NCBI RefSeq assembly: GCF_023015985.1
Contig: NZ_JALKAO010000005.1
Coordinates: 62,001-126,000, forward strand
Origin: Marivita sp. S6314
GTDB lineage: Bacteria; Pseudomonadota; Alphaproteobacteria; Rhodobacterales; Rhodobacteraceae
Direction of reading: 5' to 3'
Length of the DNA stretch: 64,000 nucleotides
The number at the start of each line of letters is the position of its first letter. The first letter of the stretch is position 1. The notes beneath the pieces were generated by a model. The model saw only the letters and a program-made list of their open reading frames with translations, did not search any database and was not told where the DNA came from. The position numbers and the translations under genes are program-made. Below, piece after piece: positions 1 to 64,000 of the stretch.

Positions 1-252
1 ATCGCCCGGCCGATGCGGTTGGGTGCGTATCGCCGCTTCACCTATATGCCGGAATACGATCTTTGGGCGGAAAAGCTGTGCCATATCTACATGGCCCTGC
101 CGGTGATCCGCTACGGTGATCCAATTGAACCGGGGCACACGGCGCTTTGGATGTCGGCAGAGGCCGCAATGCACACTCTGGCCAATTCCGGGGACCGAGA
201 CTTTGTCGCGCGCTACGCGTCATACGCCGCCATATTCCAGAAGCGCGGCTGA
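1..252 (+). CDS. C-terminal part of an unrecognised protein (5' end outside window)
   Basis: The frame is open from the left edge and ends at TGA 250-252, giving about 83 residues. It is rich in Tyr, Trp and Met, and I see no signal peptide, repeat or catalytic motif that I recognise. The last 33 bp overlap, tail to tail, the 3' end of the minus-strand phosphatase gene. The frame could be a chance opening, but it is open to the window edge and has amino-acid use like a real protein. I do not assign a function. Confidence 0.45.
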   Translation: MARPMRLGAYRRFTYMPEYDLWAEKLCHIYMALPVIRYGDPIEPGHTALWMSAEAAMHTLANSGDRDFVARYASYAAIFQKRG

Positions 253-1485
253 GATATCGTCGTCAAAATCCTGGGCAAAGCGGGTTTTGGCTTTCAGGGC
301 GTCATAGAGATCATCAAGAAAGTCCGGTCCGGTGCGCCCCGGTGCAACAGATCTGACAATGTCGAGAAGCCCCGCGTCATCCAGAAGCGATCCATCGGGC
401 ATGACCGCTTCGGTGAACCCGTCGGAATAGAGCAACATCCTGTCCCCGGCGCGCAGATCAATGGCGTGGTCGTGATAGGTCGCTTCGTCGATCAAGCCGA
501 TTGGCATGCCCCCATCCCCCAAAAAAGCCATGTGCCCATCCGCGCGAATCAAAAGCGGGGCCGGATGGCCCGCCTGAACAAACCGCGCGCGCCCGGTCTG
601 TGCGGCAACCTGCACATAGGCCATGGTCAGGTATTCGGTGACACCCTTCTGCCCCACCATTCGTTCATTCAACCGCGATGCCACGTCTTGGGGAGGCAGG
701 AACCCGAACCCCGTGTCCTGCGTACCCAATGCCAGGTTTTCATCTGGAAATTTCGACGACAGATACCCCGCAACCCGCGCTGTGATCATCGCGGACGTGA
801 TCCCGTGACCCGAAACATCGAGACTAAACAGTCCAAAATCGCCCGTATCTGTGCCAAACATACCCGCCAAATCCCCACCAACGTGACCACAAGACTGCAG
901 CATCACGCTGACGCGGTTTTTGCCGTACCAGACCGATCGTGTCGGCATCAGGGAGTGCTGCAGGATGCGGGCCTGTTGCAGGTCTTTGTCGATGGACGCA
1001 TGCACGGCCTGAAGTTCAGACAGCGTTTGGGCGATGACATCGTTTTTGGTTTTCAGCTCCCGCTCCATCGACAGGATGCGGGCACCGGCATTGATCCGCG
1101 CGCGCAATTCGTCGCCGTGCACCGGCTTTGTCAGGAAATCATCCGCCCCGGATTCAAGCCCGGACGCAACAGCGGCCTTTTCCGATTTCGATGTCAGCAG
1201 GATAAAATACCCGTAGCTGTCCCGTTGTGTTCTGCGAAACGCAGCGCAGAATTCCACACCGGTCATGCCGGGCATCATCCAGTCCGAGATGATCAGATCG
1301 GGTTGGAAACTGGCACATAACGCAAGCCCCTGTTCGGCGTCTTCCGCCTCGGCAACCTCGAATCCCCAGCGTTTGAGCATGAGGGTGAGGATCCGACGCT
1401 GTGCACGGCTGTCATCGACGACGAGAACGCGACGAAGACACTCCGGCTGCACATTGGGGAACGCCAACTTTGCGTCCTGTAACAT
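220..1485 (-). CDS. Response regulator with PP2C/SpoIIE-type phosphatase output domain (RsbU-like)
   Basis: A protein of 421 residues. An N-terminal receiver domain carries the acidic pair DD at 24-25, the phospho-acceptor Asp68 in ISDWMMPG and the Lys of the LTKP motif. A short coiled linker follows, then a C-terminal SpoIIE/PP2C serine phosphatase domain with metal-binding signatures (GGDLAG, DVSGHG, YSDGFTEA). Known relatives dephosphorylate anti-sigma-factor antagonists in partner-switching or general stress pathways; here the target is not visible. The open frame extends to a GTG at 1518, but the ATG at 1485 has a better ribosome site and starts next to the receiver domain. The gene lies divergent to an HPt gene, a likely phosphodonor or acceptor partner. 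No kinase or anti-sigma gene is adjacent. Confidence 0.88.
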   Translation of the reverse strand: MLQDAKLAFPNVQPECLRRVLVVDDSRAQRRILTLMLKRWGFEVAEAEDAEQGLALCASFQPDLIISDWMMPGMTGVEFCAAFRRTQRDSYGYFILLTSKSEKAAVASGLESGADDFLTKPVHGDELRARINAGARILSMERELKTKNDVIAQTLSELQAVHASIDKDLQQARILQHSLMPTRSVWYGKNRVSVMLQSCGHVGGDLAGMFGTDTGDFGLFSLDVSGHGITSAMITARVAGYLSSKFPDENLALGTQDTGFGFLPPQDVASRLNERMVGQKGVTEYLTMAYVQVAAQTGRARFVQAGHPAPLLIRADGHMAFLGDGGMPIGLIDEATYHDHAIDLRAGDRMLLYSDGFTEAVMPDGSLLDDAGLLDIVRSVAPGRTGPDFLDDLYDALKAKTRFAQDFDDDISAALLEYGGV

Positions 1486-1638
1486 ACCTATTTCACCAAC
1501 CCATGCGTCGGCCCCCACACAGGCTTTAGACGTAAGGCGTTAAAGAGGTGTGAAAGCTAAAATGCCCCGCATTTCGTCAAACGCCGTTGCGAATTCTTCA
1601 TTTAGACCTGTTAGCAAGATCCGGAAATGGAGGGAGCC

Positions 1639-1971
1639 ATGATTGACTGGACTCGCGTGGCGGAACTGCGCGACGAAATCGGTGCGGAAGACTTTGAAGA
1701 GGTGGCAGAGCTTTTTCTGATGGAGGTGGAAGACAGTCTTTCGCGGCTGGATGCAGGGACAGGTGATGCCGTTCAGATGCAGGAACTGATGCATTTCCTG
1801 AAAGGGTCCGCCCTCAACCTTGGGTTTTCGGATGTCTCGACCTTGTGCAGCCAGGCCGAAGCGGATGCCGCACAGGGCAAGCTGACGATCAATCCCGAAG
1901 AGCTTCGCGCGCTCTATGCCAAATCCCGGCAGGCCTTTGAAACCGAGTATCCAACCCGCTTTGCCGCCTAA
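1639..1971 (+). CDS. HPt (histidine phosphotransfer) domain protein
   Basis: A single-domain protein of 110 residues. The phosphotransfer signature MHFLKGSALNLG places the phosphorylatable His at residue 52, in a helical acidic protein typical of Hpt four-helix bundles. An upstream in-frame ATG at 1627 exists, but GGAGGGAGCC directly precedes the ATG at 1639, which is chosen. The gene diverges from the receiver/PP2C gene across about 150 bp, so phosphotransfer between the two products is a reasonable inference. Such free-standing HPt proteins shuttle phosphate between hybrid kinases and receivers. Its 3' end touches the convergent SDR gene (4-bp overlap). Confidence 0.85.
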   Translation: MIDWTRVAELRDEIGAEDFEEVAELFLMEVEDSLSRLDAGTGDAVQMQELMHFLKGSALNLGFSDVSTLCSQAEADAAQGKLTINPEELRALYAKSRQAFETEYPTRFAA

Positions 1972-2783
1972 ATCCAGCGATGGATGGATTTCGGATCAAA
2001 CCCGTCTGCCTGAGCCTTCACCTTTGACCGCAGACGCCGCATGCCTGACATCCACCTGTCGGGATCCGACGCTCTTTGACCAAAATAGGTCTGCGCCTCT
2101 GGGTGCGGAAAAATCATGAACTTCCCATTTTCTACACCGGCCAGCGTGGCCTCGGCGACGTCGAACGGCGTGATCACCCCATCCGGTCTGTCGCTTTCCG
2201 CACCGTCGGCATACCCCAACAACGGCGTCGCCACATACATCGGGCACACCACAGACACCTGTACCCCGTCATCCGCATGATCAATCGCAAGGGATTGCGC
2301 CACACTGACCGCCGCATGTTTCGTGGCGGAATACGCGGCATCCCCGATCTGGGTCAAAACTCCCGCTGCTGACGCGATGTTAACGAGAACACCGGACTTC
2401 TGCGCAATCATGTCCGGCAACACCAGCCGCGCCGCCCGCACATGCGCCATCACGTGCAAATCCCAGCTTTTCTGCCAATGCGTGTCGCTTTGAGATGTTG
2501 GTCCATCCGGTTCGCCCAGCGCGAACCCCGCGTTGGAAAACACCATGTCAACGGTCCCGAACGCATCCTGCGCTGCCTTGACCATGTCCGCCACGGTTTC
2601 CAAACGGCACAAATCGCCCGACGCTGCTTTGCCGCCGATCCTGTCAGCAACCTCTGCCGCCAGATCGGCAGACAGATCATGCACCAGCACGCGCGCACCG
2701 CGCGCTGCAAGGGCTTCGGCCAACGCGCGACCGATACCTTGACCGGCCCCCGTGACAATCGCCGATTTTCCGGCAAACCCCAT
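1968..2783 (-). CDS. Short-chain dehydrogenase/reductase (SDR)
   Basis: A classical SDR of 271 residues, the usual length. The nucleotide-binding glycine motif TGAGQGIG is at residues 11-18, NAG at about 84-86, and the catalytic Ser138, Tyr151 and Lys155 are in place (IAS, then YSATK). It should catalyse NAD(P)H-dependent oxidation or reduction of an alcohol/ketone. The substrate cannot be read from the sequence. The start ATG overlaps the stop of ilvA (ATGA), so the two are translationally coupled in one minus-strand operon. The C-terminus (KSIHRWI) is slightly extended relative to minimal SDRs. Confidence 0.88.
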   Translation of the reverse strand: MGFAGKSAIVTGAGQGIGRALAEALAARGARVLVHDLSADLAAEVADRIGGKAASGDLCRLETVADMVKAAQDAFGTVDMVFSNAGFALGEPDGPTSQSDTHWQKSWDLHVMAHVRAARLVLPDMIAQKSGVLVNIASAAGVLTQIGDAAYSATKHAAVSVAQSLAIDHADDGVQVSVVCPMYVATPLLGYADGAESDRPDGVITPFDVAEATLAGVENGKFMIFPHPEAQTYFGQRASDPDRWMSGMRRLRSKVKAQADGFDPKSIHRWI

Positions 2784-4009
2784 CAGATCACGAATTGCGC
2801 AAGCAGATCGTCATCAGTGATGTCCTGATAGGTGAAGCCACCTGCATCCAGCTTGCCAAAAAGGTTGTCAAAACTCGACGCGGTCTTTGTTTCAATCCCG
2901 ATCAGAACAGATCCGTAGTTGCGGGCCGATTTCTTGAGGTATTCGAACCGGGCGATATCGTCTTCGGGTCCAAGGAAGCCAAGAAAATCCTTGAGCGCTC
3001 CGGGGCGCTGGGGAAGGCGAAGGATAAAGTACTTCTTCAATCCCAAGTACTTTTGCGCGCGTTCCTTGACCTCTGGCAGTCTTTCAAAGTCAAAATTGCC
3101 ACCGCTGCTGACACAAACAACGGTCCGTCCGCGAATGGATTGGCCCAGATCCTGCAGCGCATCCACCGACAGCGCGCCGGCCGGTTCAAGAACGATGCCC
3201 TCAACGTTCAGCATTTCAAGCATCGTGGTGCACAACCGATCTTCGCGGATGGTCAGCGTGTTGGCCAGACCAATGCCTTTGAGACGGGCAAAGGTTTTCT
3301 GCCCGATCTGCCCCACCGCCGCACCATCAGCAAAGGTGTTCACAAAACCAAGCGGAACCGGTTTGCCGGCCTCCAGAGCCGCGCGAAGACATGCGCCCCC
3401 GGCAGGTTCGACGAACGTGTATTGGCAACCCGTGCCAAGATAGCTGAGCATACCCGCAGACAACCCCCCACCGCCCACCGGGATCACCAGATGATCGGGG
3501 TCTTTGCCAAGCTGCTCGACCAGTTCAACCGCAACGCTGGCCTGGCCCTCGATGACATCCTCATCATCAAACGGCGACAGGAAATGCCCCCCGGCTTCGA
3601 CACAAAACGCCTGCGCGGCGGCCAGCGTGTCGTCGAAATAGTCACCAGTCAGGCGAATCTCGATGCTGTCGCCGCCGAACATCGATGTTTTCTGGATCTT
3701 CTGCTGCGGCGTGGTCACCGGCATGAAGATCACGCCTTTCTTACCGAAATGCTTGCACATGTAAGCGACGCCCTGCGCGTGATTGCCCGCGCTGGCACAG
3801 ACAAACAGATCCGCATCAGGGCGCTTGCGCATCGCGTTGAACGCACCGCGCAGTTTGTAGCTGCGCACCGGGGACAGGTCTTCGCGTTTGAGGTAGACAT
3901 CGGCGTGATACAGGTCCGACAGATGCGCATTCCGCAGCAAGGGTGTCGGTGGAAACACGTCACGCATCGCCTTGGTGGCGTCGCGCGCGGATTGGACGAA
4001 ATCAGTCAT
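2783..4009 (-). CDS. ilvA: Threonine ammonia-lyase (threonine dehydratase)
   Basis: A PLP enzyme of 408 residues converting threonine to 2-oxobutanoate and ammonia, the first step of isoleucine synthesis. The PLP lysine is Lys52 in SYKLRGAF, followed by SAGNHAQGVA and the glycine-rich phosphate loop GGGGLSAG. The C-terminal ~80 residues (from FILRLPQRPGAL) form a single ACT-like regulatory domain, so this is the short form rather than the two-ACT E. coli type. Feedback control by isoleucine is known for such forms but is inferred here. The gene is coupled to the downstream SDR gene by an ATGA overlap. Confidence 0.95.
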   Translation of the reverse strand: MTDFVQSARDATKAMRDVFPPTPLLRNAHLSDLYHADVYLKREDLSPVRSYKLRGAFNAMRKRPDADLFVCASAGNHAQGVAYMCKHFGKKGVIFMPVTTPQQKIQKTSMFGGDSIEIRLTGDYFDDTLAAAQAFCVEAGGHFLSPFDDEDVIEGQASVAVELVEQLGKDPDHLVIPVGGGGLSAGMLSYLGTGCQYTFVEPAGGACLRAALEAGKPVPLGFVNTFADGAAVGQIGQKTFARLKGIGLANTLTIREDRLCTTMLEMLNVEGIVLEPAGALSVDALQDLGQSIRGRTVVCVSSGGNFDFERLPEVKERAQKYLGLKKYFILRLPQRPGALKDFLGFLGPEDDIARFEYLKKSARNYGSVLIGIETKTASSFDNLFGKLDAGGFTYQDITDDDLLAQFVI

Positions 4010-4047
4010 ACACCACCCCTAGGCATTCTGTCTTGGACCGCAAGCGA

Positions 4048-4800
4048 TCAGTCGATGGGCCGTTTTTCCACGAAATGGCCATACAGCGTTGTAAGAACAG
4101 AGATCCCGATGATCGTCGCAAACCAGTTGACCACAAGCGAATAGACGACGTTGATCACCGATGTCGGATCATCATTGAACCAGGATGGCAATTGCACGAT
4201 GATGCTGGCCCCCACGACAATCAGGGCCAGCGTCAGGATGGTGCCGCTTTCGCCTTTGGTTTCATCCCAGGCCGCGCCAAGGCTGAGCTTTTCGCCCAAG
4301 GCCGCGGCGGGCAGCATCACACCCAAACGGAAGAACAGGTACGCCCCGATCCCGATCAGTGCCAGCGTCATGACGCCGGCGAGGCCCGGCATCCCGATGG
4401 AAATGATGCCCACAGGGATCGACACAACCACAACGGCCAACATGATCAGCAAACCAATCAGGATCGACCGACCCAGATACCCCAGCACCGCCGATCCGTG
4501 AAATTGCGGGATCCAGCCGGACGTGGTTTCGCCGGTCAGCGCATAGCGATGCCAGGCCACCGCGATCCACAGGCTGGCGATAATCGCCAGCAGGCCAAGC
4601 AGGATCGTCGGCAGAATAGTGCTCGGGTCCATCACCGGAACCTGCGCGCCATCAAACTCCATCATCTGGGGTGGATTGAAGAAACTATAGATCGTGTAGC
4701 TGCTCTGCAGAAGGTACAGCACCAGCGACAGACGCAGTGCCTGATCCAGGTTGGTCATCACCAAATTGAACGAATGGCGGAATATCTGCCAACCTTTCAT
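4048..4800 (-). CDS. Conserved multi-pass membrane protein, function unknown
   Basis: A protein of 250 residues with about five or six hydrophobic segments and no recognised catalytic motif. The first ~20 residues (KGWQIFRHSFNLV) look amphipathic, as in YciC/DUF-type inner-membrane proteins. A GTG lies three codons upstream (4809), but AGAGGGTG sits 7-10 nt before the ATG at 4800, so that start is preferred. It is 38 bp downstream of ilvA on the same strand and divergent from argG. I cannot name a function. Confidence 0.8.
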   Translation of the reverse strand: MKGWQIFRHSFNLVMTNLDQALRLSLVLYLLQSSYTIYSFFNPPQMMEFDGAQVPVMDPSTILPTILLGLLAIIASLWIAVAWHRYALTGETTSGWIPQFHGSAVLGYLGRSILIGLLIMLAVVVVSIPVGIISIGMPGLAGVMTLALIGIGAYLFFRLGVMLPAAALGEKLSLGAAWDETKGESGTILTLALIVVGASIIVQLPSWFNDDPTSVINVVYSLVVNWFATIIGISVLTTLYGHFVEKRPID

Positions 4801-4903
4801 ATCACTCACCCTCTTCTGCCCTCAAGCGTTGTCAAACGGCGGCTTCTTGCCCCTGTCCTGAAAAACAAGTAATCGCCCCGACAAACCCGTTAAAGGAAAA
4901 CCC

Positions 4904-6130
4904 ATGTCTGCGCCGAAAAAAGTTGTGCTGGCCTATTCTGGTGGCCTTGATACCTCGATCATTCTGAAATGGCTTCAGACCGAGTACGGGTGTGAGGTTG
5001 TGACCTTCACCGCCGATCTTGGTCAGGGCGAGGAACTGGAACCCGCCCGCGAAAAGGCCGTCATGCTGGGCATCAAACCCGAGAACATCTTTATCGAAGA
5101 CATCCGCGAGGAATTCGTCTGCGATTTCGTCTTCCCGATGTTCCGCGCCAACGCGGTGTATGAAGGCATCTACCTGCTGGGCACCTCCATCGCACGACCG
5201 CTCATTTCCAAGCGTCTGGTCGAAATTGCGGCGGAAACCGGGGCGGATGCGGTGTCGCATGGCGCGACCGGCAAAGGCAACGATCAGGTGCGCTTTGAAT
5301 TGTCGGCCTATGCGCTGAACCCGGACATCAAGGTGATCGCGCCCTGGCGTGAATGGGATCTGTCTTCACGCACCAAGCTTTTGGATTTTGCGGAAAAGAA
5401 CCAGATCCCGATTGCCAAGGACAAGCGCGGCGAAGCGCCGTTCTCGGTCGATGCGAACCTGCTGCACACGTCATCTGAAGGCAAAGTGCTGGAAGACCCG
5501 GCGCAGGAAGCGCCTGCCTATGTCTATCAACGCACCGCACACCCCGAAGAAGCCCCGGACACGCCCGAGATGGTCGAGATCACCTTTGAGAAAGGCGATG
5601 CCGTTGCCATCAACGGCGAAGCGATGTCGCCTGCCACGATCCTGACCAAGCTGAACGAGCTGGGTGGCAAGCACGGCGTCGGGCGTCTTGATCTGGTGGA
5701 AAACCGCTTTGTCGGCATGAAGTCACGCGGCATCTACGAAACACCCGGCGGCACGGTTCTGCTTGAAGCACATCGCGGGATTGAGCAGATCACGCTCGAT
5801 TCCGGGGCGGGGCACCTCAAGGATTCGATCATGCCGCGTTATGCGGAACTGATTTATAACGGGTTCTGGTACTCGCCCGAGCGGGAGATGCTGCAGGCAC
5901 TGATCGACAAATCACAAGAGCATGTCACCGGTACGGTCCGCGTGAAGCTCTACAAGGGATCGGTCAACACGGTTGCCCGCTGGTCAGATCATTCGCTTTA
6001 TTCCGAGGCGCATGTGACGTTCGAAGAAGACGCAGGCGCGTATGATCAGAAAGACGCGCAGGGGTTCATTCAGTTGAACGCGCTGCGTCTGAAACTTCTT
6101 GCGGCGCGCAATCGTCGACTGAAATCGTAA
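4904..6130 (+). CDS. argG: Argininosuccinate synthase
   Basis: A protein of 408 residues, the usual length. It joins citrulline and aspartate using ATP to make argininosuccinate in arginine synthesis. The PP-loop AYSGGLDTS is at residues 10-18, and the conserved blocks [15 protein letters not shown] and SPEREM are intact. The start follows AAAGGAAAACCC, a good ribosome site. The gene is monocistronic here. The last 65 bp overlap the convergent small exported-protein gene on the other strand. Confidence 0.97.
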
Positions 6131-6572
6131 CGGTTTCGTTCTGACCAACGTCTGGTTTGTTTGTCTCTGTTTCGGCAGAGTTTGAGACGTCTTCTTGATC
6201 CCCCAAGAGGGCGTCTCTTGCCGTCTGCACCGTCTTGCGCACCGTTCTGTTCGACGCCGGACGCGATGACAGACGGGTCCCGTCAAACACAACGGCTTTT
6301 GGCTGCGCGACGCCCAGCGCGTTTGGCGCACCAACCACGCCCTTGGACACGAGTCTGTCGATCAGCAGATCAGCCTGCTCTGACGACACCTTGAGCGCTT
6401 TGCTCAACGTTTTCTCGGAAATCGGGTTCCCGGCACGCGCCATGGCCACTGCCCAGATGTACAGGTTGCGCGGCGCTTGCGCGATCGGGCGTGCAAAAGC
6501 GGTTTTGGGCAACGGCACGACAGCGGCAAGCGCGCTGCCTGCGGTCAGGTTCAGGAAATCACGTCGTTTCAT
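6066..6572 (-). CDS. Small protein with twin-arginine-like leader, function unknown
   Basis: A protein of 168 residues. The N-terminus [17 protein letters not shown] resembles a Tat signal (RRDFL followed by a hydrophobic stretch and an AxA-type site near AFA). Residues about 40-100 read as a small winged-helix-like domain ([20 protein letters not shown]), and the rest is polar, low-complexity and rich in Thr, Glu and Asp. No known family is recognised. The 3' end runs 65 bp into the argG coding end on the opposite strand, which is unusual but consistent with the tightly packed convergent ends elsewhere in the window. Confidence 0.7.
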
Positions 6573-6633
6573 GCCAAGGATGTGGGCACGCCCGTTCGGG
6601 CCTTCACGGGGAATAACCGTTCGTTTTCCCGTC

Positions 6634-7353
6634 CTAAAGTGTCAAAGCACGCGCTCGCAGGGCATTATATGCAGGCAATGCTCCCTCTGCCAGGTCGTGC
6701 GCGCGCCCTTCCAGACGGGGCAAATCCCCTTCGGGACCGGCAAATCCGGTGGTCTGGTGTAAGGACGTGTACCAAACCGGCGCCCACGCGCCGTCATAGG
6801 GTTTCGGCCCTTTCGGCCATTGCAACATCGCGGGATCCCAATCCAATCCGATGGCGGCGCACAGGGCCTGTAACATGGCTTCTGGATTGCGCCGGATATC
6901 GGCGCTGTCGATCACAACGGGCGTTTGACCCAGAGAGGTCACATAGTCGTAAAGCTCAAGCTGGCGATCAAAGCCGATATCGTCGGACGTGGTGTCTGGG
7001 TAACCCTTCATGAAACTGGCCACCACCCGCGCCGGATGGCGGATCAGAAACACGTTCACGCACGCATCCATGAAGCTGCGCGGTATGCCATCAATCATAT
7101 GTTGGCACATATGCTTGTGATAAACGTGCGATTTCCCATTCGGAATCGGGCCAATCAGACTCTGTTCCACCTCAACTTGCGTTTCCGCACGCGAGGCCAG
7201 AACCTCGGCCCGCATCGGATGATCCAACCCCGTCAGGCGCAGATAGGGCCCATAGAACGGTTCATCCACCACCGCGAAATCAGAGCGCTGCGCAAACGCA
7301 TACATCATCGCGCTCGACAGGTTGCGTGGCCCTGACCACATTGCAAGTCTCAT
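6634..7353 (-). CDS. Sulfotransferase-like P-loop protein
   Basis: A protein of 239 residues. The N-terminal block WSGPRNLSSAMMYAF is a 5'-phosphosulfate-binding-type P-loop variant, and FLIRHPARVVASF is the matching 3'-phosphate-binding segment of the sulfotransferase fold. It probably transfers a sulfuryl group from PAPS, or it belongs to the related family often mis-named branched-chain aminotransferase-like. The substrate is unknown. It is a stand-alone gene, divergent from msrA. Confidence 0.75.
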   Translation of the reverse strand: MRLAMWSGPRNLSSAMMYAFAQRSDFAVVDEPFYGPYLRLTGLDHPMRAEVLASRAETQVEVEQSLIGPIPNGKSHVYHKHMCQHMIDGIPRSFMDACVNVFLIRHPARVVASFMKGYPDTTSDDIGFDRQLELYDYVTSLGQTPVVIDSADIRRNPEAMLQALCAAIGLDWDPAMLQWPKGPKPYDGAWAPVWYTSLHQTTGFAGPEGDLPRLEGRAHDLAEGALPAYNALRARALTL

Positions 7354-7510
7354 ATTTGAACCCTTCGCCCTTAACGTCTGCGTAAGCTACTTACACAAAC
7401 CGGTCGTGCAAGTGGAAACCAACGCTCACCTTCCGGTGAACACGCCACTCTGAAATTGCGCGACTTACGTGTTTCAGAGCACTCTATCCCCAGATTGAAG
7501 GAGTTTTCGC

Positions 7511-8173
7511 ATGCGTCCGCTTCGCCGACCCCACCCCGTCCTGCTGAGCCTTGCCATCGTGGCGGGCCTTTTCCTGAACGCAACCTCCGCAAAAGCGGGA
7601 CAGACGAAAGAGATCATCGTCGCCGGGGGATGCTTCTGGTGTGTCGAAGCGGATTTCGAACGTGTCCGTGGCGTCAAGGAGGTTGTGTCTGGTTACACAG
7701 GTGGCACCACCGCGAACCCCACCTATAAGCAGGTCACCCGGGGCGGGACGGGGCATTATGAAGCTGTCAAAATCATCTATGACAGCGGACAGCTTTCGTT
7801 GTCACAATTGTATGACATGTTCTTCAGATCCGTTGATCCAACCGATGCCGGAGGCCAGTTCTGTGATCGCGGTCAAAGCTACGCAACTGCGATATTCGTC
7901 TCTGACACGGCCCAAAAAGCCGCCGCTGAAACGGCAAAGTCCAAGGCGCGGTCAGAGCTGGGTCAGCGCATCGTCACCCCGATCCTGGCCGCAAAGACAT
8001 TCTACGACGCCGAAGACTATCACCAAGATTACTACAAGGGCACCAATCGTGTGATCACGCGGTTTGGCGCGATCAAGCAAAGCGAAGCGTACAAGCGATA
8101 TCGCAAAGGCTGTGGGCGCGACGCTCGGATCAAGCAACTTTGGGGTAGCGCCGCGCCGTTTGTGTCGAATTAA
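7511..8173 (+). CDS. msrA: Peptide methionine (S)-S-oxide reductase with signal peptide
   Basis: MsrA reduces methionine-S-sulfoxide in oxidised proteins. The active-site motif GGCFWC gives catalytic Cys41, followed by SGYTGG and the GGQFCDRGQSY block. The first ~29 residues form a signal peptide ending at a likely AKA|G site, so this copy is probably periplasmic rather than cytoplasmic. The start is preceded by AAGGAG at 7500-7505. The 3' end overlaps the convergent ribokinase gene by 4 bp. Confidence 0.93.
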   Translation: MRPLRRPHPVLLSLAIVAGLFLNATSAKAGQTKEIIVAGGCFWCVEADFERVRGVKEVVSGYTGGTTANPTYKQVTRGGTGHYEAVKIIYDSGQLSLSQLYDMFFRSVDPTDAGGQFCDRGQSYATAIFVSDTAQKAAAETAKSKARSELGQRIVTPILAAKTFYDAEDYHQDYYKGTNRVITRFGAIKQSEAYKRYRKGCGRDARIKQLWGSAAPFVSN

Positions 8174-9045
8174 CCCAGACGCGCGTCTTCCACGTCTTTC
8201 AAATCCGGGATCACATCAGCCGTGCCCTGGCGCGTGACCATGATCGCACCCGCCTGTTGGCCAAGCGAAATCGCTTGCTCCATCGGCAATCCCCGATCCA
8301 GCCCGGCAACGAGGAAGCCGGTGAACGTGTCCCCGGCCCCGGTTGTATCGACCGGAGTCACAGGTAAGGCGGGGAAATGACGGTCGGTTTGCTGATCCGT
8401 GTTCAGCCATCGGCACCCATCGCCCCCCAGTGTCACCACGATATCCCGCACCGGTAGGTCGGACAGAGGCGTCTGCATCGCCGCGGTTAGCTGTTCGGCC
8501 TCAACCGCGTTCATCACAAGGAGGTCAAGCAGCGGCAGAACCGCTTGCACGGCATCCCCATCAAAGGGCGCCGAAGCATAGACAACGCGCAGTCCTTTTT
8601 CCGACGCAAGCAACGCGCCCTTCCGCTGGGCAGAGGTTTCGTTTTGAAACAGGAACGTGTCCCGGTCCGTCGCCTCTGCGAGGGCAAGAGCAATATGTGT
8701 CTTTGTTACAGCGTGATTTGCCCCGGGATAGAGAAGGATGGCGTTTTCGCCCTGTGTGTCGACCATGATCACCGCATGTCCGGTCGGCTGGTCCACCTCG
8801 GTGATAAACCGCGTATCGACGCCGTATTCCAGCATCCGATCCACCGCCCAGCGCCCGTCCGACCCAACCGCGCCGATATGCACCGAACGCGCCGCAGCCC
8901 GCGCTGTAGCAACCGACATGTTCGCGCCTTTGCCACCCAGACCACGGCTGTGTTCCGTGGAAGCCAGCGTTTCCCCCGGCGCAAGCAGATGCGGGACCTG
9001 ATAGAACAGGTCCGCATTGATCGACCCAAGGTTAAAAACCGTCAT
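8170..9045 (-). CDS. rbsK: Ribokinase-family sugar kinase (PfkB)
   Basis: A protein of 291 residues. The PfkB signatures are present: GLGGKGANMSVATA near residue 35-48 and the C-terminal DTTGAGDTFTGF with the catalytic Asp of GAGD. These match ribokinase, which phosphorylates ribose at O5, although related sugar kinases share the motifs. No ribose transporter is adjacent. It starts 2 nt after the maeB stop, so the two genes are co-transcribed. The functional link between them is not obvious. Confidence 0.85.
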   Translation of the reverse strand: MTVFNLGSINADLFYQVPHLLAPGETLASTEHSRGLGGKGANMSVATARAAARSVHIGAVGSDGRWAVDRMLEYGVDTRFITEVDQPTGHAVIMVDTQGENAILLYPGANHAVTKTHIALALAEATDRDTFLFQNETSAQRKGALLASEKGLRVVYASAPFDGDAVQAVLPLLDLLVMNAVEAEQLTAAMQTPLSDLPVRDIVVTLGGDGCRWLNTDQQTDRHFPALPVTPVDTTGAGDTFTGFLVAGLDRGLPMEQAISLGQQAGAIMVTRQGTADVIPDLKDVEDARLG

Positions 9046-9047
9046 GA

Positions 9048-11303
9048 TCAGTTGCCCTTACACGCCGCCAGAACCGCCATGTTCAGAATGTCATTCGCTG
9101 TCATGGTGGTGGAACAAATCTGGATCGACTTGTCGATTCCCGCGAGAATCGGACCAATGACAGTGGCCCCCGCCATTTCCTGCATCAGCTTGACCGATAT
9201 CGACGCCGAATGCCGGGCCGGAACAACGAGGATATTGGCCGGGCCTGTGAGCCTCTGGAACGGGTAGCTGGATTGCGCCTTGGTGTTCAGCGCAACGTCG
9301 ACAGTCATTTCGCCTTCGTATTCAAACGTGACACCGCGCTTATCAAGCACGTCAGGTGCTTTCGCCATCTTCTCGGCGCGTTCAGACACCGGATACCCGA
9401 AGGTCGAGAAGGACACGAAGGCGACACGCGGCTCCAACCCGATCAGGGTCGCAACCTCTGCGCTGCGTTCCGCGATGTTGGCAAGATCTTCTTCGTCCGG
9501 CCACTCGTTTACCAATGTATCCGAGATCAGGATGATGCGGCCCTTGTGCAGCAACGCGGTCACCCCGGCCACACCATGATCCCGGTCCGCGTTGAACACG
9601 TGATTGATCAGTTCCAGCACATGCGCCGATTTGCGAGTGGCCCCCGTGACAAGGGCGTCGCCATGACCATGGGCCAGCATCAGCGATGCAAACACATGCC
9701 GGTCGCGCGCGGCAAGGCGGTGAATGTCCTGCCCGTCAAAGCCTTTGCGCTGCAACCGGTCGTAAAGGAAGCTCTTATAGGCATCGAAATGCTGCGTCTT
9801 CGCGGCATTCACCACCTCAAGTTCGCGCACGGCATCACCCAGACCCGCCTCTTCCAGCTTGGTCTTCACATCCGCATCGCGACCCACCACCAGCGCCTTG
9901 CCGAAACCGGACCGCTGATACATGACCGCCGCGCGCAATACGCGTGGATCATCGCCTTCTGCAAAGATCATCCGCGCCTGCGCCGATCGCGCCCGTGCGT
10001 TGATGCTGCGCAGGATGCTGGCCGTTGGGTCCATCCGCGATTTGAGCGATTCTTCATACGCCTCAAGATCAATGATCGGTCGCCGCGCTGCACCCGTGTC
10101 CATGCCCGCCTTGGCAACGGCTGGCGGAATGCGGTGTATCAGGCGCGGATCAAACGGGGTTGGGATGATGTAATCACGCCCGAAGGTCAGGCTTTTGCCA
10201 TAGGCCAACGCCACCTCGTCGGGCACATCCTCGCGTGCGAGTTCTGCGAGGGCTTGCGCACAGGCGATCTTCATCTCGTCATTGATGGCGCGGGCGTGAA
10301 TGTCGAGCGCCCCACGGAACAGGTAGGGAAAGCCCAACACGTTGTTCACCTGGTTGGGATAGTCGCTGCGTCCGGTCGCAACAATCGCGTCGACCCGCAC
10401 GTCGTGGGCATCTTCAGGTGTGATTTCGGGGTCCGGATTTGCCATGGCAAAAATCACCGGATTGTCGGCCATCGACTTGACCATATCCTGTGTCACCGCA
10501 CCCTTGGCACTGACGCCAAGAAACACATCCGCATCAACCATTGCCTCTTCCAGCGTGCGCGCATCGGTTTTCACCGCATGCGCCGATTTCCACTGGTTCA
10601 TGCCTTCGGTGCGGCCCTGATACAAAACGCCCTTGGTATCGGCGACGATACAATTGTCATGCCGCGCGCCCATGCGTTTGAGCAGTTCGATACAGGCAAT
10701 CCCGGCAGCGCCCGCACCGTTCAAAACGATCTTCACATCCTCGATCTTTTTACCCGAGATATGCAGCGCGTTGATCAATCCCGCCGCGCAAATCACCGCT
10801 GTGCCGTGCTGGTCGTCATGAAAGACCGGGATGTCCATCTCTTCCTTGAGACGTTGTTCGATGATGAAGCATTCCGGCGCCTTGATGTCTTCAAGGTTGA
10901 TCCCGCCAAAGGTCGGCCCCATCAGGCGCACCGCCTTGCAGAACTCGTCGGGGTCCTCGGTGTCCAGTTCGATATCAATCGAGTTTACGTCAGCAAACCG
11001 TTTGAACAGGACGGACTTGCCCTCCATCACAGGCTTCGACCCCAATGCGCCCAGATTGCCGAGACCAAGAACCGCCGTCCCGTTCGAGATCACCGCCACA
11101 AGGTTGCCCTTGTTGGTATAGTCGTAGGCTAGGCCGGGGTCTTTCGCGATGTCCTCGCACGGAACCGCCACACCCGGAGAATACGCCAAGGACAAATCCC
11201 GCTGGGTGGTCATGGGAACAGTGGCTTGCACCTCCCATTTCCCAGGGGTCGGTTCGAGGTGAAAGGCCAGCGCCTCTTCGCGGGTGTATTTTGTGTTGGA
11301 CAT
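9048..11303 (-). CDS. maeB: NADP-dependent malic enzyme with phosphotransacetylase-like C-terminus
   Basis: A protein of 751 residues, typical of MaeB hybrids. The N-terminal half is the malic enzyme (SLAYSPGVAVPC, FHDDQHGTA, then the Rossmann motif LNGAGAAG) and oxidatively decarboxylates malate to pyruvate. The last ~320 residues are a phosphotransacetylase-like domain (FAEGDDPRVLRAA onward) thought to sense acetyl-CoA rather than catalyse. The frame is open to 11360, but the conserved N-terminus MSNTKYTREEAL begins at the ATG 11303, preceded by AGAGGC. It diverges from mutS. Confidence 0.94.
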   Translation of the reverse strand: MSNTKYTREEALAFHLEPTPGKWEVQATVPMTTQRDLSLAYSPGVAVPCEDIAKDPGLAYDYTNKGNLVAVISNGTAVLGLGNLGALGSKPVMEGKSVLFKRFADVNSIDIELDTEDPDEFCKAVRLMGPTFGGINLEDIKAPECFIIEQRLKEEMDIPVFHDDQHGTAVICAAGLINALHISGKKIEDVKIVLNGAGAAGIACIELLKRMGARHDNCIVADTKGVLYQGRTEGMNQWKSAHAVKTDARTLEEAMVDADVFLGVSAKGAVTQDMVKSMADNPVIFAMANPDPEITPEDAHDVRVDAIVATGRSDYPNQVNNVLGFPYLFRGALDIHARAINDEMKIACAQALAELAREDVPDEVALAYGKSLTFGRDYIIPTPFDPRLIHRIPPAVAKAGMDTGAARRPIIDLEAYEESLKSRMDPTASILRSINARARSAQARMIFAEGDDPRVLRAAVMYQRSGFGKALVVGRDADVKTKLEEAGLGDAVRELEVVNAAKTQHFDAYKSFLYDRLQRKGFDGQDIHRLAARDRHVFASLMLAHGHGDALVTGATRKSAHVLELINHVFNADRDHGVAGVTALLHKGRIILISDTLVNEWPDEEDLANIAERSAEVATLIGLEPRVAFVSFSTFGYPVSERAEKMAKAPDVLDKRGVTFEYEGEMTVDVALNTKAQSSYPFQRLTGPANILVVPARHSASISVKLMQEMAGATVIGPILAGIDKSIQICSTTMTANDILNMAVLAACKGN

Positions 11304-11383
11304 GACAGCCTCTGAAATCAAATTCGGGTTTTCCACCCGCGTCGGTCGCCTTAATGTCACGGTGAGCCACCGAGGGGAAGCTT

Positions 11384-14047
11384 GTGAACGCGAATAAATC
11401 GGCCGTCACTCCCATGATGGCGCAATATTTGGAAATAAAATCGCAATATCCTGATGCTTTATTATTCTATCGCATGGGTGATTTTTACGAATTGTTCTTT
11501 GATGATGCAGTCGCAGCATCAGAGGCGTTGGATATCGCGCTCACGAAACGGGGAAAACATGACGGGTCGGACATCCCGATGTGTGGCGTGCCGGTGCATG
11601 CCGCCGAAGGCTACCTGCTGACGCTAATCCGCAAGGGGTTTCGTGTTGCCGTGTGCGAACAAATGGAAAGCCCGGAGGAGGCCAAGAAACGTGGCTACAA
11701 ATCTGTCGTGCGGCGCGATGTGGTGCGGTTGGTCACGCCCGGCACGCTCACCGAAGAGACGCTTCTCGAAGCCCGCCGTCACAACTTTCTGGCCGCTTTG
11801 GCCTGTGTCAGAGACGATTGGGCGCTGGCTTGGACTGATATCTCCACAGGTGCGTTGCATGTTCTGCCCCTGTCTCTGGCCCGTGTCGGGCCAGAACTCG
11901 CACAGCTGTCACCTGCTGAGCTGCTGATGTGTGACAGCCACGAAGACGCCACCCGCGATATCCTGACCGATCTGGGGATCGAACCCACGTGGCTGGGCAA
12001 ATCCAGCTTTGATTCGACGGGCGCGCTGGCCCGGTTGACCGAACAGTTCTCGGTTGCATCACTGGATGCGTTTGGGCAGTTTTCCCGCCCTGAACTGTCC
12101 GCGATGGGCGCGTTGGTTGAATATCTGGACCTGACTCAGAAGGGCAAACTGCCGCTTCTGCGCCCTCCTCAGCAAGAACAGATCGCCACCGCGATGCAGA
12201 TCGACGCCGCCACGCGGCGCAATCTGGAACTGACACAAAGCCTAAGCGGCGGGCGCGCCGGATCGTTGTTGTCCGTGATTGACCGAACCGTCACTGCGGG
12301 CGGAGCACGGCTTTTGGAACGGCGTCTGTCCACACCATCGCGAGACCTGACCACAATCGGCAATCGACAAGACGCGATTGCCTGGGCGCTTGGCAACCCT
12401 GCCCTTGCCGCAGACCTGCGCGTCCTGTTGAAGCGCGTCCCGGATCTGGATCGCGCATTGTCCCGCCTTGGGGTTGATCGCGGAGGTCCGCGCGACATGG
12501 CCGCGGTACGCAACGCGTTGGAACAGTCCCAAGGGATCTGGCAGGCGCTGTCCGGTACGGACTTGCGCGACATTCTTGAAACCGCCCGCGCCGCGCTGCA
12601 AGGGCATGACGCGTTGCACACCACACTCGACGACATGCTGGTCGTCGAACCGCCGCTATTGGCCCGCGATGGTGGATTTATCGCAAGCGGGTTTGACGCA
12701 GACCTTGATGACGCGCGAAAGCTGCGGGACGAAGGGCGCAGTGTCATCGCCGGGTTGCAGACGCAGTATGCCGAACAGACCGGAATTCCATCGCTCAAGA
12801 TCAAGCACAACAACGTGCTTGGCTACTTCATCGAAACGACGGCCACCCATGCCGACAAGATGATGGCCGCGCCGCTTAATGAAACCTTTATCCATCGTCA
12901 GACCACCGCGAACCAAATCCGCTTTACGACGGTTGAATTGACCGAGCTGGAACGTCGCATCCTGAACGCAGGGTCCGAGGCGATAGAGATCGAAAAGCGT
13001 CTCTATCACACCTTGAGTCAATCCATTCTGGCCGAACAGGCCGCGCTGAACACGCTGTCTTCCGCGCTGGCCGAGTTTGACCTTGCCACCGCGCTGGCCG
13101 ATCTGGCGTCAGATCTTGATTGGTGCCGCCCCAAGGTGGACGACAGCCGCGCGTTTGACATTCAGGCGGGGCGTCATCCGGTGGTCGAACGCGCGTTGCG
13201 CAGCGACGGGCAGAGAAGTTTTGTCGCCAATGACTGCCTGCTGACCGCGCAAGAGGACCAAGCCGCGATTGCGTTGCTCACCGGCCCCAACATGGCGGGT
13301 AAATCCACCTATCTGCGCCAGAACGCCCTGATCGCGCTCTTGGCGCAGATCGGGTCTTACGTTCCGGCCAAATCCGCGCATATCGGTATTGTCAGCCAGA
13401 TCTTCAGCCGTGTTGGCGCCAGCGATGATCTGGCGCGCGGACGGTCGACCTTCATGGTGGAAATGGTTGAAACCGCCGCCATTCTGAACCAAGCCGATGA
13501 CCGCGCGTTGGTGATCCTTGATGAAATCGGACGTGGTACGGCGACCTATGACGGGCTGTCCATCGCCTGGGCCACGTTGGAACATCTGCAAGCCACCAAC
13601 CGGGTGCGCGCGCTTTTCGCGACACATTATCACGAGCTGACCGCATTGGCGTCGTCGCTGGACGGGGTCAGCAATTCAACCGTTGCGGTCCGGGAATGGG
13701 ACGGCGATGTAATTTTCCTGCACGAAGTGCGCGCGGGCGCGGCGGATCGGTCCTACGGCGTGCAAGTGGCACAACTGGCGGGATTGCCCCCAGCCGTGAT
13801 CACACGGGCGCGCTCGGTTTTGAATGCGCTGGAACAGGGCGAGCGGGAAAACACCTCTCCCAAGGCGTTGATCGACGATCTGCCACTGTTTTCAGCTGTC
13901 TCAAACGCACCTGCCCCGGCAAAACCGGACCGCGAAAGCAAAGTCGAGGCACAGATCAAAGATCTGCACCCCGATGAAATGACGCCGATTGAGGCGTTAC
14001 AGACTCTGTATGCGCTAAAATCGTTGGTCCAAGACGCCGACGATTAG
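11384..14047 (+). CDS. mutS: DNA mismatch repair protein MutS
   Basis: A protein of 887 residues. The mismatch-reading motif GDFYELF (residues ~30-36, with the Phe-Xaa-Glu that wedges into mispairs) is intact. The Walker A loop GPNMAGKST lies at about 633-641 and the Walker B LVILDEIGRGT at about 708-718. The start is GTG at 11384 after GAGGGGAAG. It recognises mismatches and recruits MutL. The last 4 bp overlap the convergent grpE gene. Confidence 0.96.
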   Translation: MNANKSAVTPMMAQYLEIKSQYPDALLFYRMGDFYELFFDDAVAASEALDIALTKRGKHDGSDIPMCGVPVHAAEGYLLTLIRKGFRVAVCEQMESPEEAKKRGYKSVVRRDVVRLVTPGTLTEETLLEARRHNFLAALACVRDDWALAWTDISTGALHVLPLSLARVGPELAQLSPAELLMCDSHEDATRDILTDLGIEPTWLGKSSFDSTGALARLTEQFSVASLDAFGQFSRPELSAMGALVEYLDLTQKGKLPLLRPPQQEQIATAMQIDAATRRNLELTQSLSGGRAGSLLSVIDRTVTAGGARLLERRLSTPSRDLTTIGNRQDAIAWALGNPALAADLRVLLKRVPDLDRALSRLGVDRGGPRDMAAVRNALEQSQGIWQALSGTDLRDILETARAALQGHDALHTTLDDMLVVEPPLLARDGGFIASGFDADLDDARKLRDEGRSVIAGLQTQYAEQTGIPSLKIKHNNVLGYFIETTATHADKMMAAPLNETFIHRQTTANQIRFTTVELTELERRILNAGSEAIEIEKRLYHTLSQSILAEQAALNTLSSALAEFDLATALADLASDLDWCRPKVDDSRAFDIQAGRHPVVERALRSDGQRSFVANDCLLTAQEDQAAIALLTGPNMAGKSTYLRQNALIALLAQIGSYVPAKSAHIGIVSQIFSRVGASDDLARGRSTFMVEMVETAAILNQADDRALVILDEIGRGTATYDGLSIAWATLEHLQATNRVRALFATHYHELTALASSLDGVSNSTVAVREWDGDVIFLHEVRAGAADRSYGVQVAQLAGLPPAVITRARSVLNALEQGERENTSPKALIDDLPLFSAVSNAPAPAKPDRESKVEAQIKDLHPDEMTPIEALQTLYALKSLVQDADD

Positions 14048-14610
14048 GACCCCTGCATGGAGCTGACGCCAACTTGTGCCGGACGCAGAAGGCGGTCGTA
14101 GAGCATGAACCCTTCGGCGGACACCTGAATGATCTCACCGGCCTTGGTTCCCGGCAGCGGCGCTTCGAACATCGCCTCGTGCAGCTGCGGATCAAACTTG
14201 TCCCCGACTTCCGGCTTGATCGCTTTGACGCCATGCTTGCCGAACACGTTCAGCAATTCGCGCATTGTCAGCTCAACGCCTTCGATAAACGCTTTCGCCG
14301 CTTCGCGCTGATCCTCGGGAATCGCGTCTACGGCCCGCTGAAGGTTGTCGTAAACCGGAAGCAGGTCGCGCGCGAGACGGGACCCGCCATACTGATGCGC
14401 TTCGCGGCGGTCCTTGTCAGACCGTTTGCGGGCGTTCTCGGCATCTGCCAACGCGCGCATGAACTTGTCTTTCAGATCATCCCGTTCTGCCCGCAATGCG
14501 TCGATATCCGCCCCTTCTTCGGTGATCTCTTCCTCGAACGCTGCGTTTTCTTCTGCTTCTGCCTCTGCCAGGCTCTCCAGAAAATCTTTCGTGTGATCCG
14601 TTTCGGCCAT
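14044..14610 (-). CDS. grpE: Nucleotide exchange factor GrpE
   Basis: A protein of 188 residues. An acidic N-terminal tail and long coiled-coil helix (residues ~20-85) precede the compact beta domain with the signature GVKAIKPEVGDKFDPQLHEA. It exchanges ADP for ATP on DnaK. It follows hrcA by 4 bp on the same strand, the classical hrcA-grpE heat-shock operon. No CIRCE element was seen upstream of hrcA, so how the operon is controlled is not evident. Confidence 0.95.
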   Translation of the reverse strand: MAETDHTKDFLESLAEAEAEENAAFEEEITEEGADIDALRAERDDLKDKFMRALADAENARKRSDKDRREAHQYGGSRLARDLLPVYDNLQRAVDAIPEDQREAAKAFIEGVELTMRELLNVFGKHGVKAIKPEVGDKFDPQLHEAMFEAPLPGTKAGEIIQVSAEGFMLYDRLLRPAQVGVSSMQGS

Positions 14611-14614
14611 GTCG

Positions 14615-15685
14615 TTACCCTTGGTTGCGATCGCCGAGCAGTTTCCCGACGAGCTGCGCTGTGTAGTCTACGATTGGTACGATGCGCCCATAGTTCAGAC
14701 GCGTGGGCCCGATGACCCCGACCGCACCAATAATTTTGCGATCAGCGTTCATATATGGAGACACCACCAAAGAGGAACCCGAAAGTGAGAAAAGTTTGTT
14801 CTCTGAGCCAATAAAAATGCGCACCCCGTCGCCTTCCTCGGTGAGTTCCAGAAACTCGGCAATGTCCCGCTTGCGTTCAAGATCGTCAAACAGCTCTCGG
14901 ATGCGGTCCAACTCCTCGGCATGGGTGTCCTCTGCCAAAAGATTCGACCGGCCCCGGACGATCAGCCGTTCGGTTTGATCGTCGTCCCCGTCCCACATCG
15001 CCAGACCCTGTTCCACGAGGTTGGCGGCCAGCGCGTTCAATTCCTTTCGCCGGAACGCGATTTCCTCGCCGATGGTTTTTCGAAGCTCGGACAAGGTTTT
15101 ACCCTCAACCAACGCATTCAGAAAATTCGCGGCCTCGCGCATGGAGCTTGGGGTCTGCCCCGGTGGCGGTGTGAACAAACGGTTCTCGACATGTCCGTCG
15201 GAAAACACCAGGACAACCAACGCCTGATCGCTGCCCATCGGGACAAATTCGATATGCTTGATAGCGGCTTCGTGTTTGGGCGTCAGAACCAACGATGCAC
15301 CCTGCGTCACACCGGACAGCGCAGACCCGACGCGATCCAGAATCTGGCTGACATCCTGGCTGTTGCTGTTGACCGTGGCATCAATTTTCTGGCGGTCATC
15401 GTTATCAAGATCCCGCACCTCCAAAAGCCCGTCAACGAACATCCGCAGCCCCAACTGGGTAGGCACGCGCCCCGCGCTGACATGCGGGCTATCGAGCAAC
15501 CCCAGGTATTCAAGGTCCTGCATGACGTTCCGGATGGTCGCTGCCGACACCTTTTCATCCAGCGTGCGCGTGAGCGTGCGCGAGCCAACGGGTTCACCGT
15601 TATACAGATACCCTTCGACCACCTTGCGAAACACCTCGCGAGAGCGGTCGTTCATCTCGTCCAGAAGATTTGATCTGTCGTTCAA
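14615..15685 (-). CDS. hrcA: Heat-inducible transcription repressor HrcA
   Basis: A protein of 356 residues, the usual size. An N-terminal winged helix carries [14 protein letters not shown] and [16 protein letters not shown], and the rest is a GAF-like dimerisation region. It represses chaperone genes at CIRCE sites; none was found in this window. The chosen start is TTG 15685, with AGGACAAGAT just upstream. An in-frame ATG at 15655 is the alternative, and the conserved domain begins there (MNDRSREVF). It is divergent from rph across about 107 bp. Confidence 0.92.
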
Positions 15686-15792
15686 ATCTTGTCCTCACCT
15701 CACCCAACGTTGCTTCAACATGGTTCAGACTATGGGGTTGCGAAACCAGAAAGCCTGCCTGTATCCCTTCCCGGAAATCAAAAGGAAATTCC

Positions 15793-16506
15793 ATGCGACC
15801 GTCAGGACGGAAATTAAGCGAAATGCGCGCGGTTTCAATCGAAACCGGGATCAGCAAACACGCAGAAGGATCATGTATGATCCGCATGGGCGATACCCAT
15901 GTTCTGTGCACCGCCACCATCGAAGACCGCGTCCCTCCGTTTATCAAGGGATCGGGCCTTGGTTGGGTCACAGCAGAGTACGGCATGTTGCCCCGCTCTA
16001 CAACAAGCCGCATGCGCCGCGAAAGCTCGGCTGGCAAACAACAAGGGCGCACGATTGAAATCCAACGCCTGATCGGCCGCAGCCTGCGCGCCGGTGTTGA
16101 TCGCAATGCACTGGGTGAACGTCAGATCACCGTCGATTGCGACGTGATTCAGGCTGATGGCGGAACGCGCTGCGCGTCGATCACCGGCGGCTGGGTGGCC
16201 CTGCGTTTGGCGGTCAACAAACTAATGAAGGCGGGGGATGTCACAACAGATCCGCTGATCTCTCCGGTTGCCGCGGTCAGTTGCGGAATCTACGCGGGTC
16301 AGGCCGTTCTTGACCTCGATTACCCGGAAGATTCAGAGGCGGGTGTTGACGGCAACTTCATCCTGCGCGGTGATGGACAGTTGATCGAAATTCAAATGTC
16401 CGCCGAAGGGTCTACCTTTTCGCGGGATCAGATGTCCCGATTGATGGATCTGGCGGATGCCGGTGTTCAGGAACTGGTCGCGCTGCAACTCAAGGCCGCG
16501 GAATGA
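15793..16506 (+). CDS. rph: Ribonuclease PH
   Basis: A protein of 237 residues. Rph is a phosphorolytic 3'-5' exoribonuclease that trims tRNA 3' ends. Conserved blocks are the N-terminal [39 protein letters not shown] and the metal-binding DLDYPEDS. The frame is open to 15670, overlapping hrcA, but the family N-terminus starts at the ATG 15793 with AAAGGAAATTCC before it. It overlaps rdgB by ATGA, so the two are coupled. Confidence 0.95.
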
Positions 16507-17114
16507 CCCGAAAGTTCGAAGGAGATCGGCTGCTCGTTGCGACCCACAACGCAGGTAAGCTGGAAGAGATTGCCGATCTCCTGAAAGACTATGGCGTCAC
16601 CGTTGTTGGTGCCGCCGAGATGGAATTGCCGGAACCCGTCGAAGACGGCACAACTTTTGTGGAAAACGCCCGGATCAAAGCCCATGCTGCTGCGAAAGCA
16701 ACAGGCCTGCCAGCCTTGTCCGATGACAGCGGACTTGAGATTGACGCTTTAGGCGGCGCTCCGGGTGTCTATACGGCGGATTGGGCCGAAACAGAGACAG
16801 GTCGTGACTTTGTTATGGCGATGGAAAAAGCCCACGCAGCGATCCTGAACTCCGGCGCAACGCCCCCTTGGACCGGGCGGTTCTGCTGCACGCTGGTTCT
16901 GGCCTGGCCCGACGGCCACGACGACGTGTTCCCCGGCAAAATGGATGGTCAAATCGTCTGGCCCATGCGCGGCAGCGAAGGTCACGGGTACGATCCGGTG
17001 TTCCAGCCAGACGGGTACCACATCACATTCGGCGAAATGGATCGCTGGGAAAAGAACAAGATCAGCCACCGCGCTGATGCGTTCCGCAAATTCGTTGCAG
17101 GATGCTTTGACTGA
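16503..17114 (+). CDS. rdgB: XTP/dITP diphosphatase (Ham1/RdgB)
   Basis: A protein of 203 residues. It hydrolyses non-canonical purine triphosphates such as dITP and XTP, keeping them out of DNA. Signatures include [12 protein letters not shown] near the N-terminus, [15 protein letters not shown] at about residues 75-89, and GYDPVF with the C-terminal ISHRADAF. It lies between rph and hemW with overlapping ends, in the rph-rdgB-hemW operon common in alphaproteobacteria. Confidence 0.95.
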
Positions 17115-18252
17115 GCTTTGGCAGGATCGGGGCTTTGGTCTCTATATTCACTGGCCCTTCTGCGCCGCCAAATGCCCGTATTGTGACTTTAACAGCCATG
17201 TTAGAGCCGAAATAGACCAAACACTTTGGGCCAAAGCCCTCGCAAAAGAGATCCGCAGGACGGGTCAGGATACCGGGCCCAGGGTCTTGTCCTCGATCTT
17301 TTTTGGTGGCGGCACGCCCAGCCTTATGGAACCAGCGACAGTGCAAGCCGTTCTGGAGGCCGCAAGAGAGGTCTGGAGCTTTGCCAACGACATTGAAATT
17401 ACGTTGGAAGCCAATCCAACATCGGTCGATGCGCATCGCTTTGAAGACTACGCGCGGCTTGGGGTCAACCGTGTGTCCATGGGCGTTCAGGCGCTGAACG
17501 ACACCGATCTCAAGCGTCTTGGTCGATTGCATTCCGTTGACGAAGCCCGCGCCGCGTTTGCGGTTGCCAGAGAGTTTTTCGATCGGGTCAGTTTCGATCT
17601 GATCTACGCGCGCCAGAACCAATCCCTGGATGACTGGCGCGCAGAACTGTCCGAGGCGCTCAATCTCGCCATCGATCACCTGTCTCTCTACCAGCTGACC
17701 ATCGAAGAAGGCACAACCTTCTGGGATCGCGCCGCGCGTGGATTGTTAAAAGGATTGCCCAGCGATGATCTGGGTGCGGACATGTACGAACTGACACAAG
17801 CGCTGTGCGAAAACGACGGAATGCCTGCTTATGAGGTGTCAAATCATGCACGACCCGGGGCTGAATCGAAGCACAACCTACTCTATTGGTGCGGTGGAGA
17901 CTACGCCGGTGTCGGTCCCGGTGCACACGGACGCTTGACGCTGTCGGGTCAACGCATTGCGACGCGGTGCTGGAAACAACCTGAAGCCTGGATAAAAGCG
18001 GTGGATTCCGGCAGCGGTATCAAGGATATCGAACCGCTGAATGCTCAAGATATCGCGGATGAACGCATGATCATGGGGATGCGCATTGCCGAGGGACTAT
18101 TGATAGACGATGTCACTGACATTCTGGACTGGACGCGCGTCGCTGAGCTGAAATCAGACGGCTATATCTGGCAGACAGAAGACCGCCTTGGCGCAACGGC
18201 CAAAGGTCGGCCACTGCTCAACCACATCATTTCGCAGTGTGCCCGGGCCTGA
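17107..18252 (+). CDS. hemW: HemW-like radical SAM protein (haem chaperone)
   Basis: A protein of 381 residues. The radical SAM cluster motif is C19-AAK-C23-PY-C26, followed by FFGGGTPSLM and the conserved ANPTS and GVNRVSMGVQ blocks. HemW proteins resemble coproporphyrinogen III dehydrogenase but act as haem-insertion chaperones. The frame is open far upstream inside rdgB. The start is best placed at TTG 17107, eight bases before the rdgB stop, with GCAGGA upstream, because family members begin just before the GFGLYIHWPFC segment. The C-terminus abuts the convergent parB. Confidence 0.92.
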   Translation: MTELWQDRGFGLYIHWPFCAAKCPYCDFNSHVRAEIDQTLWAKALAKEIRRTGQDTGPRVLSSIFFGGGTPSLMEPATVQAVLEAAREVWSFANDIEITLEANPTSVDAHRFEDYARLGVNRVSMGVQALNDTDLKRLGRLHSVDEARAAFAVAREFFDRVSFDLIYARQNQSLDDWRAELSEALNLAIDHLSLYQLTIEEGTTFWDRAARGLLKGLPSDDLGADMYELTQALCENDGMPAYEVSNHARPGAESKHNLLYWCGGDYAGVGPGAHGRLTLSGQRIATRCWKQPEAWIKAVDSGSGIKDIEPLNAQDIADERMIMGMRIAEGLLIDDVTDILDWTRVAELKSDGYIWQTEDRLGATAKGRPLLNHIISQCARA

Positions 18253-19158
18253 TCAACGACCAGCACTCAGAACCATGCACAGCGCATCCAGGTCTTCCAA
18301 TGTGTCATACGTCACAGTGACAGACCCCGATTCCTTCCCCGCGTGATGGTTAATCGACACCTTCATACCCAGCGCTGCCGATAGATCGCCCTCAAGCGCC
18401 TTGGTATCCGCATCCTTGGCAGACGGCGCTGCTTTCGGCGCTGGCTTGGCGGTTTCTGGCTTGCCTTGGTTCTGTGCTGTCTTGACCAGCTTCTCGGTTT
18501 CACGGACAGACAATCCGCGACGCACGATATCCCCAGCCAGCAATACGGGATCCGGTGCCGTCACAAGCGCCCGCGCATGTCCTGCCGACAGTTTTCCATC
18601 TTGGACCGCGACTTTCACCACGTCTGGCAACGTCAGCAATCGCAGAAGGTTTGCGATATGGCTTCGGCTTTTCCCCAAGGCTTGCGCAAGCTTCTCTTGC
18701 GTATGCCCGAAGCGCGTCATCAACTGGTCGTACCCTGCCGCCTCTTCAATGGCATTCAGGTCTGCACGCTGGATGTTCTCGATGATCGCGATTTCCAGAA
18801 CGTCTTCATCTGAAAACTCCCGAACAACCACCGGCACCTCATGGACGCCCGCCTTTTGTGCCGCGCGCCATCGGCGTTCACCGGCAACGATTTCGTACCG
18901 TTCGCCCTGATCGCCCTTCTTGCGAACGATCAGCGGTTGAATCACACCTTTGCTGCGAATGGAATTTGCCAATTCATCCAGCGCATCCGCATCGAACTGA
19001 CGACGCGGCTGATCCGGGTTCGGCTCAAGCTGATCCACTGGCAAGCTGCGCGCAGAACGCGGGGGTGCCGCCGGGTTCTCCTGCCCTGGCTCAATATCCG
19101 CCATCAATGCGGACAGACCGCGCCCCAAACCGCGTCGGGTCTCTTTTTTGTCTGCCAT
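18253..19158 (-). CDS. parB: Chromosome partitioning protein ParB
   Basis: A protein of 301 residues. Blocks in order: VDQLEPNPDQPRRQFD, the CTP-binding GERRWRAAQKAG, the arginine-box ENIQRADLNAIEEA and the HTH region (GKSRSHIANLLRLL), then a Lys/Ala-rich linker and a C-terminal dimerisation domain. ParB loads on parS as a CTP clamp. Three perfect parS sites lie 1.1-3.3 kb upstream inside rsmG and mnmG. The gene follows parA by 9 bp in the same operon. Confidence 0.97.
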   Translation of the reverse strand: MADKKETRRGLGRGLSALMADIEPGQENPAAPPRSARSLPVDQLEPNPDQPRRQFDADALDELANSIRSKGVIQPLIVRKKGDQGERYEIVAGERRWRAAQKAGVHEVPVVVREFSDEDVLEIAIIENIQRADLNAIEEAAGYDQLMTRFGHTQEKLAQALGKSRSHIANLLRLLTLPDVVKVAVQDGKLSAGHARALVTAPDPVLLAGDIVRRGLSVRETEKLVKTAQNQGKPETAKPAPKAAPSAKDADTKALEGDLSAALGMKVSINHHAGKESGSVTVTYDTLEDLDALCMVLSAGR

Positions 19159-19167
19159 TTGCCTACC

Positions 19168-19980
19168 TCACGCTGCTGTCATTGTTTCTGACTTCCCAAG
19201 AAATTCGCGTGCCAACGCCCGATACGCGGCCGCGCCCTTGGAGCTTGGATCGTATTCGAGAACCGGCATCGCGTAAGATGGCGCTTCGCTCACACGGACA
19301 TTCCTTGGGATCACGGTCTCAAAGACAAGATCCCCAAGATTGTCCCGCGCGTCCATCTCAACCTGTTGAGACAGGTTGTTGCGGGCATCATACATCGTGA
19401 GAACAACGCCCTCGATGCGAAGGTTTGGATTGGCGGTTTGCCGCACTTCCCGAATTGTCAGCATTAACTGGCTTAGCCCTTCCAATGCAAAGAATTCGCT
19501 TTGAAGCGGGACCAGAACGGAGTGCGCCGCGACCATCGCGTTCACCGTCAAAAGGTTGAGAGACGGCGGACAGTCAATCAGTACGAAATCGAACGCGAAC
19601 TGGTCCATATCGGTCTGCCGCAGTGCGTCATGCAGAAGGAAACTCCGCTTCTCATTGGCGATGAGCTCAATATCCGCAGAGCTCAGATCAGTCGTCGACG
19701 GAACAAGACTCAGATTGGCCTGACGCGTCTTGCAAATGATGTCCTGTAGCGGGAAATCGTCGAGCAACAGGTCATAGGTTGTGGCGCGGCGATCTTCGGG
19801 CATCACCCCTAACCCGGTCGAGGCATTCCCCTGTGGATCGAGGTCGACAACCAGCACTTTCTGACCGATTTCGGCAAGCGCTGATGCAAAGTTGATGGCT
19901 GTCGTGGTTTTCCCCACACCACCTTTCTGGTTCGCAATAGCTATTATTTTCGGGCCAATCGGGCGTGTCGGATCATGCAC
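19168..19980 (-). CDS. parA: Chromosome partitioning ATPase ParA
   Basis: A protein of 270 residues. The deviant Walker A motif KGGVGKTT is at residues 19-26 and DLDPQGN follows. ParA forms the ATP-dependent DNA-bound gradient that moves ParB-parS complexes. The frame is open to 20013 inside rsmG; the GTG at 19980, with GGAG about 9 nt upstream, is the likely start and overlaps the rsmG stop by 8 bp. It is the fourth gene of an mnmE-mnmG-rsmG-parA-parB run. Confidence 0.96.
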   Translation of the reverse strand: MHDPTRPIGPKIIAIANQKGGVGKTTTAINFASALAEIGQKVLVVDLDPQGNASTGLGVMPEDRRATTYDLLLDDFPLQDIICKTRQANLSLVPSTTDLSSADIELIANEKRSFLLHDALRQTDMDQFAFDFVLIDCPPSLNLLTVNAMVAAHSVLVPLQSEFFALEGLSQLMLTIREVRQTANPNLRIEGVVLTMYDARNNLSQQVEMDARDNLGDLVFETVIPRNVRVSEAPSYAMPVLEYDPSSKGAAAYRALAREFLGKSETMTAA

Positions 19981-20566
19981 GGGACAAGTCTCCAATTTCC
20001 AATATGGCAGCATCGGGGTTCGTGATACTTGTATGGGCTTTGTAGGTGAATCGCCACAGTTTTTGCGCGTCTTCTACCTCTTGGCGCCACGTCATGCCTT
20101 TGGGAAACACGCATGTTCCGCCGTCGCGCAAATGGAGCGACGCATAGTCCAATAGCTTGTCCAAAGACGCCAGCGCTCGGGCGCTTACAACATCAGCGGT
20201 CAAAGGTGGTATGTCCTCAATGCGCTTGGCAAGGACGGTGATCGGCGTTTGTGTTTCACGTGAAACAGTACGCAGGAACGTCGCCTTTCTCTGATCGCTT
20301 TCAACGAGCGTCATCCGAAAGTCTGGCTGCTGTTCAGCACGAACAATCGCAATGACAGCTCCGGGAAACCCGCCGCCGGCGCCCAGATCAGTCCAGGTTT
20401 CGCTATCAGCCCCCACCAATTCCGAGATCTGTAGCGAGTCCTCGAAATGGCGGCGTGCAGCGTCCTTCAAAGAGTCCTGCGATACCAGATTTATCTTTGG
20501 TGACCATTTCCGGAGAAGTTCAAGGTAAAGATCCAGCTTTTGCTGTGTTTCACGTGAAACATTCAT
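19973..20566 (-). CDS. rsmG: 16S rRNA (guanine-527 N7) methyltransferase RsmG (GidB), carrying two parS sites
   Basis: A protein of 197 residues. It methylates G527 of 16S rRNA with SAM; the SAM-binding loop [10 protein letters not shown] is at residues 60-69. Two parS palindromes are part of the coding sequence: one spans codons 2-7 (NVSRET) and one codons 100-105 (TVSRET). Both are read in the same frame and give the pentapeptide VSRET twice. The start overlaps the mnmG stop (ATGA). It is otherwise a normal family member. Confidence 0.95.
20252..20267. other. parS site inside rsmG (codons 100-105)
   Basis: A perfect 16-bp palindrome TGTTTCACGTGAAACA, identical to the canonical ParB-binding sequence. 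It is read in rsmG as TVSRET. Confidence 0.95.
20546..20561. other. parS site at rsmG codons 2-7
   Basis: A perfect TGTTTCACGTGAAACA palindrome starting five bases inside rsmG and read as NVSRET. It lies next to the mnmG stop. Confidence 0.95.
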
Positions 20567-22446
20567 CCCGCGATTTTCCGTTGCGACGCGTTGGCTTTCA
20601 GCTTTGACAGCAAAAGCAACAACGCGGAGGGAGTCATTCCATCAATCCGCGACGCCTGCGCAATGTTAGCCGGGCGATTGGATTTCAGCTTTATCTTAAG
20701 CTCATTCGACAACCCTTCGATATCATCAAAACCGAAATCATGCGGTATGATCTGTGCCTCATCTCGCCGCAGAGCCTCAATATCTTTCTTCTGACGGTCG
20801 AGGTAATTCGCGTAGAGCGCATCCTTGGACAGCTGTTCCTTGGTTTCTCCGTCGATTTCGGAAAGGTCTGGAGAAATTGCCTCCAGACCATCCCAAGTCA
20901 CAGACTCAATCGCAAGCGCCTCAAAACCACTACGGCGTGCCCCATCGCGGGATACATTCACCCCAGCATCAATAAGCTGCTTCGACGTTACAGTCAGAGA
21001 TGTCAGCGCGGCCTTACCTGCGTTCAGCTTTTTCATCTTTGCTTCGAAAACAGATACACGATGCGCACTCACGCAACCGACTTCTATCGCCATAGGCGTC
21101 AAACGCTGGTCTGCATTGTCCGCACGAAGAGACAACCGATACTCGGCACGCGATGTGAACATTCGGTAGGGCTCCGAAACGCCACGAGACGTCAGATCAT
21201 CGATCATGACACCAATGTAGCTATTCGCACGGCTGAACGTAACCGGCTCTTGCTGCTTCGCCCGACGCGCCGCATTTATACCAGCAACCAACCCCTGCGC
21301 GGCCGCTTCTTCATAGCCAGTTGTGCCGTTGATCTGACCTGCCAGATACAATCCCGCGCACTTCTTAAGCGACAAATCCAAGTTCAATGCACGGGGATCA
21401 ACGTAGTCGTATTCAATCGCATAACCCGGTTGCAAAATCTCGGCGCGCTCCAACCCCTTGATTGATCGCACGTATTGCAACTGCACCTCTTCAGGCAAAG
21501 AGGTCGAAATGCCGTTTGGATAGATCGTATGATCGTCAAGCCCTTCAGGTTCCAGGAAAATCTGGTGCGACGTCTTTTCGGCAAAACGAACGATCTTGTC
21601 TTCGATAGACGGGCAATATCGCGGTCCTACGCCCTCAATATGACCACCATACATCGCAGATCGACCGAGGTTTTCGCGGATGATCTCATGGGTTGACGCA
21701 TTTGTATGCGTAATCGCACAGGACACCTGACGCGCGGTTGGCGCGTCAGAGAGGAACGAAAACATCGTCGGTTGTTCATCGCCGGGCTGCTCGTCAAGAT
21801 CACTCCAATCAATCGTGCGCCCATCAAGGCGCGGAGGCGTACCCGTTTTTAAGCGGCCAAGAGGTAGGTCAAGTTCATCGAGACGGCGCGCCAGATCTGT
21901 CGACGGCTTTTCCCCCATACGACCACCCGAGATCTGGCGGTCGCCTATATGGATGATCCCACGCAGAAATGTCCCGGTGGTCAGAGTGACCGACGGGGCT
22001 GTGATGGCCTTATCGCCGTTGATCTGCACGCCATGAACGGAGTCTTCGTCCATCAAGAGATCTGTGACTTCCCCTTCGAGTATCGAAAGGTTTGGCTGCG
22101 CTTGCGTGGCGGACAGCATTTCGTTTTGGTAAATCTTGCGATCCGCCTGGGCGCGTGGGCCTTGAACCGCAGGGCCCTTGCGGCGATTGAGAAGACGAAA
22201 TTGGATGCCAGCCTTATCGGCCACGCGTCCCATCACCCCGTCGAACGCATCAATTTCCCGGACAAGATGGCCTTTGCCAAGCCCGCCAATCGCTGGATTG
22301 CAGGACATAACGCCGATGCCAGACAGTGTCAGCGTAATCAAAGCCGTCCTCGCACCGAGCCGGGCCGCCGCATGTGCGGCCTCGCAACCTGCATGTCCGC
22401 CACCCACGACGATGACATCGAAATCAAATTGTTTCACGTGAAACAC
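20563..22446 (-). CDS. mnmG: tRNA uridine 5-carboxymethylaminomethyl modification enzyme MnmG (GidA)
   Basis: A protein of 627 residues. FAD-dependent, it works with MnmE to modify U34 of certain tRNAs. The Rossmann motif [10 protein letters not shown] is at residues 15-24 and [13 protein letters not shown] follows. The start is GTG at 22446 with GAGGA immediately upstream. Its first six codons lie in a parS palindrome (22430-22445), read as MFHVKQ, a different frame from the parS copies in rsmG. It is coupled to mnmE (3-bp gap) and rsmG (4-bp overlap). Confidence 0.97.
22430..22445. other. parS site over the mnmG start
   Basis: A perfect TGTTTCACGTGAAACA palindrome that supplies the last two bases of the GTG start codon and the next four codons of mnmG (FHVK). 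Confidence 0.95.
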
Positions 22447-22449
22447 TCC

Positions 22450-23733
22450 TCATTTTCCGATGCAAAAACTTGAGAACACTTTATCTAACACATCTTCAAC
22501 ATCGACACGACCAACCAAACGCTCCAACACGAAAATCCCGCCGCGTAATTCTTCGGATGCCAGATCATAACGGTCTGGACCCTCACCAACAAAGGTCAGC
22601 GCTTGCCTCAACCGGTCCAACCCCAGTGACAGTACATCCTTCTGACGCTGATGCGACACGAGACCGGCAGATGTGGCCTTTCCGATCAAACGTTCTTTCA
22701 CATCGGAAATAAGTCCGCTGATCCCCTCGCCCGTAACCCCGGAAACACCCGTCGCATTGCCCGTCAGATCGGATTTCCCCGCGACAACGATATCCGTGTC
22801 CCGCGGTGACAGAAGCGTAAACGCGTCTTCGCTTTCTAGAAATATCCGCAGATCGGCCGTTGTGGCCCGGTCCAATGCGCGTTGAATCCCGATGGATTCC
22901 ACCACATCCTCTGATACCCTAAGACCTGCGGTGTCCAGAAACGTCACTGGAAGGCCATCAAGATCCATGCGAACCTCGATCACGTCACGCGTTGTGCCCG
23001 CCACATCCGACGTGATCGCGGCGTCCCGACCCGCCAAAGCGTTCAATAACGTCGATTTACCAGCATTCGGCGCGCCAACGATAGCCACTTCAAATCCAGT
23101 CCGGATCCGTTCTGCAACGCCATAGCCCTGGATTTCTTCCTCAAGGTTTTTCATGACCCCGGACAAAAGCTGAGTCACCTCGGGCGAGACATCAACGGGA
23201 ACGTCTTCATCCGCAAAATCAATTGTTGCTTCCAGCAGCGACAGAGCGTGAATCAAATCTTTCCGCCATGTTTCCGCTGCATCGCGAAGGCGGCCTGAGA
23301 ACCCCAGAAGCGCCTGTTTGCGTTGCATTTCTGTTTCTGCATCGATGAGATCAGACAACGCTTCGACCTGGGTAAGATCAAGCCGCCCGTTTGACAGCGC
23401 ACGGCGCGTAAATTCACCGGCCTCGGCAGATCGGAAATTAGGAACCTGGCTTAGGCTGTCCAAGACGATCTGAACAATCGCGATGCTTCCATGTATGTGG
23501 AATTCGACAACTGGCTCGCCTGTAAAGCTCTTGCCGTCCTCGAACGTGATGACCAGCGCTTCGTCCAAAAATCCGTGGTCGGGATGAACCAGCCGTCGGA
23601 GCGCTGTTTGGCGCGGCGTCGGGGCCGCAAAACCGAACAGCGTACAGCTTTGGAACGCGTCAGGTCCGGATACCCGGATCACGGCAACGCCGGATTTCCC
23701 TGGAACCGTCGCCAGCGCAAAGATTGTATCCAT
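22450..23733 (-). CDS. mnmE: tRNA modification GTPase MnmE (TrmE)
   Basis: A protein of 427 residues, slightly shorter than the E. coli enzyme. An N-terminal folate-binding domain ([20 protein letters not shown]) precedes a helical domain interrupted by a G domain: G1 GAPNAGKST at 220-228, G2 TTRD, G3 DTAG at 267-270. The C-terminal CIGK carries the catalytic Cys. The G4 position reads GKSD (319-322) instead of the usual NKxD, a departure worth noting for guanine specificity. It heads the mnmE-mnmG-rsmG-parAB run. Confidence 0.95.
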
Positions 23734-23754
23734 AGCGCACCCTGCCCCGAGGGC

Positions 23755-25023
23755 TTACGAATTCATGGAGTCGAAGAATTCCGAATTTGTCTTGGTCTGT
23801 TTCAGTTTCCCGATCAGGAATTCAATGGCATCTGTTGTGCCCATCGGGTTCAGGATCCGACGCAGAACAAATGTCTTTTGCAGATCGATCTTGTTGACCA
23901 ACAGGTCTTCTTTGCGGGTCCCGGATTTGAGGATATCCATCGCCGGGAAGACGCGTTTGTCCGCCACTTTACGATCCAGCACGATTTCCGAGTTACCCGT
24001 GCCTTTGAATTCTTCAAAGATCACTTCGTCCATCCGGCTTCCGGTGTCGATCAGAGCGGTTGCAATGATTGTGAGCGATCCACCTTCTTCGATATTCCGC
24101 GCGGCACCAAAGAAACGCTTGGGGCGCTGCAAGGCGTTTGCATCTACACCACCGGTCAGAACCTTACCCGAGGACGGCACCACGGTGTTAAACGCTCTAC
24201 CAAGTCTTGTGATGGAATCCAGAAGGATCACAACATCTCGTTTATGCTCCACAAGACGCTTGGCTTTTTCGATGACCATTTCAGACACGGCAACGTGACG
24301 GGTGGCGGGTTCGTCAAAGGTGGACGACACAACTTCGCCCTTCACCGAGCGCTGCATGTCGGTCACTTCTTCGGGGCGTTCATCAATCAGCAGCACGATC
24401 AGGTAACATTCCGGATGGTTGCGTTCGATTGAATGCGCGATGTTCTGGAGAAGAACCGTTTTACCCGTGCGCGGCGGCGCAACAATCAGGGATCGCTGGC
24501 CTTTCCCGATGGGCGCAACAAGGTCGATGATCCGCGCTGACCGATCCTTGATCGTCGGATCTTCAATTTCCATGTTCAACCGCTCGTCCGGGTAGAGCGG
24601 TGTCAGGTTGTCAAACGCGATCTTGTGGCGGGCGCGTTCCGGTTCCTGGAAATTGATCTGGCTGCAGTTCATCAAGGCAAAGTAGCGCTCGTTGTCCTCG
24701 GGCGCTTTGATTTCACCATCGATGGTGTCTCCGGTTCGCAAAGAGAACTTCCGGATCATTTCCGGAGAGACATAGATGTCGTCAGGGCCCGGAAGGTAGT
24801 TTGCCTCGGGAGAACGCAAAAACCCGAACCCGTCCTGAAGCACTTCGAGAACCCCGTCGCCGAAGATTTCCCAGCCTTCGTCCGCGCGTTCGCGTAGGAT
24901 CTGGAACATGATCTCGCCTTTACGCATGGTTGATGCGTTTTCGATCTCAAGCTCTTCAGCCATCGCCAAAAGGTCTTTGGGGCTTTTTGCCTTCAGATCG
25001 GCAAGATTCAGTTTTTCGGTCAT
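23755..25023 (-). CDS. rho: Transcription termination factor Rho
   Basis: A protein of 422 residues, the usual length. The N-terminal SAP-like and cold-shock RNA-binding domains include [19 protein letters not shown], the Walker A loop PPRTGKT lies at 183-189 and [13 protein letters not shown] follows. Rho is a hexameric RNA-dependent ATPase that ends transcription. The gene lies directly beside the predicted origin and is read away from it, so its promoter must lie within the origin region. mnmE follows 21 bp downstream. Confidence 0.97.
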
Positions 25024-25200
25024 AACGTATCCCGGATCGCGTGGTGTCGCGATCTACTCTTGTTTATCTTTGGAAAGTCTCATCCAGAACAGGACTGTGC
25101 TGCTCTTAGACGAGCAGGACGAGCCTGTCAAACCGAGCCCTATCTTAAATAAATAAAGAAAAAAGTAAGGATTTTGTTCTTAGTAGTCCCGACCCTGATC

Positions 25201-25209
25201 TGTGGATTA
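25201..25209 (-). other. DnaA-box-like nonamer
   Basis: TGTGGATTA, complement TAATCCACA, one base from the TTATCCACA consensus, at the edge of the A/T-rich stretch. Confidence 0.6.
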
Positions 25210-25330
25210 ATGACTTGCGCACAGGTTGTTCACTGACATCCGGACATGGATAAGATTGTGAACAAGATTTTTGTAGAGCCGTAACGTCGTTCTACAGGTT
25301 GATATCATTCTATTTTCGTCGGGAAACCCA

Positions 25331-25339
25331 TGTGGATAA
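25331..25339 (-). other. Perfect DnaA box
   Basis: TGTGGATAA, complement TTATCCACA, the exact consensus nonamer. Confidence 0.85.
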
Positions 25340-25411
25340 ACTTGGACATTTTTCTCTGCTAATCAGTTGTCCGACATCCAGAGTTATCCGATCCACAGCG
25401 GGCAAAACGCG

Positions 25412-25426
25412 TTAACAGATGCTTAA
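25412..25426. promoter_or_regulatory. CtrA-type box TTAA-N7-TTAA
   Basis: TTAACAGATGCTTAA has exact TTAA half-sites with seven bases between. A GANTC CcrM methylation site (25428-25432) follows two bases later. It may regulate origin firing or the maf promoter. Confidence 0.6.
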
Positions 25427-25512
25427 CGACTCGGTGAGAGTCTTAACGGCTTGCTGCCAGAGCGGCTTTTCCGCAAAACACTCATGTAAAGAAACAAGGG
25501 TTGTCCGCGGAG

Positions 25513-25521
25513 TTGTCCACA
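25513..25521 (+). other. DnaA-box-like nonamer at the maf start
   Basis: TTGTCCACA is one base from consensus and its last base is the A of the maf ATG. Confidence 0.5.
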
Positions 25522-26120
25522 TGAATCTCGATTTGGTTCTGGCGTCCGGGTCTGACATCCGCGCCACGATGCTGCGGAATGCCGGGTTACGATTCGATGT
25601 TCAGGTCGCGCTAATCGACGAAGAGACGATCCGGCGATCCTTGGAGGCGGAAGACGCCAGCCCGCGTGACATTGCTGACACCTTGGCCGAAATGAAAGCG
25701 CGCAAGATTTCAGATAAGATGCCGGGCGCGCTTGTTCTGGGGTGTGATCAGGTGTTGTCCGTCGACAAACAGGTCCTGGGCAAACCAGAGACCATCGACG
25801 ACGCCAGATCCCAGTTACAGCTTTTGCGAAACCGGTCGCACACCTTGCTGTCAGCAGCGGTTCTTTATGAAGACGGCGAACCGAAATGGCGGCATGTCGG
25901 GGTGGTGCGGTTGCGCATGCGCGATGTGTCGGATGCCTATCTTGAGGATTACCTTACGCGCAACTGGGACAGCGTGAAACATTCGGTCGGCGCTTACAAA
26001 CTGGAAGAAGAAGGTGCGCGGTTGTTCACCCAGGTTCAGGGAGACTATTTCACCGTGCTGGGTCTTCCGTTACTTGAGTTATTGAACCATCTCACATTGA
26101 TCGGACGGATTGACGGATGA
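25521..26120 (+). CDS. maf: Maf-family nucleotide pyrophosphatase
   Basis: A protein of 199 residues. The N-terminal [11 protein letters not shown] is a variant of the Maf ASxSPRR motif, and LGCDQVL and KPET give the conserved acidic and metal-binding positions. The family hydrolyses modified or non-canonical nucleotides. The frame is open to 25419, but the ATG 25521 begins the conserved strand [11 protein letters not shown] and has GGAG at 25509. Its start codon overlaps a DnaA-like nonamer. It is coupled to aroE by ATGA. Confidence 0.92.
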
Positions 26121-26950
26121 GTGACAGTAAAATTCCCCTGGCTGGTGTTATTGGCCACCCCATCGCCCACTCAAAAAGCCCCAATGTGCATGGATACTGG
26201 TTGCGGAAATACGGTTTGCGCGGTCACTACATTCCGATCGACATCGCGCCGGAAAAGATCAAGGATCTGCTGCCACGATTGGTCGATCTGGGGTTCGTCG
26301 GGGCAAATGTCACGATTCCGCACAAGGAAACCGTGATGGACATCGCAGACCTGATCACCGATCGCGCCACGTTGATCGGCGCTGCAAACACGCTGATCTT
26401 TCGCAAGGATGGGCGGATTCACGCGGACAACACGGACGGGTACGGGTTTATCGAAAACATTCGCCAATCTGAGCCGGACTGGAATCCAAAGAGCGGGCCG
26501 GCAGCTGTGTTTGGTGCCGGTGGCGCGGCGCGCGCGGTGATTGCGTCTTTGCTGGATGTCGGGGTGCCCCAGATCCTTTTGACCAACCGAACCCGCATTC
26601 GGGCCGAAAAGCTGCGTGATGATTTTGGTCATCGGGTTCAGGTGGTGGAATGGGTACAGGCCGGGAATGTGCTGGAAGAGGCGGACTTGGTTGTGAACAC
26701 CACATCGCTTGGCATGACCGGTAAAACCGAAATGCGGGTTCCACTGGACGGGCTGCGGCCGGGGATCATTGTGAATGACCTTGTGTACACGCCGTTGCGC
26801 ACCCGACTTCTGGCCGAGGCCGAGCAACGCGGGTGCCGTGTTGTCGATGGGTTGGGCATGCTGCTTCATCAGGCGGTCCCGGGTTTCGAACGCTGGTTCG
26901 GAAAACGCCCTGTTGTTGATGACAACGTTCGAGCTGCGGTGTTGCGGTGA
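26117..26950 (+). CDS. aroE: Shikimate dehydrogenase
   Basis: A protein of 277 residues. It reduces 3-dehydroshikimate to shikimate with NADPH in aromatic amino-acid synthesis. The substrate site [12 protein letters not shown] is near residues 13-24, NVTIPHKE has the catalytic Lys, and GAGGAARAV is the nucleotide loop at about 133-141. The maf-aroE-coaE-dnaQ order is the conserved origin-proximal run of alphaproteobacteria. It overlaps maf (ATGA) and coaE (GTGA). Confidence 0.95.
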
Positions 26951-27540
26951 CGTTCAAACTTGGTCTCACCGGCTCTATCGGGATGGGAAAGTCGACAACG
27001 GCACAGATGTTTGCCGATGCGGGTTGCGCAGTTTGGGATGCGGATGCGGCAGTGCATCGTTTGTATTCCGTGGGGGGTGCAGCCGTTCCCGAAATCAACG
27101 CGGCGTTTCCGTCCGCTGTGATCGACGGACAGGTCGATCGCGCACGGCTGCGAGAGATTATTTCGGACACGCCAGAGGCGCTAAGGCAAATCGAGGCTAT
27201 CGTGCATCCTCTGGTGCGGGATGACCGGATAAGCTTTGTGAAAAGCGCTTCGTCTGACATCGTCGTTTGCGACATACCTTTGCTTTTCGAAACGGGCGGT
27301 GAGTCCGAGATGGATGCGGTGATATGTGTCTCTGTTTCACCGGAACTTCAGGAAAAACGTGTTTTGGAGCGAGGCACCATGACACGCGATCAGTTCCTGG
27401 CCATCCGTGCGAAACAGATGCCGAACGACGAAAAAATACAGCGATCTGATTTTGTGATCACAACCGACACTCTTGAAGATACCCGTCGTCAGGTTCACGA
27501 TGTGCTTGAGCAGATCAGGAAAGATATCGGCCATGCGTGA
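26947..27540 (+). CDS. coaE: Dephospho-CoA kinase
   Basis: A protein of 197 residues. It phosphorylates dephospho-CoA at the 3'-hydroxyl of ribose, the last step of CoA synthesis. The P-loop GSIGMGKST is at residues 9-17 and DADAAVHRLY follows. The start is GTG at 26947, overlapping the aroE stop. The dnaQ start lies inside its last codons. Confidence 0.94.
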   Translation: MTFKLGLTGSIGMGKSTTAQMFADAGCAVWDADAAVHRLYSVGGAAVPEINAAFPSAVIDGQVDRARLREIISDTPEALRQIEAIVHPLVRDDRISFVKSASSDIVVCDIPLLFETGGESEMDAVICVSVSPELQEKRVLERGTMTRDQFLAIRAKQMPNDEKIQRSDFVITTDTLEDTRRQVHDVLEQIRKDIGHA

Positions 27541-28222
27541 AATCGTTCTGGATACGGAAACCACCGGGTTTGAACCGGAACAAGGTGACCGGATTGTCGA
27601 AATCGGTGCGGTTGAGCTTTATAACCACGTTCCCACCGGGCGGACCTATCATCAATACATCAACCCTGAGCGATCCATGCCGCAAGAGGCGTTCGAGGTG
27701 CATGGGTTGGGTGACGATTTCCTGCGTGACAAACCAGTTTTTGCGGACATCGCGCAGGCCTTCGTGGATTTCATCGGGGATGCCACGCTGGTCATTCATA
27801 ACGCCGCGTTTGATATGAAATTCCTGAACGCAGAATTGGGCTGGTTGAAACGCCCCGCGATTCCGATGAGCCAGTCTTTGGATACGCTGGCGATTGCCCG
27901 ACGGAAGTTTCCGGGATCGCCTGCGTCGCTTGATGCGCTGTGCCGACGTTTCGGGATCGACAACTCATCCCGCACATTGCACGGCGCGTTGCTTGATTCC
28001 GAGATTTTGGCGGAAGTGTATCTTGAGCTGATTGGCGGCAAGCAGCCGGATTTCGGGTTGAACGTGTCCGAAGCAAAATCGGGGACAAGCGGTAGTCAGC
28101 AGGAATGGCGCCCTGCCCCGCGCCCGGCCCCTTTGCCGTCGCGCTTGTCAGACAGCGAAAAGGCGGCACATGCCGCCTTTGTCGAAACCTTGGGGGACGC
28201 TGCGCTCTGGAAGCGCTTTTGA
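27533..28222 (+). CDS. dnaQ: DNA polymerase III epsilon subunit (3'-5' proofreading exonuclease)
   Basis: A protein of 229 residues. The DEDDh exonuclease motifs are ExoI LDTETTGFEP (Asp7, Glu9), ExoII HNAAFDMKFL and ExoIII HGALLDSEILAEVY with the catalytic His and Asp. The frame is open to 27473, but the family start MREIVLDTETTG is the ATG 27533, overlapping the coaE end by 8 bp. The last ~60 bp hold a strong hairpin that probably serves the convergent secB transcript. Confidence 0.95.
   Translation: MREIVLDTETTGFEPEQGDRIVEIGAVELYNHVPTGRTYHQYINPERSMPQEAFEVHGLGDDFLRDKPVFADIAQAFVDFIGDATLVIHNAAFDMKFLNAELGWLKRPAIPMSQSLDTLAIARRKFPGSPASLDALCRRFGIDNSSRTLHGALLDSEILAEVYLELIGGKQPDFGLNVSEAKSGTSGSQQEWRPAPRPAPLPSRLSDSEKAAHAAFVETLGDAALWKRF
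28159..28180 (-). terminator. Hairpin inside the 3' end of dnaQ, probable secB terminator
   Basis: AAAGGCGGCA at 28159-28168 pairs perfectly with TGCCGCCTTT at 28171-28180 across a 2-nt gap. Read on the minus strand the stem is followed by TTTT, lies about 46 bp past the secB stop and therefore fits an intrinsic terminator. It lies within dnaQ codons, so it is also protein-coding. Confidence 0.55.
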
Positions 28223-28225
28223 GCG

Positions 28226-28732
28226 TCAGGCGTTTGCTGTTTCAGCCTGCTGGGCCTGCGCACGGCGTGCCAGTTCCGTACGGTAAAGCTGAAGGAAATC
28301 AATCGTTTCCAGGTTCAGCGGCGGGAACCCACCGTCACGTGTGACGTCGCTGACAATACGGCGCACAAACGGGAAAAGCATGCGCGGGCATTCGATCAAC
28401 AGGAATGGGTGCATCTGGTCTTCGGGTACGTTTTCAACGTGGAACACACCGGCATATTCAAGTTCAAGCATGAACAAGGTGTCGCCGCTTTCCTTGGCTT
28501 TCGAATTGATCTGAAGCTTCAGGATCACTTCGAACTGGTGGTCAGCGGTGCGTTTCTTGGCGTCCAGGTTGACCTGAAGCTGCACGTCCGGCTGCACATC
28601 GCCTTGCACACCCTTCTGCGCGAGGATGTTTTCGAAGGACATGTCCCGCACAAACTGTGCAAGGACGTTCATTTTGATAGGGGTCGCTTGTTCTGCGGCA
28701 CCGTTTGCGGCGGTTTCTGGCGTATCTGCCAT
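28226..28732 (-). CDS. secB: Protein-export chaperone SecB
   Basis: A protein of 168 residues, matching alphaproteobacterial SecB. It keeps preproteins unfolded and hands them to SecA. The core blocks NVLAQFVRDMSFENI, LELEYAGVFHVENV and the CPRMLFPFVRRIVSDVTRDG-type segment are present. The ATG at 28732 is chosen over an upstream ATG at 28756 because GGGAGAG precedes it and the family N-terminus begins there. Confidence 0.95.
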   Translation of the reverse strand: MADTPETAANGAAEQATPIKMNVLAQFVRDMSFENILAQKGVQGDVQPDVQLQVNLDAKKRTADHQFEVILKLQINSKAKESGDTLFMLELEYAGVFHVENVPEDQMHPFLLIECPRMLFPFVRRIVSDVTRDGGFPPLNLETIDFLQLYRTELARRAQAQQAETANA

Positions 28733-28797
28733 GTGTCTCTCCCTGAGATCGAGCAATCAGTCAATTGAGCGCTCTTTATCAGCCACGGAACAGAGCC

Positions 28798-29295
28798 TCA
28801 ATGCTTGGTCCAGCCGGAACCCTTTTCGGGCGGGTTTTTCGTTTCCGTCACATCCAGAAAATCAGCGTCGATCACCGTGTCGCGCGGGCGGCGCTGGCGT
28901 GGATCCTGTTGGAATGGGTCAGGCTGGGGCCCCATCTCGAACCGCTGCACGTGGATGCGCTTTTTCAGATAACCGATGATCGCCAGGCGAATGGGCGGAG
29001 CGAGAAGGGCGAACCCGACCGCATCGGTAAAAAACCCCGGAGTCAGAAGCAATGCGCCCGCAATCAGGATCATCGCGCCATGGGCAAGCGGTTCAGAGGG
29101 ATCTTCGAGGTTGGAAAACGACCCACGCAGATTGTTCATCGCCATAAGCCCCTGCGATCGAACCAGATATGTGCCGATAATCGCCGTCAGGACAACAATC
29201 CCGAGCGTTGGCCAGAGGCCGATGACACCGCCGATCTGGATGAACAAACCGATTTCAACCAGTGGAACCAGCAAAAAAGCCACAAATAGCCACAT
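28798..29295 (-). CDS. fxsA: FxsA-family membrane protein
   Basis: A protein of 165 residues. The N-terminal half has the FxsA core: PLVEIGLFIQIGGVIG, a second membrane segment, the LVRSQGL block and LLLTPGFFTDAVGF. The C-terminal ~55 residues are charged and cytoplasmic. E. coli FxsA affects F-factor exclusion of phage T7; the role elsewhere is unclear. The true start ATG 29295 follows AAGGAG. The longer upstream opening of this frame is only the reverse of the Tim44-like gene. Confidence 0.88.
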   Translation of the reverse strand: MWLFVAFLLVPLVEIGLFIQIGGVIGLWPTLGIVVLTAIIGTYLVRSQGLMAMNNLRGSFSNLEDPSEPLAHGAMILIAGALLLTPGFFTDAVGFALLAPPIRLAIIGYLKKRIHVQRFEMGPQPDPFQQDPRQRRPRDTVIDADFLDVTETKNPPEKGSGWTKH

Positions 29296-29400
29296 GACAG
29301 GGCACTCCTTTCGATAGGCGTGCGGTGGACTATGCACGACCCAACACCTACATAAGAGCACAACAACAATGTTTCCACTTATGGTCTGGGCGAGGTCCTG

Positions 29401-30060
29401 ATGAATTCTCCGCTGATACAGCTTTTGGTGCTTGCTGGCATTGCCGTGTTTCTGATCCTGCGCTTGAAAAGCGTTTTGGGCACACGGGAAGGTTTCGAAA
29501 AACCACCTTTGCCGCAACAGGACACGCGGTCCTCGTCCCGTCCCGATTTCGAAGTAATCGAAGGCGGTCCGGATCGGGACATCATCGACCATGTCGATGA
29601 GCACAGCGACGCGGCCGATGCGCTGGCGCGCATGAAACGGGCCGAACCGTCCTTTGGCGTGGCCGATTTTCTGGGTGGCGCGCGCGGTGCCTACGAAATG
29701 ATCCTGATGGGATTCGAACGTGGTGAACTGGCGGAGATCAAGCCGTTCCTTAGCGACGAGGTGTACGATACCTTTGCCGAGGTGGTCGAAGCCCGTAACG
29801 AGCAGGGCCTGACAATCGAAGCAGAGTTTATCGGAGTACGGGAACTGTCGCTTGTGGACGCCACCTTCGACGAGGACACACGTATCGCCGAAATCTCGGT
29901 CAAATATGTCGGTGAGCTGACATCTGCGGTCCGCGACAGTTCCGGTGAGATCATCGAAGGATCGCCGACGCAGATGAAGCGTCAGAAAGATGTCTGGACC
30001 TATGCACGGCGCATGGGTGAAGATGATCCAAACTGGCAGCTTGTCGCCACGGGCGAATGA
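29401..30060 (+). CDS. Tim44-like domain membrane protein
   Basis: A protein of 219 residues. An N-terminal membrane anchor (residues ~5-22) and a polar linker are followed by a Tim44/MBA-type domain from about residue 75 (FLGGARGAYEMILMGFERG onward). In mitochondria the domain ties Hsp70 to the import channel; in alphaproteobacteria the family (sometimes called TimA) is inner-membrane and of uncertain role. It shares ATGA with mltA and diverges from fxsA. The fxsA-Tim44-mltA-smr set is common in this order. Confidence 0.88.
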   Translation: MNSPLIQLLVLAGIAVFLILRLKSVLGTREGFEKPPLPQQDTRSSSRPDFEVIEGGPDRDIIDHVDEHSDAADALARMKRAEPSFGVADFLGGARGAYEMILMGFERGELAEIKPFLSDEVYDTFAEVVEARNEQGLTIEAEFIGVRELSLVDATFDEDTRIAEISVKYVGELTSAVRDSSGEIIEGSPTQMKRQKDVWTYARRMGEDDPNWQLVATGE

Positions 30061-31100
30061 TCCGAAGGCTGGGTGCAGCCATCGTCCTGAATATTCTACT
30101 TGCAGGATCAGTTGTGCCAAACGAAACCGACCCACACTTTTCGATCCTTGGTTTCGAGGATCTTGAAGGGTGGGCGGAAGATGATCATGCCGCAGCCCTC
30201 ACCGTCTTCAAGAACACATGTGCAGATCTGGATGAACCGGATTGGTCGTCGCTCTGCGCTTTGGCATTTGACGCAAAAGACGCGCGGCAGTTTTTTGAAC
30301 TGTTCTTTCGTCCACTGTTGATCACCGATGGCAAGGACCCGTTGTTCACCGGGTATTTTGAGCCTGAGCTTGATGGGTCGCCGGTTCCGACGCCGCGTTA
30401 CCGGCATCCGGTGTATCGAATGCCATCCGAGGCCCGTGAAACCCGTCCCTGGCTGACACGCGAAGAGATCCTGACCTCTGGTGTGATGTCGGGTCGGGGT
30501 CTTGAGATCGCGTGGGTTGATGACCCGGTTGAGCTGTTTTTTCTGCAGGTTCAGGGCTCGGGCCGGATCCGGTATCCCGACGGACGTGTTATCCGCGTTG
30601 GATATGGCGGGGCGAACGGGCACAATTACCGATCCATCGGGCAGGAGCTGGTGCGCCGTGGGACATATCAGGCGCATCAGGTGTCGGCAGAAGTGATCAA
30701 GAACTGGGTGCGCCGCAACCCGGTCGAGGGCGAAGCGCTCTTGTTTCACAACAAGTCCTACGTGTTTTTCCGAGAGGTCAGTCAGGTCCCGGCCGATATG
30801 GGGCCGCTGGGCGCAATGAACCGGTCGATCACACCGATGCGTACGATTGCCGTTGATCCGGCGTACACGCCGCTGGGCGCGCCGGTTTGGATTGAAAAGG
30901 ACGGCGCTGATCCATTGCGGCGGCTGATGATCGCGCAAGATACGGGGTCGGCGATCAAGGGCGCGCAGCGGGCAGACGTGTTTTTTGGAACGGGGGATGC
31001 CGCTGGGCAGGCTGCGGGTCGGATCAAGGATCCGGGTCGCATGGTTGTCCTGATGCCCATTCAGCGCGCCTACGCTTTTTTGCCGGAAGCGATGCAATGA
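30057..31100 (+). CDS. mltA: Membrane-bound lytic murein transglycosylase A
   Basis: A protein of 347 residues. MltA cleaves the MurNAc-GlcNAc bond of peptidoglycan, forming 1,6-anhydro ends. Diagnostic blocks are LFTGYFEPELDGS, LQVQGSGRI, the YGGANGHNYRSIG block and the C-terminal 3D domain with three Asp (DTGSAIKGAQRADVFFG, GDAAG). The N-terminus is a short signal peptide with no clear lipobox Cys, so membrane lipidation is uncertain. It is coupled at both ends by ATGA overlaps. Confidence 0.93.
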   Translation: MIRRLGAAIVLNILLAGSVVPNETDPHFSILGFEDLEGWAEDDHAAALTVFKNTCADLDEPDWSSLCALAFDAKDARQFFELFFRPLLITDGKDPLFTGYFEPELDGSPVPTPRYRHPVYRMPSEARETRPWLTREEILTSGVMSGRGLEIAWVDDPVELFFLQVQGSGRIRYPDGRVIRVGYGGANGHNYRSIGQELVRRGTYQAHQVSAEVIKNWVRRNPVEGEALLFHNKSYVFFREVSQVPADMGPLGAMNRSITPMRTIAVDPAYTPLGAPVWIEKDGADPLRRLMIAQDTGSAIKGAQRADVFFGTGDAAGQAAGRIKDPGRMVVLMPIQRAYAFLPEAMQ

Positions 31101-31681
31101 GCCGTCGAAAACTGCGCGCAGATGAACACGAGCTTTGGCAAAAGGTGGCCCATTCAACCAAACCGCTTCCCGAAGCGTTGCGCCGCGAAGCGCAGAACCC
31201 CAAGCCGACACTGGTACAGCCGCGCCAACCGGACCCGATGGACCTGCCGCGGGCCTTTGGTATCGGTGCAAAAGCGCCCCTGCCCCACGGTCAGATCACA
31301 ACGCCGCAACCCGTACAACGCGGCAAACCGGCGATGGACAAGAAGACCTTTGGCAAAATGCGCCGTGGCAAGATGGTGCCGGAAGCCAAGATCGACCTGC
31401 ACGGGATGACAGTGGACCGCGCCCACCCTGCCCTGACGCGGTTTATCATGACGTCTTATTCGCGTGGATTCCGGCTTGTTCTGGTGATCACGGGCAAAGG
31501 CCAACGGGACGATCCGCATGATCCTATCCCGCGACAAAGGGGTGTTCTGAAGCGACAGGTTCCCATGTGGCTAAAGATGGCACCGCTGCATTCTGCCGTG
31601 CTTGAGGTTACCGAAGCGCATGTCCGGCATGGTGGCGGTGGTGCGTATTACGTGTATTTGCGCAGAACATCCCGAAGCTGA
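31097..31681 (+). CDS. Smr (small MutS-related) domain protein
   Basis: A protein of 194 residues. A polar, Pro-rich N-terminal ~95 residues is followed by an Smr domain: DLHGMTVDRAHPAL, then LVITGKGQ and the C-terminal HGGGGAYYVYLRR. Smr domains bind or nick nucleic acid, and the stand-alone bacterial versions are often endonucleases. It ends the Tim44-mltA-smr operon and overlaps the convergent bchO by 34 bp. It marks the left boundary of the photosynthesis cluster. Confidence 0.88.
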   Translation: MSRRKLRADEHELWQKVAHSTKPLPEALRREAQNPKPTLVQPRQPDPMDLPRAFGIGAKAPLPHGQITTPQPVQRGKPAMDKKTFGKMRRGKMVPEAKIDLHGMTVDRAHPALTRFIMTSYSRGFRLVLVITGKGQRDDPHDPIPRQRGVLKRQVPMWLKMAPLHSAVLEVTEAHVRHGGGGAYYVYLRRTSRS

Positions 31682-32508
31682 TCCGCGACCAGTTCAGGTG
31701 CTTCTTCATGTAACAGGTGCCCGTATCCCGGAACTGATATGACATTGGCATCCTGCATTTTTTCTGCAGACGATCGCACCGATGACGGCGGAACGGCCTT
31801 GTCGTTCTCTCCGATGAGAAACGTGCAGGGCACATCAATTCTGGGCAGGTCGGCCAGCAATCCATCCAGTTTCCATTGCGCCATCATCAGCAATGTGCCG
31901 TCGATGTGATCGCGATTGCGAAAGAGTTTCGCGTAAAGGCTCAACCCTTCGGGCGAAATGTTTGACCCTGTGGTCGCCATCAGGGACACCACCTGACCCG
32001 GATCAGACATCCTGCGATTGACCATGTTCACCATCATCGGGCTCATCGCGACTATACGCGCGGCCATCGGGAACAAGACGCCTGTCAGCCCTTTGAAAGG
32101 TGTCAAAGCGGGGTTCACTGCGATCAGAGGAACCTTCGCCTTAGCGGTCTGCAGCAGTCGCAACGCGAGCGCGGCACCGGCGGAATGGGCAAGCACCGCT
32201 TTCGGTTTCCACCCTTCGTGATCCAGCAGGCTTTGCACGTCCTGCGTCATCAGGGTCAGCGAAGACCGATGCCGCGACCCAAGTTTGGTTTGGCCGTGTC
32301 CAGGCAGATCGATTGCCACGACGTGATAGTCTTTGGCCAGGTTGGTCATCATATCTCGCCAGGAATGGGTCGAGCCACTGGCCCCGTGCAGCAGGAGCAG
32401 CGTGTCGCCGCGGCCCATCTCCTGAACATGCCAGTGATGCGGGCGAACATCTATGAATCGTGAATGCTCTGCATGCGGCCAGGCAGTGAGCGTTTCAGCA
32501 ACACCCAT
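31648..32508 (-). CDS. bchO: Magnesium chelatase accessory alpha/beta hydrolase BchO
   Basis: A protein of 286 residues. The alpha/beta-hydrolase oxyanion block LLLLHGASGSTHSW (about 37-50) and the nucleophile elbow AHSAGA are visible, with the late Asp (GENDKAVP) and His (GYGHLLHEE). BchO is the accessory protein regularly encoded with bchI and bchD; its exact reaction in Mg-protoporphyrin formation is unsettled. It follows bchD by 4 bp in the crtA-bchI-D-O operon. Confidence 0.93.
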   Translation of the reverse strand: MGVAETLTAWPHAEHSRFIDVRPHHWHVQEMGRGDTLLLLHGASGSTHSWRDMMTNLAKDYHVVAIDLPGHGQTKLGSRHRSSLTLMTQDVQSLLDHEGWKPKAVLAHSAGAALALRLLQTAKAKVPLIAVNPALTPFKGLTGVLFPMAARIVAMSPMMVNMVNRRMSDPGQVVSLMATTGSNISPEGLSLYAKLFRNRDHIDGTLLMMAQWKLDGLLADLPRIDVPCTFLIGENDKAVPPSSVRSSAEKMQDANVISVPGYGHLLHEEAPELVADQLRDVLRKYT

Positions 32509-32512
32509 GACA

Positions 32513-34201
32513 TCAGCCGCCCAGGGCCGTGTCGATTGCGCGGCTCAGGCCTTTGGAATCGGCGCGGGGGAGCGCGATATAGCGTGCACCCATCACGTCA
32601 CACAGCGCTTGCAGGTCGCGGTGTGGTCGGACCGACGTGTCGATTATCGCGCTGGACAGGTTTAGGCCGCGGATATGCCGTGCCATCGCATGGGCATCTT
32701 CGTTTGCAGCGGCCCGACCGGTTCGACCCGGTAGCGGGACATTGGCGCGTCCGTCGGTCAGAACCGCTATGGACGGGGACAGGCCCTGTGATTTTGCCCG
32801 TTTTGCCAATTCCGCCGCTGCCTTGAGGCCGGAGGCCAGTGGTGTCCCACCACCCCCGGGAAGACCGGCAAGGCGGCGTTTGGTTTGCACAAGCGATCGC
32901 GTTGGCGGAAGGATCAGATCGGCGCTGTCCCCCCTGAAGGCAATAAGCGCAACATGGTCACGCCGCGCGTAGGCGTCAGCGAGCATGAGTTCCACAGCGC
33001 CCTTGGCTTCGGCAAGGCGCGCGACGGCCGACGATCCGGAGGCATCCACCGCGAAGATGACCAGCCGGTCGGACATTTCCTGAAAGCTGCGCACGTGGAT
33101 GTCGGATTGACGGATCTGGACGCCAGTCCGTTCTGGATGCTGGCGTTTGCGGATCGTCTGCCATGGAACGGCCGCGCGCAGGGTGGCGACAAGGTCAATG
33201 CGGTTGCCACCGTCAAGTCGACCGGGTTGCGACGGAAGGGGTCGCCCTCGTCTGTTGCCGCGTTTCTTCTGGCCCGCGCCACCACTGCCCGAAGCCGTTT
33301 TGGCCCTGCCCGATCCTTCCAGATGCGCCAATATGTCAAACGGAAGAATGGCTTTGACCGCTTCGATCAACAGCTCGTCGGGAAGCGTCAGGTCTGACCC
33401 GTCCTGATCCGGGCTTTGCGCATCTGGCTGATCATCCTGTGTCGTGGTGTCCTCTTCAGGCGTGTCCTCGTCGTCGGTTGGCATTTGTGTTGCGCGGTGG
33501 GCATAGACAAGCTGAACCGCGACTTGCAGATCGTCCTCAGAGACAGAGTTCCGGTTATTCAGAGCCGCATTCGCGCGCGCTGTGGCAAGAGCAAGGAGGG
33601 GCGCGCGAAGAGACAAAATGCCAAAACGCGCCGCAGTAACGGCAAGCGCTTCGGGCACGTTTTTGGGAATGGTGATTGTACCCAGGTGGTTTTGTGCGTC
33701 CCGAATAGATGCATGCGACACGACCATTTGCGCCAGTTCAACATGGCGCAAGCCTTCGAGTTCGACCCGAAAGGCAAGACGCTCGGCCAACGTGCGCGGC
33801 GCGATCTCGTCATCTTCGGCTCCTTCATCAAGCAGGATCAGGCAGTGACCAAGACCCGAATCCAACCCTTGCGCCAATCGCGCGGCGAGGCTGGGTTCGC
33901 AGCGTTCCGCCATGGTGAAGACCAGAGGCTTTGGTGTTTCAAGAAGCCCCGTAGATCGTACGACTTTGCCTTGCGTCAGGGTCTCACCCACGTCGATTCC
34001 ACCAAAGAGCTGCAAATCGCTCGTGGAAGGCGCGATGCGGCGGGCGTTTGGAAACAGGCTTTTGATTGGTTCGCAAAACCGGTCCCGAATAGGGCCGGCG
34101 CGCGACCGCAGATGCAGACCGCCGAGTCCGACAGGATCAACCGCCAGCAGAGACAACGCCAATTGGCCCTGCACCTGAATGCCGGTCCGGTCTTCTATCA
34201 T
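32513..34201 (-). CDS. bchD: Magnesium chelatase subunit D
   Basis: A protein of 562 residues. It has an N-terminal AAA-like domain that has lost the Walker motifs, an acidic and proline-rich linker at about 240-275 (DDEDTPEED), and a C-terminal von Willebrand/integrin-I domain with the MIDAS motif DASGS at 386-390. With BchI and BchH it inserts Mg into protoporphyrin IX. BchH is not in the window. Its start overlaps the bchI stop. Confidence 0.95.
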
Positions 34202-35202
34202 GCAAAAACTTCCTCAACCGTGCGTTTCACGCGTGTTGAAGTCCCGGCATCGTCAAGAGGATCACGGCGCAGACGGTGGCTGAGCGCCATGGGTGCAACC
34301 GACCGCAGGTGCTCACGGGTCGTTTGCGCGCTGCCTTCATAGGCGGCCAACGCCCGGGCGGCCCGAAGCAGGGTCAGTTCACCGCGCAAACCATCTGATC
34401 CGATGGCAACGCACAGCCCGGCACAATCCCGCAATGTCTCATCGGGCGCGTCAATCGCGGTGAGTGCGTCGCGCGCCATAAGGATCTGTTCGCGGATCTT
34501 GGTGTCTTCCGGCGCCCATTTGGCGACGAAACTCTCCGGGTTGGTGTCAAACGCGGCGCGGCGGCGGATCACCTCAACACGCTCTTCGATGTCATTTGGA
34601 GAGGTCACCTCGACCGACAGGCCAAACCGGTCAAGCAACTGCGGACGCAATTCGCCTTCTTCGGGGTTGCCGGAGCCGACCAGAACAAACCGCGCATCGT
34701 GCCGGACGGACAGCCCTTCGCGTTCAATGACGTTTTCGCCGGATTGCGCGACATCCAGAAGAAGATCGACCAGATGATCCTCCAGAAGATTGACCTCGTC
34801 GATATAGAGATACCCGCGGTTCGCTTTCGCCAGGAGCCCGGGCTCAAACGCCTTTTCCCCACGGCTGAGCGCGCGTTCGATATCCAGAGCGCCGACAAGG
34901 CGGTCTTCGGTTGTGCCAAGCGGCAGATCGACAACGGGGGTCGGTGCGGTGATCATTTCGCCGGAAACAGGGTCTGCCCAATCCGGCATCTCCTCTAGGG
35001 TGGCTGCGTTTGTCGGGCTGCCTTTTAGTTTTTGGATTTCCGGCAAAAGCGCAGCAAGCGCGCGGACGGCGGTGGATTTTCCGGTCCCCCGGTCCCCGAA
35101 CACCAGAACACCACCGATACCGGGGTCAATTGCGGTCAGGATCATGGCCAGCTTCATCTGGTCCTGGCCGACGATGGCCGAGAAGGGAAAGGGTTGTCTC
35201 AT
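34198..35202 (-). CDS. bchI: Magnesium chelatase ATPase subunit I
   Basis: A protein of 334 residues. The AAA+ motor has Walker [10 protein letters not shown] (37-45), Walker [13 protein letters not shown], sensor-1 [20 protein letters not shown] and arginine-finger regions. ATP hydrolysis drives Mg insertion at the start of the chlorophyll branch. It is coupled by ATGA overlaps to crtA upstream and bchD downstream. Confidence 0.97.
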
Positions 35203-35906
35203 GCGGCGATGTCCTTGAGAATACGAGGGGATTGGCCTTCCCAGCTGCCTGTTTCACCGGTCACGCGGAACCGTGCGTACAGTTCTTCGCGAAACCACTT
35301 TCCGTCGCGGACGGCGCGAATGGCTTTGGCATGGGGGCCGTTTATGCGGGCAAAATTGGCCATGGACTGGGAATCCGGCCAGATGGAAAACGTGATCTGT
35401 TGCAGCAGTGGAACTTCGCCGATACCGATCTTGAACAGGACATTGGGATCCTGACCAATCACGCCACTGATGTCCGGAACCCGTTTCCAGAATTGTGCGG
35501 CAACAGCCGGTCGCACAGTGGCGCGGGTCAGTGCAGCGATCGGCCCGTGCTCCACAGGTGATTCTTCGAGAAACGGAGACTGGCCTGACCAGGCGCCCCG
35601 GGCAGAGTAGGGGGTCAGGAACAGTGTCCAGTTTTCGGACGCGCGGTTTCGGTAGGACTGAAACAAGGGCTCTGTTGCAATGGCCTCGCGCGCGCGGGCG
35701 TCGTCAGACCACACTGTCAGGATGGCATAGACAGCCGTGTTCGGAACTGGGGTAAACCCTTCGCCCGTTCCTGATCCGCACAGCTTCCAGAACTGAAGGC
35801 CCTTGATCCTTGGCAGGGACAGGCGCGCGGCCCCCATCATGGTCAACGCCCACAGCCGCGAAAGCGGTGTGGCAAAGCGGTAAAAGCTGAGACTCACGGT
35901 CTGCAT
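35199..35906 (-). CDS. crtA: Spheroidene monooxygenase CrtA
   Basis: A protein of 235 residues. It uses oxygen to oxidise spheroidene to the keto-carotenoid spheroidenone, the usual pigment of aerobic phototrophs. Family blocks: [11 protein letters not shown] at the N-terminus, [15 protein letters not shown] and the TVWSDD segment. An in-frame ATG lies four codons upstream (35918), but GGGAACC precedes the ATG 35906 and the family start matches MQTV. A PpsR box lies 15 bp upstream. It heads the crtA-bchI-D-O operon. Confidence 0.93.
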
Positions 35907-35920
35907 TTTGGTTCCCATAG

Positions 35921-35938
35921 TGTCAACTTAGTCTGACA
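35921..35938. promoter_or_regulatory. PpsR box, crtA side
   Basis: TGT-N12-ACA palindrome with half-site TGTCAACTTA, directly upstream of crtA. It is the known target pattern of PpsR/CrtJ, whose gene is at 60156-61577. Its partner at 35997 lies 58 bp away. Confidence 0.85.
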
Positions 35939-35996
35939 CATTTCAGCGCAGTAGGGAAGATAGATATTTTTTCGGCCGCGTTCCCGGGCAAAATGT

Positions 35997-36014
35997 TGTA
36001 AAGTAAAGTTGACA
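35997..36014. promoter_or_regulatory. PpsR box, crtI side
   Basis: TGT-N12-ACA with a right half reading AGTTGACA, ending 15 bp before the first crtI ATG. The pair with the crtA-side box would let one repressor complex control both divergent carotenoid operons. Confidence 0.85.
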
Positions 36015-36029
36015 GTATAGAATAGTGAA

Positions 36030-37580
36030 ATGATGACAAAACTAGATTCTGCCCTCGCGGCACATTCTGACAAGATGACCGCCGCCCATGCGATTGTCAT
36101 TGGTGCCGGGCTTGGTGGCCTTGCTTCGGCGATGCGTCTGGGCGCGATGGGATATCGCGTAACGGTGATCGACAAGCTTGATGTACCGGGGGGGCGCGGC
36201 TCTGCGATTCACAAAGACGGACACAGGTTTGATCTGGGCCCGACGATTGTGACGGTTCCTCAGGTGTTCAAAGAGTTATGGGCGGTCTGCGGGCGCGATT
36301 TTCATCAGGAGGTCGATCTTCGACCGCTTGATCCGTTTTATGAAATCCGCTGGCCCGATGGATCAAAATTCACCGCCCGGCAGGATACCGATGCCATGCG
36401 CGCCGAAGTTGCGCGGTTGTCGCCACAGGATGTGGCCGGGTACGACAAGTTCCTGCAAGACAGCGAAGAACGCTATTGGTTCGGGTTCGAAGATCTGGGG
36501 CGCCGGTCCATGCATCGTCTGATGGACCTGATTCGCGTGTTGCCAAAATTCGCAATGCTGCGGGCGGACCGGTCGGTCTATGCGCATGCGTCCAAACGCG
36601 TAAAAGATGAGCGGTTGCGCATGGCGTTGTCGTTCCACCCGCTGTTTATCGGGGGCGACCCGTTCAACGTCACGTCGATGTACATCCTCGTGTCGCATCT
36701 CGAAAAGGAATTCGGGGTGCACTACGCGATGGGGGGTGTCGCCGCGATTGCCGAAAACATGGCCAAGATCATCCGGGAGCAGGGTGGCGCGCTTCTGATG
36801 GAAACGGAAGTTGACGAAATCCTCGTCAAATCTGACCGGGCGCGGGGTGTAAAACTTGTGTCCGGGGATGTGCTAACGGCTGATATCGTTGTGTCGAATG
36901 CGGATGCGGGGTTCACCTATGACCGCCTTCTGCGCATGCAAAAACGGAAACGCTGGACGCCGACAAAACTGTCGAGCCGGCGGTGGTCGATGGGTCTCTA
37001 TGTCTGGTATTTCGGCACCAAGGGCACCCGCGACATGTGGCCCGATGTGGGGCACCACACGATCCTGAACGGCCCGCGCTACAAGGGGCTTGTCCGCGAC
37101 ATCTTTATGAAAGGCAAAGTTGCTGACGACTTTTCGCTGTACGTCCATCGCCCGACCGTGACGGATCCAACTGCGGCTCCGGAAGGTGACGATACGTTCT
37201 ATGTCCTCAGCCCCGTGCCGCATCTGGGGCACAAGGATTCTGCCGATTGGTCAAAACTGGAACGGGAATACCGTGTGCGATTGACCAAGGCGCTGGAAGA
37301 GCAGCTTTTGCCCGGATTTTCGAGCCGCGTCACTGCAAGCGAGGTGTTTACGCCGGAAACGTTCAAGGACAGGTATTCATCGCCCTATGGATCGGGCTTT
37401 TCGATTGAGCCGCGAATCCTGCAAAGCGCTTGGTTCCGGCCACATAACGTGAGTGAAGAGTTGAAGGGTCTGTATCTGACTGGCGCAGGCACGCATCCCG
37501 GCGCGGGGTTGCCGGGGGTGATCTCCTCTGCCGAAGTGCTGGCACAGCTTGTCCCTGATCCTGTCCTGGTGCGCGGATGA
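36030..37580 (+). CDS. crtI: Phytoene desaturase CrtI
   Basis: A protein of 516 residues. FAD-dependent, it performs three desaturations of phytoene to neurosporene in the spheroidene pathway. The dinucleotide motif VIGAGLGGLASAMRLGAMG is at about residues 23-41, and the C-terminal bacterial-type phytoene desaturase signature GLYLTGAGTHPGAG is present. Start alternatives are ATG 36030, 36033 or 36075; none has a strong ribosome site, so the N-terminus is uncertain. It is coupled to crtB by ATGA. Confidence 0.95.
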   Translation: MMTKLDSALAAHSDKMTAAHAIVIGAGLGGLASAMRLGAMGYRVTVIDKLDVPGGRGSAIHKDGHRFDLGPTIVTVPQVFKELWAVCGRDFHQEVDLRPLDPFYEIRWPDGSKFTARQDTDAMRAEVARLSPQDVAGYDKFLQDSEERYWFGFEDLGRRSMHRLMDLIRVLPKFAMLRADRSVYAHASKRVKDERLRMALSFHPLFIGGDPFNVTSMYILVSHLEKEFGVHYAMGGVAAIAENMAKIIREQGGALLMETEVDEILVKSDRARGVKLVSGDVLTADIVVSNADAGFTYDRLLRMQKRKRWTPTKLSSRRWSMGLYVWYFGTKGTRDMWPDVGHHTILNGPRYKGLVRDIFMKGKVADDFSLYVHRPTVTDPTAAPEGDDTFYVLSPVPHLGHKDSADWSKLEREYRVRLTKALEEQLLPGFSSRVTASEVFTPETFKDRYSSPYGSGFSIEPRILQSAWFRPHNVSEELKGLYLTGAGTHPGAGLPGVISSAEVLAQLVPDPVLVRG

Positions 37581-38617
37581 GCAGTTACGCCGCCGATATG
37601 GAAGCCTGTCGCGAAGCGATCCGTCATGGATCGCTGTCGTTTCACATGGCATCGCGCGTTCTCCCGGCGTCGGTGCGGGATCCGTCATTGGCGCTTTATG
37701 CGTTCTGTCGGCTGGCTGACGATGCGGTTGACCTGCAACAGGAAAAGGCCGCCGCTGTATTGCGTCTGCAGGATCGTCTTGAGCGTATCTATGCCGGACG
37801 TCCCGACGATGCAGCGCCCGACCGGGCCTTTGCGCGGGTGGTCGAGGAATTCGAGATGCCCCGCGCCTTGCCCGATGCGCTTTTGGAAGGGCTGGCATGG
37901 GACGCGGTTGGACGCACTTATCAGAACTTGTCGGAGTTGTTTGACTACTCGGCCCGCGTTGCTTCGGCGGTGGGCGTGATGATGTGCGTCTTGATGCGTG
38001 TGCGGGATCCGCATGCGTTGGCCCGGGCTTGCGATCTGGGAATCGCGATGCAACTCACGAACATCGCGCGAGATATTGGCGAGGATTCGCTTGAAGGGCG
38101 CATCTATCTGCCGCTGGACTGGCTGGACGAGGCGGGTCTGGACAAGGAAGCATTCCTGTCTGATCCCAAACCGACCAAAGCGGTCCGTCAGATGGCGCGC
38201 CGTTTGGTGATGGAAGCAAATCGCCTGTACATGCGGTCCGAAGCAGGCGTTTCCGCGCTGCCGCTATCGTCGCGCACGGGGATTTACGCGGCGCGGTACA
38301 TCTATGCCGGGATCGGCAGTCAGGTGCAGCGGGCAGGATACGATTCCATCTCGACACGGGCGCACACGTCAAAAGGTCAGAAATTGGGCTGGCTGGCTGT
38401 ATCCGCCATGAAGGCCGCAACAACCGTTGTGATGCCAAAATCTGCGGTCCTGTTTGCCCGGAGCCTGCCGGAAACGCAATTTCTCGTACACGCGGCGGGG
38501 CGGAATACGGATCGGCGGACGCGCTCTGACACCATCATCGAGGCGCTGTCGCAAGTCGCGCAACACGAGCGGAACCGCCAGAACGGGTTGATTGATACGA
38601 CCGGTCGACTTACCTGA
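37577..38617 (+). CDS. crtB: Phytoene synthase CrtB
   Basis: A protein of 346 residues. It condenses two geranylgeranyl diphosphates to phytoene. The two Mg-binding Asp motifs are RLADDAVD (Asp48, 49, 52) and NIARDIGED at about 160-168, with GRIYLP next to the latter. It is co-translated with crtI and followed by tspO five bases after its stop. Confidence 0.96.
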   Translation: MSSYAADMEACREAIRHGSLSFHMASRVLPASVRDPSLALYAFCRLADDAVDLQQEKAAAVLRLQDRLERIYAGRPDDAAPDRAFARVVEEFEMPRALPDALLEGLAWDAVGRTYQNLSELFDYSARVASAVGVMMCVLMRVRDPHALARACDLGIAMQLTNIARDIGEDSLEGRIYLPLDWLDEAGLDKEAFLSDPKPTKAVRQMARRLVMEANRLYMRSEAGVSALPLSSRTGIYAARYIYAGIGSQVQRAGYDSISTRAHTSKGQKLGWLAVSAMKAATTVVMPKSAVLFARSLPETQFLVHAAGRNTDRRTRSDTIIEALSQVAQHERNRQNGLIDTTGRLT

Positions 38618-38622
38618 CTGTC

Positions 38623-39105
38623 ATGTTTTGGCTTTTGTTTGGAATATTTCTTGCGGCTTGCATGGCTGCTGGTGCCACTGGGGGGTTGTTTTCGCCCGGC
38701 CCGTGGTATCGCAATCTGAAAAAGCCATCCTGGACGCCCCCGGATTGGGTGTTCCCCGTGACATGGACAACGCTTTATCTGCTGATGTCCGCTGCGGGCG
38801 CGCGTGTTGCGTTAAGCCCTGACAACGCGCTGGCGATGGCCCTTTGGTCTTTGCAGATCGCGTTGAACAGCCTTTGGACACCGGTGTTTTTCGGGTTGCA
38901 GCGGATCAAGCTGGGGATGATCGTGCTCAGCCTGTTGTGGGTGTCGGTGGCAGCGACCCTCTGGGCCTTGTGGCAGGTGGACATGATTGCCGGGCTGATG
39001 TTCGTGCCTTACCTGATCTGGGTTTCCATCGCAGGTGCGCTGAACGCCAGTGTCTGGAAGCTGAACCCAGATGAGGCGAATGCGCCGCGCCGGGCATCTA
39101 CTTAA
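38623..39105 (+). CDS. tspO: TspO/MBR-family tryptophan-rich sensory protein (CrtK)
   Basis: A protein of 160 residues with five membrane segments and many Trp residues. Family marks are PGPWYRNLKKPSWTPPDWVF near residues 26-45 and the ALNSLWTPVFFG block. In Rhodobacter sphaeroides TspO sits in the outer membrane and modulates photosynthesis gene expression in response to oxygen, probably through tetrapyrrole handling. The crtI-crtB-tspO order matches. Its end overlaps crtC by 4 bp, tail to tail. Confidence 0.93.
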   Translation: MFWLLFGIFLAACMAAGATGGLFSPGPWYRNLKKPSWTPPDWVFPVTWTTLYLLMSAAGARVALSPDNALAMALWSLQIALNSLWTPVFFGLQRIKLGMIVLSLLWVSVAATLWALWQVDMIAGLMFVPYLIWVSIAGALNASVWKLNPDEANAPRRAST

Positions 39106-40319
39106 TCAAAAGACCAGTTCTTCCGACGCGGCACACGTACCGCCAGCATGGGCTTTAGCAGCGGCGATCGGAACCGGGTGAGATCAAGCGCCTCGTGGAC
39201 GCCGACTGTGTCTTCTCCGTCCAAACGTGTCCGAACCATCGACCGGGAATAAAACGGTGCATCAAGCATGTTCATGACCTGGCGGGGTTTGCATCCACGA
39301 TCCCCGCGTGTCTCCCGGCGTACGGCCCAAAGCGATCTTTTGAATTCCAGCTGCGGGGGCAGGGGGATCTCTGATGCCTTACCCTCTGGGGTGAAATGGA
39401 ACCCGGCGTCCAACTCCGATCCGTCCAGCCGCGTTGCATCGTAAAAACACGTGCTGCCGCCCTTGGCCGGATAGCGCCCCCAGGTCCAATAGGAAAAATC
39501 CTCTTCCAACGCGCGAGTGCCAAAATTGGCGTCAAAATACCCGTGCCCGGTCCATTGCCAGCCGGGTGCATCCAGATCGACATCAATTCTTGAGACCGGA
39601 CCAAACGGACGCCAGATATGCGCACCATCCTGGGTTAGGGGCAGTTCGACTTGCGTGATTGCGCTGGGCGTGACGGTGAGTGTTCCACGCACTCGGCTGA
39701 TCAGTGGGGGGCCAGAGATCTCGTTCACGTCAATGATCAGTTGTCCGTTCACCCAACGCATGGAAGAGGGGCCAACCGTAAAGCGATCCGTCGATTGGCG
39801 GAGCGCGGATTGCCCACGATCTGTCATCGTAAACCGCCCGCCGGGACCGTAGGTCGCTACATTGATGCAGACGTGGTTTTCCGGGTTCTTCCGACCCGAC
39901 CAACGATACCAGGGGGAAAAGACGGACCCTATGAACCCGATGACCGAGACAGCGCGTTTGCCGTCGTCGGAGATGCCGTCGACATACCACCACGCGTAGC
40001 CGTTTGGCGGAACCTTGAGGTTGAAATTTGGTCCGTCACAATCGCCGCGGCCGCGTGCCTGCCTGAGATTGCCGCCATCGGGACGCCCGCGCCCGGATGC
40101 GTGCTGCCCCCGGCCAGATACAGCCCCTTGATCGAGGTCCGTGCCGTCGGGCGTTCCAGAGCTGCCATCATCCCGTGCGGCGTCTGCCCGTATAGCGAAC
40201 CTGCGCTGCCGGGAAAAAGAGCGTCGAAGCTCTTGGCTGTTGTCAGCGACCAATGGTCCGGTTCCGGAGAGAAGGTCAGCCCAAAGCGTTGAAGACGGGG
40301 GAAGGTCCGTGTGTGACAT
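39102..40319 (-). CDS. crtC: Hydroxyneurosporene/carotenoid 1,2-hydratase CrtC, start uncertain
   Basis: It adds water across the C1-C2 double bond of neurosporene in the spheroidene pathway. Recognisable CrtC sequence begins near 40010 (PPNGYAWWYVDGISDDG) and includes GSVFSPWYRW and the C-terminal ALDLTRFRSP. In this frame there is no ATG, GTG, TTG or CTG between the TTG at 40253 and an ATG at 39827. The listed ATG 40319 has GGAGGA about ten bases upstream and gives 405 residues, but it overlaps crtD by 391 bp and its first ~100 residues look unlike CrtC. Identity is sure; the start is not. Confidence 0.75.
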   Translation of the reverse strand: MSHTDLPPSSTLWADLLSGTGPLVADNSQELRRSFSRQRRFAIRADAARDDGSSGTPDGTDLDQGAVSGRGQHASGRGRPDGGNLRQARGRGDCDGPNFNLKVPPNGYAWWYVDGISDDGKRAVSVIGFIGSVFSPWYRWSGRKNPENHVCINVATYGPGGRFTMTDRGQSALRQSTDRFTVGPSSMRWVNGQLIIDVNEISGPPLISRVRGTLTVTPSAITQVELPLTQDGAHIWRPFGPVSRIDVDLDAPGWQWTGHGYFDANFGTRALEEDFSYWTWGRYPAKGGSTCFYDATRLDGSELDAGFHFTPEGKASEIPLPPQLEFKRSLWAVRRETRGDRGCKPRQVMNMLDAPFYSRSMVRTRLDGEDTVGVHEALDLTRFRSPLLKPMLAVRVPRRKNWSFD

Positions 40320-41503
40320 GTCTCGTAGTCCTCCGACTGCGCCGCGCGCTGGGTCAGCGGCGGGGTGTTCATGATAATCTCGAAACGTTCTTCGTCCGGT
40401 ACCGGGGTGTTTTGCCCACGATCCTCGGCACAGACGTAAAGCGTCGGGTCACTTGGGATTTCCCCGCGTTCGATGTCCGCGAACTCGTTCTTACCCGGAT
40501 CGCAGAAGAACACGTTGTGATGCGAAAGCGGGATATCCGAAGGCGTGGCCCTGAAGCTCCAGACATTGGCAGAATGGCTGCGTGCGCGTTTCGTCGTGAT
40601 TTGCGCGATGGGCTGTACCGCGTCACCCAGAAGACCAAGCGCCAACGCTCTTGGATCGCCGTTGAACACGATCTGATCGGTCGGGATGTGTTCGCCCGTC
40701 GCCAGGGTTACGCCCGAGACACCGCCAGAGCGTGTCTCAATTGATTGCACATCCGCGTTGAGGCGTATCTTTCCACCTTTGGATTGGATGAGATCGGAAA
40801 TGGACCGGGCCAGCGCATGCATACCCCCCTGAACGCACCAGACACCCCGGGCTTCTGCCTCCCAGATCAGGGACAATAGCGCGGGAGAGCGGTCAGGCGA
40901 TCCGCCAACATAGGTCGCATAGCGGCCGAAGAGCTGTTGCAGCCGTGGATCGCTAAAACTTGAGCGCAGGAGGCTTTTGAGCGTTTTGCCCGCACCCATA
41001 TCCAGCAAAAGGCGCGGGTTCATGATAACATGTTTGGCCAATGACCCGAGCTTCGGCTCTGCCCGCAGCATCATCGGGTCGCGGAATCCGTCAAACAACC
41101 GCGCGGCACGATGCGTGAACGTCAGAAATTCATCACGCGATTTGGATCCTGCAAACGCGCCGATGGCATCAGCGCTTTTTTCTGCGCACGGAAACAGGTC
41201 AAGCGGTCCACTGTCGGGCCACCAATGGCGGGCAAGGATGTCTTGCGGAATCAGTGTCACGTGATCTGACAGAGATTCGCCAACATCCATGAATAGGGCT
41301 TCGAACACATCCAGCATCGTCAGCACCGTCGGTCCGGCATCGACACCACCTATCTGGCGCATCTTGCCGCCGGGTGCAGCGTGCCGTTCCAGAATGGTGA
41401 CATCGTAGCGGCGATGCACAAGCGGCAGCGCTGCTGCTAGCCCCCCGATCCCGGCACCGATCACAATGACGCGCCCCAAGCTTTGCTTTGGCAGTTTCAT
41501 CAT
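39929..41503 (-). CDS. crtD: 1-hydroxycarotenoid 3,4-desaturase (methoxyneurosporene dehydrogenase) CrtD
   Basis: A protein of 524 residues. It is a CrtI paralogue introducing the 3,4 double bond. The FAD motif VIGAGIGGLAAALPL is near residue 13-27, LERHAAPGGKM follows, and the conserved C-terminal block GLYLAGGSTHPGAGVP ends near residue 472. The last ~45 residues are Ser/Thr/Arg-rich and low in complexity, and are encoded where the crtC frame also reads conserved protein. ATG 41503 and 41500 are both possible starts. Confidence 0.92.
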   Translation of the reverse strand: MMKLPKQSLGRVIVIGAGIGGLAAALPLVHRRYDVTILERHAAPGGKMRQIGGVDAGPTVLTMLDVFEALFMDVGESLSDHVTLIPQDILARHWWPDSGPLDLFPCAEKSADAIGAFAGSKSRDEFLTFTHRAARLFDGFRDPMMLRAEPKLGSLAKHVIMNPRLLLDMGAGKTLKSLLRSSFSDPRLQQLFGRYATYVGGSPDRSPALLSLIWEAEARGVWCVQGGMHALARSISDLIQSKGGKIRLNADVQSIETRSGGVSGVTLATGEHIPTDQIVFNGDPRALALGLLGDAVQPIAQITTKRARSHSANVWSFRATPSDIPLSHHNVFFCDPGKNEFADIERGEIPSDPTLYVCAEDRGQNTPVPDEERFEIIMNTPPLTQRAAQSEDYETCHTRTFPRLQRFGLTFSPEPDHWSLTTAKSFDALFPGSAGSLYGQTPHGMMAALERPTARTSIKGLYLAGGSTHPGAGVPMAAISGRHAAAAIVTDQISTSRFRQTATRGGMSTASPTTANALSRSSGS

Positions 41504-41529
41504 CGAATTGTTGACTCACATTTGCCAAG

Positions 41530-41547
41530 TGTCCAGTATGATTTACA
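41530..41547. promoter_or_regulatory. PpsR box 1 of crtD/crtE region
   Basis: TGT-CCAGTATGATTT-ACA, in the 90-bp divergent space between crtD and crtE, 27 bp from the crtD start. Confidence 0.75.
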
Positions 41548-41553
41548 CTAGTG

Positions 41554-41571
41554 TGTCAGATAAACATGACA
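41554..41571. promoter_or_regulatory. PpsR box 2 of crtD/crtE region
   Basis: TGT-CAGATAAACATG-ACA, 6 bp from box 1 and 22 bp before the crtE start. The tandem pair is arranged like the bchG pair (also a 6-bp gap). Confidence 0.85.
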
Positions 41572-41593
41572 ACACATTGCTTAGGAGTGTTCG

Positions 41594-42469
41594 ATGGGAC
41601 TGCATTCTCGCATCAATTCTGCCGTGGAAACGGCAATCCGCATCGGACAGGATGGCAAGGCCCCTCCGAAATTGTCCGAGGCGTTGCAGTATGCCTGTAC
41701 GCCCGGCGGTGCGCGAATCCGGCCGACGATTTTGCTGTCGGTCGCGCTTGCCTGTGGCGATGATCTCCCCAAAATCACGGACGCCGCGGCGTCTGCGCTG
41801 GAACTTCTTCATTGCGCAAGTCTCGTACATGATGATCTGCCGTGTTTTGACGATGCGGACGTCCGACGTGGCAAGCCATCCGTGCATCGCGCCTATTCCG
41901 AACCATTGGCGGTTCTGACGGGCGACTCACTGATCATGCTTGCGTTCGAAGTCCTGGCCCGTGCGGCGGCGCACTCGCCCGAGCGCGTGGTCAAGCTCAT
42001 TCGTTTGCTTGCGCATCAATCGGGGATGCCTAACGGCATTTGCGCCGGGCAAGGCTGGGAAAGCGAATCCAAGATCGACTTGTCCGCGTATCACCGGTCA
42101 AAGACCGGCGCGCTTTTTATTGCGGCCACACAAATGGGTGCAATCGCTGCCGGACAGGATGAAGAGCCATGGTTCGAATTGGGTGCCCGCATCGGCGAGG
42201 CGTTCCAGGTTGCCGACGATCTGCGCGATGCCCTCTATGATAGCGAAACACTGGGCAAGCCCGCAGGCCAGGACGAAGTGCACGGCCGCCCCAATGCCGT
42301 TCTGGCGCTGGGTGTGGATGGTGCGACGAAGCGGTTGAAGGACATTCTGGGCGGGGCGATTGCATCCATCCCGTCTTGCCCCGGTGAGGCAAAGCTGGCC
42401 GAAATGGTCCGCTTGCAGGCCGAGGCGATCATGCCGGTTGTCAAAACCAACGTGGCCAAAGCCGGATAG
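41594..42469 (+). CDS. crtE: Geranylgeranyl diphosphate synthase CrtE
   Basis: A protein of 291 residues. It makes GGPP from farnesyl and isopentenyl diphosphates for carotenoids and for the bacteriochlorophyll tail. The first Asp-rich motif DDLPCFDDADVRRG is at 80-93 and the second is VADDLRD. AGGAG precedes the ATG. It starts a long plus-strand operon that includes crtF, bchCXYZ and probably pufQBALMC. Confidence 0.95.
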   Translation: MGLHSRINSAVETAIRIGQDGKAPPKLSEALQYACTPGGARIRPTILLSVALACGDDLPKITDAAASALELLHCASLVHDDLPCFDDADVRRGKPSVHRAYSEPLAVLTGDSLIMLAFEVLARAAAHSPERVVKLIRLLAHQSGMPNGICAGQGWESESKIDLSAYHRSKTGALFIAATQMGAIAAGQDEEPWFELGARIGEAFQVADDLRDALYDSETLGKPAGQDEVHGRPNAVLALGVDGATKRLKDILGGAIASIPSCPGEAKLAEMVRLQAEAIMPVVKTNVAKAG

Positions 42470-43615
42470 ATGGCGCTCGCCTCTGATATCCCGCCCTTTG
42501 CGAAACGACCCAAAATCGGACTGATGACCCGACTGATGCGGATTATTGCGCGACCGGGGTTTCAGCGCTGGGCCTCCGCCTTTCCCCTGACGCGCGGGGT
42601 TGCTGCCAAAGACGGGGCCGAGCTGTTTGATATCGTTCAGGGCTTCGTCAAATCTCAGGCGTTGTTTGCCTTGGTTGACCTCCGCGTGATGCATCGATTG
42701 ATGGATGGACCGCAAACCGCGTCTGACCTTGCCGCGGTGTGTATGTTGCCGATTGATCGGATGGACCGGCTCTTAAAGGCCGGCGTCGCCATGCAATTGC
42801 TGCGACGGGACCGTGCGGGTCGGTATGGGCTGGCCCGCAAAGGCGCGGCATTGGTCGGCGTTCCGGGGCTTGAAGACATGATCCGGCATCACGCCGCATT
42901 CTACCGTGATCTGAACGATCCTGTCGCGCTGTTGCGCGGTGAGGTCGAAACCGAGTTAGCCCAGTTCTGGCCCTATGTCTTTAGCGCTGACAAGGCCACG
43001 GATGCAGAAACGTCCAATCGGTATTCTGATCTCATGGCACGATCGCAAGAGATTGTGGCCGCAGATACCTTGGCGACCGTCAAATTGGGTCGGTACACAC
43101 GTCTTCTGGATATCGGTGGGGGCTACGGCGTGTTTGCCGAAGCGGCTGCGCATGCGAATCCAAACCTGACCGCCACGGTGTTTGATCTTCCGGCTGTCGG
43201 CCCGAACGCTGAAAAACGCATGTCAGCGTCTGCGGCACGGGATCGACTGCACTTCGTTCCCGGATCCTTCCGGGAGGACCCGCTGCCGCAAGGCGCAGAT
43301 GTGATTTCGCTGATCCGTGTTTTGTACGATCACGAGGACACCACCGTCATGGATGTCCTGTCAAAAGTTTTAGACACCTTGCCCGATGGCGGTTCGATCC
43401 TGATTTCTGAACCGATGTCTGGGGGAGACCGCCCAGAGATCGCTGGCGATGTCTATTTCAGTTTTTATTGCCTTGCGATGCAGACGGGCACAGCGCGAAG
43501 CGCCAATGAAATTGGGGAAATGTGCCGTCAGACCGGGTTCACTGATGTGATTTCCTACCCGTCGCGGCGACCCTTTGTGACCTCCGTTGTGACTGCGACC
43601 AAGCCGTCAAACTAA
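42470..43615 (+). CDS. crtF: Hydroxyneurosporene O-methyltransferase CrtF
   Basis: A protein of 381 residues. It methylates the 1-hydroxyl of carotenoids using SAM. An N-terminal dimerisation region (FALVDLRVMHRLMDGP) precedes the methyltransferase domain with SAM loop DIGGGYGVFAEAA and the downstream FDLPAV and DVISLIRVLYDHED blocks. Its ATG directly follows the crtE stop with no spacer. Confidence 0.95.
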   Translation: MALASDIPPFAKRPKIGLMTRLMRIIARPGFQRWASAFPLTRGVAAKDGAELFDIVQGFVKSQALFALVDLRVMHRLMDGPQTASDLAAVCMLPIDRMDRLLKAGVAMQLLRRDRAGRYGLARKGAALVGVPGLEDMIRHHAAFYRDLNDPVALLRGEVETELAQFWPYVFSADKATDAETSNRYSDLMARSQEIVAADTLATVKLGRYTRLLDIGGGYGVFAEAAAHANPNLTATVFDLPAVGPNAEKRMSASAARDRLHFVPGSFREDPLPQGADVISLIRVLYDHEDTTVMDVLSKVLDTLPDGGSILISEPMSGGDRPEIAGDVYFSFYCLAMQTGTARSANEIGEMCRQTGFTDVISYPSRRPFVTSVVTATKPSN

Positions 43616-43645
43616 GCGCCCTGCAAAAGGTATTCTAATCCAATG

Positions 43646-43663
43646 TGTCTATTATAGTTGACA
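43646..43663. promoter_or_regulatory. PpsR box 1 upstream of bchC
   Basis: TGT-CTATTATAGTTG-ACA. Separated by exactly 8 bp from the second box, the spacing reported for cooperative PpsR/CrtJ binding at bchC in Rhodobacter. Confidence 0.88.
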
Positions 43664-43671
43664 CTTATGTA

Positions 43672-43689
43672 TGTAAGAATAAACTGACA
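43672..43689. promoter_or_regulatory. PpsR box 2 upstream of bchC
   Basis: TGT-AAGAATAAACTG-ACA, 73 bp before the bchC start, in the 147-bp crtF-bchC gap. Together with box 1 it makes an internal repressible promoter likely for bchC-X-Y-Z. Confidence 0.88.
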
Positions 43690-43762
43690 GTGATCAAGAC
43701 AGAGTGCGACGTTTTGGATTCGATTCTCGAAGCCCGACGTCCCGCAAGCGCAGGAGGATAGA

Positions 43763-44704
43763 ATGCAAACACATGCCGTCGTGCTGAACGCACCGAAGAC
43801 TCTTGCCCTTGAAACAGTTGCTTTGACATCGCCCGGTCCGGATGACCTGGTCGTGGAAATCGCGCATTCGGGCATTTCTACAGGAACGGAAAAACTGTTC
43901 TGGTCCGGGGACATGCCTCCGTTTCCCGGCATGGGATACCCGCTGATCCCCGGTTACGAAGCCTCGGGCGAGGTTGTCGAGGTTGGTCCCAACAGCCGTT
44001 ACAAGGTGGGAGACCACGTGTTTGTGCCGGGTGCGAACTGTTATGATGGCGTGTTCGGATTGTTTGGTGGCGCAACAAGGCGTCTGGTCACGGATCAGGA
44101 CCGTGTCACACGGATTGATCCGGCGCATGGGGCCGAGGGCGCATTGCTGGCTTTGGCCGCAACCGCGCGTCACGCGATGGCCGGTTTGGACAAGTCGGTT
44201 CCCGATCTGATCGTTGGTCACGGTGTGCTGGGCCGCTTGCTGGCCCGTCTGACCATTGCCGCAGGGGCGCCTGCTCCGACCGTCTGGGAAATCGATCCGG
44301 ATCGTGCTGCGGGTGCGGACGGGTACGAGGTCGTGCATCCCGACAAGGATGAACGCCGCGATTACAAATCCATCTATGACGCCAGCGGCAACGGTGGTCT
44401 GCTCAACGATCTGGTTGGACGCATCGTCAAGGGAGGCGAGATTGTTCTGGCCGGGTTCTACACCCAACCCCTTCAGTTCTCCTTCCCGCCCGCCTTCATG
44501 AAAGAAGCGCGGTTCCGCGTTGCGGCGGAATGGGCGCGCGAAGATCTGACAGCAACACGCACACTGGTCGAAAACGGGGCATTGAGCCTCGATGGCCTGA
44601 TCACTCATCAAGCGGCGGCTTCGGACGCACCCGGTGCCTATCGCACCGCGTTCGAAGATCCGACCTGCCTGAAAATGATCCTCAACTGGGAGACCCCTTC
44701 ATGA
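43763..44704 (+). CDS. bchC: Bacteriochlorophyllide a dehydrogenase BchC
   Basis: A protein of 313 residues of the zinc-alcohol-dehydrogenase-like family. It oxidises the 3-hydroxyethyl group of bacteriochlorophyllide to acetyl, the late step that makes bacteriochlorophyll a. Blocks: [21 protein letters not shown]-type N-terminal loop, [16 protein letters not shown] and the nucleotide-domain [19 protein letters not shown] precedes the ATG. It is coupled to bchX by ATGA. Confidence 0.96.
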
Positions 44705-45702
44705 AGGACGAGGTTCCAAATCTCAAAGACTTTGACAAACGGTTGAAGGACGAAGCAAACGAGGATCTGGCCGATGTGATCCCTGCAGACGCCACAAAGA
44801 AAACCCAGATCATCGCGATCTACGGCAAAGGCGGAATTGGGAAATCCTTCACGCTGGCCAATCTCAGCCACATGATGGCGGAACAGGGCAAGCGCGTCTT
44901 GTTGATTGGCTGTGATCCGAAATCTGACACCACATCTCTGCTGTTTGGTGGCAAGGCGTGCCCAACGATCATCGAAACCTCGACCAAGAAGAAACTGGCC
45001 GGGGAAGAAGTGAAGATCGGGGATGTCTGCTTCAAGCGTGGTGGCGTCTTCGCGATGGAACTGGGCGGTCCCGAAGTGGGTCGCGGTTGTGGGGGTCGCG
45101 GAATCATCCACGGGTTCGAACTGCTTGAAAAGCTGGGCTTCCACGATTGGGATTTTGACTACGTTCTGCTCGACTTCCTGGGCGACGTGGTCTGCGGTGG
45201 CTTCGGTCTGCCGATTGCCCGCGACATGGCGCAGAAGGTGATCCTGGTCGCCTCGAACGACCTGCAGTCGCTGTATGTGGCGAACAACGTCTGTTCGGCT
45301 GTGGAATACTTCCGCAAGCTGGGCGGCAACGTGGGTGTTGCGGGACTTGTGGTCAACAAGGACGACCATTCCGGCGAAGCACAAGCGTTTGCCGAAGCGG
45401 TCAACATCCCGATCCTTGCCTCGATTCCGCAAGACGACGACCTGCGTAAGAAATCCGCGAATTACCAGATTGTCGGTACCGACGCCTCGCCTTGGGGTGC
45501 CCTGTTTGCCGAGCTTGGAATGAATGTCGCCGAAGCACCCCCGGTGCGCCCCGCACCTCTGAGTCAGGACGGATTGCTTGAACTGTTTGACGGCTCTGAA
45601 ACCGGCGCTGGTTACACTCTGGTGCCTGCAACCGACATCGACATGCGCGGCAAGAATGCAGCGCCGATGGAAAGCCTTGAAGTGATTTACGACGAAGCGT
45701 GA
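44701..45702 (+). CDS. bchX: Chlorophyllide reductase iron protein BchX
   Basis: A protein of 333 residues, homologous to nitrogenase NifH. The P-loop YGKGGIGKS is at 41-49, and the two 4Fe-4S-ligand Cys lie in GRGCGGRG and GDVVCGGFG. It passes electrons to BchY-BchZ, which reduce ring B of chlorophyllide. The frame is open to 44530 inside bchC, but the family start is the ATG 44701. Confidence 0.97.
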
Positions 45703-45750
45703 GGGTTAGCCCCCCAAACGTGACCCTGGGAACCAAAGAGAAGTAGAGAC

Positions 45751-47316
45751 GTGAGCAACGAAGAAACATACGACGAAACGGCAGAGGTGGAGGTTATCCG
45801 TGGGGAACCACGGGTCGAGGCCCCCGAAGCGCCTGTTCTCTCGGATGGGCTTGGCTGCCATTCCGGCTCTGAAATGGAGAAGGCCGCGCGCATGGCGGGC
45901 AACTCCGAGATGCTGGACCAGTTTGCCAAGGACTATCCGGTTGGACCACATGACCAACCGCAAAGCATGTGCCCCGCTTTCGGGTCGCTGCGCGTTGGTC
46001 TGCGGATGAAGCGCACCGCGACGATTCTGTCCGGGTCGGCCTGCTGCGTGTATGGTCTGACGTTTGTGTCCCACTTCTACGGCGCGCGCCGGTCTGTTGG
46101 CTATGTGCCGTTCAATTCGGAATCGCTGGTCACAGGCAAGCTCTACGAAGACATCCGCGACTCCGTGCATGAAATGGCTGACCCGGATCGGTTCGATGCG
46201 ATTGTGGTGACAAACCTGTGCGTGCCCACCGCGTCTGGTGTGCCGCTTCGTCTGCTCCCAAAGGAAATCAACGGTGTGCGGATCGTCGGCATTGACGTGC
46301 CGGGCTTCGGCATTCCGACCCATGCGGAGGCGAAAGACGTCCTCGCGGGCGCAATGCTCAACTACGCGCGGGAAGAGGTCAAATCCGGTCCTGTGCAAGC
46401 GCCCGCTGGTGGCAAGGCGGATCGCCCGACTGTTGCTTTGCTGGGCGAAATGTTCCCGGCGGACCCGATGATGATCGGCGCAATGCTGGCCCCCATGGGT
46501 CTGGCCGCGGGTCCCGTGGTTCCGTGCCGTGAATGGCGCGAATTGTACGCGGCTTTGGACTGTGGTGTCGTCGCTGCGATCCATCCGTTCTACACCGCTG
46601 CCGTTCGTGAGTTCGAAGCGGCGGGGCGTCCGATTGTCGGCTCTGCCCCGGTTGGCCATGATGGCACTGCCGCGTGGTTGGCTGGGATCGGTGACGCCTT
46701 CAACATTCCGAAGGACCAGATTGCCGCCGCACAGAACGCGTTCCTCCCAGCGATCAAAGGGGCTTTGGCACAGACCCCGATCAAAGGCACCATCACGCTA
46801 TCGGGTTACGAAGGGTCTGAACTGCTCGTCGCGCGTCTGCTTGTCGAAAGCGGTGCTGACCTGCGCTATGTCGGCACGGCTTGCCCGCGCACGCAGTGGT
46901 CCGATCCTGACCGCGAATGGCTGGAATCCAAAGGCATCAAGGTGCAGTACCGCGCGTCGCTTGAAGATGATTGCGCGGCGATGGAAGCGATCAAGCCTGA
47001 CCTTGCCATCGGCACGACCCCCGTTGTGCAAAAGGCCAAGGAAATGGCAATTCCCGGCCTCTATTACACCAACCTGATTTCCGCGCGTCCCCTGATGGGG
47101 CCAGCCGGAGCAGGGTCATTGGCCGAAGTGATCAATGCTGCCATCGCGGGCAAATCCCGCATGGATGACATGAAGGCGTTTTTTGAAGGCGTCGGCCATG
47201 GCGACACAGCCGGTGTCTGGGAAGGCGCGCCAAACTTGCGCCCTGATTTCCGCGCGCAGCATCAGAAAAAACTCGACAAACAGGCGCGCGCTGCCAAAGC
47301 GCAGGAGATGATCTGA
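45751..47316 (+). CDS. bchY: Chlorophyllide reductase subunit BchY
   Basis: A protein of 521 residues, homologous to NifD/BchN. Cluster and substrate regions include [33 protein letters not shown] and TNLCVPTA. The start is GTG 45751. It is 48 bp from bchX, with a weak AAGTAGAGAC ribosome site. Its TGA shares one base with the bchZ ATG. Confidence 0.96.
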
Positions 47317-48782
47317 TGTTGATCCAGGATCATGATCGCGCGGGCGGCTATTGGGGCGCAGTTTACGCGTTTACGGCTGTGAAAGGTTTGCAGGTTGTTA
47401 TCGACGGACCGGTGGGCTGTGAAAACCTGCCTGTCACATCCGTCCTTCACTATACGGATGCGCTACCACCGCATGAGCTCCCTATCGTGGTTACTGGCCT
47501 CGGTGAGGAGGAGCTGGGTCGGGAGGGGACCGAGGGGGCGATGAAACGCGCCTGGAGTGTGCTCGACCCAGCTCTCCCTGCAGTGGTGGTCACGGGATCC
47601 ATTGCCGAAATGATCGGTGGCGGCGTGACCCCAATGGGTACCAATATCCAGCGTTTTCTACCGCGCACCATCGATGAAGATCAGTGGGAAAGCGCGGATC
47701 GCGCGATGACGTGGATTTTCACGGAATTCGGCATGACCAAAGGTCGGATGCCACCCGAGAAGAAGCGCGAAGAAGGGGCTAAGCCTCGCGTGAATATCCT
47801 TGGCCCGATGTACGGTACGTTCAACATGCCGTCAGACTTGGCTGAAATCCGGCGTCTGGTCGAAGGCATGGGGGCCGAGGTCAACATGGTTATGCCGCTC
47901 GGCGCACATCTGGCCGAGATGCGGAACCTTGTGAACGCTGACGTCAATATCTGCATGTACCGCGAATTTGGTCGCGGGCTGTGTGAATGCCTTGGCAAGC
48001 CATACCTGCAAGCGCCCATCGGCATGGACAGCACCACCAAATTCCTGCGCAAGCTGGGCGAGATGCTGGATCTTGATCCAGAACCGTTCATCGAACAGGA
48101 AAAGCATTCGACGCTGAAACCCGTCTGGGATTTGTGGCGGTCGGTCACGCAAGATTTCTTTGCAACGGCCTCTTTCGGGATCGTGGCGAACGAGACCTAT
48201 GCCCGCGGTATCCGCAACTACCTTGAAGGTGATCTGGGCCTGCCCTGCGCCTTTGCCGTGGCGCGGGTTGCCGGGGCCAAGACCAACAACAACGAAGTGC
48301 GGTCGATGATCCACACCAAGAAGCCCTTGGTGCTGATGGGGTCGATCAACGAAAAAATGTATCTGGCCGAAATGCAGGCCGGGCATGGCCCGCAGCCAAC
48401 ATTCATTCCCGCGTCATTTCCCGGTGCCGCCATCCGCCGTCACACCGGAACGCCGATGATGGGCTACGCCGGGGCGACCTACCTGCTGCAAGAAGTCTGT
48501 AACGGGCTTTTCGATGCGCTGTTCCACATCCTGCCGCTGGGCACGGAGATGGACAAGGCCGACGCCACACTTACACCGCTGCGCCGCGACTTCCCCTGGG
48601 ATGCCGATGCGCAAGCCGAACTTGACCGGATCGTGTCCGAACACCCGGTCCTGACCCGAATATCTGCTGCCAAGAACCTGCGCGACGCCGCAGAGGCCGC
48701 AGCTTTGAAACAAGGTGCCGAACGCGTTGTCTTCGAGACTGTTCAAGCCCTTTCAAACACCCAAGGAGGACCGACCAAATGA
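47316..48782 (+). CDS. bchZ: Chlorophyllide reductase subunit BchZ
   Basis: A protein of 488 residues, homologous to NifK/BchB. Conserved blocks: [18 protein letters not shown] near residue 32-49, GEEELGREG and the [17 protein letters not shown] segment. It completes the catalytic heterotetramer with BchY. Its 3' end overlaps pufQ (ATGA), and in Rhodobacter the puf promoter region lies within bchZ; no PpsR box was seen there. Confidence 0.96.
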
Positions 48783-49006
48783 CGGATTTCACCTCTTCTG
48801 ACACGCGCCATCACAAGCACGGTCATACAAAACGCGGAACCGAGTTCCTGGTTTATTTCAGTATCATTTTCGTGGTCGCGATCCCCTTTGCGACCGTGAT
48901 CTGGATGCTTGATGTGTTCCAGAAGCAGACGCTCAACATGCGCGGCCCGTTGGCGCGCGCGTGGTGCGAAGCAGATCGGATCACCCCGCTCATTTTCTCG
49001 GCCTGA
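48779..49006 (+). CDS. pufQ: PufQ, bacteriochlorophyll-related assembly factor
   Basis: A protein of 75 residues. A His/Lys-rich N-terminus is followed by one membrane helix ([20 protein letters not shown]). PufQ is required for normal bacteriochlorophyll synthesis and may bind tetrapyrrole. It is the first puf gene and is translationally coupled to bchZ. Confidence 0.9.
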
Positions 49007-49029
49007 AAAGGTTTGGGAACAAGGACTGA

Positions 49030-49097
49030 CCACCCGGCAGGGTGGACAGGACCTGCGGAGCCTTGGCTCCAAGGGACCCGGCCGCAGGGAATGCGGC
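49030..49097 (+). other. Three small hairpins between pufQ and pufB
   Basis: CCACCC/GGGTGG (49030-49045), GGAGCC/GGCTCC (49057-49070) and GCCGCA/TGCGGC (49081-49097) are perfect six-base-pair stems in series. They fill much of the 119-bp pufQ-pufB spacer. In Rhodobacter this spacer contains puf mRNA processing sites; a similar role here is inferred. Confidence 0.55.
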
Positions 49098-49125
49098 GTC
49101 AGCATAACGTTCCGGAGGAAAGTTC

Positions 49126-49275
49126 ATGGCTGATAATACCGACCTGTCATTCACAGGTCTTACTGACGAGCAGGCCCAGGAGCTGCATTCCGTCTACATG
49201 AGCGGCCTTTGGCTGTTCTCGGCGGTTGCAGTGGTTGCACACCTCGCAACCTTCATCTGGCGCCCGTGGTTCTGA
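49126..49275 (+). CDS. pufB: Light-harvesting 1 beta polypeptide
   Basis: A protein of 49 residues. The single helix carries the BChl-ligand His39 in [13 protein letters not shown] and the conserved upstream His21. GGAGGAAA (49113-49120) is a strong ribosome site. LH1 beta pairs with alpha to form the core antenna around the reaction centre. Confidence 0.97.
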
Positions 49276-49289
49276 GGAAGGATTAGAAA

Positions 49290-49445
49290 ATGGCAAAGTT
49301 CTACAAGATCTGGCTCATCTTTGATCCGCGTCGCGTGTTTGTCGCACAAGGCGTGTTCCTCTTCCTGCTGGCTGCAATGATTCATCTGGTGGTGCTGTCC
49401 AACGGCATCAACTGGTTCGAAAAAGCAGCAGCCGCTGGCATGTAA
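49290..49445 (+). CDS. pufA: Light-harvesting 1 alpha polypeptide
   Basis: A protein of 51 residues. The family pattern [18 protein letters not shown] is followed by the membrane helix with BChl-ligand His32 in [10 protein letters not shown]. It starts 14 bp after pufB with GAGGAAGGA upstream. No LH2 (puc) genes are in the window. Confidence 0.97.
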
Positions 49446-49475
49446 ACCAGCCCGCTCGGAAGAGCCCATAACATC

Positions 49476-49512
49476 GCTGCGGGCGGAACAGCATCTTTGC
49501 ACCGCCCGCAGC
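49476..49512 (+). other. pufA-pufL intercistronic hairpin
   Basis: GCTGCGGGCGG (49476-49486) pairs perfectly with CCGCCCGCAGC (49502-49512), leaving a 15-base loop. There is no T-run. In Rhodobacter an equivalent stem protects the pufBA mRNA 3' end, giving excess LH1 over reaction-centre protein. Confidence 0.8.
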
Positions 49513-49579
49513 AAAACAAAACGAAACATGACGGCTTCGACCCACGGTGGACGTGCCGGCAAACGCGGAGAAAAAGAAG

Positions 49580-50419
49580 ATGGCGCTGCTCAGCTTTGAG
49601 AAAAAGTACCGCGTCCGCGGAGGGACGCTGATCGGCGGCGATCTGTTCGACTTCTGGGTGGGGCCTTTCTATGTGGGCTTCTTCGGGGTCACGACCGCCT
49701 TTTTCGCTCTGCTCGGCACAATCCTCATTTTTTGGGGTGCGGCAGACCAGGGCACATTCAATCCATGGCTCATCAACATTGCGCCTCCTGACCTGAGCTA
49801 CGGTCTGGGTATGGCGCCGCTGATGGAAGGCGGCCTCTGGCAGATCATCACGATCTGTGCGGTTGGCGCATTTAGCAGCTGGGCGCTGCGCGAGGTCGAG
49901 ATTTGCCGCAAACTGGGCATGGGCTATCACGTTCCCTTTGCCTTCAGCGTTGCGATTTTCGCCTATGTCACGCTGGTGGTGTTCCGCCCGCTCTTGATGG
50001 GCGCATGGGGCCACGGCTTTCCCTACGGGATTTTCAGCCACCTCGACTGGGTGTCGAACACCGGCTACGCGTACCTGCATTTCCACTACAATCCGGCGCA
50101 TATGCTTGCGGTGACGTTCTTCTTCACCACGACACTGGCGCTGGCATTGCATGGGGGGCTGATCCTCTCAGCCGCGAACCCTGAAAAGGGTGAAGAGATG
50201 AAAACGCCCGACCACGAAGACACCTTTTTCCGCGATTTCATCGGCTACTCGGTTGGGACCCTCGGGATCCACCGCGTGGGTCTCTTGCTGGCGCTGAACG
50301 CCGGTTTCTGGTCCGCGATCTGTATCATCATCTCGGGCCCGGTTTGGACCAAAGGCTGGCCTGAATGGTGGAATTGGTGGCTCGAACTGCCCATCTGGGG
50401 CGCCAATGTGGGGATGTAA
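49580..50419 (+). CDS. pufL: Photosynthetic reaction centre L subunit
   Basis: A protein of 279 residues with five membrane helices. BChl- and iron-ligand His segments include HYNPAHML and [11 protein letters not shown]. The frame is open to 49547, but the family start [15 protein letters not shown] is the ATG 49580 with GGAG nine bases upstream. Confidence 0.98.
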
Positions 50420-50421
50420 CC

Positions 50422-51405
50422 ATGGCTGAGTATCAAAACATTTTCACGCAGGTCCAGGTTCAGGGCAATCCGGAATGGGGCATGCACACCGAATCCGCAG
50501 AACGCGAACGGTTTGGCAAAGGCAGCTTTTCCACCCTGATCGGATGGATCGGCAACGCCCAGCTTGGCCCGGTATACCTTGGCTGGACTGGACTGGTGTC
50601 GCTTGCCACAGGGTTGCTTGCGCTGAACATCATTGGCCTGAACATGCTGGCGCAAGTCGGCTGGTCGATCCCCGAGTTCATCCGGCAGCTTTTCTGGCTC
50701 GCGCTTGAGCCGCCAAGCCCGGAATACGGTCTCAAGATCCCGCCGCTGAATGACGGCGGCTGGTACATCATCGCCAGTTTCTTCTTGCTGATCTCGGTAA
50801 TGAGCTGGTGGGCAAGGACCTATATCCTCGCCATGGAACACAAGATGGGCAAACACATCTTCTGGGCTTTCGGGTCTGCAATCTGGTTGTTCCTTGTCCT
50901 GGGTCTTTTCCGTCCGATCCTGATGGGATCGTGGTCAGAGGCGGTGCCCTACGGCATCTTCCCGCACCTTGACTGGACCACCGCGTTCTCGATCCGGTAC
51001 GGCAACCTTTACTACAACCCGTTCCACGCGCTTTCGATTGTGTTCCTCTATGGCTCGGTCCTGCTCTTTGCGATGCACGGCGCGACCATTCTGGCGGTGA
51101 CCCGTTACGGCGGCGACCGCGAACTTGAACAGATCGTCGACCGTGGCACAGCCACCGAGCGCGCGGCCCTCTTCTGGCGCTGGACCATGGGCTTCAACGC
51201 CACCATGGAAGGCATTCACCGCTGGGCCTGGTGGTTTGCGGTCCTCACTCCGATCACGGGCGGCATTGGCATCCTGCTGACGGGGACGGTCGTGGACAAC
51301 TGGTTCATCTGGGCCCAGGAGCACCACTTCGCTCCGATGTATGACGGCTCTTATGGCTACGAGGCCTACGGCTCCTACGAAGCCTTTATTGGACAGGAGA
51401 ACTGA
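50422..51405 (+). CDS. pufM: Photosynthetic reaction centre M subunit
   Basis: A protein of 327 residues with five membrane helices. It has the His ligands YYNPFHALS and [10 protein letters not shown]. It starts two bases after pufL and ends two bases before pufC. No pufX frame lies between M and C. Confidence 0.98.
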
Positions 51406-51407
51406 TC

Positions 51408-52523
51408 ATGTTTCCCAAGTGGTTCGATAAATGGAACAGGGATAACCCGACCAACATCTACGGTCCGGCGATCCTGGTAGGTGCCTTGGGTACTGCTGTT
51501 ACAGTGGCTGCGTTCCTGGTGATTGTCGGTCAGCCGTTCAAAACCGAGAGCCTTCAAACCGGTCCGCGCGGCAACGGGATGGCACGGACAGAGTTTGTCT
51601 CTGACCTGGCCAAGCCGGATCCGGCGATCGAGGTCATGTATACCGAGGCCCCGTATGTGCCCGAGGGTGGCGAAGACCTGGCTGGCGATATCTACCAGAA
51701 TGTTCAGGTTCTGGGTGATCTGACCGACGACAATTTCAATCGGTTGATGCTGGCCATGACTGATTGGGTCGCGCCCGAACAGGGGTGTGCCTACTGTCAC
51801 GGTGATGTGGAGCTTGATGAATACGGCAACGACGATCTTTACACCAAGGTTGTCGCCCGCCGGATGATCGAGATGACCCAGAGCATCAACGAGAACTGGG
51901 ATGGCCACGTAAACTCCAACAAGCAGGTGGGCGTGACATGTTACACCTGTCACCGCGGGTTGAACGTGCCGTCGGATATCTGGTTCAAACTGGGTGATGT
52001 GAACAAAGCGGCTGGCGGTTGGGCGGCAGTGCAGAACAAGGTGACGGTACAGAGCCAGTATACGTCCCTGCCATCTGATGCTTTGGAGACATTCCTGCTC
52101 GATTATGGCCGGATCAGCGTTCACGATCTGGAACCCCACGTGGCCGAATATCCGTCCCAAGAGGGTGTTGTGTCCTGGCAGGATACGGAACGCACCTTCA
52201 GCCTGATGAACTACGTGTCCAACTCGCTGGGTGTGAACTGTGTGTTCTGCCACAACAGCCGGGCATTCTATGACCCCGAGCAGGTGACCCCGCAATGGTC
52301 CACCGAACAGCTTGGCATCGGCATGGTTCAGGAAATCAACAACGACTACCTGGTGCCGCTCGAAGGGGAATACCCGCCAGAGCGCCTTGGCCCGGTTTTT
52401 GCAGATGCGCCGAAGGCCGCCTGCAAGACTTGTCACAAAGGATACCAGCAACCGCTGCAAGGGACGAATGTCATCGCTGACTGGCCCGAGCTCGCAACAA
52501 CAGGTGCGCCTGTATACGAATGA
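51408..52523 (+). CDS. pufC: Reaction centre tetraheme cytochrome c subunit
   Basis: A protein of 371 residues. Four haem-binding CxxCH motifs start at residues 127 (CAYCH), 178 (CYTCH), 278 (CVFCH) and 339 (CKTCH). A membrane anchor covers about residues 20-43. No lipobox Cys is visible there, so it may be held by an uncleaved helix rather than a lipid. It reduces the photo-oxidised special pair from the periplasm. Confidence 0.97.
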   Translation: MFPKWFDKWNRDNPTNIYGPAILVGALGTAVTVAAFLVIVGQPFKTESLQTGPRGNGMARTEFVSDLAKPDPAIEVMYTEAPYVPEGGEDLAGDIYQNVQVLGDLTDDNFNRLMLAMTDWVAPEQGCAYCHGDVELDEYGNDDLYTKVVARRMIEMTQSINENWDGHVNSNKQVGVTCYTCHRGLNVPSDIWFKLGDVNKAAGGWAAVQNKVTVQSQYTSLPSDALETFLLDYGRISVHDLEPHVAEYPSQEGVVSWQDTERTFSLMNYVSNSLGVNCVFCHNSRAFYDPEQVTPQWSTEQLGIGMVQEINNDYLVPLEGEYPPERLGPVFADAPKAACKTCHKGYQQPLQGTNVIADWPELATTGAPVYE

Positions 52524-52527
52524 TCGG

Positions 52528-52549
52528 TCAGGGCGGTCCGCCGCCCTGA
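52528..52549 (+). terminator. Hairpin just after pufC
   Basis: TCAGGGCGG and CCGCCCTGA pair as a nine-base-pair stem with a four-base loop (TCCG), starting five bases after the pufC stop. No T-run follows, so it is more likely a 3'-end stabiliser or a Rho-linked end than an intrinsic terminator. Confidence 0.6.
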
Positions 52550-52559
52550 CTATCGCCAG

Positions 52560-52599
52560 ATCCGGTTTTCGACAGGTTCCCAAAACGAGAAAACCGGAT
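52560..52599 (+). other. Second hairpin after pufC
   Basis: ATCCGGTTTTC (52560-52570) pairs perfectly with GAAAACCGGAT (52589-52599), with an 18-base loop. It is the middle of three strong inverted repeats before dxs. Confidence 0.6.
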
Positions 52600-52644
52600 T
52601 CGGGGCTCAACACCCCGGTTCCCTTCCTGTTGGCTACAGGAACT

Positions 52645-52684
52645 GGCGCCACGTTTCTTGGCACCCCCTTGCAAACGTGGCGCC
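52645..52684 (+). other. Third hairpin, upstream of dxs
   Basis: GGCGCCACGTTT (52645-52656) pairs perfectly with AAACGTGGCGCC (52673-52684), with a 16-base loop. It ends 33 bases before the dxs start and would lie in the dxs leader if the puf transcript reads through. Confidence 0.6.
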
Positions 52685-52717
52685 TCATTTCCCTCACGTC
52701 CCCGAGGAGACTGCCAC

Positions 52718-54643
52718 ATGACACACTCAATCACCCCCAATCTTGATCGCATTGCAGGCCCCGCCGACCTGCGCACGATGGATGACGCAACGCTCACCGC
52801 TGTTGCAGACGAAGTCCGATCAGAAGTGATCTCTGCCGTTTCGCAAACCGGGGGCCATCTTGGCTCCAGCCTTGGTGTGGTCGAACTGGCGGTTGCCATT
52901 CATGCGGTGTTCAACACGCCGATGGACAAACTGGTCTGGGATGTGGGTCACCAGTGTTATCCGCATAAAATCCTCACGGGTCGTCGTGACCGCATGAAAA
53001 CCCTGCGCCAGAAAGACGGTATTTCGGGTTTCACCAAACGCAGCGAATCTGAATACGACCCATTCGGCGCGGCGCATTCCTCGACCTCGATTTCTGCCGC
53101 TCTGGGCTTTGCCGTCGGGCGCGATATGGGTCGCCCAACAGGCGATTCCATCGCTGTGATTGGCGACGGCTCGATCAGTGCCGGCATGGCCTATGAGGCG
53201 ATGAACAACGCAGGCCACGAAGGCCGCCGCATGTTTGTGATCCTGAATGACAACGAAATGAGCATCGCGCCACCGGTGGGCGCAATGTCATCATACCTGA
53301 GCCGTCTTTACGCGAATGAACCGCTGGCCAAGATTAAATCGCTTGCGGAAGGCTTCGAATCCGCCTTGCCCGAGCCGATGCGTGAAAGCGCCAAGCGCGC
53401 GCGCCAGTTGGTGACGGGCAATCTGCAAGCCTCGGGCACGTTGTTCGAAGAACTTGGGTTTGAATATATCGGCCCGATTGACGGCCATGACATGAACCAG
53501 CTTCTGCCCGTTCTGCGCGCTGCCCGCGCCCGCGCGACGGGGCCGGTGCTGATCCATTGCTGCACCGTCAAAGGCAAGGGCTACGCCCCGGCGGAAAACA
53601 GCGCTGACAAGTACCACGGCGTTGCCAAGTTTGACGTTCAATCCGGCGCGCAGGCCAAATCACGGCCAAACGCGCCAAGCTATACCAAGGTGTTTGGGGA
53701 CACGCTGACCGAAGAAGCCGCGCGCGATCCAAACATCGTTGGGATCACAGCGGCCATGCCCGGTGGGACCGGGATCGACATCCTGGCCGATCGCTTTCCG
53801 TCCCGCGTGTTTGACGTGGGCATTGCCGAACAACATGCGGTGACCTTTGCGGCCGGGCTGGCGGCAACCGGGTTGAAGCCGTTCTGCGCCATTTATTCGA
53901 CCTTCCTGCAACGCGGTTACGATCAGGTCGTGCATGACGTCGCGTTGCAGAACCTGCCTGTGCGCTTCGCCATTGACCGCGCCGGGCTGGTCGGGGCGGA
54001 TGGGGCCACGCACGCAGGTGCGTTTGACGTTGGATATCTCAGCGCATTGCCGAACATGACGGTCATGGCGGCTGCCGACGAGGCAGAGCTCAAGCATATG
54101 GTGGCCACGGCTGTCGCGCATGACAGTGGACCCATTGCGTTCCGCTACCCACGCGGGGCGGGCAACGGGGTTGAGATGCCGGAACGCGGCGAGGTGCTGG
54201 AAATCGGCAAGGGCCGGATCCTGCAAGAAGGCAGCGATATCGCCTTCCTGAGCTTTGGTGCGCATCTGGCTGAAGTTGAAGCCGCGACGCGTTTACTGGA
54301 GACTGACGGGGTGTCGGTCACAATCGCGGATGCGCGGTTTGCCAAACCTCTGGATATCGACCTGATCCTGAAACTGGCTGCAAACCACGACGCGTTGATC
54401 ACGGTAGAGCAGGGCGCGCGCGGTGGGTTCGGGGCGATGGTTCTGCATGAGCTGGCAGATCGCGGTGCCTTGGATCGCGGATTGAAGATCCGGACGATGA
54501 CCTTGCCGGACCGGTTCATTGATCAGGCGTCGCCGGATGATATGTACGCGGATGCAAGGCTGACGCGGTTTGATCTCTACAAAACTGCGATCTCCCTGTG
54601 CTCTGACGATGGCAAAGTGGTCCCGCTGACAAAAGGCGCGTGA
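52718..54643 (+). CDS. dxs: 1-deoxy-D-xylulose-5-phosphate synthase
   Basis: A protein of 641 residues. This thiamine-diphosphate enzyme condenses pyruvate and glyceraldehyde 3-phosphate, the entry to the MEP isoprenoid pathway. Blocks: [28 protein letters not shown], the ThDP motif [13 protein letters not shown] and [11 protein letters not shown]. The start is ATG 52718 after GAGGAGA; the frame is open to 52658. Placement behind pufC links pigment demand with isoprenoid supply. A second dxs copy may exist outside the window. Confidence 0.95.
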
Positions 54644-54646
54644 GCG

Positions 54647-56053
54647 TTACACCCAATCAAGCGCGTCTTCGACCAAGCCGGTCACACTGATTGTGAACTC
54701 GGACCCCTGCGCCGTGTCTGTCGATGCGGCGAAGGTGTCAATGATGCCCTTCGCTTGCGCCACAGAGCCCATGCTTCCGTCGAAGGCCTGCATGGCCGTG
54801 TTTGCCACCTGCACATTGTTCAACCCGTTGATCACCGCGAAATAAGCACCGATCTCTGCCTTGGTCTCAAGGTATTGCGCGTCACTTGCGCTGCCGGTGG
54901 AGGCCTTGGCCCCACCGAGCATCGCCACGATAAACTCTGCCCGGTCAACGGCCCCGCTGTTCAGCGTATCGACCCAGTAGGCAAAGCCTACATCGTCCGG
55001 ATCGCGGCCCAGAATATTCGAATAGACCGCTGTTACGAATTGTGCGGTTCCCCCGGTTGTTCCGTACAGCGCCTGAGTTTCGGGCTGATCGAAGAATTCG
55101 CGCGCGATGTCGTCCATCGACATCCCATCGGCCAGCCGCGATCCCCAGTACAACAGGCCCGCCGCGTCCGGCGCGCGGTTGAAATAGGCCACGTAGAGTT
55201 CCGAGAACGCCAGCATGTCCGCGTCGGTCAGCGTGCTGACATTGGTGAACAGATCAAGCGCAAAGGTGGTATCGCGGAACTGCAGCGTCTCAATGCTGTT
55301 CAGCGTATCCGTGCCATCCCGACCGGTGCGGTCTTCGATGATGATCGATCCGTTGCTGATGGTAATGCCGTAGTTCGACGCATCGCCGATATAGACAGCG
55401 GTATCGTCGCCACCTTCACCCGACAAAATGTCATTCCCACCTGACCCGGTGATGGTGTCATCCTGCGCTGTTCCGACAAGGTTTTCCGCCGTGGCCGTCC
55501 CGACAAGAACGTCCGAGCGTTCGTTCGAAGGATCGGTTTGATTTTGTTCGGAGTTGGGTGATGCCGTTGCAATATCAGGTGTCGTCCGACCACCCGTCAT
55601 GGCAAAGTTCTGTGTCGCCATAACGGAAAAATAGGTTCCCGTATCGTAGGCGAAATTCCCGGTTTGAATGCCGATGCCGACCACTTCGAGATCCGGCATC
55701 AGGATATTCGCCCGATGTCCGGGGCTGTTCATCAGCGCCAGGTGAAGATCGTACACGTCGTCGAAAAGCCCGGGTTCGCCCCGTTCGCTTTGGGCAGCGA
55801 TGTTTTCGGCTGTCCGCCATGTGCCGGACAGATCGAACCCGACATCCACCATGCGTTCGGTCGGAGTGGACCCACCCACACCGGTATGGCTGAACACATT
55901 GTTGTTCAGCATCCACGTCGAATGCGCGTCGGCAGACGCGTTCAATGTCTTGTCGAGAACCAGTGCGTTCAAGCCACGGCTTGTGCGCTCCTCGTTCACG
56001 AGTTCCAACATGTACCGCTCCAGATCACTGGCGGTAGCAGCAGCAGCAGACAT
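54647..56053 (-). CDS. CAP-domain protein with RTX repeat and DUF4214, probably type I secreted
   Basis: A protein of 468 residues. Residues ~10-150 form a CAP/SCP domain (LVNEERTSRGLNAL, AHSTWMLNNNVFSHTG, MNSPGHRANIL). Residues ~190-220 carry Gly/Asp calcium-binding RTX-type repeats (GSGGNDILSGEGGDD). A DUF4214 region follows (residues ~295-400, YVAYFNRAPDAAGLLYWGS). There is no N-terminal signal peptide, and the C-terminus is short and acidic-hydrophobic, which fits ABC (type I) secretion. No transporter is nearby. It is the only gene between bchO and bchN without an obvious photosynthesis role. GGGGAG precedes the ATG. Confidence 0.88.
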   Translation of the reverse strand: MSAAAATASDLERYMLELVNEERTSRGLNALVLDKTLNASADAHSTWMLNNNVFSHTGVGGSTPTERMVDVGFDLSGTWRTAENIAAQSERGEPGLFDDVYDLHLALMNSPGHRANILMPDLEVVGIGIQTGNFAYDTGTYFSVMATQNFAMTGGRTTPDIATASPNSEQNQTDPSNERSDVLVGTATAENLVGTAQDDTITGSGGNDILSGEGGDDTAVYIGDASNYGITISNGSIIIEDRTGRDGTDTLNSIETLQFRDTTFALDLFTNVSTLTDADMLAFSELYVAYFNRAPDAAGLLYWGSRLADGMSMDDIAREFFDQPETQALYGTTGGTAQFVTAVYSNILGRDPDDVGFAYWVDTLNSGAVDRAEFIVAMLGGAKASTGSASDAQYLETKAEIGAYFAVINGLNNVQVANTAMQAFDGSMGSVAQAKGIIDTFAASTDTAQGSEFTISVTGLVEDALDWV

Positions 56054-56141
56054 CTCAAACTCCCCAGTTCGAGCCCCACTTAAAGGTTTAGGCAGGAACT
56101 AAGGCAAGAAACAGGAGCGAATGTGTTTAAAATTGGCTGCT

Positions 56142-56690
56142 TTATGCTGGGTTTACGCAGGAAATCGCCATGTCGCCAAAGATTTGTGGCGCGTATGTGT
56201 CAAGGTAAATGCGAAGCCAGGGGGTAAAGCGGCTTGGTTCGTTAACCACCTCATTCATGAGATCGCCATACCGCACCCACCGAGTCGCCATGACTTCGTC
56301 GGGATTGAGCAGCAACTCTGGCGCGCTGTCGACTTCGGCGACAAAGATATCGACCACCTCGTGTTCGATCAGTCCACCGCCCACATCGGCGCGGTATTCC
56401 ACGCGATCCCGGTAATCGAGGTTCAGGCCCTTAATCCCGAGTTCTTCGTTCAGGCGTCTTTGTGCGCAATCAATACTGCTCTCGTCCCAGTTGGGATGCG
56501 TGCAACAGGTGTTCGCCCATAGCCCGGGTGTGTGGTATTTGCCCATCGCGCGGCGTTGGATCAGGATCTCGTCGCCTTTCAGCACGAAAACCGAAATCGC
56601 CTTGTGCTTGAGCCCACGGATATGGGCGTCCAGCTTCTCAACAGGGCTGAGAGTGTCGCCAAGCCAGGCCGGGATGAGCGTCTGCGTCAT
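56142..56690 (-). CDS. idi: Isopentenyl-diphosphate delta-isomerase (type 1)
   Basis: A protein of 182 residues. It interconverts isopentenyl and dimethylallyl diphosphates. The Nudix-like catalytic segment includes LWANTCCTHP with the active-site Cys, and RRLNEELGI with metal-binding Glu. It is coupled to bchP by ATGA and is the last gene of the bchG-lhaA-bchP-idi operon. Confidence 0.94.
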   Translation of the reverse strand: MTQTLIPAWLGDTLSPVEKLDAHIRGLKHKAISVFVLKGDEILIQRRAMGKYHTPGLWANTCCTHPNWDESSIDCAQRRLNEELGIKGLNLDYRDRVEYRADVGGGLIEHEVVDIFVAEVDSAPELLLNPDEVMATRWVRYGDLMNEVVNEPSRFTPWLRIYLDTYAPQIFGDMAISCVNPA

Positions 56691-57877
56691 ACATGGGTCT
56701 CCCGCACCAGTCCCAACAGGTGGCGCAAGTTCTTAAAGCCGATTTTTAGGTGCGCCATGGGACGCGCCTTGACGAGCTTTTTGTTCATATATGCCTCGAA
56801 CGTCAACTTCTGCACATCAACATCGTGACAGAGCGAAACAAACCGTTCCCGGCGAGAGTCGCTTTTGTAATAGGCGTCCTGCATCTGACCCAGAACGCGG
56901 AAGACGGTCTTGTGCTCTTTCATGAAGAGCTTCCGCGCGAGGGCGAGATCCGTGATGCGACCGGTTTTGAGCGTTGCCGCGCAAGCGGTTGCTGCATGCC
57001 GCCCACAGATCATGGCGTAGTAGATGCCTTCGCCGCTGGACGGTGCCACGACACCGGCCGCATCTCCGGCAACCACAACGTCGCGGGCATTGTCCCAGAA
57101 GCGGAGCGGTTTAAGCGGAATGGGCGCGCCTTCCTTGCGCAGCGTTTCGCAATCGGCCAGACCTGACGCTTCGCGCAGGGCGGCGGTGGCCTCTTTGAGG
57201 TTCACGCTTTGCACATAGGTGCCCATGCCCACGGACGTTGTGCCGCCATGCGGGAAGACCCAGCCGTAAAAGTCGGGGCTGATCGCGCCGTCATAGATCA
57301 CGTCACAGCGGACAGGATCGTAGACATCATTCTTTTCCGGGGCCTTGATGATCTCGTGATAGGCAAAGACCAGCGGAACCTTGTCACCGCCGGGGATCTC
57401 ATCGCGGGCAACCCGCGAATTGGCACCATCCGCGCCGATGATCAGTTTCGTGGGCAGCGCGCGTTCTTGGCCGCTTTCCTTGTCTCGGTAGATGACAGAC
57501 CGCGTCTTGGCGGCCTTGTCGCGGTCGATCCGGACATATGTGCCGGTGAGCCGCGTGGCCCCGGCGTGTTCGGCGCGATCCCGCAGGAACGGATCGAAAT
57601 CCTTGCGATCGACCATGCCGACGAACCCGTTTTCAATCGGGATATCCACATGGCGCCCTGTGGGTGAAATCATCCGCGCGGTGTTCACTTTGGCGACCAG
57701 CTGGTCCTCACCGATATCGAAATCCTGCATGAGGCGCGGGGGAATGGCCCCGCCACAGGGTTTGATCCGGCCTTCCCGATCCAGCAGGGCCACGTTGTAA
57801 CCCGACCGGGCCAGATCTTCGGCAGCGGTTGCGCCACATGGGCCACCGCCCACAACGACTACATCATACATGGTCAT
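56687..57877 (-). CDS. bchP: Geranylgeranyl diphosphate/bacteriochlorophyll reductase BchP
   Basis: A protein of 396 residues. It is a flavoprotein that saturates the geranylgeranyl tail to phytyl. The dinucleotide motif VVGGGPCGATAAEDLARSG is at about residues 8-26, GADGANSRVARDE near 150 and GDAAGVVAPSSGEGI near 280. Coupled at both ends to its operon neighbours. Confidence 0.96.
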   Translation of the reverse strand: MTMYDVVVVGGGPCGATAAEDLARSGYNVALLDREGRIKPCGGAIPPRLMQDFDIGEDQLVAKVNTARMISPTGRHVDIPIENGFVGMVDRKDFDPFLRDRAEHAGATRLTGTYVRIDRDKAAKTRSVIYRDKESGQERALPTKLIIGADGANSRVARDEIPGGDKVPLVFAYHEIIKAPEKNDVYDPVRCDVIYDGAISPDFYGWVFPHGGTTSVGMGTYVQSVNLKEATAALREASGLADCETLRKEGAPIPLKPLRFWDNARDVVVAGDAAGVVAPSSGEGIYYAMICGRHAATACAATLKTGRITDLALARKLFMKEHKTVFRVLGQMQDAYYKSDSRRERFVSLCHDVDVQKLTFEAYMNKKLVKARPMAHLKIGFKNLRHLLGLVRETHV

Positions 57878-59154
57878 TCTCCTGCGATCAGTTCGGCGTG
57901 TCGGGCTGGCCCCTCCATGATGCGCAACGCCATGACAGCAGCGCAGAGGAACAACCCGGCTTCAAAAACAAAGACGGTCCCGAAGGCGGGGGCGTCTGCG
58001 GTCAGAGTGCGCATGACATCTGCGGCTGCTGCACCGGTCAGGCCGCCAAAACCGGCGGCAATGGCCTGGGCCGCACCCCAAAGGCCCATGCGCGTGCCTT
58101 CCCGTTTTTCCCGGCCTTCGCCAGCCAGCGCCATCATCGACCCAATGGCAGCGACGGCAAACGCGCCGTTGAAGAACCCAAGGGCAAAAACGGCAGGAAG
58201 AAGCGTTTCGGGCAGGGCATATCCCCCCAAGGTGGCAATGACACAAAGGCTGGCGGCCGATCCAAGACATCCGCCAATGACCCAATTGCGCAAGCAGCCA
58301 AAGCGCAATGCGGTGGCTGCAATGCCAACCGTCAGCATTCCGAGGAAAACGCCGCCGTTCTGGATGCCCGACAGCGTGGTGCTTTCGCCGGGGGTAAAGC
58401 CAAAGACGAGCCCAGCATAAGGCTCAAGGATCAGCTCTTGCATGAAATACGCGGTCATCGACAGGAACACGAAGATCGTGAACATCCGGGCCTTCGGTTC
58501 CGCCCAAACCTCGGCCAGCCCTTCGCGGAACGGTACGGGGTCGGCTTCGGGTTCTGCCTCGACACCGCGTTCGATCCGCCATGTGGCAATGAAGGTGATC
58601 AAAAGCGCAACCGCCGCGACGCCGCTGACAACGCGGATCAGAACGGCGGGGGTATAGGGGTCAAGCAATTGCCCTACCACGCCAGCTGTCATCGCGATCC
58701 CGAAAATCATCATCAGCCAGGTGATTGTCGCGGCAGCGGCGCGGCGATGCGGCGCCGTGGCTGTGGCAAGCAGGGCCAGCACGGACGTTCCCGCAGCACC
58801 GGCCCCCAGGCCGATCAAGGCGTAGGCCAGAACAGAGATGGCGAGCCCCGTCCAATAGCTGCTTTCCATTTCAACCACACCGAGCGCGGCCAGAATGCCG
58901 CCAGTGGCGAGAATCCACATACCGCGAATAATCCAACGGGTGCGGTTGCCGCCCTTGTCAGAGAGGAACCCCCAATTCGGACGCGTGATCTGGATCCCGT
59001 AATGCAGGGCAACCAGAAGACCGGGCAGAACCGCCGCAAGCGACAGTTCGACGACCATCAGACGGTTCAGGGTCGATGTTGTTAACACGACAATCGCGCC
59101 AAGGGCCATTTGCACAAGGCCAAGACGCACAATGGCCAGCCAACCAAGCGTCAC
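57874..59154 (-). CDS. PucC/LhaA-family (BCD) light-harvesting assembly transporter
   Basis: A protein of 426 residues with about twelve membrane helices of the major-facilitator BCD subfamily. Marks are the N-terminal LGLVQMALGAIVVLTTSTLNR-type segment and the ITRPNWGFLSDKGG block. Members (LhaA, PucC, Bch2/ORF428) help assemble LH complexes or deliver bacteriochlorophyll. Its place between bchG and bchP corresponds to the Bch2/ORF428 position, so lhaA proper probably lies beyond the right edge. The start is GTG 59154, overlapping the bchG stop. Confidence 0.92.
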   Translation of the reverse strand: MTLGWLAIVRLGLVQMALGAIVVLTTSTLNRLMVVELSLAAVLPGLLVALHYGIQITRPNWGFLSDKGGNRTRWIIRGMWILATGGILAALGVVEMESSYWTGLAISVLAYALIGLGAGAAGTSVLALLATATAPHRRAAAATITWLMMIFGIAMTAGVVGQLLDPYTPAVLIRVVSGVAAVALLITFIATWRIERGVEAEPEADPVPFREGLAEVWAEPKARMFTIFVFLSMTAYFMQELILEPYAGLVFGFTPGESTTLSGIQNGGVFLGMLTVGIAATALRFGCLRNWVIGGCLGSAASLCVIATLGGYALPETLLPAVFALGFFNGAFAVAAIGSMMALAGEGREKREGTRMGLWGAAQAIAAGFGGLTGAAAADVMRTLTADAPAFGTVFVFEAGLFLCAAVMALRIMEGPARHAELIAGE

Positions 59155-60059
59155 AAGAACACCTCCACATGTCGCAGGGCAAAGGCGGACACCATCATGC
59201 CAGAGACGTACATCAAGACGCCCGTGCCGTTATACCAGGGCGCTTTGGCCTTTGGATCTTTCAACATCACCGACATCGCCAAGATCTGACCCAGCACCAG
59301 CGCGAGGATACCGGCGGCATGGGCGGATTGGCCCCAATGGGCCAAGGCGAGAATGACCAGAACCTGCGGCACCAGCATAATGGCGCAGGCAACCCTGGCG
59401 GCCCGTTCAGGCCCAAGCGTTACAGGAAGGGAATTCACGCCCATCCGGCGATCACCCTCCAGGGCCTTGAAATCATTGAGTGTCATGATGCCATGCGCAC
59501 CGACACCATAGAGAAGCGCCAACAGGATGACCGGCCCGGATGGTAGCGTTTGACTGAGCACCGCCGCACCGGTGAACCACGGCAGCGATTCGTAGGACAG
59601 GCCCACCAGCCCGGGGCCAAACCATCCAGAGCGTTTCAGGCGGATGGGTTCCATTGAGTATGCCCACGCCGCGATGACCCCGACCACGGTTGCGATAAAG
59701 CCCCATGTGCCCAGCAATGCACCGAGCGCAAGTGACAGGAGTGACATCGCAATGGCGATCCATAGCCCCCAGCGCCCGGGAATGCGCCCGGATGGAATGG
59801 GTCTGTCCGGTTCATTGATGGCGTCAACATGCCGGTCGCACCAATCATTCGCCGCCTGACTCATGCCGCAGACAACGGGACCGGCCAGGATGATACCCAG
59901 GATCAACAGGCCAAGATGGTCGCCAATGGCCACGCCGGACGCGACAGCACCACAGGCATAGGCCCACATGGGTGGAAACCAGGTGACGGGTTTGATCAAT
60001 TCCAGCATCGCGGACGGGGCGGGGTATCGACCAGAGTGTAAACTTATGCTGACAGTCAT
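59151..60059 (-). CDS. bchG: Bacteriochlorophyll synthase (geranylgeranyl transferase) BchG
   Basis: A protein of 302 residues of the UbiA prenyltransferase family with about eight membrane helices. It esterifies bacteriochlorophyllide a. The Asp-rich motif NDWCDRHVDAINEPDRPIPSG and the N-terminal LELIKPVTWFPPMWAY are typical. Codons 2-7 lie in a PpsR box, and a second box ends the upstream side. An in-frame ATG at 60008 is an alternative start, but the N-terminal residues match family members. Confidence 0.95.
   Translation of the reverse strand: MTVSISLHSGRYPAPSAMLELIKPVTWFPPMWAYACGAVASGVAIGDHLGLLILGIILAGPVVCGMSQAANDWCDRHVDAINEPDRPIPSGRIPGRWGLWIAIAMSLLSLALGALLGTWGFIATVVGVIAAWAYSMEPIRLKRSGWFGPGLVGLSYESLPWFTGAAVLSQTLPSGPVILLALLYGVGAHGIMTLNDFKALEGDRRMGVNSLPVTLGPERAARVACAIMLVPQVLVILALAHWGQSAHAAGILALVLGQILAMSVMLKDPKAKAPWYNGTGVLMYVSGMMVSAFALRHVEVFL
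60037..60054. promoter_or_regulatory. PpsR box within bchG codons 2-8
   Basis: TGT-AAACTTATGCTG-ACA, overlapping the first bchG codons. It is 6 bp from the next box. The position is downstream of the bchG start codon, so repression here could act as a roadblock. Confidence 0.82.
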
Positions 60060-60060
60060 G

Positions 60061-60078
60061 TGTCAACTAAACACGACA
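60061..60078. promoter_or_regulatory. PpsR box upstream of bchG
   Basis: TGT-CAACTAAACACG-ACA, ending next to the bchG ATG, within the 96-bp gap between ppsR and bchG. Confidence 0.85.
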
Positions 60079-60155
60079 AACCGATTCACATCAAGCGAAA
60101 CAGACGGGACAAAATGTCAATTTGGGGGGTGTATCCGACAGGATCGGCGACGGCG

Positions 60156-61577
60156 TCAGTTCCCGTCGCCATCCTTGTTCAACAGGCCATATTTGCGCAG
60201 CTTGACGTACAAGCTTTGGCGCGACAGCCCGAGCATTTCCGCCGCCGCCACCCGGTTGTTCCGGGTCAGGCTGACAGCCGTTTCGATGCACATCTTTTCG
60301 ACCACATCGGTGGTTTCCGCGACGATTTCTTTCAACGTGGCCGAGCCGACAAGCTCCATCACATTGCGGTTTGATTCTTCGCTTGTTTGCACCTGTGCCT
60401 TGCGCATTGCATCAACGCGGCTGATGTCGCGGATGACGAAACCAAGTTCAGGTTCACTGTGGTTTTCAAGGAAGGTCACCGACATCTCAACAGGGGTCTT
60501 GGCCCCGAAATCGTTCAGCAACTTGGTCGAATACATCCGCATCTGTCCGGTACGGCGGGCGTTCTCTACCAGAACACTCAAGTCGATCTGACCGCGCCCC
60601 AGGAAATCCGACAGGCTGCGCCCCCGAACATCGACCGCATGTGCGGCATCGACAAGATCGAGAAACGCATCGTTGCAAACCTCGATGATCCCGCGCACCG
60701 ACGTGAACACGATGGCATCCGACCCTTTTTCAAAAACCGAGGCCAGATTGGTGCTGAGATTGTCCATCCGAGCCGGGTTGGCGTCGGACGTGGTCAACCG
60801 GCAGATCAGGATGCGTTCCCCGGCGGCGCGGAATACGCTTGGGGCGACCACGATTCTCTGGCGGCCACGGCGCGACTGAACTTCCAGACCGGTGTTGTTT
60901 TCGGAAATGGCTTCGTTGATCAGCGCTTCGATAAACTCTTCGCGGCGTTTGTCCCGGAATTCCTGTGCAAACGACGATCCAATCAGATCTTCGCGGGTAG
61001 ATCCCAACAGCATGGCTGCGGGATCATTGACGTCTTTGATCTTACCGTCGCTCACCGAGATAAAGATAATCGCGTCATGCACCGTGCGCAGCAGCAGACG
61101 ATACCGCGCGTCAAACTCGCGGCGCGCTTCGTATCCCTGCTCCAGCGACATCTGTGCCTGAACCAATTGCTGTTGAGTCTCTGCAATCGGACGCAGGTCG
61201 CGGCCCAGCATCAGGAACGATCCGTCTGATCCGAAGGGGTGGAAGCTATAGCGGATCGGGAATTCCCAGATCGCATTGTCGGAGTGATTCAGCTCAATCG
61301 ACCGCGACGGCAATGCGCCGGACGCCATCGTTTTCATCACAGCATCAACCTTGGGAATACTCTCTTCGGTCAGGAACTTCGTCAGCGGACGACCTTCCCA
61401 GTGACCCAGTTTGCCAAACGAGGTTTCGTTCGGATTCACCAGGACAGACAGGATCACGCCGTCCCGGCCAACAACAAGCGCAATGTCAGAGGCAACAGCG
61501 ATAATACTGGACAGAACGCCCGCGTCGATCAACGGGACGGAACCACTACTCCAGAAACTGGACCCACTACTATTCAT
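60156..61577 (-). CDS. ppsR: Photosynthesis repressor PpsR (CrtJ)
   Basis: A protein of 473 residues. PAS domains span about residues 20-130, 155-260 and 280-385, joined by a helical Q-linker, and a Fis-type helix-turn-helix forms the C-terminus (RVAAAEMLGLSRQSLYVKL). Redox-relevant Cys259 and Cys430 match the two reactive cysteines of Rhodobacter PpsR in position, and Cys301 is extra. It represses bch and crt genes in oxygen or light at TGT-N12-ACA boxes, eleven of which lie in this window. It is encoded just after ppaA. Confidence 0.96.
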   Translation of the reverse strand: MNSSGSSFWSSGSVPLIDAGVLSSIIAVASDIALVVGRDGVILSVLVNPNETSFGKLGHWEGRPLTKFLTEESIPKVDAVMKTMASGALPSRSIELNHSDNAIWEFPIRYSFHPFGSDGSFLMLGRDLRPIAETQQQLVQAQMSLEQGYEARREFDARYRLLLRTVHDAIIFISVSDGKIKDVNDPAAMLLGSTREDLIGSSFAQEFRDKRREEFIEALINEAISENNTGLEVQSRRGRQRIVVAPSVFRAAGERILICRLTTSDANPARMDNLSTNLASVFEKGSDAIVFTSVRGIIEVCNDAFLDLVDAAHAVDVRGRSLSDFLGRGQIDLSVLVENARRTGQMRMYSTKLLNDFGAKTPVEMSVTFLENHSEPELGFVIRDISRVDAMRKAQVQTSEESNRNVMELVGSATLKEIVAETTDVVEKMCIETAVSLTRNNRVAAAEMLGLSRQSLYVKLRKYGLLNKDGDGN

Positions 61578-62363
61578 CTAACGTGCTAACGACCTATTTC
61601 TGGTTTTCTTGTTTTCGCAAAGCTTGAGAGCAACCTTCACGTCATTTGTAACCAGATCGACGTCAGTCTTTTCTTTGACACCATCCGCAAGGTTCAAAAC
61701 AATCCCGCCCAGAACCAGGGGTGGCGGCGCCAATATTCCGGCTCTTATGCGTTTAACCAACTTGGCGATTTTTGCAAGAGCATCGGGCCTTGAGCCAGAA
61801 AATAGAGCCATATCGTAGCCTTCATCTGACAATGCCTGGACAATTTTTGCAGATGAGGCACCAAACAGGATCCGCACAGAGGCCCCCATCCGGCGCATTT
61901 GCGCGGTGGCAACATGCGGGCCAAGCGTGTGGCTGTCGTCCCCCTGAAGGATCAGCAAGACGTTCGTGTCATTGGCGGATTCCGATGGTTTGGCCGACCA
62001 TGGCGGCGCAAGAAGCGTCAAAAGGCCCTGCAGGCGGGCCGTCGCAATCGTGACTTTCGCAAACCCGATGATGTCATCCACCCACATCGCGCCCAGTTCG
62101 TGCGCGGTTTGCGGGATGTAAATGTCCACGATCTGATCCGCGCTGATCCGGCTGTCGCGCAGATCGTCCAGCAAAGCCTCCGGATCAAAGGGTCCCGGCC
62201 GCAAAACCCCGTCGACAAGTTTGAGCACCACGCTGTTGCGGATTGTGCGTGTGCCTTCGTCCCCTTTGTCGTTGAGAACGGATATGACCGTCGACGCCAG
62301 CGCCGAAACATCGGGGCGGTATTCGTCAGTGATGGTGCGGTCGTCTGAATGGTCGTTCGCCAT
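61578..62363 (-). CDS. ppaA: PpaA/AerR cobalamin-binding antirepressor of PpsR
   Basis: A protein of 261 residues. The C-terminal half is a B12-binding-like domain with the motif DDSHTLGPHVATAQ, including His145 and His150. AerR of Rhodobacter binds light-sensitive cobalamin and modulates CrtJ/PpsR. The frame is open to 62486, but the ATG 62363 has AGAGG upstream and leaves the two PpsR boxes outside the gene. The stop codon directly precedes the ppsR start, so the pair is co-transcribed. Confidence 0.92.
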   Translation of the reverse strand: MANDHSDDRTITDEYRPDVSALASTVISVLNDKGDEGTRTIRNSVVLKLVDGVLRPGPFDPEALLDDLRDSRISADQIVDIYIPQTAHELGAMWVDDIIGFAKVTIATARLQGLLTLLAPPWSAKPSESANDTNVLLILQGDDSHTLGPHVATAQMRRMGASVRILFGASSAKIVQALSDEGYDMALFSGSRPDALAKIAKLVKRIRAGILAPPPLVLGGIVLNLADGVKEKTDVDLVTNDVKVALKLCENKKTRNRSLAR

Positions 62364-62395
62364 AGCAAGCCTCTTTTCCGAAATCACCGGACAAA

Positions 62396-62413
62396 TGTCA
62401 GGTAGATCAGACA
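62396..62413. promoter_or_regulatory. PpsR box upstream of ppaA-ppsR
   Basis: TGT-CAGGTAGATCAG-ACA, 33 bp before the ppaA start. It suggests PpsR controls its own operon. Confidence 0.75.
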
Positions 62414-62440
62414 GTTTATTGTCCGACCCCTGCGGCTCAA

Positions 62441-62458
62441 TGTCAAAGAGAATTGACA
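62441..62458. promoter_or_regulatory. PpsR box, ppaA/bchF intergenic region
   Basis: TGT-CAAAGAGAATTG-ACA, 27 bp from the box at 62396. The 291-bp gap (62364-62654) holds this and two other boxes and no gene that I can see. Confidence 0.8.
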
Positions 62459-62585
62459 TGCAACTTGCGGAACGCTTTTCTTTCAACGATCTATATACGC
62501 CAAAATCGCGCGAAAACTGCGAAAAACAGGCGAAAATAGAGAATCAGCCACCAAATTCAGATGCGGTGCGCCCGTGGTTCACAAG

Positions 62586-62626
62586 TGTAAGTTTTAGTTG
62601 ACACTTGGGCTCAGCCAGCGATACTT
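62586..62626 (+). promoter_or_regulatory. Candidate bchF promoter with PpsR box over the -35
   Basis: The box TGT-AAGTTTTAGTTG-ACA covers 62586-62603 and ends in TTGACA (62598-62603), a perfect -35. Sixteen to seventeen bases later stands GATACTT (62620-62626), a fair -10. Transcription would start about 62632, leaving a short leader to the bchF ATG at 62655. Confidence 0.65.
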
Positions 62627-62654
62627 TTTCAGGGACAACAACGGAATCGCACAC

Positions 62655-64000
<1,346 letters not shown>

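Follow-up and report, generated by a model that had tools for sequence, protein, structure and literature searches.

The window analysed here, a 64-kb stretch of the Marivita sp. S6314 genome on contig C35 (240,931 bp) of an assembly in 39 contigs, contains a 497-bp gap (positions 25024–25520) between rho on the left (23755–25023, − strand; NCBIfam TIGR00767, 690 bits) and maf on the right (25521–26120, + strand; above the cut-off of NCBIfam subfamily TIGR00172). The initial annotation had described this gap as gene-free, A/T-rich and bordered by divergent genes, and all three points were borne out: the only open reading frame of at least 100 aa entering the gap is maf itself, lengthened in frame to 25419 on its upstream side, A+T content is 0.543 compared with 0.42 for the whole window, and the two flanking genes are transcribed away from each other and from the proposed origin. 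On the right, maf is the first gene of a maf-aroE-coaE-dnaQ run, in which aroE, coaE and dnaQ (26117–28222, + strand) were assigned from NCBIfam matches. On the left, a parS/parAB cluster does lie a few kilobases off, as had been stated, with three exact parS sites on the + strand (20252–20267, 20546–20561 and 22430–22445) at 2.6–5 kb from the gap, and parA (19168–20013, − strand; ParA-type NCBIfam match) and parB (18253–19158, − strand; ParB/Spo0J-type NCBIfam match) at 5–7 kb. Elsewhere in the window, ~31–36 kb from the origin, ORFs between 56687 and 61577 resemble, by eye, bacteriochlorophyll genes and presumably encode a geranylgeranyl reductase, a PucC-like transporter, a bacteriochlorophyll synthase and a PpsR-like regulator; a strong AT skew at 58–60 kb falls within this region.

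The left ~117 bp of the gap (25024–25140) form a block with little variation across 14 Marivita-type loci (the window, 11 named Marivita and two unclassified records of like sequence) and probably represent the rho leader and promoter region rather than part of an origin. A candidate rho promoter is present there on the − strand (TTGACA at 25131–25126, 17 nt, and TAAGAG at 25108–25103); a simple consensus promoter scan did not list this candidate. As the block reads as a rho promoter, the origin core was placed at 25141–25525, where an A/T-rich element, box I, box II, a split element and box III follow one another in that order.

The 40 bp of highest A/T content in the entire window start at 25141–25146 and contain 7 G/C, and the element that holds them (25141–25185) adjoins a DnaA box, as expected of a DNA unwinding element, the role predicted for it here. 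This neighbouring box I (TAATCCACA, 25201–25209, − strand, −320 from maf) has one mismatch to the DnaA-box consensus, TTATCCACA, while box II (25331–25339, − strand, −190 from maf) is a perfect TTATCCACA and box III (TTGTCCACA, 25513–25521, + strand) has one mismatch and is not strictly intergenic, since its last base is also the first (A) of maf. The single perfect box listed in the initial annotation is thus present, as are two of its three one-mismatch boxes (25201 and 25513), but the third, TTGTTCACA at 25257–25265 (− strand), is two mismatches from TTATCCACA and one from the looser TTWTNCACA, and is not conserved among the Marivita-type loci. The core of box I, TGTGGATT, is invariant in all 14 of these loci, box II varies among them, and a split element, TTATCC-N4-CACA (25384–25397, + strand), occurs in 13 of the 14. 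Box III extended over the maf start codon (TTGTCCACATG, 25513–25523) and box II (CATGTGGATAA, 25329–25339) also form an 11-nt inverted repeat that is 91% complementary.

Boxes with at most one mismatch show no overall enrichment in the window (8 versus 7.14 expected), and three of these eight fall within the gap, which makes up 0.8% of the window, where they span 321 bp and form a DnaA-box cluster of the kind that marks oriC. The gap holds the only triple (three boxes of one mismatch or none inside 500 bp) in C35 and a further 360,000 bp sampled from four contigs.

Matches to maf (E 1e-20) were identified in 281 of 296 family genomes, with the window maf nearest to Marivita records (78–86% identity in the named ones). 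The loci compared were the best 30 of the 281 (own genome included) and the best 80 of 121 named records, 110 in total, and rho and maf co-occurred in 109 of them; the window gap, too, lies next to maf, as expected of the maf-type oriC of Rhodobacteraceae. One locus (L128) was left out because only 174 bp lay upstream of its maf match, and removal of near-duplicates from the remaining 109 gave a first set of 102. Across this set, the 410 bp upstream of maf carried a mean of 2.42 boxes with at most one mismatch per locus (0.12 in shuffles), and at least one such box was present in 99 of the 102 loci (11.65 loci in shuffles), compared with 2 of 102 in maf coding sequence as a control. The boxes recur at three positions, on the − strand near −340 to −320 and near −200 to −180 and on the + strand at approximately −8, the last reaching the A with which maf begins; 88 such boxes fell in the bin from −20 to 0 alone across the 102 loci, a count of boxes and not of loci.

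A hold-out set of 60 further loci was taken from the same maf list (the next 42 in order and 18 from lower down, closed chromosomes included), with upstream sequence playing no part in the selection, and became 58 after two near-duplicates of first-set loci were dropped. Box III was found in 51 of the 58, a − strand box at −360 to −300 (box I) in 31 and a box at −215 to −170 (box II) in 24; in 44, the stretch of highest A/T content started at −420 to −340 from maf, matching the window. In the first set of 102 loci, the split element TTATCC with CACA, N4 and N5 spacings counted together, occurred in 17 loci, a shorter IHF pattern in 18 (16.5 in shuffles, thus no excess) and a longer IHF pattern in 13, above the shuffles (3.35, maximum 7), while GANTC was below its shuffles (1.18 versus 1.75 per locus).

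The sequence beside box I was also compared with the BUS rule, by which at least three NAN trinucleotides lie no more than 16 bp from a DnaA box (PMC8287927). Near box I the window has GTAGTC and its relatives GATGATGAT, and NAN trinucleotide runs in the window were 6 and 2 on the two strands. Among the 88 of 102 loci that have a box I, 58 passed a DnaA-trio rule on the box strand (19.1 in shuffles, maximum 25) and 17 on the opposite strand (43.5 in shuffles), with the published meaning of the strand ambiguous in this setting. A BUS/DnaA-trio reading, attractive at first, is therefore not claimed, as the counts on the two strands conflict.

Replication origins are further expected to coincide with a switch in GC skew. 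The cumulative-skew minimum that the initial annotation had proposed as a check was found on C35, at window position 24288, inside rho and 0.7 kb from the gap, and within the window GC skew changes sign at 25 kb, becoming positive; because the assembly is in 39 contigs, of which C35 is one, this is a partial test of the chromosome, and sequence beyond C35 was covered as samples (18 stretches of 20 kb from four contigs, plus C11:1–100000). Skew was positive in all seven sampled stretches of C32 and C34 and mixed in C11 and C22, signs that cannot be ordered because the contigs are neither placed nor oriented. For comparison, four single-contig chromosomes of the family were each sampled in ten stretches of 20 kb, and the number agreeing with a sign change at maf was 10, 9, 6 and 6, a mixed outcome that is clear in two of the four. 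A further abrupt skew switch occurs on C35 at ~185–210 kb (near C35:190 kb), from −0.079 to +0.157 in 5-kb windows, and no DnaA cluster was found there. The dnaA gene lies at C35:219652–220137, 132 kb from the gap.

The left side of the locus differs among relatives. The distance from rho to maf was 497–566 bp in 28 of the 109 loci and 908–1079 bp in the other 81, and a HemJ-type gene on the − strand between rho and the origin was detected in all 81 long-gap loci and in none of the 28 short-gap loci (tblastn with the protein of one family locus, L004, as reference, at least 57% identity; a 50-residue piece of this protein matches UPF0093, PF03653). Loci without the gene at this place include Marivita, Octadecabacter and Puniceibacterium records, a distribution that possibly reflects repeated loss or relocation beside the origin. 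The single PF03653 match of the Marivita sp. S6314 genome is on contig C36. The Marivita origin thus has rho as its direct left neighbour, whereas a HemJ-type gene intervenes in most of the fetched family loci. Neither a HemJ-type gene intervening between rho and the origin nor a DnaA box on the maf start codon was found described in the literature searched, in which subscription journals were thinly covered.

In E. coli oriC, box R1 is followed by a short G/C-richer spacer and an A/T-rich unwinding element. The Marivita origin shares this order of DnaA box, G/C-richer spacer and A/T-rich element, but has fewer strong boxes and different neighbours. A maf-aroE-coaE-dnaQ run presumably lies beside the Caulobacter origin as well. 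Cori of Caulobacter crescentus is placed between hemE and COG1806 and carries five CtrA sites (PMC1914354), so that the comparison drawn in the initial annotation, with hemE on the left, omitted the COG1806 gene that borders Cori. Like Cori, the window locus is a gap in which weak DnaA boxes accompany an A/T-rich part, and parS is no more than 8 kb away in both (PMC4468827, PMC1914354). In contrast to Cori, it lacks the hemE–COG1806 flanks of the Caulobacter/Rickettsia oriC type: the single match to the hemE family (PF01208) is on contig C39, COG1806 (PF03618) was not found in the Marivita sp. S6314 genome but was found in Caulobacter as a control, and only one, unconserved, CtrA-type box is present.

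A position of oriC beside maf in the Rhodobacteraceae is already published: a 2016 genome paper describes it, from DoriC, as conserved in the family, and in the DoriC/Ori-Finder predictions, for example that for Ketogulonicigenium vulgare Hbe602, maf is the right neighbour, as it is here (PMC4793288). In addition, oriC has been assigned in 101 Rhodobacteraceae with Ori-Finder, using skew and parAB as guides (PMC6699656, 2019). Together with the skew minimum on C35 and the recurring boxes and A/T-rich element, the published position upholds the proposal of the initial annotation that the rho–maf gap is a probable chromosomal origin, and 25141–25525, as an approximate core, is very probably oriC of the main chromosome of a marine, Marivita-type member of the Rhodobacteraceae. 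As its position and layout are common to relatives, it is an ordinary origin, situated where the family leads one to expect it. At such an origin, DnaA would load on a small number of boxes, most of them weak (box I at 25201, box II at 25331, box III at 25513 and perhaps the split element at 25384), and a filament of ATP-DnaA would extend leftwards from box I across the G/C-richer spacer and melt the adjoining A/T-rich element (25141–25185); the order of box I, spacer and A/T-rich part suggests melting towards rho. Helicase would be loaded at the melted element and initiation would be bidirectional, with one fork departing via rho-mnmE-mnmG-parAB and the other via maf-aroE-coaE-dnaQ, while ParB on the parS sites 2.6–5 kb away may aid separation of the sister origins.

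Several observations count against this assignment, namely the second skew switch on C35, the two closed relatives with agreement in 6 of 10 stretches, the distance of 132 kb to dnaA and a second triple of DnaA boxes on contig C11. An alternative is that the gap is merely a regulatory region for the divergent rho and maf genes under the control of DnaA as a transcription factor, with the true origin at another place such as the C11 triple. The divergence of the two genes, the resemblance of 25024–25140 to a conserved rho promoter and the overlap of box III with the maf start codon, a possible place for a repressor, would all suit such a regulatory region. The C11 triple (C11:47973–48056), which lies outside C35 and the 360-kb sample, is likewise situated in a gap between divergent genes and consists of TTATCCCCA followed by two perfect boxes on the opposite strand, 22 and 75 bp on (spacings 22 and 53 bp). 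It is conserved in the genus and precedes an unrelated gene: a similar stretch was found in all 12 same-genus genomes searched and in none of 8 from other families, and among 12 loci (own and 11 others) the first and last boxes were present in 12 and the middle box in 9, with constant spacing. Of 100 family genomes, 4, one of them the own genome, carried the exact pattern of its outer boxes (control 0), and the triple stands before a gene whose product consists of repeated TGDAVEAFTSGSAP-like units and had no Pfam match, and before a DUF6902 gene.

However, cumulative skew climbs through the C11 triple without a minimum in C11:1–100000, and its most A/T-rich 40 bp contain 12 G/C versus 7 in the rho–maf gap, so that it was rejected as a rival origin; its role may be that of a promoter regulated by DnaA, or of a site for titrating or recharging DnaA. 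The genome holds 24 perfect DnaA boxes in all, and those considered and rejected as rival origins also include a pair at C34:323829 and C34:324300, which are separated by 471 bp and lie in ORF-covered sequence, and a single box before an ORF at C36:40648. The change of skew, the A/T-rich element, the parS sites, the three clustered boxes and conservation across the family, along with the published location of oriC beside maf (PMC4793288), jointly argue against a purely regulatory role for the rho–maf gap and make it highly improbable that the origin lies elsewhere.

A separate question, compatible with the assignment of oriC to the rho–maf gap, is whether the origin is gated by CtrA as in Caulobacter, with CtrA at 25412 excluding DnaA. 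The CtrA-type box that had been reported here is present as an exact TTAA-N7-TTAA (TTAACAGATGCTTAA, 25412–25426, −109 from maf) and is the only exact match in the window (0.14 expected), but it is absent from all 13 other aligned Marivita-type loci. Since it is missing in these loci and overlaps an imperfect 20-bp tandem repeat, the box may be an accident of the Marivita sp. S6314 genome, and CtrA as a controller in this organism is therefore unsupported. A CtrA-gated origin would be expected to carry several conserved TTAA-N7-TTAA sites, compared with the one unconserved site seen here, and genome-wide the pattern occurs 26 times versus 36 for a reversed control pattern.

Across the family, TTAA-N7-TTAA is nevertheless mildly over-represented at origins, N7 being the commonest TTAA spacing among N3–N12 in both the first set (10 of 102 loci, versus 1–5 for other spacings) and the hold-out (7 of 58, versus 0–3). 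A CtrA-type box is located at −36 to −40 in Sulfitobacter-, Roseovarius- and Roseobacter-type and two further records, and one falls within −50 to −24 in 12 of 98 anchored loci (5 exact and 7 with one mismatch; shuffles of the 98 loci gave no more than 1 exact, or 4 when one mismatch was allowed), counts to be read as leads because related loci are not independent. This position was weakly repeated in the hold-out (5 of 58 loci, 1 exact and 4 with one mismatch), where shuffles also reached 1 and 4. Published accounts point both ways: CtrA sites were predicted in Wolbachia and Rickettsia origins by an earlier study (PMC1914354) and, according to a 2021 perspective, an influence of CtrA on replication has been shown in some Rhodobacterales, yet the same perspective describes growth as unharmed by ctrA loss in the Rhodobacterales studied (PMC8116508), and a review restricts CtrA sites in origins to Caulobacters, with R. 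prowazekii as a possible exception (PMC4468827). Taken together with the lack of conservation of the 25412 box, this makes CtrA gating of the Marivita origin unlikely.

More speculatively, assembly of the orisome through the box on the maf start may switch the maf-aroE-coaE-dnaQ run, and CtrA boxes may have been gained repeatedly at family origins at varying distances from maf, a combined proposal that is conceivable but doubtful. If true, an operon with the replicative proofreader would be coupled to the origin, and the family would offer a natural series of rewiring in replication control. The assignment of oriC to the core at 25141–25525 would itself fix the start of the chromosome for the Marivita-type genome, and the map of boxes and A/T-rich element over 160 family loci narrows the candidate region. 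The start-codon box, the turnover of CtrA-type boxes and the C11 triple are the parts most worthy of experiment, and the first of these, together with the patchy CtrA-type boxes, provides concrete sites at which differences in replication control among alphaproteobacterial groups may be addressed.
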